DNA of 33,300 bases from Vicinamibacterales bacterium (GTDB lineage Bacteria; Acidobacteriota; Vicinamibacteria; Vicinamibacterales; Fen-181): NCBI GenBank assembly GCA_029974175.1, contig JARKSS010000312.1, positions 1 through 33,300 on the forward strand, written 5' to 3'. A program made the translations under genes and the position numbers. Below, in pieces: positions 1 to 33,300 of the stretch. Positions within the stretch are counted from its first letter, which is position 1. Each line of letters starts with the position of its first letter. Under the pieces are notes generated by a model. That model ran no database searches and was not told the DNA's origin. It saw only the letters and a list, made by a program, of their open reading frames with translations.

Positions 1-2040
1 GGCGGGCCGATCGTCCGCGACCGGGTCTTCTTCTTCGGGGCGATCGATCGCTCGTGGGAGCGGACCGGCCTGATCGCGCCCGAGGGCTTCCCGCTGCGCG
101 ACCAGGGGCCGGTGGACCGCAAGCGGAACATCACGTCGTACTCGGCCAAGGGAACGTTCCAGGCGGGCGACGCGCACCGCTTCGACGTCTCGGTCTTCGG
201 CGACCCATCCGAGGGTAAGAACGGGCCGCAGCGCCGCAGCGCGCTGCTCGGCGAGAACCTCACGTCCCGCTTCAGCGAGCTGGACTTCGGCGGGCACAAC
301 CAGACGGTGAGGTACGAGGGGATCCTCACCCCGACGTTCCTCGTGAGCGCGTCGTTCTCGCGCGCCACCAACACGATCGAGGAGCGGCCCTCGCTCAACG
401 AGTACTCCATCATCGACACCACGACGACACCGAACCTCCGCTTCGGCGGGATCGGGTTCTTCGAGAACAACGAGGGCGAGAACCTGCAGTACCAGGCGAA
501 GGCGACCTACATCCTGGGCGACCACGAGCTGCGCGGCGGGTTCCTCTACGAGGACATCACGTACGACAACATCGTGGGGCGGACCGGGCCGACCTTCATC
601 CTGCCGAACGGCGAGCCGACGGCGACGGGCGCCAGCGTCACGGTGCTGCCCGACCCGACGTTCGGGCGGGTCTACCGCGTGACGCGGGCGAACCTGACCA
701 ACGTCCGGGCGACCGAGCAGCGGTACACGAGCTTCTTCGTGCAGGACACGTGGAAGGTGCATCGCACCCTGACGATCAAGCCGGGCATCCGCTACGAGCA
801 GCAGAAGCTGGTGGGGAACCTGGCCGATCACCAGTGGGACGGCAACTGGGCACCGCGCATCGGCGCGGTGTGGGACCCGACGGGAGAGGGTCGCCTCAAG
901 GTCTTCGGCAACTGGGGGCGCTACTACGCCAAGGTGCCGAACGACCTCGCGGCGCGGGCGCTTTCGGCCGACGCGGGCGCCACCCGTGCCGACTACTTCG
1001 ACGAGGCGCTGACGCAGCCGGTGCCTGACGGCGTCCAGGCTGCCGGGACGACCCAGCACCTCCTGCTGGCGGGCCTGAGCCCCGCGGACTTCGACCCCGA
1101 CTCGAAGTCCACCTACTCCGACGAGTGGCTGGTCGGCACCGAGTTCGAGGTCCTGCCGCTGCTCAGCGTCGGCGTCAACTACCAGCGCCGGACCTTCGGG
1201 CGGATCCTGGAGGACATCGGCCAGGCGCCGGTGGTGGCGTACTTCCTCGAGCCGGGCGACCAGCTGGCCAGCGTGGAGTACTTCATCACCAACCCCGACA
1301 CCGGCACGCCGGTGGCGTTCCAGGAGAAGTACGGCGCGTCGTTCGAGGAGGCCATCCACGACTACGACGCGGTGACCTTCACCATCGAGAAGCGGTTTGC
1401 CAACCGGTGGGGCCTCCAGTCGTCGTACCGGCTGGCCTGGCTCGAGGGGACCTTCGAGGGGTTCTTCCGCAACGACAACGGGCAGTCCGACCCGGCGATC
1501 ACCTCGCTCTTCGACTTCCCGACCAACGACCCGAGCTACACGCTGCTCGGCGGGCCGCTCGGGTTCCGCGGCGACATCCGGTTCCTTGGCGCAGCGGGCC
1601 AGGGGCCGCTGCCGCTCGACCGGCGGCACTCGATCAAGGTGTACGGCAACTACCTGTTCGACTTCGGACTGAACTTCGGCGCCGGCCTGACGGCGCTGTC
1701 GGGCACGCCGCTGACAGCGCTCGCGTCGAACCCGGTTTACGACAACGCCGGCGAGATCCCCGAGACGCCGCGCGGCGCCGGGTTCGAGACGGTGGACGGC
1801 TTCCGAGACCGGACGCCGTGGGACACCCGGCTCGACCTGCACGCCGACTACTCGATCCCGCTCGGCCGGCAGCGGCTGACGCTGATCGCCCAGGTGTTCA
1901 ACGTGTTCAACCGGCGTGAGCCGCTGGACTACGACAACTACACCGAGGTCAGCTTCGGCGTGCCCAACCCCGACTTCGGGCGCGTCATCGCCTACCAGGC
2001 GCCTCGCAGTCTGCGCGTGGGCGCCCGCTTCGTGTTCTAG
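1..2040 (+). CDS. TonB-dependent receptor, Oar-like (5' truncated by window edge)
   Basis: Frame 1 is open from base 1 (GGPIVRDRVFFFGAIDRSWER...), continuing into the 642-aa ORF. GGPIVRDRVFFFG is typical of Oar-like/carboxypeptidase-regulatory TonB receptors. C-terminus ends ...RSLRVGARFVF*, a typical outer-membrane beta-barrel end with terminal Phe. Confidence 0.88.
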   Translation, partial: GGPIVRDRVFFFGAIDRSWERTGLIAPEGFPLRDQGPVDRKRNITSYSAKGTFQAGDAHRFDVSVFGDPSEGKNGPQRRSALLGENLTSRFSELDFGGHNQTVRYEGILTPTFLVSASFSRATNTIEERPSLNEYSIIDTTTTPNLRFGGIGFFENNEGENLQYQAKATYILGDHELRGGFLYEDITYDNIVGRTGPTFILPNGEPTATGASVTVLPDPTFGRVYRVTRANLTNVRATEQRYTSFFVQDTWKVHRTLTIKPGIRYEQQKLVGNLADHQWDGNWAPRIGAVWDPTGEGRLKVFGNWGRYYAKVPNDLAARALSADAGATRADYFDEALTQPVPDGVQAAGTTQHLLLAGLSPADFDPDSKSTYSDEWLVGTEFEVLPLLSVGVNYQRRTFGRILEDIGQAPVVAYFLEPGDQLASVEYFITNPDTGTPVAFQEKYGASFEEAIHDYDAVTFTIEKRFANRWGLQSSYRLAWLEGTFEGFFRNDNGQSDPAITSLFDFPTNDPSYTLLGGPLGFRGDIRFLGAAGQGPLPLDRRHSIKVYGNYLFDFGLNFGAGLTALSGTPLTALASNPVYDNAGEIPETPRGAGFETVDGFRDRTPWDTRLDLHADYSIPLGRQRLTLIAQVFNVFNRREPLDYDNYTEVSFGVPNPDFGRVIAYQAPRSLRVGARFVF

Positions 2041-2054
2041 AGCGTTCCTCGGTT

Positions 2055-2080
2055 GGGGGCGGGCCGGGCGGCCCGCCCCC
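2055..2080 (+). terminator. GC-rich hairpin after TonB receptor (no U-tract)
   Basis: Perfect 11-bp stem GGGGGCGGGCC-GGGC-GGCCCGCCCCC, 15 nt after the stop codon; not followed by T-run. Confidence 0.5.
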
Positions 2081-2110
2081 CCTTCCTCCCCGTCCCTCCA
2101 CTGACGATTT

Positions 2111-2211
2111 CGACCACGAAGAACACCGAGAACGAAGACAAGCGATGGGCCGCCGACGGCCGGCAGCCGGCACCCCGAGTCTTCGTGTCCTTTGTGTCCT
2201 GTGTGGTTCCG
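2111..2211. repeat. Dispersed inverted-repeat element, copy A (ACCACAAAGGACACAAAGGACACGAAG family)
   Basis: Imperfect inverted arms CGACCACGAAGAACACCGAGAACGAAGAC (2111-2139) and GTCTTCGTGTCCTTTGTGTCCTGTGTGGTTCCG (2179-2211). The 3' arm, reverse complemented, nearly matches 12468-12496. Confidence 0.65.
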
Positions 2212-2345
2212 ATCGTGGACTCGATCGCAGCGTGATCGGGCCTGCCCCTTTTCGGGAGTGGCAGCGAACCGGATAGAATGCCGGCTGTCGGCCGGGCCGT
2301 GAGGGCGTGACGCGCTGCCCGGCCCAACCCTGGAGGGGGTGTGGC

Positions 2346-3812
2346 ATGAGAGCGCTGACAGGGCTTCTCGTCCTCGCATGCACCGTGGGCCTGGCGGGGC
2401 AGGGCTACCAGCCGACGTGGGAGTCGATCGACAAGCGGCCGACGCCTTCGTGGTTCACCGACGCGAAGTTCGGCATTTTCATCCACTGGGGCGTGTACTC
2501 GGTGCCGGCCTACGCTCCGGTGTTGCCGGGCAAGCTCGCCTACGCCGAGTGGTACTGGAATGCGATGACGCGCGGCCGCGACGACCCGAAGGCCAGCGAG
2601 ATCCAGCGCGGTACGTGGGCCTACCACCAGAAGATGTACGGCGCCGACTTCCCCTACCATGAATTCGCGAAGCAGTTTTGCGCGGAGCTGTTCGACCCGG
2701 ATCACTGGGCCGACGTCTTCGCCCGCTCGGGCGCCCGCTACGTCGTCCTCACCTCGAAGCACCACGAGGGCTTCGCGCTCTGGCCCAGCAGGGAGGCGTC
2801 GGCCATCTGGGGCCGGCCGTGGAACGCCGTCGAGATCGGACCGAAGCGTGACGTGCTCGGCGACCTGACCGAGGCGGTGCGTCGCAAGGGGCTGCGGATG
2901 GGGTACTACTACTCGCTCTACGAGTGGTACAACCCGGTGTGGCTGACGGACAAGCCGCGGTACGTGCGCGAGCACGGCTTCCCGCAGTTCAAGGACCTGG
3001 TGACGCGCTACCGGCCGTCGATCATCTTCAGCGACGGGGAGTGGGACCTTCCCTCGTCCGAGTGGCGAAGCCCCGAGCTGCTCGCCTGGCTCTTCAACGA
3101 GTCGCCCGTCCGCGACGAGGTGGTGATCAACGACCGGTGGGGCAGCGACTCGCGGCACAGGCATGGCGGCTACTGGACCACCGAGTACACGCCCGGCATG
3201 AGCGGCATGGAGCATCCCTGGGAGGAAAGCCGCGGCATGGGATTCAGCTACGGCTACAACCGGGCCGAGCGCCTCGAGCACTACCGCAGTGGCCGCGAGC
3301 TGGTCATCATGCTGATCGACCTGGTGAGCCGCGGCGGCAACCTGCTGCTCGACATCGGGCCCGACGCCAACGGCACCATCCCCGTCATCATGGAGGAGCG
3401 CCTCATCCAGATCGGCGACTGGCTCAAAGTGAACGGCGAGGCGATCTACGGCACGCGCCCGTGGACCGCCACGCGGCAGTGGAGCGCGGGCCAGGTGCCG
3501 AAGGTCGAGTACGGCAAGGAGTACTCGGCTGCCTACGATGTCATGGCGCTCGTCGCACCGCCGGAAACAGGGAAGGCGGCGATCGAGGCGTTCTTCACCG
3601 CCAAGGGCAACGACGTCTACGCGATCCTGCCGCGCTGGCCGGGGCGCCGCTTCACCGTGAAGGAGGTGAGCGGCGTGAAGTCGGTGACCCTGCTCGGGTC
3701 CCCGCCTCCGCTGCGCTTCAGCGCCGAGGGCGACGGCGTGTCGATCGAGTTGCCCGAGCTGCCCGAGGCGCTGCGCACGCAGCCGGCCTGGGTGTTGAAG
3801 CTCGGCCGGTGA
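2346..3812 (+). CDS. Alpha-L-fucosidase, GH29 family, secreted
   Basis: Signal peptide MRALTGLLVLACTVGLAGQ; WFTDAKFGIFIHWGVYSVPAY, YVVLTSKHHEGFALWPS, MGYYYSLYEWYNP, IIFSDGEWD are GH29 motifs. ORF track start 2307 is probably too early; ATG 2346 gives the signal peptide. Confidence 0.92.
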   Translation: MRALTGLLVLACTVGLAGQGYQPTWESIDKRPTPSWFTDAKFGIFIHWGVYSVPAYAPVLPGKLAYAEWYWNAMTRGRDDPKASEIQRGTWAYHQKMYGADFPYHEFAKQFCAELFDPDHWADVFARSGARYVVLTSKHHEGFALWPSREASAIWGRPWNAVEIGPKRDVLGDLTEAVRRKGLRMGYYYSLYEWYNPVWLTDKPRYVREHGFPQFKDLVTRYRPSIIFSDGEWDLPSSEWRSPELLAWLFNESPVRDEVVINDRWGSDSRHRHGGYWTTEYTPGMSGMEHPWEESRGMGFSYGYNRAERLEHYRSGRELVIMLIDLVSRGGNLLLDIGPDANGTIPVIMEERLIQIGDWLKVNGEAIYGTRPWTATRQWSAGQVPKVEYGKEYSAAYDVMALVAPPETGKAAIEAFFTAKGNDVYAILPRWPGRRFTVKEVSGVKSVTLLGSPPPLRFSAEGDGVSIELPELPEALRTQPAWVLKLGR

Positions 3813-3869
3813 GGGACGATAATCGACGCGTCCTCGCGGCGCATCGCACAGTCAAAGGAGGCAGGACCG

Positions 3870-5054
3870 ATGGCAAAGACCGTTAACGTGGCCTTGATCG
3901 GGCAGGGCTTCATGGGGCGCACCCACAGCAACGCCTACCTGAAGGTGGCCAAGTTCTTCACCAACCTTCCGGCCGTCCCGGTCATGCACACGTCGTTCGG
4001 CATGAAGAACGAGGACTGCAACGCCTTCACCTCGCGCTGGGGCTGGCAGCACTGCAGCACCGACTGGGAGAAGACGGTTCGCAGCGAGGAGATCGACCTG
4101 GTCGACATCGTGACGCCGAACTACATGCACATGGAGCCCGCGCTGGCGGCGCTCGAGGCCGGCAAGCCGGTCGCCACCGAGAAGCCCCTGGCGGGCACAC
4201 TGGCCGACGCCCGGAAGATGGTCGAGGCGGCCAAGCAGGCGAAGGTGCCGACCTTCGTCTGGTACAACTACCGGCGGGTTCCGGCGGTGGCGCTCGCGTA
4301 CCAGCTCGTCAGGGAAGGCCGGATCGGCCGCATCTACCACGTGCGCTGCGTGTACCTCCAGGACTGGGGCGGCCCCGACACCCCGCTGGCCTGGCGCTTC
4401 CAGAAGAAGCTGGCCGGCAGCGGCGCCCACGGCGACCTCAACGCCCACATCGTGGACATGGCCCGCTTCGTCACCGGCGACGAGATCGTCGAGGTGACCG
4501 GCGCGATTGCCGAGACCTTCATCAAGGAGCGCCCGCTCGCCTCGGCCGGCGCCACCGGGGGCATCGTCCAGAAGACGAAGAGCCGGGCCAAGGGGCGCGT
4601 GGACGTGGACGACGCGGTGCTGTTCCTGGCGAGGTTCCGGAAGGGGGCGGTGGCCAGCTTCGAGGCGACGCGCCTGGCCACCGGTTACAAGAACCGCAAC
4701 GGGTTCGAGATCCACGGCGAGAAGGGGGCCCTGCGGTTCAACTTCGAGGACATGAACTACCTCGACTTCTACGACAACACCGAGGATCCCAAGACCGCTT
4801 CGTGGCGGCACATCATCGTCACCTCGGGAGGGAATCATCCGTACGTCGGGGCGTGGTGGCCCGACGCGCACATCCTCGGGTACGAGCACGGCTTCGTGAA
4901 CCAGGCGGCCGACATCATGCACGTGCTGGCCCGCCGGAAACCCGTGGTCCCGGTGCCCGACTTCGCCGACGCCTACGAGACGCAGCGCGTGCTCGAGGCG
5001 GCGCTGCTCAGCGCGAAGGAGCGCACGCCCATCAAGATCTCCGAACTGAAGTAA
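3870..5054 (+). CDS. Gfo/Idh/MocA family NAD(P)-dependent oxidoreductase
   Basis: N-terminal VALIGQGFMGRTHSNAY Rossmann motif; VDIVTPNYMHMEPALAALEAGKPVATEKPLAGTLADARKMVEAA (EKP motif); AAAGGAGG ribosome-binding site upstream. Confidence 0.93.
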   Translation: MAKTVNVALIGQGFMGRTHSNAYLKVAKFFTNLPAVPVMHTSFGMKNEDCNAFTSRWGWQHCSTDWEKTVRSEEIDLVDIVTPNYMHMEPALAALEAGKPVATEKPLAGTLADARKMVEAAKQAKVPTFVWYNYRRVPAVALAYQLVREGRIGRIYHVRCVYLQDWGGPDTPLAWRFQKKLAGSGAHGDLNAHIVDMARFVTGDEIVEVTGAIAETFIKERPLASAGATGGIVQKTKSRAKGRVDVDDAVLFLARFRKGAVASFEATRLATGYKNRNGFEIHGEKGALRFNFEDMNYLDFYDNTEDPKTASWRHIIVTSGGNHPYVGAWWPDAHILGYEHGFVNQAADIMHVLARRKPVVPVPDFADAYETQRVLEAALLSAKERTPIKISELK

Positions 5055-5055
5055 A

Positions 5056-5074
5056 GGCGACCCTCGTGGTCGCC
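5056..5074. terminator. Small hairpin between convergent genes
   Basis: GGCGACC-CTCGT-GGTCGCC perfect 7-bp stem immediately after the oxidoreductase stop, between convergent genes; no clear T-run. Confidence 0.35.
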
Positions 5075-5111
5075 CCGGCCACGTGGGGCCGTCCCGGAAA
5101 CGTGACGTTCT

Positions 5112-6935
5112 TCACGCTTTCGGTACGGCCCCGCGACCCTCGCCACGGCTCTCGGCCGGGCCGTGCGCCCGCGCCAAGTTCCTCGCCGTGTTCACCAACC
5201 CGACGTGGGAGAACGCCTGGGGAAAGTTGCCCACGAGCCGCCGGGCGCCGACGTCGTACTCTTCCGCAAGCAGCCCCACGTCGTTGGCGACGCCGACCAG
5301 GCGTTCGAAGAGGGCGCGTGCTTCGTCGTAGCGGCCCGCCAGAACGTAGTTGTCGGCGAGCCAGAACGAGCAGGGCAGGAAGGTCCCCTCACCGGCCGGC
5401 AGGCCGTCCACCTCCTGCTGCCGCTCCTCGATCGGGTAGCGGTGCACGAACCCGTCACGCAGCAGGCCTCGCTCGACCAACGCAACGGTGCCGGCGACGC
5501 GGGGATCTCGCGCAGGGAGGAAGCCGACGAGCGGAATCATCAGCAGGCTCGCGTCCGGGATTCTCGACCCGTAGTACTGGGTGAAGGCGTTCAACCCGAC
5601 GTCGAACCCGCGCGAGCACACCTCGTCGTGGATCTCGGCGCGCAGCGCCCGCCAGCGGTCCGCCGGACCGTCGAGGCCGGCTTCTTCCGCCGCCGTCACC
5701 GCCCGGTCGAACGCGACCCACGCCATCACCTTCGAGTGCGTGAAGTGGCGCCGCGGGCCGCGCACCTCCCAGATGCCCTCGTCGGGCGCACGCCAGATCT
5801 TCTCGAGGTGTCGCAGCATCGCCTTCTGCAGGGCCCACGCGTCGCGGTCGGGAGGCAAGCCGGCTCGACGCGCCACGTCCAGCACGTCCATCATCTCGCC
5901 ATAGACATCGAGCTGCAGCTGTCCCGAGGCCGCGTTCCCGACCCGGACCGGGCGCGACTCCTCGTAGCCGGGCAGCCACGGGAGCTCCAACTCCGGGAGC
6001 CGCCGCTCACCCGCAGGACCGTAGAGGATTTGCAGATCCGCCGGGTCTCCCGCCACGGCCCTCAGCAGCCAGTTGCGCCAGGCCGCCGCCTCTTCGAGAT
6101 AGCCGCCGATGCTCAAGGCGAAGAGGGTGAAGGTCGCATCGCGAATCCAGCAGTAGCGGTAGTCCCAGTTGCGCACACCGCCAAGCTTCTCGGGAAGCGA
6201 GGTCGTTGGCGCGGCGACGATCCCCCCCGTGGGCGCGTAGGTCAGTGCCTTGAGCGTGACGAGCGAGCGGAGCACCTGCTCGCGCCAGGGTCCCTGGTAG
6301 GTGCAGTGGCGCGTCCAGTCGCGCCACCAGGACAGCGTGTCGGTGAGGGCCTTGGCGGCGTCGGGCGCCGGGTTTTGGAGCTCCTCGTGCGACGGGTGCC
6401 AGGCGAGAACGAACGTCACCTGCTCACCCGCCCTGACCTCGAAGGTCGCGTGCGTGGTGAGGTCGCGTCCCTCGGTCGCGACGCCGGGCCAGAGGCTCAG
6501 CGCGTCCGGGCCGCCGATGGCGAACAGCCTCCCGTCCATCGAGCGGACCCAGGGGACGATCGAGCCGTAGTCGAACCGGATCACCAGCTCCATCTCGACG
6601 GTCACAGACCCCTGAACGCCCTCGATCAGGCGGACGAGGTCGGGTTCCCGGTCGCGCGGCGGCATGAAGTCGATGACGCGCATCCGCCCCGCGCGCGTTT
6701 CGAACTCCTGGCAGAGCACGAGCGAATCCTCGAGGTAGCGGCGCGAGACGGCACGACCTCCCCCAGCCGGCGCGATGAGCCAGCGTCCGTGGTTGTGAGT
6801 GCCCAGCAAGGCCGCGAAGCAGGCGGGGGCGTCGAAGCGGGGCAGGCAGAGCCAGTCGATGGAACCGTCGCGGCCCACCAGCGCGGCCGTCTGGGTATCC
6901 CCGATGATCGCGTAATCCTCGAGGGGAAGGGCCAT
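5112..6935 (-). CDS. Glycoside hydrolase family 15 protein (glucoamylase/trehalase-like)
   Basis: MALPLEDYAIIGDTQTAALVGRDGSIDWLCLPRFDAPACFAALLG start; GGVRNWDYRYCWIRDATFTLFAL; FSHVGLVNTARNLA near C-terminus. Start taken at ATG 6935 rather than the longer track ORF. Confidence 0.9.
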   Translation of the reverse strand: MALPLEDYAIIGDTQTAALVGRDGSIDWLCLPRFDAPACFAALLGTHNHGRWLIAPAGGGRAVSRRYLEDSLVLCQEFETRAGRMRVIDFMPPRDREPDLVRLIEGVQGSVTVEMELVIRFDYGSIVPWVRSMDGRLFAIGGPDALSLWPGVATEGRDLTTHATFEVRAGEQVTFVLAWHPSHEELQNPAPDAAKALTDTLSWWRDWTRHCTYQGPWREQVLRSLVTLKALTYAPTGGIVAAPTTSLPEKLGGVRNWDYRYCWIRDATFTLFALSIGGYLEEAAAWRNWLLRAVAGDPADLQILYGPAGERRLPELELPWLPGYEESRPVRVGNAASGQLQLDVYGEMMDVLDVARRAGLPPDRDAWALQKAMLRHLEKIWRAPDEGIWEVRGPRRHFTHSKVMAWVAFDRAVTAAEEAGLDGPADRWRALRAEIHDEVCSRGFDVGLNAFTQYYGSRIPDASLLMIPLVGFLPARDPRVAGTVALVERGLLRDGFVHRYPIEERQQEVDGLPAGEGTFLPCSFWLADNYVLAGRYDEARALFERLVGVANDVGLLAEEYDVGARRLVGNFPQAFSHVGLVNTARNLARAHGPAESRGEGRGAVPKA

Positions 6936-7074
6936 CGGCTTGTACCGCCGGGGAATGTAGCAAGGGGAGTTCCGGCGCGGCCTTTCAGCCCGCGTCGCCC
7001 GGCGGCACCGCCTTCGCATGAACCTTTTGACGTGTTGTCCGTGACGCTTCGTCCGGAATGCCGGGCTGGCCTTG

Positions 7075-7599
7075 ATGGAGGTTGACTGGGGGCAGGTCTT
7101 CGCGTTCGAGACGCCGTGGCTCGAGATCATCCTTCGAGGCACCGCAGTCTATCTTGGCCTGTTCCTGCTGCTGCGCTTCGTCCTCAAGCGGCAGGCCGGG
7201 ACGGTCGGCATCACCGACCTCCTCGTCATCGTCCTGATAGCCGACGCGGCTCAAAACGCGATGGCCGACGACTACCAGTCGATCCCTGACGGGCTGCTCC
7301 TGGTGGCCGTCATCATCTTCTGGAGCCATATGCTCGACTGGCTGGGCTACAGGATCCCGGTGCTCAACCGTCTCGTTCACCCTCCGCCACTGCCCCTCAT
7401 CCGGGACGGCAGGCTGCTGCGCCAGAACATGCGGCGCGAGTTGATCAGCGAGGAGGAACTGCTGTCCCAGCTGCGCGAGCAGGGCGTGCTCGACATCAAG
7501 GAGGTGAAGATGGCGTGCATGGAGGGCGACGGGCGGGTGAGCGTGGTGCCCGCCGACAGGCAGCAGGGCTCGCAGGGCAACGAGCGGCGCGTGACGTGA
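7075..7599 (+). CDS. DUF421 domain (YetF-like) membrane protein
   Basis: ILRGTAVYLGLFLLLRFVLKRQAGTVGITDLLVIVLIADAAQNAM and C-terminal LISEEELLSQLREQGVLDIKEVKMACMEGDGRVSVVP match the YetF/DUF421 architecture. Confidence 0.85.
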   Translation: MEVDWGQVFAFETPWLEIILRGTAVYLGLFLLLRFVLKRQAGTVGITDLLVIVLIADAAQNAMADDYQSIPDGLLLVAVIIFWSHMLDWLGYRIPVLNRLVHPPPLPLIRDGRLLRQNMRRELISEEELLSQLREQGVLDIKEVKMACMEGDGRVSVVPADRQQGSQGNERRVT

Positions 7600-7652
7600 G
7601 CGGCGCCGGCTCGGAACCGGCACGGATGGATGAAGGAGAGAGAGGAGAGCTC

Positions 7653-8129
7653 ATGGCCGAAGCAGCAGGCTCGTCGATGGCGGAGGGCGGCAGGGAACAG
7701 GACAAGGGCGGCGAGGGCGTGCGGGAAGAGGCCGTGGTCCGGGCACACCGGGGTTTCTTCCCGGTGGTCTACGGCCACGACGTCGAGGTCAAGCAAGGCG
7801 GCGGCGCCTTCCTCATCGCCAGGGACGAACTGGAGATCGAGCAGGGAGGCGGGCAGTGCATGATTGGCCTGCGGAAGCTCGAGGTCGAGCAGGGCGGCTG
7901 CGCGGTCATGGTGGCCGGGCGGGCCGAGGTGAAGCGAGGCCTGATCGGAATCCTGCTGGCGGCGAACGCCGAAGTGAAAGAGGGCAGCCGGGTGCTCATG
8001 ACCGCGCCGCAGGCCATCGCGGCCGGCATCGTGGCGGGTGCGGTCGTGGCGCTGGCCAGGCTGCTGGGAGACCGACGCGATCGCCGCCGGCTGCGCGAGG
8101 TTGCCGGCAGCACCACGCCGGGAATCTAG
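7653..8129 (+). CDS. Hypothetical repeat protein with C-terminal hydrophobic segment
   Basis: Strong purine RBS (GAAGGAGAGAGAGGAGAG) upstream of ATG 7653; about five 14-17-aa imperfect repeats (VEVKQGGGAFLIA / LEIEQGGGQCMIG / LEVEQGGCAVMVA / AEVKRGLIGILLA / AEVKEGSRVLMTA) then AIAAGIVAGAVVALARLL and a basic tail. Confidence 0.7.
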   Translation: MAEAAGSSMAEGGREQDKGGEGVREEAVVRAHRGFFPVVYGHDVEVKQGGGAFLIARDELEIEQGGGQCMIGLRKLEVEQGGCAVMVAGRAEVKRGLIGILLAANAEVKEGSRVLMTAPQAIAAGIVAGAVVALARLLGDRRDRRRLREVAGSTTPGI

Positions 8130-8249
8130 CAGGTTGCTGTGAAGAAAGAAGCCTGCGATGCAATAGGAAAAATGGAGAATGAAGAAAGGGCATGTTTCTA
8201 CATTTTTCCCTCTTGCATTTCAGGCCGCGGTTCTTCAGCGGCCTGCTAG
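8126..8249. mobile_element. 124-bp foldback MITE-like palindromic element
   Basis: Terminal inverted repeats CTAGCAGGttGCTGtgAAGAA (8126-8146) and TTCTTCAGCggCCTGCTAG (8231-8249). Nested inner inverted repeats GCCTG/CAGGC, ATGCAA/TTGCAT, GGAAAAATG/CATTTTTCC. Locally AT-rich relative to flanks. Confidence 0.72.
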
Positions 8250-8271
8250 CTCCGGGGCGAGGCCCCGGCAG

Positions 8272-8301
8272 TTGACAACCCCGGCCCGTCGCTGCTACCG
8301 T
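8272..8301 (+). promoter_or_regulatory. Putative trp operon promoter
   Basis: TTGACA (8272-8277), 18-nt spacer, TACCGT (8296-8301); upstream of the leader ORF. The -10 is weak. Confidence 0.4.
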
Positions 8302-8321
8302 TCGAGCACTCGGGTTTGACC

Positions 8322-8456
8322 GTGACGATCCGCTTCCGCCTCTGCTCGTCGCCCTGCCTGCCGGCCCTGCCCGCCGGCCTCGGCGTCGATCTGCGCGGGA
8401 GCGCGGCCGCCGGCAGCGCGTCCTCTTCGTGGTGGTGGCGGAACTCCATCCACTGA
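8322..8456 (+). CDS. trpL: Putative trp operon leader peptide
   Basis: GTG-initiated 44-codon frame ending ...A S S S W W W R N S I H stop (TGG TGG TGG at 8430-8438, TGA 8454-8456), directly upstream of an intrinsic terminator and trpE. The start codon is uncertain; the Trp run, stop and terminator geometry are the evidence. Confidence 0.72.
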   Translation: MTIRFRLCSSPCLPALPAGLGVDLRGSAAAGSASSSWWWRNSIH

Positions 8457-8493
8457 GGGGCCCGTGTAGACACAACTCGAGCAGAGCGTTCTC

Positions 8494-8531
8494 AAGAGCC
8501 TCTTCAGCGGACAGCGCTGAAGGGGCTTTTT
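8494..8531 (+). terminator. Intrinsic terminator/attenuator upstream of trpE
   Basis: AAGAGCCTCTTCAGCG-GACAG-CGCTGAAGGGGCTTTTT: about 16-bp stem (two G-T wobbles), 5-nt loop, followed by a T-run (8527-8531, then GTTT). Confidence 0.85.
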
Positions 8532-8562
8532 GTTTGTACGGCAGAAACAGGGATCGCCGGTT

Positions 8563-10029
8563 ATGACCATGACCACCTTCGAGGAGTTCGCCCGGCTGGC
8601 ACGCGAGGGTTCGTTCGTGCCGGTCTGCAAGGAGCTGATGGCCGACCTGCTGACCCCCGTCTCGGCCTTCCTCAAGGTCGCCGAGTACTCCGACTACGCG
8701 TTCCTGCTCGAGAGCGTCGAGGGCGGCGAGCACGTGGCCCGGTACTCCTTTCTCGGCAAGGACCCGCTGCTCGTGCTCCGCGCCGACGGCGACCGCACGG
8801 TGCTGGAGCAGGCCGGCGAGACGAAGGTGTCTGCCCACACCATCGTCGAGGAGTTGAGGCGCGTGATGGGGGAGTACCGCTCCCCGTCGGTGCCCGGGCT
8901 TCCACGCTTCACTGGCGGCGCGGTCGGCTTCCTCGGCTATGACGCCGCCGGCTGGTTCGAGCCGGCCGTTCGCCGCGCGGGCGAGGGTCCCATCCCGGCC
9001 GTCTTCATGGTGTTCGACACGATCCTGGCGTTCGACCACGTCCGGCACCGCATCCTCGTGATCGCGAACGCCCGGGTGACCCCCGGGGCCGACCTCCAGG
9101 CGCTGTACCGCTTCGCGTGCGCCCGGATCGACTTTCTCGAGCGCGAGCTGGCGCGCGAGGTGTCCACGCCCGAGCCGCCTGCGGTGTCACCCCTGGTGCC
9201 GCGCCCGAACGTGTCGCGCGAGGAGTTCGAGCGCGGCGTCCGCGCCGTGCAGGCCCACATCGCCGAGGGCGACATCTACCAGGCCGTCCTCTCGCAGCGG
9301 TTCGACGTCGAGACCGCCGTGGATCCCTTCCGCGTCTACCGCGCACTCCGCCACATCAACCCCTCGCCGTACATGTTCTTCGTCCGGGCGGGACGGACGG
9401 CGGTTGCCGGGGGTTCGCCCGAGATGCTGGTGCGCGTCGAGGGCGACCGGGTCGAGACGCACCCGATTGCCGGCACCCGCCCGCGCGGCCGCGACGAGGA
9501 AGAGGATGCCCGCCTGGCCGCAGAGCTGGCCGCGGACGAGAAGGAGCGTGCTGAGCACGTGATGCTGGTGGACCTCGGGCGAAACGATCTCGGGCGCGTC
9601 TGCGAGTACGGCTCGGTGCGCGTGGCGCAGCTGATGGGGATCGAGCGCTACTCGCACGTGATGCACCTCGTGTCGGTCGTCGAGGGGCGGCTGGCCCCCG
9701 GCCGCGATCGGCTCGATGCCCTCGCCGCCTGCTTCCCGGCCGGCACCGTGTCGGGCGCGCCCAGGATCCGCGCCATGCAAATCATCGACGCGATCGAGCC
9801 GTCGCGCCGCGGCGTCTATGCGGGCGGCGTCGGATACGTGGATTTTGCCGGAAACCTCGACTTCTGCATCGCGATCCGGACGGTGGTGCTGGAGGAGGGC
9901 CGCGCCTCGGTCCAGGCCGGCGCCGGCATCGTGGCCGACTCCAATCCCGCGGCGGAGTACGAAGAGTCGTGCGCGAAGGCGCGGGCGCTGCTGCAGGCGC
10001 TCGAGGCCGCCGCGTCGAACGAGTGGTAG
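8563..10029 (+). CDS. trpE: Anthranilate synthase component I
   Basis: FTGGAVGFLGYDAAGWFEP, GDIYQAVLSQRFDV, INPSPYMFFVRAG, GSPEMLVRVEGDRVETHPIAGTRPRG, DLGRNDLGRVC, FPAGTVSGAPRIRAMQIIDAIEPSRRGVYAGGVGYVDF; first gene of a contiguous trp cluster. Confidence 0.97.
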   Translation: MTMTTFEEFARLAREGSFVPVCKELMADLLTPVSAFLKVAEYSDYAFLLESVEGGEHVARYSFLGKDPLLVLRADGDRTVLEQAGETKVSAHTIVEELRRVMGEYRSPSVPGLPRFTGGAVGFLGYDAAGWFEPAVRRAGEGPIPAVFMVFDTILAFDHVRHRILVIANARVTPGADLQALYRFACARIDFLERELAREVSTPEPPAVSPLVPRPNVSREEFERGVRAVQAHIAEGDIYQAVLSQRFDVETAVDPFRVYRALRHINPSPYMFFVRAGRTAVAGGSPEMLVRVEGDRVETHPIAGTRPRGRDEEEDARLAAELAADEKERAEHVMLVDLGRNDLGRVCEYGSVRVAQLMGIERYSHVMHLVSVVEGRLAPGRDRLDALAACFPAGTVSGAPRIRAMQIIDAIEPSRRGVYAGGVGYVDFAGNLDFCIAIRTVVLEEGRASVQAGAGIVADSNPAAEYEESCAKARALLQALEAAASNEW

Positions 10030-10038
10030 GAGGCAGCG

Positions 10039-10599
<561 letters not shown>

Positions 10600-10616
10600 T
10601 CAGGGAGGAGGCAGGT

Positions 10617-11666
10617 ATGTTCGCGGAGGTCTTCGAGCGGCTCGGCCGGCGCCACGACCTCACCACCGAGCAGGCGATCGCGTCGATGAACGCCATCATG
10701 GAGGGGCAGGCGACGCCCGTCGAGATCTCGGGGCTGCTCGTCGGCCTCGAGATGAAAGGGCCCCGCGCCGCCGAGATCGCCGGCCTGGCCCGCGCGATGC
10801 GCGAGCACGCCGTGCCCCTGCCGTTCGGTCCCGCGCCAGGCGCGGCCCCGGGCCCGCTCGTCGATCTGTGCGGGACCGGGGGCGACCGCTCGGGCACGTT
10901 CAACATCTCGTCGCTGGCGTCGATCGTCGTGGCCGCCTGCGGCGTCCGCGTCGCCAAGCACGGCAACCGCGGGGTCTCGAGTGCCTGCGGCAGCGCCGAC
11001 CTGTTCGAGGCCCTGGGCGTCAACCTCTCGGCCTCACCCAGGCAGGTGGCGCGCTGCCTCGAGGAAGCCGGCATCGCCTTCCTGTTCGCCCCCTCCTTCC
11101 ACCCGTCGATGCGGCACGCAGCGCCGGTCAGGCGCGAGCTGCGGATGCGGACGGCGTTCAACCTGCTGGGCCCGCTCACCAACCCGGCGCGGCCGTCGCA
11201 CCAGCTGCTCGGCGTTCCCCGGCCCGAGCTGACCGGACTGGTCGCCCGCGCGCTTGCGGCGCTCGAGTGCCGCCGCGCGTGGGTGGTGCACGGCGAGGGC
11301 GGCCTCGACGAGCTGTCCACGGCCGGGTACTCGAAGGTGTCTGAGTGCCGCGACGGCGCGGTGAACAGCTTCTACGTGCACCCCTCCGACTTCGGCCTGC
11401 GGCCTGCTCCGCCCGAGGCGCTGGCGGGCGGCGGCGTCGCCGAAAACGTCCGGATCGCGCAGCTCGTTCTCGACGGCGTGCCGGGCCCGGCAGGCGACGT
11501 CGTCGCCATGAACGCGGGCGCCGCGCTGTTCGTCGCGGGGCGCGCGGGCAGCCTCGCTGAGGCAACAGAGATGGCGCGCCGTGCGATGGCCCGTGGCGAT
11601 GCGAAGCGCACGCTCGTGCTGATGGCGCGGCTCTCACACGAAGACGGAGCCGGGGAGCACGCGTGA
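10617..11666 (+). CDS. trpD: Anthranilate phosphoribosyltransferase
   Basis: LCGTGGDRSGTFNISSLASIVVAACGVRVAKHGNRGVSSACGSADLFEALGV; FNLLGPLTNPARP. ATG 10617 preferred over track start 10596. Confidence 0.96.
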   Translation: MFAEVFERLGRRHDLTTEQAIASMNAIMEGQATPVEISGLLVGLEMKGPRAAEIAGLARAMREHAVPLPFGPAPGAAPGPLVDLCGTGGDRSGTFNISSLASIVVAACGVRVAKHGNRGVSSACGSADLFEALGVNLSASPRQVARCLEEAGIAFLFAPSFHPSMRHAAPVRRELRMRTAFNLLGPLTNPARPSHQLLGVPRPELTGLVARALAALECRRAWVVHGEGGLDELSTAGYSKVSECRDGAVNSFYVHPSDFGLRPAPPEALAGGGVAENVRIAQLVLDGVPGPAGDVVAMNAGAALFVAGRAGSLAEATEMARRAMARGDAKRTLVLMARLSHEDGAGEHA

Positions 11667-12469
11667 TGAACGCGACGAGAGCGGCCGGGTTGCTCGACGA
11701 GATCGTCCGCGCGGCGAGGCGGTCGCTGGAGGAGCGCCGGCGCCGCGTGCCGGCCGCGGCGGTGGAGCGTGCGGCCTGGCGGCGCGAGCCGAGGGGCGAG
11801 GCGTTTGCCGCCGCCCTCCGCTCCAGCTCGTGCCCGGTGATCATCGCGGAGTGCAAGCGCCGCTCGCCCTCGAAAGGGCTGCTGCGGGCAGCGTACGATC
11901 CGGCGGCAATCGCGCGCGCTTACGAGCGTGCCGGGGCGGCGGCCCTCTCGGTGCTCACCGATGAGCCGCACTTCGGTGGCTCGATTGACGACCTCGCGGC
12001 CGTCCGCGCGGCCACCAGTCTCCCGGTGCTGAGGAAGGACTTCGTGCTCGACCGCTACCAGCTCGTCGAGGCGCGGGCGGCCGGTGCCGACGCCGTGCTC
12101 CTGATTGCCGCCGTCCTGGGCGCGGAACCCGGTTCGCTCATCAGCATGGCGCGCTCGCTCGGCCTAGCCGCGCTCGTCGAGGTGCACGACGAAGGCGAAC
12201 TGGAGCGGGCCCTCGAGGCGGGCGCCACGCTGGTCGGTGTCAACAACCGCAACCTGCGGACGATGGAGGTGGACCTCGATACGAGCGTCCGCCTGTCGGC
12301 GCGCCTGCCTCCCGACGTCACGGCCGTCGCGGAGAGCGGCATCAGGACGCGCGATGACGTGCTGCGACTGCACGCGTGCGGCTACCACGCGCTGCTCGTC
12401 GGCGAGCGGTTGGTGACCGCTGCCGATCCGGGAGCCGCGCTCCAGGAGTTGATCGGAACCAGGGTTTGA
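11666..12469 (+). CDS. trpC: Indole-3-glycerol phosphate synthase
   Basis: VIIAECKRRSPSKG, YERAGAAALSVLTDEPHFGGSIDDL, LPVLRKDFVLDRYQLVEARAAGADAVLLIAAVL, VGVNNRNLRTMEVDL; start overlaps the trpD stop. Confidence 0.96.
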   Translation: MNATRAAGLLDEIVRAARRSLEERRRRVPAAAVERAAWRREPRGEAFAAALRSSSCPVIIAECKRRSPSKGLLRAAYDPAAIARAYERAGAAALSVLTDEPHFGGSIDDLAAVRAATSLPVLRKDFVLDRYQLVEARAAGADAVLLIAAVLGAEPGSLISMARSLGLAALVEVHDEGELERALEAGATLVGVNNRNLRTMEVDLDTSVRLSARLPPDVTAVAESGIRTRDDVLRLHACGYHALLVGERLVTAADPGAALQELIGTRV

Positions 12470-12647
12470 ACCACAAAGGACACAAAGGACACGAAGGATG
12501 CGGTTGACAACGGACGGCCTCGAATTGCGCGTGATGGTTGCCCGCCCGGCCGGCCTCGACTTCGTCGAGGTCGGCCCCCGAAGGCCGCAACCAAGGAAGC
12601 GCTTGCCGCTACGGCAATTAACGTCTTGTGTTCTTTGTGATCTTCCG
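12468..12647. repeat. Dispersed inverted-repeat element, copy B, in the trpC-trpF gap
   Basis: GAACCACAAAGGACACAAAGGACACGAAGG at 12468-12497 and inverted-type arm CGTCTTGTGTTCTTTGTGATCTTCCG (about 12622-12647); the 5' arm matches copy A 3' arm (reverse complement of 2179-2210) over about 28 nt with one mismatch. Confidence 0.65.
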
Positions 12648-12668
12648 TCGTCCGGTCGAGGCAGGTGT

Positions 12669-13289
12669 ATGTGGCTCAAGATTTGTGGTGTCACACGGGA
12701 GGAGGATGCGAGGCTGGCCGCTTCGCTTGGAGTTGACGCCATCGGCCTGGTCTTCTGGCCGCACAGCCGGCGGTCGGTGGACGTCGACCGCGCCTGCCGC
12801 ATCGCGGGCGCGCTGCCGGCCGGCGTGGCCACCGTCGGTGTCTTCGTGGACGAGGCGGTGGAGAAGGTGCGGCTTGTGGCGTCACAGGTGGGGTTGCACT
12901 TCGTGCAGTTGCACGGCGCCGAGACGCCCCAGGTGTGCCGGCAGATGGCACGGCCGGTCATCAAGGCGTTCGGCGTGGGGCCGCGCTTCGACGAATCGGT
13001 GGTGGACGCCTACCCCGAGGCGATCGTCCTGCTCGACGCCGACGCGCCTGAGTCGAAGGGAGGCACTGGCATGCCGGCCGACTGGGAAGTGGCGGCGCGC
13101 GTCGCACGTCGTCGGCCGGTCATCCTCTCGGGCGGCTTGTCACCGGAGAACGTGGCCGAGGCGATTGCCCGGGTGGCGCCGCACGGGGTGGATGTGTCGT
13201 CAGGCGTCGAGGCGTCGCCCGGCATCAAGGATGCCGAGCGCGTGCGCCGCTTCGTGGCGGCCGTGCGGCAGGCAGGAGGGCAGGCATGA
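12669..13289 (+). CDS. trpF: Phosphoribosylanthranilate isomerase
   Basis: [86 protein letters not shown]. The track start 12498 lies in the repeat; ATG 12669 preferred. Confidence 0.95.
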
Positions 13290-14485
13290 CGGCGCACGCG
13301 ATCGAGTGGGGTCGCCGCGACCCCAATCCAGGCGGCTACTTCGGGGAGTTCGGCGGGCGGTTCGTGCCCGAAACGCTCGTGGAGCCGCTCGAGGCCCTGA
13401 CCCGCGCCTACGAAGAGGCGCGCCGCGACCCGTCGTTCACGCGCGAGTACCTCGGCCTGCTGCGCGACTACGTCGGCCGGCCCACCGCCCTGTACGAGGC
13501 GAAGCGCCTCGCGGCAGCCTGCGGCGGCGCACGCATCTTCCTCAAGCGGGAGGACCTCGCGCACACGGGGGCGCACAAGATCAACAACGCGCTCGGGCAG
13601 GCGCTCCTCGCCCGCCGCATGGGGAAGTCGCGCGTGGTGGCCGAGACCGGGGCGGGGCAGCATGGTGTGGCCACCGCCGCCGCGTGCGCACTGATCGGCC
13701 TCGCCTGCGAGGTCTACATGGGAACCGACGATGTGGCGCGGCAGGCGCCGAACGTCGCGCGCATGCGGCTGCTCGGCGCGAAGGTGATCGAGGTGGATTC
13801 GGGCAGCCGCACCCTCAAGGACGCCGTCAACGAGGCGATGCGCGACTGGGTGGCCCGGCCCGACGACACGCACTACCTGCTCGGATCGGCGCTCGGCCCG
13901 CACCCCTACCCGCTGATGGTCCGCGAGTTCCAGTCGGTCATCGGGCGCGAGGCGCGGCGGCAGTTCACCGAGGCCACCGGGGGGCTGCCCGACGCGGTCG
14001 TCGCCTGCGTCGGGGGTGGGAGCAACGCCATCGGCATTTTCGACGCGTTTCTCGACGATGCCTCCGTCAGGCTCGTCGGCGTGGAGGCGGGTGGCGAGAG
14101 CCTCGCGCCGGGCCGACACGCGGCCCGCTTTGCCGCGGGCAGCACCGGCGTCCTCCACGGCACCCGCACCTTCGTCCTCCAGGACGAGGGCGGCAACATC
14201 CTTTCCACCCACTCGATCTCCGCGGGCCTCGACTATCCGGCGGTCGGGCCCGAGCACGCCTGGCTGCGGGCATCGGGCCGCTGCCAGTACACAACCGCGG
14301 ACGACTGTGCCGCGGCCGACGCGTTCCACGCCCTCGCCAGGCTCGAGGGCATCCTGCCCGCCCTTGAATCGGCACATGCCCTGGCCACCGCCTGCCGCCT
14401 GGCAGCCGAGCTGGGGACTGGGCACACCATCCTCGTGAACCTGTCAGGGCGAGGGGACAAGGACCTTTCGAATGTCGCGTCTTGA
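13286..14485 (+). CDS. trpB: Tryptophan synthase beta chain
   Basis: [46 protein letters not shown] (PLP Lys); [38 protein letters not shown] overlap with trpF. Confidence 0.98.
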
Positions 14486-15317
14486 TTCAACCTTTTCCAT
14501 GCTTCGCAGGGCCCAGGCGCCGGGGCTGGTGGCCTTCGCCACCGCGGGCGATCCCGATCTCTCGCGATCGGAAGCCGTGTTTCTCGCGCTCGATGCCGCC
14601 GGCACCTCGGTGCTGGAGATTGGCGTGCCCTTCTCCGACCCGCTCGCTGACGGCCCTGTCATCCAGCGGGCGTCGTATCGCGCGCTTCGCAGCGGTACGA
14701 CCCTCGAGCGGGCCATCGGCCTGGCGGCACGCGTCCGACGCCAGGCCCGCGCGCCGATCGTGCTGTTCACCTACCTGAACCCGGTTCTGCGCCTCGGTGT
14801 CGAACGGTTCGCCGGCGAGGCCGCGCAGGCCGGCGTGGACGGCGTGCTCGTCGTGGACCTGCCGCTCGACGAGGCCGGCCCGTTCCGCGACGCAGCCGCC
14901 GGCGCGGGCCTCGACACCATCTTCCTGGTTGCGCCGACGAGCGGCCCAGAACGGATTCGCCGCGCTGCCGCGCTCGGCAGCGGCTTTCTCTACGCCGTCT
15001 CCCGCCTCGGTGTCACAGGACCGCGCGAGAGCCTGCCTGGCCTCGCGCAGGCGCTCGTCTCGCGCATTCGGACCGAGACGACCCTGCCCGTCGCGCTGGG
15101 CTTCGGCATCTCGCACCCCGCGCACGTGCGCGAGGCCGCGCGCTGGAGCGACGCCGCGGTGGTGGGTAGCGCCATCGTCCAGGTTGTCGAGCAGTACGGC
15201 TCCGATACCCGCCTGGCCGAGGCCGTTCACGGTCGCCTCAGGTGGCTGCTGGGGACAGCCGGTGGCACAGGCGCCCCGCCTGCGGGTAGCACAGGCGTCC
15301 CGGCTGTGGACAGCTGA
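14472..15317 (+). CDS. trpA: Tryptophan synthase alpha chain
   Basis: [82 protein letters not shown]; overlaps the trpB 3' end. Confidence 0.97.
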
Positions 15318-15340
15318 CAGCCGGTGGTACAGGCGTCTTG
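15255..15340. repeat. Tandem-like repeat ACAGCCGGTGGYACAGGCG overlapping trpA 3' end
   Basis: ACAGCCGGTGGCACAGGCG (15255-15273) and ACAGCCGGTGGTACAGGCG (15317-15335), with an intermediate AGCACAGGCGTCCCGGCTGTGG unit (15289-15310). Confidence 0.6.
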
Positions 15341-15391
15341 CCCGCGGGCACCTGCCCGCTGTCGGCTTCTTTCAACTATCATGGGGCCGTC

Positions 15392-16315
15392 ATGTCGTAC
15401 TCCAGGATCATCATCATGTTGCTGGTGTGCGGGCTGGCGGCCGGCGCGGGCGCCGCGCAGTACCGGGGAAAGACGGCCATCGCGCACCGGGGGGCATCGG
15501 CCTACGCGCCAGAGCACACCGCGGCCGCCTACCGGCTCGCGATCGACCAGGGCGCCGACTACGTCGAGCAGGACCTGCAGATCACCAAGGACGGCCGGCT
15601 CGTCTGCCTGCACGACCTCACGCTCGACCGGACGACCAACGTCCGCGACGTGTTCCCCGGCCGCTCGCGAACGGTGGAGCGGGAGGGGAAGGCCGTCACG
15701 GGCTGGCACGTCTCCGACTTCACGCTTGCCGAGATCAAGCAGCTCGACGCCGGCTCCTGGTTCGACGCGGAGTTCAAAGGCGAGAAGGTGCTGACCTTCG
15801 ACGAGGCGATCGGCCTGGTCAAGGGACGCGCGGGCCTGTACCCGGAGACCAAGGCACCCGAGGTCTACGGCAGCCTCGGCTTCGACATGGAGCGGCTCGT
15901 CATCGAGACCCTTTCACGTCACGGCCTCGCCGAGCCGGGCGCCGACGCGAAGACTCCCGTCTTCATCCAGTCGTTCAGCGCCGAGAGCCTGAAGAAGATG
16001 CGGGCGATGGGGCTGCGGCTGCCGCTGCTGTTCCTGATCGGCGAGCAGGACGCGGACACCTGGCTGACGCGCCAGCGGCTCAAGGAGATCAGGGCGTTTG
16101 CCGACGGCATCGGCCCGGCCAAGGGCATCATCTCGGCCCGGCCTGAGATCGTCGCGTGGGCGCACGAGGCCGGCCTCAGCGTCACGCCCTACACGTTCCG
16201 CTCGTCCGGCCAGCCGGCCGGCCAGACCGTGCGCGACGAGATGCGGCGGTTCCTCTACGCGTTCGGCGTGGATGCCCTCTTCACCGACAACCCTGACCAG
16301 TTCCCCCGCCGGTAG
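15392..16315 (+). CDS. Glycerophosphodiester phosphodiesterase, secreted
   Basis: Signal peptide; [57 protein letters not shown] are GDPD motifs. Confidence 0.94.
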
Positions 16316-16319
16316 CCCG

Positions 16320-17660
16320 ATGACCCGACTGCTCGCGCCCGCTGCTGAAATCCCCCGTCTGCCCGCCGACCGAATCGCCCCCGAGTACCGCCGGTTGCGC
16401 CGCCAGGTCTTCGCCGGCATCTTCGTCGGCTACGCGGCGTACTACCTGGTGCGCAACACCTTCGCGCTGGCCGTGCCCGACCTGCTGCAGGAGTACCCGC
16501 AGTACTCGAAGGCGATGCTCGGCACCGCGCTGACGGGGTTGTCGATCGCCTACGGCGCCTCGAAGTTCCTGATGGGCTCGGTCTCCGACCGCAGCAACCC
16601 GAAGTACTTCCTGCCGCTGGGGCTGCTGCTCTCGGCCGGGATCATCTTCGCCTCGGGCACGCTCCGCTGGATCTACTCGTCGCTGGCGCTGGTGGTCGCG
16701 CTGCAGACCCTCAACGGGTGGGTGCAGGGCATGGGCTGGCCGCCGTGCGGCAAGACGATGGTGCACTGGTGGAGCGTCCGCGAGCGCGGCCTCATCGTCT
16801 CGGTGTGGAACGTCGCGCACAACGTCGGCGGCGCGCTGGTGGCCAGCATCGCCCTGGCGGGCGTCACGCTGTTCAACGACTGGGGCGCCAAGTTCTACTT
16901 CAACGCGATCATCGCGGCCGCGGTCGCCGTCGGCGCGTTCTTCCTGCTGCGCGACACCCCGCAGTCGTGCGGCCTCCCGCCGGTCGAGGAATTCAGGAAC
17001 GACTACCCGCCCGACTACAGCGACGAGCACGAGCGCCTCTTCTCCTTCAGGGAGATCTTCTTCGGCCACGTGCTGAACAACCGCTACCTGTGGGCCATCG
17101 CGGTCGCCAACGCCTTCGTCTACTTCGTCCGCTACGGCGTGGTGAACTGGATCCCGACCTACCTCGAGACCGCCAAGGGGTTCTCGTTCCGGCAGTCGAG
17201 CCTGGGGTGGTCGCTCTACGAGTGGGCGGCCATCCCGGGGACGATCGCCTGCGGCTGGATCTCCGACCGGTACTTCAAGGGGCGGCGCGCACCGGCCAAC
17301 ATCCTCTTCATGAGCCTTACGCTGGTCGCGGTGGTCGTGTACTGGCTGAACCTCAACGGCCCGCTGTGGGTGGACTACGCGGCCCTCATCGCGATCGGGT
17401 TCCTCATCTACGGCCCGATCATGATCATCGGCCTGCACGCGCTCGACCTGGTGCCCAAGAAGGCTGCCGGAACGGCCGCCGGCTTCACGGGGTTCTTCGG
17501 CTACGTGTTCGGCTCGGCCATCGCGGGCACGGGGGTCGGCTGGATTGCGGACCACTGGGGCTGGAACGGCGTCTTCGTGACGATGGTCACCTGCTGCGTG
17601 CTGACGATCGCGTTTGTCGCCCTCACGCTCGGGCACCGGACCACCAGCGCGCAGAGGTAG
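16320..17660 (+). CDS. MFS transporter, GlpT/UhpT-like organophosphate:Pi antiporter family
   Basis: FVGYAAYYLVRNTFALAVPDL, YGASKFLMGSVSDRSNPKYFLPLGLLLSAG, LNGWVQGMGWPPCGKTMVHWWSVRERG; adjacent to GDPD. ATG 16320 preferred to track 16098. Confidence 0.9.
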   Translation: MTRLLAPAAEIPRLPADRIAPEYRRLRRQVFAGIFVGYAAYYLVRNTFALAVPDLLQEYPQYSKAMLGTALTGLSIAYGASKFLMGSVSDRSNPKYFLPLGLLLSAGIIFASGTLRWIYSSLALVVALQTLNGWVQGMGWPPCGKTMVHWWSVRERGLIVSVWNVAHNVGGALVASIALAGVTLFNDWGAKFYFNAIIAAAVAVGAFFLLRDTPQSCGLPPVEEFRNDYPPDYSDEHERLFSFREIFFGHVLNNRYLWAIAVANAFVYFVRYGVVNWIPTYLETAKGFSFRQSSLGWSLYEWAAIPGTIACGWISDRYFKGRRAPANILFMSLTLVAVVVYWLNLNGPLWVDYAALIAIGFLIYGPIMIIGLHALDLVPKKAAGTAAGFTGFFGYVFGSAIAGTGVGWIADHWGWNGVFVTMVTCCVLTIAFVALTLGHRTTSAQR

Positions 17661-17666
17661 ACGGGC

Positions 17667-17716
17667 GGGACGCGTGTCCCACCGGAGGTGTTCCCGGAGC
17701 GGGACGCCCGTCCCGC
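17667..17716. terminator. Double hairpin between convergent glpT-like and deoR-like genes
   Basis: GGGAC-GCGT-GTCCC (17667-17680) and GCGGGAC-GCCC-GTCCCGC (17699-17716), both perfect, in the short convergent gap; no T-runs. Confidence 0.45.
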
Positions 17717-17738
17717 ACCAACCCGGCTCCGCCGCCGG

Positions 17739-18611
17739 TCAGGCCGTCAGCACCTCGATGCCTTTCCCGCGCAGCGCCGCCAGGAAGGCGGGGTCGATCC
17801 CGTCGTCGGTGATGATGCGGTGGACGGCGTCGAGCCTCGCGATCACCGAGAGGCTGCGCCGGCTGAACTTCGACGAGTCGGTGACCACGTTGACCTCGCG
17901 GGAGACGCGGATCAGCATCGCGTTCAGCTGCGCCTCGAGCACGTCGGGCGTCATGAGGCCGATCTCGAGATCGAGCCCGTCCACCCCCAGGAAGAGCCGG
18001 TCGGCGTTCAGGCCGCGCACCATCTGCTCGGCGTGGGGCCCCACCACCGAGTGCGACACGTGGCGGACCATGCCGCCGAGCATGATCAGGCGGATGTTCT
18101 GCAGGCGGGCCAGCTCCACCGCGATGTTGAGGCCGTTGGTGATCACGGTCAGCGACCGGAACTTGCGGGCCGCGATCTGCCGCGCCACCTCGAGCGTCGT
18201 CGTCCCCGAGTCGAGGATGATCGTCTCGTCGTTCTGCACCAGGGCCGCCGCCGCCGCGCCGACGCGAACCTTCTCCTCGTGATGGAGGATCTCCTTGACG
18301 CCGATCGCGATGTCGGTGGGGCCGAGCGGCCGCAGCGCCCCGCCGTGAGACCGGACGATCGCGCCGGCCTCGGTCAGCGCGTCGAGGTCCTTCCGGATCG
18401 TGACCGCCGACACCCCGAACCGCCGGACCAGTTCCTGGACCGTCACACGCTCGCTGTGTTCGAGGGCCTCGAGGATCCGGCGGCGGCGTTCCTCCACCAG
18501 GAGGCGGTGTCGAGACGATCCGGCTGCGGCTTTCATTTCCCCGGAATTCGAACGCATTCGCTTGACGCCGTCAAGGCCGATTCCCTGCGCCGATGTCGCC
18601 GCCGTACTCAT
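17739..18611 (-). CDS. DeoR/GlpR-family transcriptional regulator
   Basis: RRRRILEALEHSERVTVQELVRRFGVSAVTIRKDLDALTEAGAIVRSHGGAL (DeoR HTH) and effector domain ETIILDSGTTTLEVARQI, VITNGLNIAVELA. Start ATG 18611 gives a 4-nt overlap with the upstream gene. Confidence 0.94.
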   Translation of the reverse strand: MSTAATSAQGIGLDGVKRMRSNSGEMKAAAGSSRHRLLVEERRRRILEALEHSERVTVQELVRRFGVSAVTIRKDLDALTEAGAIVRSHGGALRPLGPTDIAIGVKEILHHEEKVRVGAAAAALVQNDETIILDSGTTTLEVARQIAARKFRSLTVITNGLNIAVELARLQNIRLIMLGGMVRHVSHSVVGPHAEQMVRGLNADRLFLGVDGLDLEIGLMTPDVLEAQLNAMLIRVSREVNVVTDSSKFSRRSLSVIARLDAVHRIITDDGIDPAFLAALRGKGIEVLTA

Positions 18612-19666
18612 CGCAGCCACTCCTCGAGGTGTGCCTCGACGAACGCGTCGTCCCGGAGGCCGGGGTAGCGCGCGTGCACTCGATCGATCTCCTCCATCTG
18701 GCCCGGCGACAATTCCTCGCGCTCGTCCAGGCACCAGCGCCCCAGCAGCAATCCCTGGCGGCGCAGCGCCTCGTGAATGCCGGGGAGGCAGCCGGCGTAC
18801 GCGTGGCGCGCGTCGAACAGCGCGCCGTTCGCGTCCGTCAGGTCAGCCCCGCGCGCCAGCAGCAGGGTCGTCTTCGAGCCCGGCTGGGCCCGCTCGCAAC
18901 GAATCTCCTCCATCAGCTCCACGGCCCGCCGCGTCCACACCGCCCATTGTCCCAGCAGCCCGCCGCTGAAGCGCAGCCGCTGTCCCTCCGCGTTGCCTGG
19001 GAAGTCGGTCAACAGGTCCGCGACAATCGCGTCGTCGTTGCCCGTGTAGAGGGTCACCTCGCGCTCGCGCCCCGCGGCGGCGAGCGCGCGAACGACCTCC
19101 TGGGTCCGATACCGGTCGAAGGGCGCCACCTTCACGGCGACAACCTCGGGGATCTCGAAGAACCGCTGCCAGAACGTTTGCGACAGCACGCGGCCCCCGA
19201 CTGCCGGCTGGAGGTAGAACCCGATCAACGGCATCACCGCCGCCACCTCGCGGCAGTGCGCGATCAGTTCTTCGTCTGACGCGTCGCGCCAGCCGCCCAG
19301 GCTCAGGAGCGCCGCGTGGTAGCCCAGGTCGGCGGCGGTTCCCGCCTCGGCTACCGCCTGCCGCGTGCGGCCGCACACCCCGGCCACCCGGGCGATGGTC
19401 GCCCCGGTGGCCCGCTCGTGCTCGGCGATGGCGTCGGCCGCCAGCCGCAGCACCGGCACGTAGAGGCCCACTCGCGGCTGCCGGATCGCGAACTGAGTCG
19501 TGTGCACCCCGACGGCGATGCCCGACGCCCCGGCCGCGCAGTAATAGCGGGTGAGCGCAACCTGGCGCCGCTCGTCCAACCGTCGCTCTGGGGTGAGCGC
19601 GAGCGGGTGGGCCGGGATGACGCCGCCCACGGCAAGGCGCCGCCTTGCTTCCTCAGTACCGGCCAT
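18608..19666 (-). CDS. Dihydrodipicolinate synthase/N-acetylneuraminate lyase (DapA) family aldolase
   Basis: GVIPAHPLALTPERRLDERRQVALTRYYCAAGASGIAVGVHTTQF; IGFYLQPAVGG; VVAVKVAPFDRY (putative Schiff-base Lys); YTGNDDAIVADLL. Confidence 0.85.
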   Translation of the reverse strand: MAGTEEARRRLAVGGVIPAHPLALTPERRLDERRQVALTRYYCAAGASGIAVGVHTTQFAIRQPRVGLYVPVLRLAADAIAEHERATGATIARVAGVCGRTRQAVAEAGTAADLGYHAALLSLGGWRDASDEELIAHCREVAAVMPLIGFYLQPAVGGRVLSQTFWQRFFEIPEVVAVKVAPFDRYRTQEVVRALAAAGREREVTLYTGNDDAIVADLLTDFPGNAEGQRLRFSGGLLGQWAVWTRRAVELMEEIRCERAQPGSKTTLLLARGADLTDANGALFDARHAYAGCLPGIHEALRRQGLLLGRWCLDEREELSPGQMEEIDRVHARYPGLRDDAFVEAHLEEWLR

Positions 19667-20684
19667 CGGCCACCTCGTAGTGAGTCGGCTTGCCGAGCGA
19701 GGGCCCGCCCGACTCTATCCATGCCGCCACCCACTCCCGCAGCACCTCGAGCCTGACTTCCGGCAGGCCCAGCGCGGCGTGGCAGGCGGAGGCGTCGCTC
19801 AGCAGCGCCACGTCGCATTCGCGTCCCTCGAACCGGGGAGCACGGCCGAAGCGCCGCCCGAACCATTCCGCGAGTTCGCGGATGCAGACCGTTTCGGGCC
19901 CCGTGACGTTGAGGATGCGCGTCGGCGATTCGGCCAGTTCGAGGCTGCGGAAGGCGTACGAGTTCGCGTCGCCCTGCCAGATCACGTTGGCGTATCCGAC
20001 GCCCAGGTCGACGGGCTCGCCGGCGAAGACACGCCGCCCGACGTCCACCAGGACGCCGTAGCGCAGATCGACCGCGTAATTCAGGCGGAACAGCAGGCAG
20101 CGGGTACCGTGCTCCCGCGAGTAGTACTCGACGACCCGTTCGCGGCCCAGGCACGACTGGGCGTACTCGCCAACTGGCGCGGGTTCGTCCTGCTCGCGCG
20201 ACCCGCCGCTCGACGCCGGCACCATCCCGTAGAGATTCCCAGTTGAGAAGACGACAAGCCGCGAGTCGCGAAACCGGTCGGCAACGTGAGCGGCCGCCAG
20301 CGTGTTGACGGCCCAGGTCAGGTCGCTGCGTCCCTCAGTGCCGAACTTCCGTCCGATCAAGTAGAGGATGTGGGCGAGAGGCGGCAGGCGATCGACCGAC
20401 CGGCGATCGAGGCAGTCGCATTCCATCGGCTCGATGCCCATCCCGGCCAGGTCTCGTGCCACCGCCGGGTCGAATCGCCTGGCCACGGCGACGACCCGCC
20501 GGCGTCGGCCGGCCTGGTCGCTGGCACGTCGCACGCGGCGGGCGAGCGAGGGCCCCATCTTGCCGGTGGCGCCGATGATCCCGATGTCGCCCTCCAGGCG
20601 GCCCGCCGCCGCGATGTCGGCGACGCTGGGGCGCGCGAGCCGCTCCTCGAGCTCCTCGACGGTTCGAATGGCCGGTGTGTTCAC
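19653..20684 (-). CDS. NAD-dependent epimerase/dehydratase family protein (SDR)
   Basis: GDIGIIGATGKMGPSLARRVRRAS Rossmann; VVFSTGNLYGMVPASSGGSREQDEPAPVGEYAQSCLGRERVVEYYSREHGTRCLLFRLNYAVDLRYG; ILNVTGPETVCIRELAEWFGRRFGRAPRFEG. Confidence 0.88.
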   Translation of the reverse strand: MNTPAIRTVEELEERLARPSVADIAAAGRLEGDIGIIGATGKMGPSLARRVRRASDQAGRRRRVVAVARRFDPAVARDLAGMGIEPMECDCLDRRSVDRLPPLAHILYLIGRKFGTEGRSDLTWAVNTLAAAHVADRFRDSRLVVFSTGNLYGMVPASSGGSREQDEPAPVGEYAQSCLGRERVVEYYSREHGTRCLLFRLNYAVDLRYGVLVDVGRRVFAGEPVDLGVGYANVIWQGDANSYAFRSLELAESPTRILNVTGPETVCIRELAEWFGRRFGRAPRFEGRECDVALLSDASACHAALGLPEVRLEVLREWVAAWIESGGPSLGKPTHYEVADGRY

Positions 20685-20687
20685 GCT

Positions 20688-21548
20688 CTATCCCCATTCC
20701 GGTCCGAAGATCGCCACCTGCCGATCGGGGCCGGCCGGCAGCCGGTTGGCCGTTCCACGGCGCATCCTGATGAACGGCCGCTGAACGACGAAGCCAGCCT
20801 TCGTCAGCCGCTCGATCCATCCGGGCAGGCCCGCGTCGGCGTCGATCACCAGCGGCGCATCTCCGGCGGCCCCCACGCAGCCGCTCACGAGGGCTTCTGC
20901 GGCGTCGAGGCCATCCGCTACCACCGGTCCGATCTGCCACCACCGGTGACCCGGGCGCCCGAAACAGTAGCCGCGCACGTCCCCCGATTGCCCCACGACG
21001 ACGCGGGCCAAGGCCGGCGCCCGGCGAAAGGCCCACCGGAGGAGCGTCGCCCGGCTGGCGCCAAAGGCCCCGAGGTCTCGGGCCAACACCTCGTCGAGGT
21101 CCCGGCTCTCCATCGGCCATGTGCCGGGCGGGGGTGCGGGGTGGCCGCCTGCGTCCGCCGCGCTACCCCCCTGGTCGCGCGTCATCCGAACCAGGCGCCC
21201 TTCCTCGATGAAGCCGAGCCGTGCGTAGAGCGGGTGTCCCTGGGGCGTCGCGTCCAGCCGGGCTTCGACGCCCCCGAGCGCCTCGATCGCCTGGCGCATG
21301 AGGGCGGTGGCTATCCCGCGCCCGCGCAGCGCCGGGTCCACGAGGACCATGCCGATCCACGCAAACCGTCTATCGTATACCACCGAGGTCAGCGTGCCCG
21401 CGACCTCGCCTTCGGCTTCGGCAACCAGGCAGCCGGCGCCGCCCAGCGCCAGCAGCTGTTCCCAGTCGCCCGCCACCTGGTTCCAGCCACACGCCCGGCA
21501 CAACGCCTCGCCGCGGGGCAGGTCGGAGGGCCGCATCGGCCTGATCAT
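20688..21548 (-). CDS. GNAT family N-acetyltransferase
   Basis: MIRPMRPSDLPRGEALCRACGWNQVAGDWEQLLALG..., WIGMVLVDPALRGRGIATALMRQAIEAL. ATG 21548 preferred over the longer track ORF. Confidence 0.88.
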   Translation of the reverse strand: MIRPMRPSDLPRGEALCRACGWNQVAGDWEQLLALGGAGCLVAEAEGEVAGTLTSVVYDRRFAWIGMVLVDPALRGRGIATALMRQAIEALGGVEARLDATPQGHPLYARLGFIEEGRLVRMTRDQGGSAADAGGHPAPPPGTWPMESRDLDEVLARDLGAFGASRATLLRWAFRRAPALARVVVGQSGDVRGYCFGRPGHRWWQIGPVVADGLDAAEALVSGCVGAAGDAPLVIDADAGLPGWIERLTKAGFVVQRPFIRMRRGTANRLPAGPDRQVAIFGPEWG

Positions 21549-21666
21549 CGTTGACGCTTTCGTTTGATTGCTATAGTGTTCTTTTCGCTTTGCTTGTATA
21601 CCGCTCGGGGCGGGGCGTGTCAACCACGTTCGACAGAAATCGCAACACAACGAGAATCGCTTCCCC
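21549..21666. promoter_or_regulatory. Divergent promoter/operator region
   Basis: AT-rich relative to flanks; TTGACG (21551) and TATAGT (21572) on the plus strand; T-rich repeats CTTTCGTTTG and CTTTTCGCTTTGCTTG; lies between divergent GNAT...DeoR operon and the dehydrogenase gene. Confidence 0.45.
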
Positions 21667-22680
21667 ATGACCGCCACGACTCGCCGTGTCGTCATCCTTG
21701 CGGGCCGTATCCTCTTCGACTCGTTCTTTGGGGAGGCCGAGCGCCGGCGGCTCAGCCGCTATGACTGGGAGCGGATCGGGGGACGCCGCGCGACCCCCGC
21801 GCTTCTCAGGCGCCTTGCCGACGTTGACGCGCTCGTCACCACCTGGGACAGCCCGCCGTTCGACGCGTCGCTGGTCGCGGCCTGCCCGCGGCTGCGGATG
21901 ATTGCGCACTGCGGCGGGGAGGTGAAGGCGCGGTTCGCCCGGCCGCTCTTCGACAGGCTGACGATCACAAACGCCGCCGATCCCATGGCGCGCCAGGTGG
22001 CCGAGCTGGCTGCCACCTTCTTGCTCTACGAGGCGCGGAACGTCGACCGATACCGGGCGCGGCTCCGGTGCCAAGGCAGCGACATCTTCGAGGCGCGCCA
22101 CCTGCGGGGGGTCGAGGGGGAGACGCTGGTTGGCGCCACGGTGGGGCTCGTCGGCTTCGGCCGGATTGGCCGGGCGCTGGTGGAACTGCTGGCGCCATTC
22201 GGCACCCGGTTCCTCGTCTACGATCCTTACGCGCGCCGCCGCGTCGCTCGCGGGGCGCGCGTGCGGTTCGCGCCGCTCGACCGGGTGCTCGGGGCGTCGC
22301 GCCTGATCGTGCTCGCCTGCGCGCTCACCGAGGAGACGAGGAACCTGCTCGACCGCGAGCGTCTCGCGCGGCTGCCCGAGGGCGCCTCGATCATCAACGT
22401 GGCGCGCGGAGGCCTGGTAGACCTCGACGCGCTGACCGCCGAGGTCGTGGCCGGCCGGCTGCGCTGCGCGCTCGATGTGACCGATCCGCTGGAGCCGCTG
22501 CCCGACGATCACCCCCTTCGGTTCGCCCCGGGGGCCATCGTGACGCCGCATGTTGGTGCCGGGGCCGACAGCGTGCGCCGGGCGATGGCGAACGTCGTGT
22601 TGGACGAGCTCGAACGGCATTTCGCCGGGCGGCGCGTGCGTCACCGCGTGAGCCGGGCGATGCTCGACCGGATGACCTGA
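21667..22680 (+). CDS. D-isomer-specific 2-hydroxyacid dehydrogenase family protein
   Basis: GATVGLVGFGRIGRALVELLAPFGTRFLVYDPYA; LPEGASIINVARGGLVDLDALTAEV; IVTPHVGAGADSVRRAM. Confidence 0.93.
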   Translation: MTATTRRVVILAGRILFDSFFGEAERRRLSRYDWERIGGRRATPALLRRLADVDALVTTWDSPPFDASLVAACPRLRMIAHCGGEVKARFARPLFDRLTITNAADPMARQVAELAATFLLYEARNVDRYRARLRCQGSDIFEARHLRGVEGETLVGATVGLVGFGRIGRALVELLAPFGTRFLVYDPYARRRVARGARVRFAPLDRVLGASRLIVLACALTEETRNLLDRERLARLPEGASIINVARGGLVDLDALTAEVVAGRLRCALDVTDPLEPLPDDHPLRFAPGAIVTPHVGAGADSVRRAMANVVLDELERHFAGRRVRHRVSRAMLDRMT

Positions 22681-22690
22681 GCGTATTCGC

Positions 22691-24391
22691 ATGCTGAAAA
22701 GCGTTTCTGCCATCGACTATGCGGTCATCGGCGCCTACCTGGTGGCGATGCTCGCCATCGGCGCGTCCTTCATGCGCTTCAACAAGGGGGCGTCCGACTA
22801 CTTCAGGGGCGGCAGCCGGGTGCCGTGGTTCGTGGCCGGCCTCAGCTCCTTCATGAGCGGCTTCAGCGCCTGGACGTTCACGGGCGCGGCCGGCGTGGCG
22901 TACCAGCAGGGGCTGGTCGTCGTCCTGCTGTACGTGGGGAACGGCCTCAGCTTCCTGCTCGGGTACTGGCTCTTCGCGTCACGCTGGCGGCGGGCGCGCA
23001 TCTCGACCACGATGGAGTACCTGACGGAGCGGTTCGACGAGCGGACGCGCCAGACCTTCTCGTGGACCGCCGTGATCTTCCACCTGTTCACGGGCGCCAG
23101 CGTGCTGTTCGGCCTGGGCGTCTTCGTCAGCTCGACGTGCGGGGTGCCGATTGGGTGGACGATCCTGGTCTGCGGCGCCATCATCCTCATCTACTGCGTG
23201 GTGGGCGGCTTGTGGGCGGTCGTGGTCACCGACTTCCTGCAGGCCGTGATCCTTTTGCCCTTCACGCTGGTTCTCTGCGCCGTCTCGCTCTCGAGGATTG
23301 GCGGAATGGGCGCGTTCCTGGCGGGGCTGCCGGCGCCGATGACATCGCTCGCGCTGCCGAACGAGTTCGGCTGGGGATACGTGGCGGCGTGGACGGTGAT
23401 GGTGAGCTTCGGCTACAACACGTCGGTCATGGCGCAGCGCTACTTCGCCGTGGACGACGAGCGGTCGGCCCGGAAGGTGTCGCTGCTGTGCTGCGGCCTT
23501 TTCCTGCTCGGGTCGCTGCTCTGGTTCGTGCCTCCGCTGGCCGTTCGGGTTCTCTATCCCGATATCGCGGCGCTGCTGCCCGGGCGCGCGAATCCGCACG
23601 AGGCGTCGTACGCGGTTGCCACGCTGGCGCTGCTGCCGAACGGCCTGATCGGGGTGATGCTGGCGGCGATGTTCAGCTCGACGATGTCGAACCTGTCGGG
23701 GACGTTCCACCTCCACGCGGCGATCATCGTGCGGGACATCTACCTGTGGATCTTCCCCCGGCGCGACGGCGAGCGGCACCTGCTCGCGGTTGGCTGGGTG
23801 GCCACCTTCTTCGTGGGCGCGAGCATCATCGGGCTGGCCTTCGTGATGGCCGAGAGCGGGCGCAGCGTCTTCAGCGTGATGCTGACCGTGAACACGATCA
23901 TGTCGCTCGCGTACGGCCCGCCCGCGCTGCTCGGCCTGCTCATCTCGCGCACCCCGCGCTGGTCGGGGCTCGCGTCGTTCCTGGTCGGCCTGGCGCTGGG
24001 GTGCGTGGGGACCTTCGGGTTCGGCTGGGGACTGATCGCGAACGTAGTTGGCGTGCTGCCCGCCTCGATCGCGGTGTTCCTCCTGTCGATTCCCTTCGAG
24101 CGTCGCGACGCGGCAGGGGCGGCGGGGCGGCGCCGCCTGGCCGAGCGGCTGGCCACGCCGGTGGATGTCGCGAGGGAGCTGGGCGCGAGCGAAGACCGCA
24201 CCACCGAGGTCTTCCGCTTCCTGTCGCGGGCGACGGCGGGCGTGGGACTCGTCAGCCTGCTCCTGATGGCCTGGGCCGCGCCCGGCGAGCGCGGCACCGT
24301 CGTCCTCTATTCGGGCATCACGCTGCTTGTCGCCGTGCTGCTGGCGCTCGTGAAGGGCGCCCCGGCGCCCGCCCGCGCCGAGCGCACGTAG
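22691..24391 (+). CDS. Sodium:solute symporter (SSS) family transporter
   Basis: Multi-TM; IDYAVIGAYLVAMLAIGASFMR, SDYFRGGSRVPWFVAGLSSFMSGFSAWTFTGAAGVAYQQG. Confidence 0.93.
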   Translation: MLKSVSAIDYAVIGAYLVAMLAIGASFMRFNKGASDYFRGGSRVPWFVAGLSSFMSGFSAWTFTGAAGVAYQQGLVVVLLYVGNGLSFLLGYWLFASRWRRARISTTMEYLTERFDERTRQTFSWTAVIFHLFTGASVLFGLGVFVSSTCGVPIGWTILVCGAIILIYCVVGGLWAVVVTDFLQAVILLPFTLVLCAVSLSRIGGMGAFLAGLPAPMTSLALPNEFGWGYVAAWTVMVSFGYNTSVMAQRYFAVDDERSARKVSLLCCGLFLLGSLLWFVPPLAVRVLYPDIAALLPGRANPHEASYAVATLALLPNGLIGVMLAAMFSSTMSNLSGTFHLHAAIIVRDIYLWIFPRRDGERHLLAVGWVATFFVGASIIGLAFVMAESGRSVFSVMLTVNTIMSLAYGPPALLGLLISRTPRWSGLASFLVGLALGCVGTFGFGWGLIANVVGVLPASIAVFLLSIPFERRDAAGAAGRRRLAERLATPVDVARELGASEDRTTEVFRFLSRATAGVGLVSLLLMAWAAPGERGTVVLYSGITLLVAVLLALVKGAPAPARAERT

Positions 24392-24400
24392 GAGAGACCG

Positions 24401-26173
24401 ATGAACACCCGGCTTGCCCGCCTTGGATGCCTGGCCGCCCTGATCCTGGCCGTGACGCCCGCTGCGTCGCCGGCCGGCGTCAAGCGCGTCTGGGCTGTCA
24501 ACGACACGGAGAAGATCGCGCGCGAGAACCTCTCGAGTCCGCTCGCCGCGGGGAACTCGGCATGGGACGGCACTCGCGTGAAGCTGTTCGGCGCGCTCAA
24601 CGAGGTGCTGGCCGTGCAGGTCATCGTCGAGGCCGACGGCGAGGGCATCCGCGCGCTCTCCCTGCGGCTGCCCGGGCTGAAACAGCGGGGCGGCACGGCA
24701 GGCTTCGCGTACGTTCCGCCGGGTGTCGATCCAACCGACTCGGTGGGCCGGCCGATCCAGCTGTTTTCCCTCAACTACATGCACATTCCCGGCCCCGCGA
24801 CCGCGCACTGGATCTACAGGGCCGGCACCGAGTCGGCCCCGCGCGGCACGGGGTGGCAGCCGGTGCAGATCGTTCCCGAGAATGCCCGCAGCGGGCGCGG
24901 CGGCTTCCCGCTTGCCGTGCCGCCGTCGAGCAACCAGGCGTTCTGGATCGAGATCTACACCGGGAAGGGACGCCCCGCCGGCGTTTACGAGGGCACCATC
25001 GAGATCGCGGCCGACGGCCGGACGATCCGCCTGCCGATCGAGCTGGAGCTGTTCGGGTTCGCCCTGCCGGACGAGAACAGCCTGAACATGATGGTGTACT
25101 TCGAGGGCAGCCAACCCGAGCGGTACATGGGCCGGAACTTCGACGCGGAATTCCACCGCTTCGCGCATCGCCACCGCGTCGAGCTGGTGCACGCCTACGA
25201 CGAGGCGACAATCCGGCAGGCGCTGCCGCGCTTCAGCGGCACCGCGTTCACGCCGGCGGAGCGGTACGAGGGCCCAGGCGAGAAGGTGGGCCACCGCTTC
25301 GCGCCCGCGACCTTCTACGGGCCGGGCCGCGCATTCGAGACGCGCGAGTCGGCCCGGGCGCGGTCGGACGCGTGGATGACGTTCCTCGAGAAGACACTGC
25401 CGGGCGCCATCACGTTCCTGTACCTGCCGGACGAGCCCGGACCGGCCCAGTACCCGCGTCTTCGCGAGCTGGCCGACTACGTGCACTCGAACCCCGGGCC
25501 CGGGCGGCGGCTGAAGACCTTCGCGACCAAGCAGTACGTGCCCGAGCTCGACGGGGCCGTGGACATCTGGTGCGCCCCCCCGCAGCTGTACGACATCGCG
25601 CGCGCCAGGTCAGAGCGGGCGAAGGGGCGCGAGTACTGGACCTACAACGGCAGCCGGCCGTTCCTCGGCGTCCCGTCGATCGAGGCGCCGGCGGCCGATC
25701 CACGTTCGGTGGCGTGGGCCGCGTTCAAGGAGGGCATGTCGACCTTCTTCTATTGGCATGGCGTGCACTGGTTCCACAACAGCCAGAAGCAGGGTGACCG
25801 GAGGCAGAACGTGTGGGCGAACCCCGTCACCTTCGACAACCGGGGGCAGCCCGGCAAGGAGGACACGGGATTCGCCTACGGGGACGGCGTGCTGATCTAC
25901 CCGGGCCTCGAGGTCGTGCACCCGGGAGAGGACCGGGGCATCGCGGGCCCCGTGTCCACCGTGCAGCTGGCCAACTACCGGCGCGGCCTGCAGGATCACC
26001 TGTACCTCACCCTCGCGAGGAAGGCGGGGCTCGGCAACCTGGTGGACGAGGCGCTGCGGGCGATCGTGCCGCGCGTCTTCTCCGAGGCGGACGCGAAGGT
26101 GGGATGGGCCGAGTCGGGCGACGCCTACGAGGCAATGCGCCTGCAGATCGCCCGCGCCCTCGCGGCGAAATAG
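24401..26173 (+). CDS. Secreted DUF4091-type protein (putative glycoside hydrolase)
   Basis: Signal peptide; FLYLPDEPGPAQYPRLRELADYVHSNPGPGRRLKTFATKQYVPELDGAVDIWCAPPQLYD; EYWTYNGSRPFLGVPSIEAPAADPRSVAWAAFKEGMSTFFYWHGVHWF; C-terminal GPVSTVQLANYRRGLQDHLYLTLARK, characteristic of DUF4091 proteins. Confidence 0.78.
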   Translation: MNTRLARLGCLAALILAVTPAASPAGVKRVWAVNDTEKIARENLSSPLAAGNSAWDGTRVKLFGALNEVLAVQVIVEADGEGIRALSLRLPGLKQRGGTAGFAYVPPGVDPTDSVGRPIQLFSLNYMHIPGPATAHWIYRAGTESAPRGTGWQPVQIVPENARSGRGGFPLAVPPSSNQAFWIEIYTGKGRPAGVYEGTIEIAADGRTIRLPIELELFGFALPDENSLNMMVYFEGSQPERYMGRNFDAEFHRFAHRHRVELVHAYDEATIRQALPRFSGTAFTPAERYEGPGEKVGHRFAPATFYGPGRAFETRESARARSDAWMTFLEKTLPGAITFLYLPDEPGPAQYPRLRELADYVHSNPGPGRRLKTFATKQYVPELDGAVDIWCAPPQLYDIARARSERAKGREYWTYNGSRPFLGVPSIEAPAADPRSVAWAAFKEGMSTFFYWHGVHWFHNSQKQGDRRQNVWANPVTFDNRGQPGKEDTGFAYGDGVLIYPGLEVVHPGEDRGIAGPVSTVQLANYRRGLQDHLYLTLARKAGLGNLVDEALRAIVPRVFSEADAKVGWAESGDAYEAMRLQIARALAAK

Positions 26174-26217
26174 CGATCCTTGAACACGATCTCAACGCAG
26201 CGTGACGGCGGGCTGCG

Positions 26218-28518
26218 TCAGCGGCCCGTGCGGAGCTGCTTCAGCGTGGCGGCGACCTGCGGCTGGTTCGGGTCGAGGGCCAGCGACTCGCGGAGCGCGG
26301 TCGCCGCCCCCCGCTCGTCGCCCAGCTGCAGCCTTGTCATGCCGAGACCGGTGTAGGCGATGGCGGTTCGCTGGCCGGCCGCGATGGCGCGGTCGAACAA
26401 GGGGAGGGCTTCCTGCGGCCGGCCGGTGGCGACCAGCGCCCCGGCCGCGTAGAGCAGCGCCTCGCCGTCCTTCGGATTGCGCTCGATTGCCCTCCTGAAC
26501 AGCGCGAGCGCCTCCTCGCGCTGCCCGGTTCGCATCCGGACGACCCCGAGCTTCACCGTCGCCGGGCCGTCGTCGGGCGCGGCCGCCAGGACGCGGCCGT
26601 AGAAGGCGCCCGCCGCTGCCAAATCGCCGCGCACCAGTGCCAGATCGGCGAGTCCCCGCAGCGCCTCGGTGTGCTCGGGCGCAACCGCCAGCACCTGCTC
26701 GAACGCGCGGGATGCTTCCTCGGTCCGCTGTGCGTTCACCAGGACGTCGGCGCGCGCCAGCAGGGCCGGAACCAGGCGCGGCTGCAGGGCCGACGCCCGG
26801 TCCAGCGCCGCGAGCGCCTCCTCTACGCGCCCCGCCAGGCGGAGGCTGTCGGCGAGGACGACGAGGTCTTCGGCGGTCATGGGGCCCGCCTTCTCGATTG
26901 CGCGCATGTCGGCGACCGCCTCGCTCGCCCGCCCCAGCACCCCCAGCGCCACGGCGCGGTGCCGCCGCGCGAGCACGGCCTCGGGGGCCTCACGCAGCAC
27001 CGCCGTCAGCTCCGACACCGCCGTGGCGGGATCGATCCGCGCCAGCTCCATGCCCCGTTCGAGGCGCGCCACCAGCGGCAGGGCGTCCTTGGGATCGCGC
27101 TTCGACGAGGCGGTGTCGGGCGAGAACGGGCCGCCGCCGAGGTAGCCGAGCGAACGCAGCCGCTCCGCCGATTCCGCGTCCACCGTGGCGGTAGCGTCGG
27201 GCGTCGGGGCGCGGAGCGCCGCGCGCAGGGGCCTGCGCAGGGCCTCCACGCGCGCCGCCTCGACCGCGGCGCGGTCGTGCTGCTCGTGCGGATCCGACAG
27301 GAGGTCGTACAGCTCGGGCCTGGGCGCGTCAATGAGCTTCCAGCGGGACGTCCGCCAGGCGTACAGCGGCGCCCACCGCAGGTGCAGGCTCGCGAAGAGC
27401 GACTCGGCGTACGCCGGCTCGTCGCCCATCGGATGGCCCTCGATCGCCGGGCGCAGCGAACGGCCCTCGATCCTCTCGGCCGGCCGCTGGCCCGCGTAGT
27501 CGAGGATGGTCGGTGCCACGTCGATCAGGCGGGCCATGACCTCCGGCACCCTCCCGGCTGGAACACCCGGCCCAGCCACGATCCAGGGCACCAGCAGCGT
27601 CGAGTCGTAGACGAACATGCCGTGCGTGGCTTCGCCGTGCTCGCCGAGGCTTTCGCCGTGATCGGCCGTCACCACGATGAGGGTGTTGCCGGCGAGGCCG
27701 CGCTCCTCGAGCCACTGCAGCAGGCGGCCCAGCTGCGCATCGACGAAGGCGATCTCCCCGTCGTACGGACGGCCGGCAAAGGCGTTCGCGTATTCGCCGG
27801 GCGGCTCGTACGGCGAATGCGGGTCGTAGTAGTGCACCCAAAGGAACCACGGTGCCGCGGAGGACGCCGTCTCGTCCAGCCACCTCAGGGCGGCCCGCGT
27901 GGTCATGTCCGCCGGCCGTTCGACGTACGGTGCGCGCCTTGGATCGTTCCCACGCGGGAAGGTCGCGTCGTAGGTTTCGAAGCCCCGGTCGTACCCGAAG
28001 CGCCGCTCCAGCGGAAAGCCCGAGACGAACGCCGCCGTGCGCCAGCCCGCCCGCTGGAGCGCATCGGGCAGCGTGGGGACGCTTGCCGGCAGGACGTAGT
28101 CGGAGTTGTTCCGGACGCCGTGCCTCAGCGGCGTCAGCCCCGTCAGGATCGATGCGTGCGAGGGGCCGGTGATAGGGGAGTGCGCCACCCCGGTGGCGAA
28201 CCGCGCACCGCGCGCGGCAAGCGCGTCGATGACCGGCGTGCGCGCCGCCCGGTTGCCGTAGCAGCCCAGGTGATCGGCGCGAACCGTGTCCAGCGTGACG
28301 AGGAGGACGTTCGGGGCACCAGCCCCCGGCTTCGACGCCGCCCCACCCGTCCCTGGGCCGATTGCCCGCGACGCCAGCCACGCGACGACGGCAAGCGCGA
28401 CGACGACGACGGCGATCAGCGACAGGGAAAGCCATCCCCAACGGCGCGCAGGCGTGCCGGCGGGAGGGCGGACAGGGGCCGCTGGACGACGGGGCGGGCG
28501 TCTTGCGCGAGAAGGCAC
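26218..28518 (-). CDS. Membrane-anchored sulfatase-like hydrolase with C-terminal TPR repeats
   Basis: N-terminal TM (WGWLSLSLIAVVVVALAVVAWLA); PNVLLVTLDTVRADHLGCYG; PITGPSHASILTGLTPLRHGVRNN; FLWVHYYDPHSPYEPP; VTADHGESLGEHGE; then TPR-like repeats. Start is ambiguous (GTG 28518 or ATG 28593). Confidence 0.88.
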   Translation of the reverse strand: MPSRARRPPRRPAAPVRPPAGTPARRWGWLSLSLIAVVVVALAVVAWLASRAIGPGTGGAASKPGAGAPNVLLVTLDTVRADHLGCYGNRAARTPVIDALAARGARFATGVAHSPITGPSHASILTGLTPLRHGVRNNSDYVLPASVPTLPDALQRAGWRTAAFVSGFPLERRFGYDRGFETYDATFPRGNDPRRAPYVERPADMTTRAALRWLDETASSAAPWFLWVHYYDPHSPYEPPGEYANAFAGRPYDGEIAFVDAQLGRLLQWLEERGLAGNTLIVVTADHGESLGEHGEATHGMFVYDSTLLVPWIVAGPGVPAGRVPEVMARLIDVAPTILDYAGQRPAERIEGRSLRPAIEGHPMGDEPAYAESLFASLHLRWAPLYAWRTSRWKLIDAPRPELYDLLSDPHEQHDRAAVEAARVEALRRPLRAALRAPTPDATATVDAESAERLRSLGYLGGGPFSPDTASSKRDPKDALPLVARLERGMELARIDPATAVSELTAVLREAPEAVLARRHRAVALGVLGRASEAVADMRAIEKAGPMTAEDLVVLADSLRLAGRVEEALAALDRASALQPRLVPALLARADVLVNAQRTEEASRAFEQVLAVAPEHTEALRGLADLALVRGDLAAAGAFYGRVLAAAPDDGPATVKLGVVRMRTGQREEALALFRRAIERNPKDGEALLYAAGALVATGRPQEALPLFDRAIAAGQRTAIAYTGLGMTRLQLGDERGAATALRESLALDPNQPQVAATLKQLRTGR

Positions 28519-28560
28519 GCCGAATCGTACCGGCGGCGCTGCCGGGCGGTCAACAATGTC

Positions 28561-28589
28561 TTGACTTACGATTCGTAAAGTAATAGAAA
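28561..28589 (+). promoter_or_regulatory. Putative promoter with perfect palindrome TTACGA-T-TCGTAA in the spacer
   Basis: TTGACT (28561-28566), 17-nt spacer, TAGAAA (28584-28589); perfect 6+1+6 inverted repeat at 28566-28578; upstream of the TonB receptor. Confidence 0.5.
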
Positions 28590-28651
28590 GCATCAATCGT
28601 ATCTTTTCCTTGCGTTTGCCACCTTTTGCAGGTTCCGGCGAGGAGGACGTC

Positions 28652-31600
28652 ATGCGAGTGCAAGTCGGTGCGGGACCGACGTGGCGGCGGCTGGCGTGGG
28701 TGGCTGTGACGACCCTTGTCCTGGCGCTCGTGGCGCCGGGAGCGGGCGCGGCGCAGTCCGTGCTCGGGTCGATTCGCGGGACGGTGACCGACACGGGAGG
28801 AGGGGTCATCCCCAAGGCGCCCGTCCTGATCACCGACGAAACCACGGGGCTGCCCCGGACGCTCGATACCGACAGCCGGGGAGCGTTCGAGGTGGTCAAC
28901 CTCCAGCCCGGGACCTACCGGGTCGAGGTAATCGTCCCGGGGTTCAAGAAGTTCGAGCGCCCTGGCATCATCGTCCGCACCGGCCAGGCATCGCTGGTGA
29001 ACGTCGAGCTCGAGATTGGGCCGATCGGCGAGAGCGTGACCGTGACGGGCTCGGCGCCGGCCAACGTCATCACGCTGGACAGCCCGTCGGTGACCAAGGG
29101 GCTCGACGCGCAGCAGTTGAGCGACCTGCCGCGCGCCTCCCGTGACATCCAGGAATTCCTCTACCTGAACCCGAACGTGGCCGGCACCTCCGAGGGCGCC
29201 ATGCAGTTCCTGGGCGGGCGCACCTACGGCGTGTCGTACGTGCAGGACGGCCAGGCGTCCACCAACGCGATCTTCGGCACGGTGGGGAACTCGGCTCCGG
29301 GCCTCGACGCGATCCAGGAGATGCAGGTGCTCTCGAACTCGTACAGCGCCGAGTACGGGGGGCTGGCCGGGGTGGTCGTCACCACCAAGCGCGGGGGCCA
29401 GAAGTACCACGGGTCTGCGTTCTGGGACTTCAACGCGAACGAGCTGAACGCGCTGACCTTCGGCCAGAAGCTGACCGGCGTGACGAGAGACGACCCCAAC
29501 GCCGACAGCTCGGTCTACCGCTACGGCGCGTCCCTCGGCGGCCCGCTGGCCAAGCGGACGTTCTTCTACGCGAACTACGAGGGGTTGCGCGACAAGACGA
29601 TCCAGGGCGGCGGCACGATCACCGTGCCGAACGCCGCCCTCCGCGCCGGCGACTTCTCGGCGTCGACGATCAGGATCAGGGATCCCGAGACCGGTGAGCC
29701 GTTCCCGGGCAACGTGATTCCCGCTGAGCGTCTCAGCCCGATCGCCCAGAACATCATGAACATGTTCTGGCCGCTGCCGAACCGGTCGGTCGTGGCGAGC
29801 GGGATGGGCACCTTCCAGCAGTACGTGCCCGTCAAGCGGAAGCGCGAACGGTTCGATGTCCGGCTCGATCACGAGGCGGGAACCAACAACCAGTTCTTCG
29901 CGCGCGGCAGCTACCAGTACCGGAACCCGACCCGGATGCAGTGGGAGGCCGGCAACGCCCTGACGCAGCTGCCGCTGGTCAAGAGCGGGATGGACACCTA
30001 CGCGCTGGTCGGGGGGTGGACCTCGATTCTCAGCAGCCGGCTCGTGAACGAAATGCGGATCGGGTACAACTTCGACGGGAGCGAGCGGAAGAGCAACTGG
30101 CGAGCGGGCGACCTGGCGTCGCAGATGGGCGTCGAGCTGCCGCCGAGCGTCTCGCCCGACACCCCCGGCTTCCCCGAGATCCGATTCGCCGCCGGGTCCA
30201 ACCGCCCCGGGAACATCACCGACGGCGGCCGCAACAACAACCGTACGATCGAGCAGAACTCCTTCTCGTTCGCCGACAACATCTCGTGGATGGCAGGCGG
30301 GCATTCGCTCCGAGCCGGCGTGTTGATCGGCAGGAACAGCGCGATCGACGGCTTCGGGCGTGGGCTCAACCACCGCGGCTCGTACCGCTTCACCGGGGGG
30401 TTCACCGGCAACGCGTTTGCCGACTTCCTTCTCGGGATGCCCAACCGCGTGGACGAGCACGTCAGCACGCGCGGCGACCTGAACGGCTACTCGTGGGACT
30501 TCGCCACCTTCGTCCAGGACGACTGGCGGGTCAACAAGGACCTCACGCTCTTCCTGGGCCTGCGCTACGAGCTGGCCGGCGGATGGCATGAGAAGGACAA
30601 CATGCTCGTCAACTTCCAGGCGAAGGACGGCGGGTACCACGTGGTCGCCGATCAGACGGTCTGGTCGCGGCTTCCCTACGGGCTGAGCAATCCCGACAGC
30701 CCTTACTACAGCCACGTGAAGCTCGCGAGCGACCTCGGGCTTCCCGAGACGCTCGTCAAGACCGACAAGAACAACTTCAGCCCGCGCGTCGGCTTCGCTT
30801 ACCGGCTCGACGGGCAGGGGCGCACCGTGCTGCGCGGCGGCTTCGGGCTCTTCCACCCGACGACCGCCATCCAGGGCATTCGCGACCAGCTCGCCAGCAA
30901 CGAGTTCCGCTACACCATCCAGCGGGTTGGCCCCTTCGCGAACGCCTTCAGCCAGGGCGTCGGCATGCCCAGCAACGATGACTTCGGCACCCAGGGTGTC
31001 TGGTCCGACATCGAGTCGCCCGACATCTACCAGTACAACCTGACGCTGGAGCGCGAGCTGCCCTGGAACCTCGGCGTGCGGGTGAGCTACCTCGGATCGA
31101 CGATGCGGAAGCTGCTCGTCAACCGCGAGTACAACAGCGTCAGGCCGAGCACCGAGGATCTCTACAACTGGGATCCCTCGTACAACTACCGCCGGCCGTT
31201 CCCGATGTACGGCCCGTACATGAACATGATCGAGAACACCGGGTCGGGGCGCTTCAACGCCGCCCAGATCGAGCTGGCCCGGCGCTTCCGCAACGGCTTC
31301 GCCCTCGACATGGCCTACACCTATGCGACCTCGAGCAGCAACGCCCCCGACTCGGGCAACTCGAGCCTGGGCGTCCTGCAGTACGACCCGTACAATATCG
31401 AGGCCGACCGCGGACCCGACCCGTACGTCGTCAAGCATCGCCTCATCCTGAACGCGACGCTGGACGTGCCAGTCGGCCGGGGCCGCGCCTACGCCGCCGA
31501 CATGCCTGCCTGGGCCGACGCTCTCTTCGGCGGGTGGACCGTGTCGGCAATCTTCCAGGCACGCAGCGGCGCGAACCTCACCCCCTACTTCCTGCTCAGC

Positions 31601-32068
31601 TCGTCGTTCACGCCGTACAACATCGGCTTCAACCCCGACACCACGGGCGTCTGGGTGAGCGACAGCTACCGCCCCGACCAGATTGGCGACCCGAAGGGGA
31701 ACGTGCCCGCCGGGTTGTTCTTCAACCCCGGGGCGTACGAGATGCCGCCGCCTGGCAAGTTCCCGGGCAACACGAAGCGCAACAGCCTCGAGGGGCCGGG
31801 CAACTGGATCGTCAACCTCGCTTTCTACAAGGACGTCGTGTCCATCCGCGGCGCGAGGCTGCAGTTCACCTGCCTGCTGGACAACGCGTTCAACCGCAAG
31901 CAGTTCTTCCCCGGTCCCGGGAGCGAGTTCCTCGACATGACCGACTATCTCGTCAATGGAATCGAGGACAACGGGACGACCGGAGTGCTCGGCTCCACCG
32001 CCGAGGCCAACGTCGAGGGCTTCGCCCTGTCACGACAGATACGCCTCGGCCTGCGCCTGCGATTCTGA
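28652..32068 (+). CDS. TonB-dependent receptor, Oar-like, with N-terminal carboxypeptidase-regulatory-like domain
   Basis: Signal peptide; SIRGTVTDTGGGVIPKAPVLITDETTGLPRTLDTDSRGAFEVVNLQPGTYRVEVIVPGFKKF; GGPLAKRTFFYANYEGLR; C-terminal LSRQIRLGLRLRF*. AGGAGGA RBS upstream of ATG 28652. Confidence 0.95.
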   Translation: MRVQVGAGPTWRRLAWVAVTTLVLALVAPGAGAAQSVLGSIRGTVTDTGGGVIPKAPVLITDETTGLPRTLDTDSRGAFEVVNLQPGTYRVEVIVPGFKKFERPGIIVRTGQASLVNVELEIGPIGESVTVTGSAPANVITLDSPSVTKGLDAQQLSDLPRASRDIQEFLYLNPNVAGTSEGAMQFLGGRTYGVSYVQDGQASTNAIFGTVGNSAPGLDAIQEMQVLSNSYSAEYGGLAGVVVTTKRGGQKYHGSAFWDFNANELNALTFGQKLTGVTRDDPNADSSVYRYGASLGGPLAKRTFFYANYEGLRDKTIQGGGTITVPNAALRAGDFSASTIRIRDPETGEPFPGNVIPAERLSPIAQNIMNMFWPLPNRSVVASGMGTFQQYVPVKRKRERFDVRLDHEAGTNNQFFARGSYQYRNPTRMQWEAGNALTQLPLVKSGMDTYALVGGWTSILSSRLVNEMRIGYNFDGSERKSNWRAGDLASQMGVELPPSVSPDTPGFPEIRFAAGSNRPGNITDGGRNNNRTIEQNSFSFADNISWMAGGHSLRAGVLIGRNSAIDGFGRGLNHRGSYRFTGGFTGNAFADFLLGMPNRVDEHVSTRGDLNGYSWDFATFVQDDWRVNKDLTLFLGLRYELAGGWHEKDNMLVNFQAKDGGYHVVADQTVWSRLPYGLSNPDSPYYSHVKLASDLGLPETLVKTDKNNFSPRVGFAYRLDGQGRTVLRGGFGLFHPTTAIQGIRDQLASNEFRYTIQRVGPFANAFSQGVGMPSNDDFGTQGVWSDIESPDIYQYNLTLERELPWNLGVRVSYLGSTMRKLLVNREYNSVRPSTEDLYNWDPSYNYRRPFPMYGPYMNMIENTGSGRFNAAQIELARRFRNGFALDMAYTYATSSSNAPDSGNSSLGVLQYDPYNIEADRGPDPYVVKHRLILNATLDVPVGRGRAYAADMPAWADALFGGWTVSAIFQARSGANLTPYFLLSSSFTPYNIGFNPDTTGVWVSDSYRPDQIGDPKGNVPAGLFFNPGAYEMPPPGKFPGNTKRNSLEGPGNWIVNLAFYKDVVSIRGARLQFTCLLDNAFNRKQFFPGPGSEFLDMTDYLVNGIEDNGTTGVLGSTAEANVEGFALSRQIRLGLRLRF

Positions 32069-32101
32069 TCGGCGGCGCGGGCCTTCCCGATCCACAGCGT
32101 T

Positions 32102-32127
32102 GGGGCGGGTCTTCACCGACCCGCCCC
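32102..32127 (+). terminator. GC-rich hairpin after TonB receptor (no U-tract)
   Basis: Perfect 10-bp stem GGGGCGGGTC-TTCACC-GACCCGCCCC, 33 nt after the stop. Confidence 0.5.
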
Positions 32128-32139
32128 ATCCCTTCGATC

Positions 32140-33300
32140 ATGCGAACGCTGAAGGCCATCCTGCTGGCGGTCGCCGCGTGGCCGCTCGTTGCGGCCGCAC
32201 CGGCTGCCGCCCAGCGTCTCGAGCCGCCGGTGCGCGAGTGGTTCGATCAGCACCGCCTTCTCCTCGTGCCGGAGGAGGTCGAGGTGCTGCGGCGGGTGAA
32301 AGCCGACGACCTCGAGACGTTCGTCAGCATCTTCTGGGCGCGGCGCGACCCGGACCCGGGCTCGCCCGTGAACCGCTTTCGCGCCGCCACCGACCGGGCG
32401 CGGGCCGACGCCGATGCCCGGTTCGGCGAGGCCGGCAAGAAGGGATCGGTGACGGCCTGCGGCCAGGTCGTCATGCTGCTCGGTCACCCCGACGAGGTTA
32501 CCGGCCGCGAACTGCGCAACATCTTCGACACCCGGCCGTCGGCCCCGAGCCGGTATCGCACCCGCGAGCCGGCGTCGCGCAACGCCACGCGCGACGGCGC
32601 GAGAAGCCCCGAGCTGTGGGTCTACAAGAGCAGTCCCGCCAGGACCTTCCGTATGCCCGGCGGCGACCTGAGACTCCAGTTCGACGACGGGTGTGAGTTC
32701 GAGGAGAGCGCCCGGACGCTCGACGAACTGGCCCGCGTGGCGGCCGGGCTGATCCTGCACCCGGAGATCGGCTACGAGTTCGGCGGGGACGGCCGCCTGC
32801 AACCCCTGGCGGCGCGGCCCTCCTCCCGGGCCGTCGCGCTGCTCGACCGGCCCTCCTCCGATTTCACCTTCTCGTTCGCGCCCACGATCCAGGTGCCGGC
32901 CCAGGCCGGCTCCTACGTCGCGGGCGTGCTCCACGGTCCTCCCGGCTCGCTGCCCGTGCCCGAGGGCGGGAAGTTCGCCCGCCTGAAGGCCGTCGCGCGC
33001 GCCGTCGGCCCGTCGGGTTCCGCGGTGCCAGGCGACGAGCGCGATGTCGTCGCCGAGGTTGCGCCTGACGGGTCGTTCGTCAGTTCGCACGGGCTGGCGC
33101 TGCCGCCGGGGCGATTTGCCGTGACCATCGCCTTGCTCGACCCTGCGACCGGCCGGGGCGCGGTGACGACCTGTGACGTGGAGTCGCCCGACTACGCCGG
33201 CAAGGCGCTCGTCGTCAGCACGCTCGCGGTCCTGGCCGGTTTGGAGGAGGCGTCCGCGCCGGTCGGCCCCGACCCGTATGCTGCCTTTGCCATCGGGTCG
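32140..33300 (+). CDS. GWxTD-type domain protein, secreted (3' truncated by window edge)
   Basis: ATG 32140, open to the window end: MRTLKAILLAVAAWPLVAAAPAAAQRLEPPVREWFDQHRLLLVPEEVEVLRRVKADDLETFVSIFWARRDPDPGSPVNRFRAATDRARADADARFGEAGKKGSVTACGQVVMLLGHPDEV..., resembling the GWxTD family pattern (FW.RRDP.P.tp.N.F). Absent from the ORF track because no stop occurs in the window. Confidence 0.75.
   Translation, partial: MRTLKAILLAVAAWPLVAAAPAAAQRLEPPVREWFDQHRLLLVPEEVEVLRRVKADDLETFVSIFWARRDPDPGSPVNRFRAATDRARADADARFGEAGKKGSVTACGQVVMLLGHPDEVTGRELRNIFDTRPSAPSRYRTREPASRNATRDGARSPELWVYKSSPARTFRMPGGDLRLQFDDGCEFEESARTLDELARVAAGLILHPEIGYEFGGDGRLQPLAARPSSRAVALLDRPSSDFTFSFAPTIQVPAQAGSYVAGVLHGPPGSLPVPEGGKFARLKAVARAVGPSGSAVPGDERDVVAEVAPDGSFVSSHGLALPPGRFAVTIALLDPATGRGAVTTCDVESPDYAGKALVVSTLAVLAGLEEASAPVGPDPYAAFAIGS

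Follow-up and report, generated by a model that had tools for sequence, protein, structure and literature searches.

A palindromic segment that separates a stop codon from the trp control region in a Vicinamibacterales genome is very probably a non-autonomous IS5-type MITE

Structure of the locus

The window (i.e., the whole stretch of DNA analyzed; 33,300 nucleotides, positions 1–33,300 of contig JARKSS010000312.1) contains a forward-strand ORF (7653–8129) with a predicted product of 158 aa, in which QGG-type repeats are followed by a hydrophobic segment and a basic tail. No Pfam family was found for this product, and no homologue among the 161 other genomes of the order. The ORF stops at a TAG (8127–8129) inside the CTAG that opens a palindromic segment (8126–8249), and this segment ends 22 bp before the putative trp TTGACA (8272–8277), as an earlier note on this DNA had stated. 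The arms listed in that note are all present: the outer pair CTAGCAGG/CCTGCTAG and, on the inside, GCCTG (8151–8155) with CAGGC (8221–8225), ATGCAA (8158–8163) with TTGCAT (8213–8218), and GGAAAAATG (8166–8174) with CATTTTTCC (8201–8209), enclosing the proposed loop of about 26 nt (8175–8200, exactly 26 nt). Folded as single-stranded DNA, positions 8126–8249 reach -32.2 kcal/mol, compared to -15.2 ± 2.6 kcal/mol for dinucleotide shuffles (n = 200; 0 of 200 as good; z = -6.5). The palindrome is thus real, but the 124 bp given for the element included its outermost CTAGs, which we assign to a target duplication, leaving an element proper of 116 bp (8130–8245).

The non-coding element (8130–8245, forward strand) is flanked by the left (8126–8129) and right (8246–8249) CTAG, neither of which carries a strand. 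Its left terminal inverted repeat (8130–8146, forward strand; CAGGTTGCTGTGAAGAA) matches insertion sequence (IS) ends (CAGGTTGCTGAAAAA), and CCTG just inside it (8152–8155) can pair back with this repeat as an end hairpin. The interior (8156–8218, forward strand) consists of arms with a 7-bp period around the 26-nt loop. The right terminal inverted repeat (8221–8245, reverse strand) is itself a hairpin, in which CAGGCCGC (8221–8228) pairs with GCGGCCTG (8238–8245). Each end forms its own hairpin with a CTAG foot, and the 8-bp stem of the right-end hairpin is kept across copies.

Directly after the right CTAG and before the TTGACA lies a perfect 7-bp G+C hairpin (CCGGGGC-GAG-GCCCCGG; 8250–8268) that has no T run. 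Further downstream, a candidate trp attenuator (8322–8533) was found just before trpE (at 8563). A GTG at 8322 opens its putative leader peptide ORF of 44 codons (…SSSWWWRNSIH*), in which three Trp codons stand in a row, and behind this ORF lies a 16-bp hairpin that, with its T run, resembles a terminator (8494–8530). The candidate attenuator had no match in Rfam.

A dispersed family of diverged copies

The genome that holds the window is a 3.79-Mb Acidobacteriota MAG (83% complete, 539 contigs). Searching it with the segment gave 33 alignments at about 28 distinct other places, dispersed over the genome, so that the single-copy alternative allowed for in the earlier note does not hold. The 26 near-complete copies yielded a 118-bp consensus (mean pairwise identity 83%), to which the window copy is 84% identical. 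Their flanks are CTAG on both sides, or CTAG with decay on one side. Some right ends stand alone, and short doublets of roughly 46–64 bp occur as well.

A palindrome selected as an RNA structure, for example one that guards the upstream mRNA at its 3' end or insulates the trp promoter, would account for the strong fold and for its position, with a stop codon on one side and the trp control region on the other. Comparisons among the copies make this explanation improbable: compensatory change was found at only 1 of 21 consensus pairs, the copies adjoin unrelated genes, and no terminator-like site lies within the element. A conserved structured RNA was likewise rejected, because covariation is nearly absent and the Rfam matches are at chance level and below the gathering score. 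The element family is old in this genome, given that its copies have diverged, that the assembly yielded no matching transposase, and that the palindrome decays with almost no compensation.

Beyond this MAG, the right-end hairpin is present in 14 of 162 genomes of the order (own genome counted). One relative, G065, has about 70 matches to it; the sampled copies are nearly identical, most of them belonging to one of two size classes (131–136 and 145–147 bp), and in their right-end hairpin a C-to-T change on one side is matched by a G-to-A change on the other (CAGGCTGC/GCAGCCTG). Kinship with G065 places the MAG among the gp6 Acidobacteriota. One G065 copy (L115; C69, about 155–290) is central in a ~29-bp inverted repeat formed by its flanks (cgttccacgttgtgtcagtccgacgcg/cgcgtcggattgacacaaggtggaacg) and looks as though it had inserted into a hairpin loop. 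A genome of another acidobacterial family (G236) contains ~48-bp elements that consist of little beyond two facing ends (CTAGCAGGGTGCTGAAGAA; e.g., C2:4945–4992), and the end sequence was matched 44 times in that genome. Copies were also found on a contig filed under Candidatus Eisenbacteria (L164, VBOT01000206.1); these copies and their flanks are common to a contig of acidobacterium gp6 AA50 (L144, QHWF01000459.1), and the former contig is probably mis-binned.

Ends shared with IS5-family insertion sequences

When the end sequence alone was searched over 396 Acidobacteriota genomes and viral (IMG/VR) contigs, CAGGYYGCTGAARAA ends were found in pairs 1.26–1.36 kb apart that enclose a transposase gene, both in relatives and in IMG/VR contigs. 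Complete IS with the same ends occur within the order (L238, L193, L223, L224, and others), including one of 1280 bp with perfect 22-bp inverted ends (L238; CTAGCAGGTTGCTGAAAAACGA). Their transposases match NCBIfam NF033581 (IS5_4) at 254–291 bits (cut-off 140) as well as Pfam DUF772 and DDE_Tnp_1. The suspicion in the earlier note that the ends are IS-derived is borne out by these elements. An autonomous IS with the same ends was thus located in relatives and IMG/VR contigs, but not in the MAG itself, in which (at 83% completeness) no IS5_4 match was detected. Many MITEs have an autonomous partner in their own genome, although such a partner is not a strict part of the definition. G065 does encode an IS5_4 transposase (L283), but a search of its surroundings yielded none of these ends. 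Between the element interior and the IS found nothing is shared; the ends alone are alike.

The target duplication is read from the IS copies, since CTAG at the window copy is self-complementary and, taken alone, a duplication of it is indistinguishable from a longer inverted repeat. Where the IS flanks are not self-complementary, left and right are the same tetranucleotide (CTAA/CTAA in L193, L254, and L266; GTAG/GTAG in L269), and we therefore interpret CTAG/CTAG at the window copy as an IS5-type 4-bp target duplication at YTAR. This corresponds to the target of E. coli IS5, Py-T-A-Pu and most often CTAG (PMC5493358); a YTAR target is also given in PMC10359306. An IS630/Tc1-mariner MITE with a TA duplication at CTAG was rejected, because the partner transposase belongs to the IS5 family and the CTAA and GTAG duplications are 4 bp long.

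The end hairpins raised a different origin, a REPIN-like element in which two REP hairpins are inverted relative to each other and moved, without target duplication, by a single-strand (HUH, Y1) RAYT transposase. REP/REPIN systems with RAYTs have hairpin ends with a four-base foot and exist as solo and paired units (PMC3733652), and the small end hairpins, solo ends, and short doublets described here are similar. They differ in that the REP foot is a GTAG or CGTC tag, with GTAG units linked to Y1 transposases (PMC3733652), whereas the foot in the present family is CTAG, with decay products. The MAG has no Y1 transposase, none of the 26 Y1 loci in 13 relatives has such ends nearby, and IS5-family DDE elements that duplicate 4 bp of target have the same ends. 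A REPIN/RAYT origin was accordingly rejected and is, in our assessment, very improbable. The segment is short, non-coding, multi-copy, and dispersed, has terminal inverted repeats in common with complete IS5_4 elements, and lies in a CTAG/YTAR target duplication; we conclude with high confidence that it is a non-autonomous IS5-type MITE with a YTAR target.

Insertion at stop codons

According to the earlier note, the element supplies the stop codon of the upstream gene from its left terminal repeat and may have truncated the protein. The coordinates of the TAG and its role as the stop were correct, but it belongs to the target duplication and not to the element proper. As the TAG is part of the duplicated tetranucleotide, the upstream gene ends at the same codon in the inferred empty site (...GGA ATC TAG CTC...; single-CTAG form GGAATCTAGCTCCGGGG).

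The family recurrently inserts in this manner. A coding-like frame stops exactly at the duplication TAG in 14 of 26 sites of the MAG (2 in each of the other registers), and G065 shows the same bias (18 of 40 sites; 4 and 1 in the other registers). CTAG is about five-fold depleted in the examined loci, and 20–26% of the CTAGs other than element ends are themselves such stop codons, so that the bias is largely explained by target choice; loss of intragenic insertions may explain the remainder.

Truncation of the upstream gene by an insertion that brought a new stop codon is very improbable in light of this recurrence. The TAG does sit at the edge of a repeat unit, and the upstream protein has no homologues for comparison. 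Under the IS5-type duplication model, however, the TAG was in the target before insertion, and at a comparable G065 site the element-free orthologues in three relatives have C-termini that lie no more than two residues from that of the G065 protein. The C-terminus of the upstream protein, with its hydrophobic segment and basic tail, likewise does not appear to be cut off.

Heptamer-repeat interiors

The 7-bp period of the interior is clear over the 26 copies (lag-7 identity 0.50, z = 23; z = 4 for the window copy alone) and recurs in both G065 size classes (0.52 and 0.48; z = 28 and 11). Across lineages, the interior heptamers vary and the end hairpins remain similar. Tandem arrays of the GGGGCTA type are frequent in the MAG (G000; e.g., C214:36–170, C51:6565–6650, C345:2722–2772), and some copies of the element sit within them. 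Periodicity of 7 bp is modestly enriched in the flanks of the copies, and 5 of 26 copies have a clear array there (p = 0.017). In the C226:743–766 region of the MAG (L036), we observed a heptamer-type palindrome (AATGGAGAATGTAGAAAGGGGG/CCCCCTTCTACATTCTCC) that lacks element ends and resembles a free-standing relative of the MITE core. Taken together, the 7-bp period, the heptamers that differ by lineage, the arrays that hold copies, and the end-less core suggest that element interiors were assembled from host heptamer arrays.

A broader model, to which we give somewhat less than even weight, is that gp6 Acidobacteriota carry one modular MITE family. A single pair of hairpin-forming IS5-type ends would have been joined to a different interior of 7-bp repeats in each lineage; the ends would be kept for transposition and the interiors rebuilt from host heptamer arrays, with insertions landing on stop codons and on CTAG-bearing arrays.

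Discussion

In the history that we propose for the window copy, an IS5-family DDE transposase would have bound the terminal repeats (CAGGYYGCTGAARAA) and inserted the MITE into a CTAG tetranucleotide, duplicating its four bases. As CTAG is rare in this 69% GC genome and often located at gene ends as ...C-TAG, the stop codon of the gene that precedes trp would have served as the landing site. The original stop would survive in the left CTAG and the original downstream DNA with the right one, and the upstream protein and the trp leader would consequently be unaltered in sequence. The copy is presumably immobile at present. The most economical account is that of an inert and decaying insertion beside, and not inside, the trp control region, although the element could conceivably influence expression.

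As far as our literature search shows, the family is new to this lineage, although elements of its kind are well known. MITEPsy1 of Pseudomonas syringae is similar in being about 100 bp long and non-coding, with IS5-like ends and insertion at CTAG or YTAA with a 4-bp duplication, whereas its end sequence is different and its transposition was caught experimentally; the accessible part of its description does not report a heptamer-built interior or end hairpins (PMC3189936). BrickBuilt and MITE464/PgRS of Porphyromonas gingivalis share IS5-type ends, a tandem-repeat interior unrelated to an IS, and about 20 copies per genome with the window family, and BrickBuilt thus provides a precedent for an IS5-type MITE with such an interior (PMC4596501). 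Their repeat units are 23 and 41 bp, compared to 7 bp here, and they have no uniform target duplication and are intergenic, 49–591 nt from genes, not on stop codons (PMC4596501). The IS5_4-type IS of Acidobacteriota (L238, L193) have the same ends and YTAR target as the window MITE but are 1.26–1.36 kb long, encode a transposase, and lack end hairpins. The heptameric G-rich repeats of Xanthomonas and Nostoc are intergenic 7-bp tandem arrays like the GGGGCTA arrays described here, and in those two genera such arrays form quadruplexes (PMC4692102). Those heptamers are generally without mobile-element association (PMC4692102), whereas some CTAG-containing arrays here hold copies of the element and other heptamers build its interior.

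What merits the attention of specialists is the placement on stop codons and the interior built of heptamers. In a GC-rich, CTAG-scarce genome, an element that targets CTAG/YTAR frequently lands on TAG stops and leaves the proteins intact. Such insertions can mislead annotation, in the form of apparently truncated genes or of stops seemingly supplied by the element. The related family in G065, with its dozens of near-identical copies, is well suited to studying the origin of MITE interiors from short tandem repeats.
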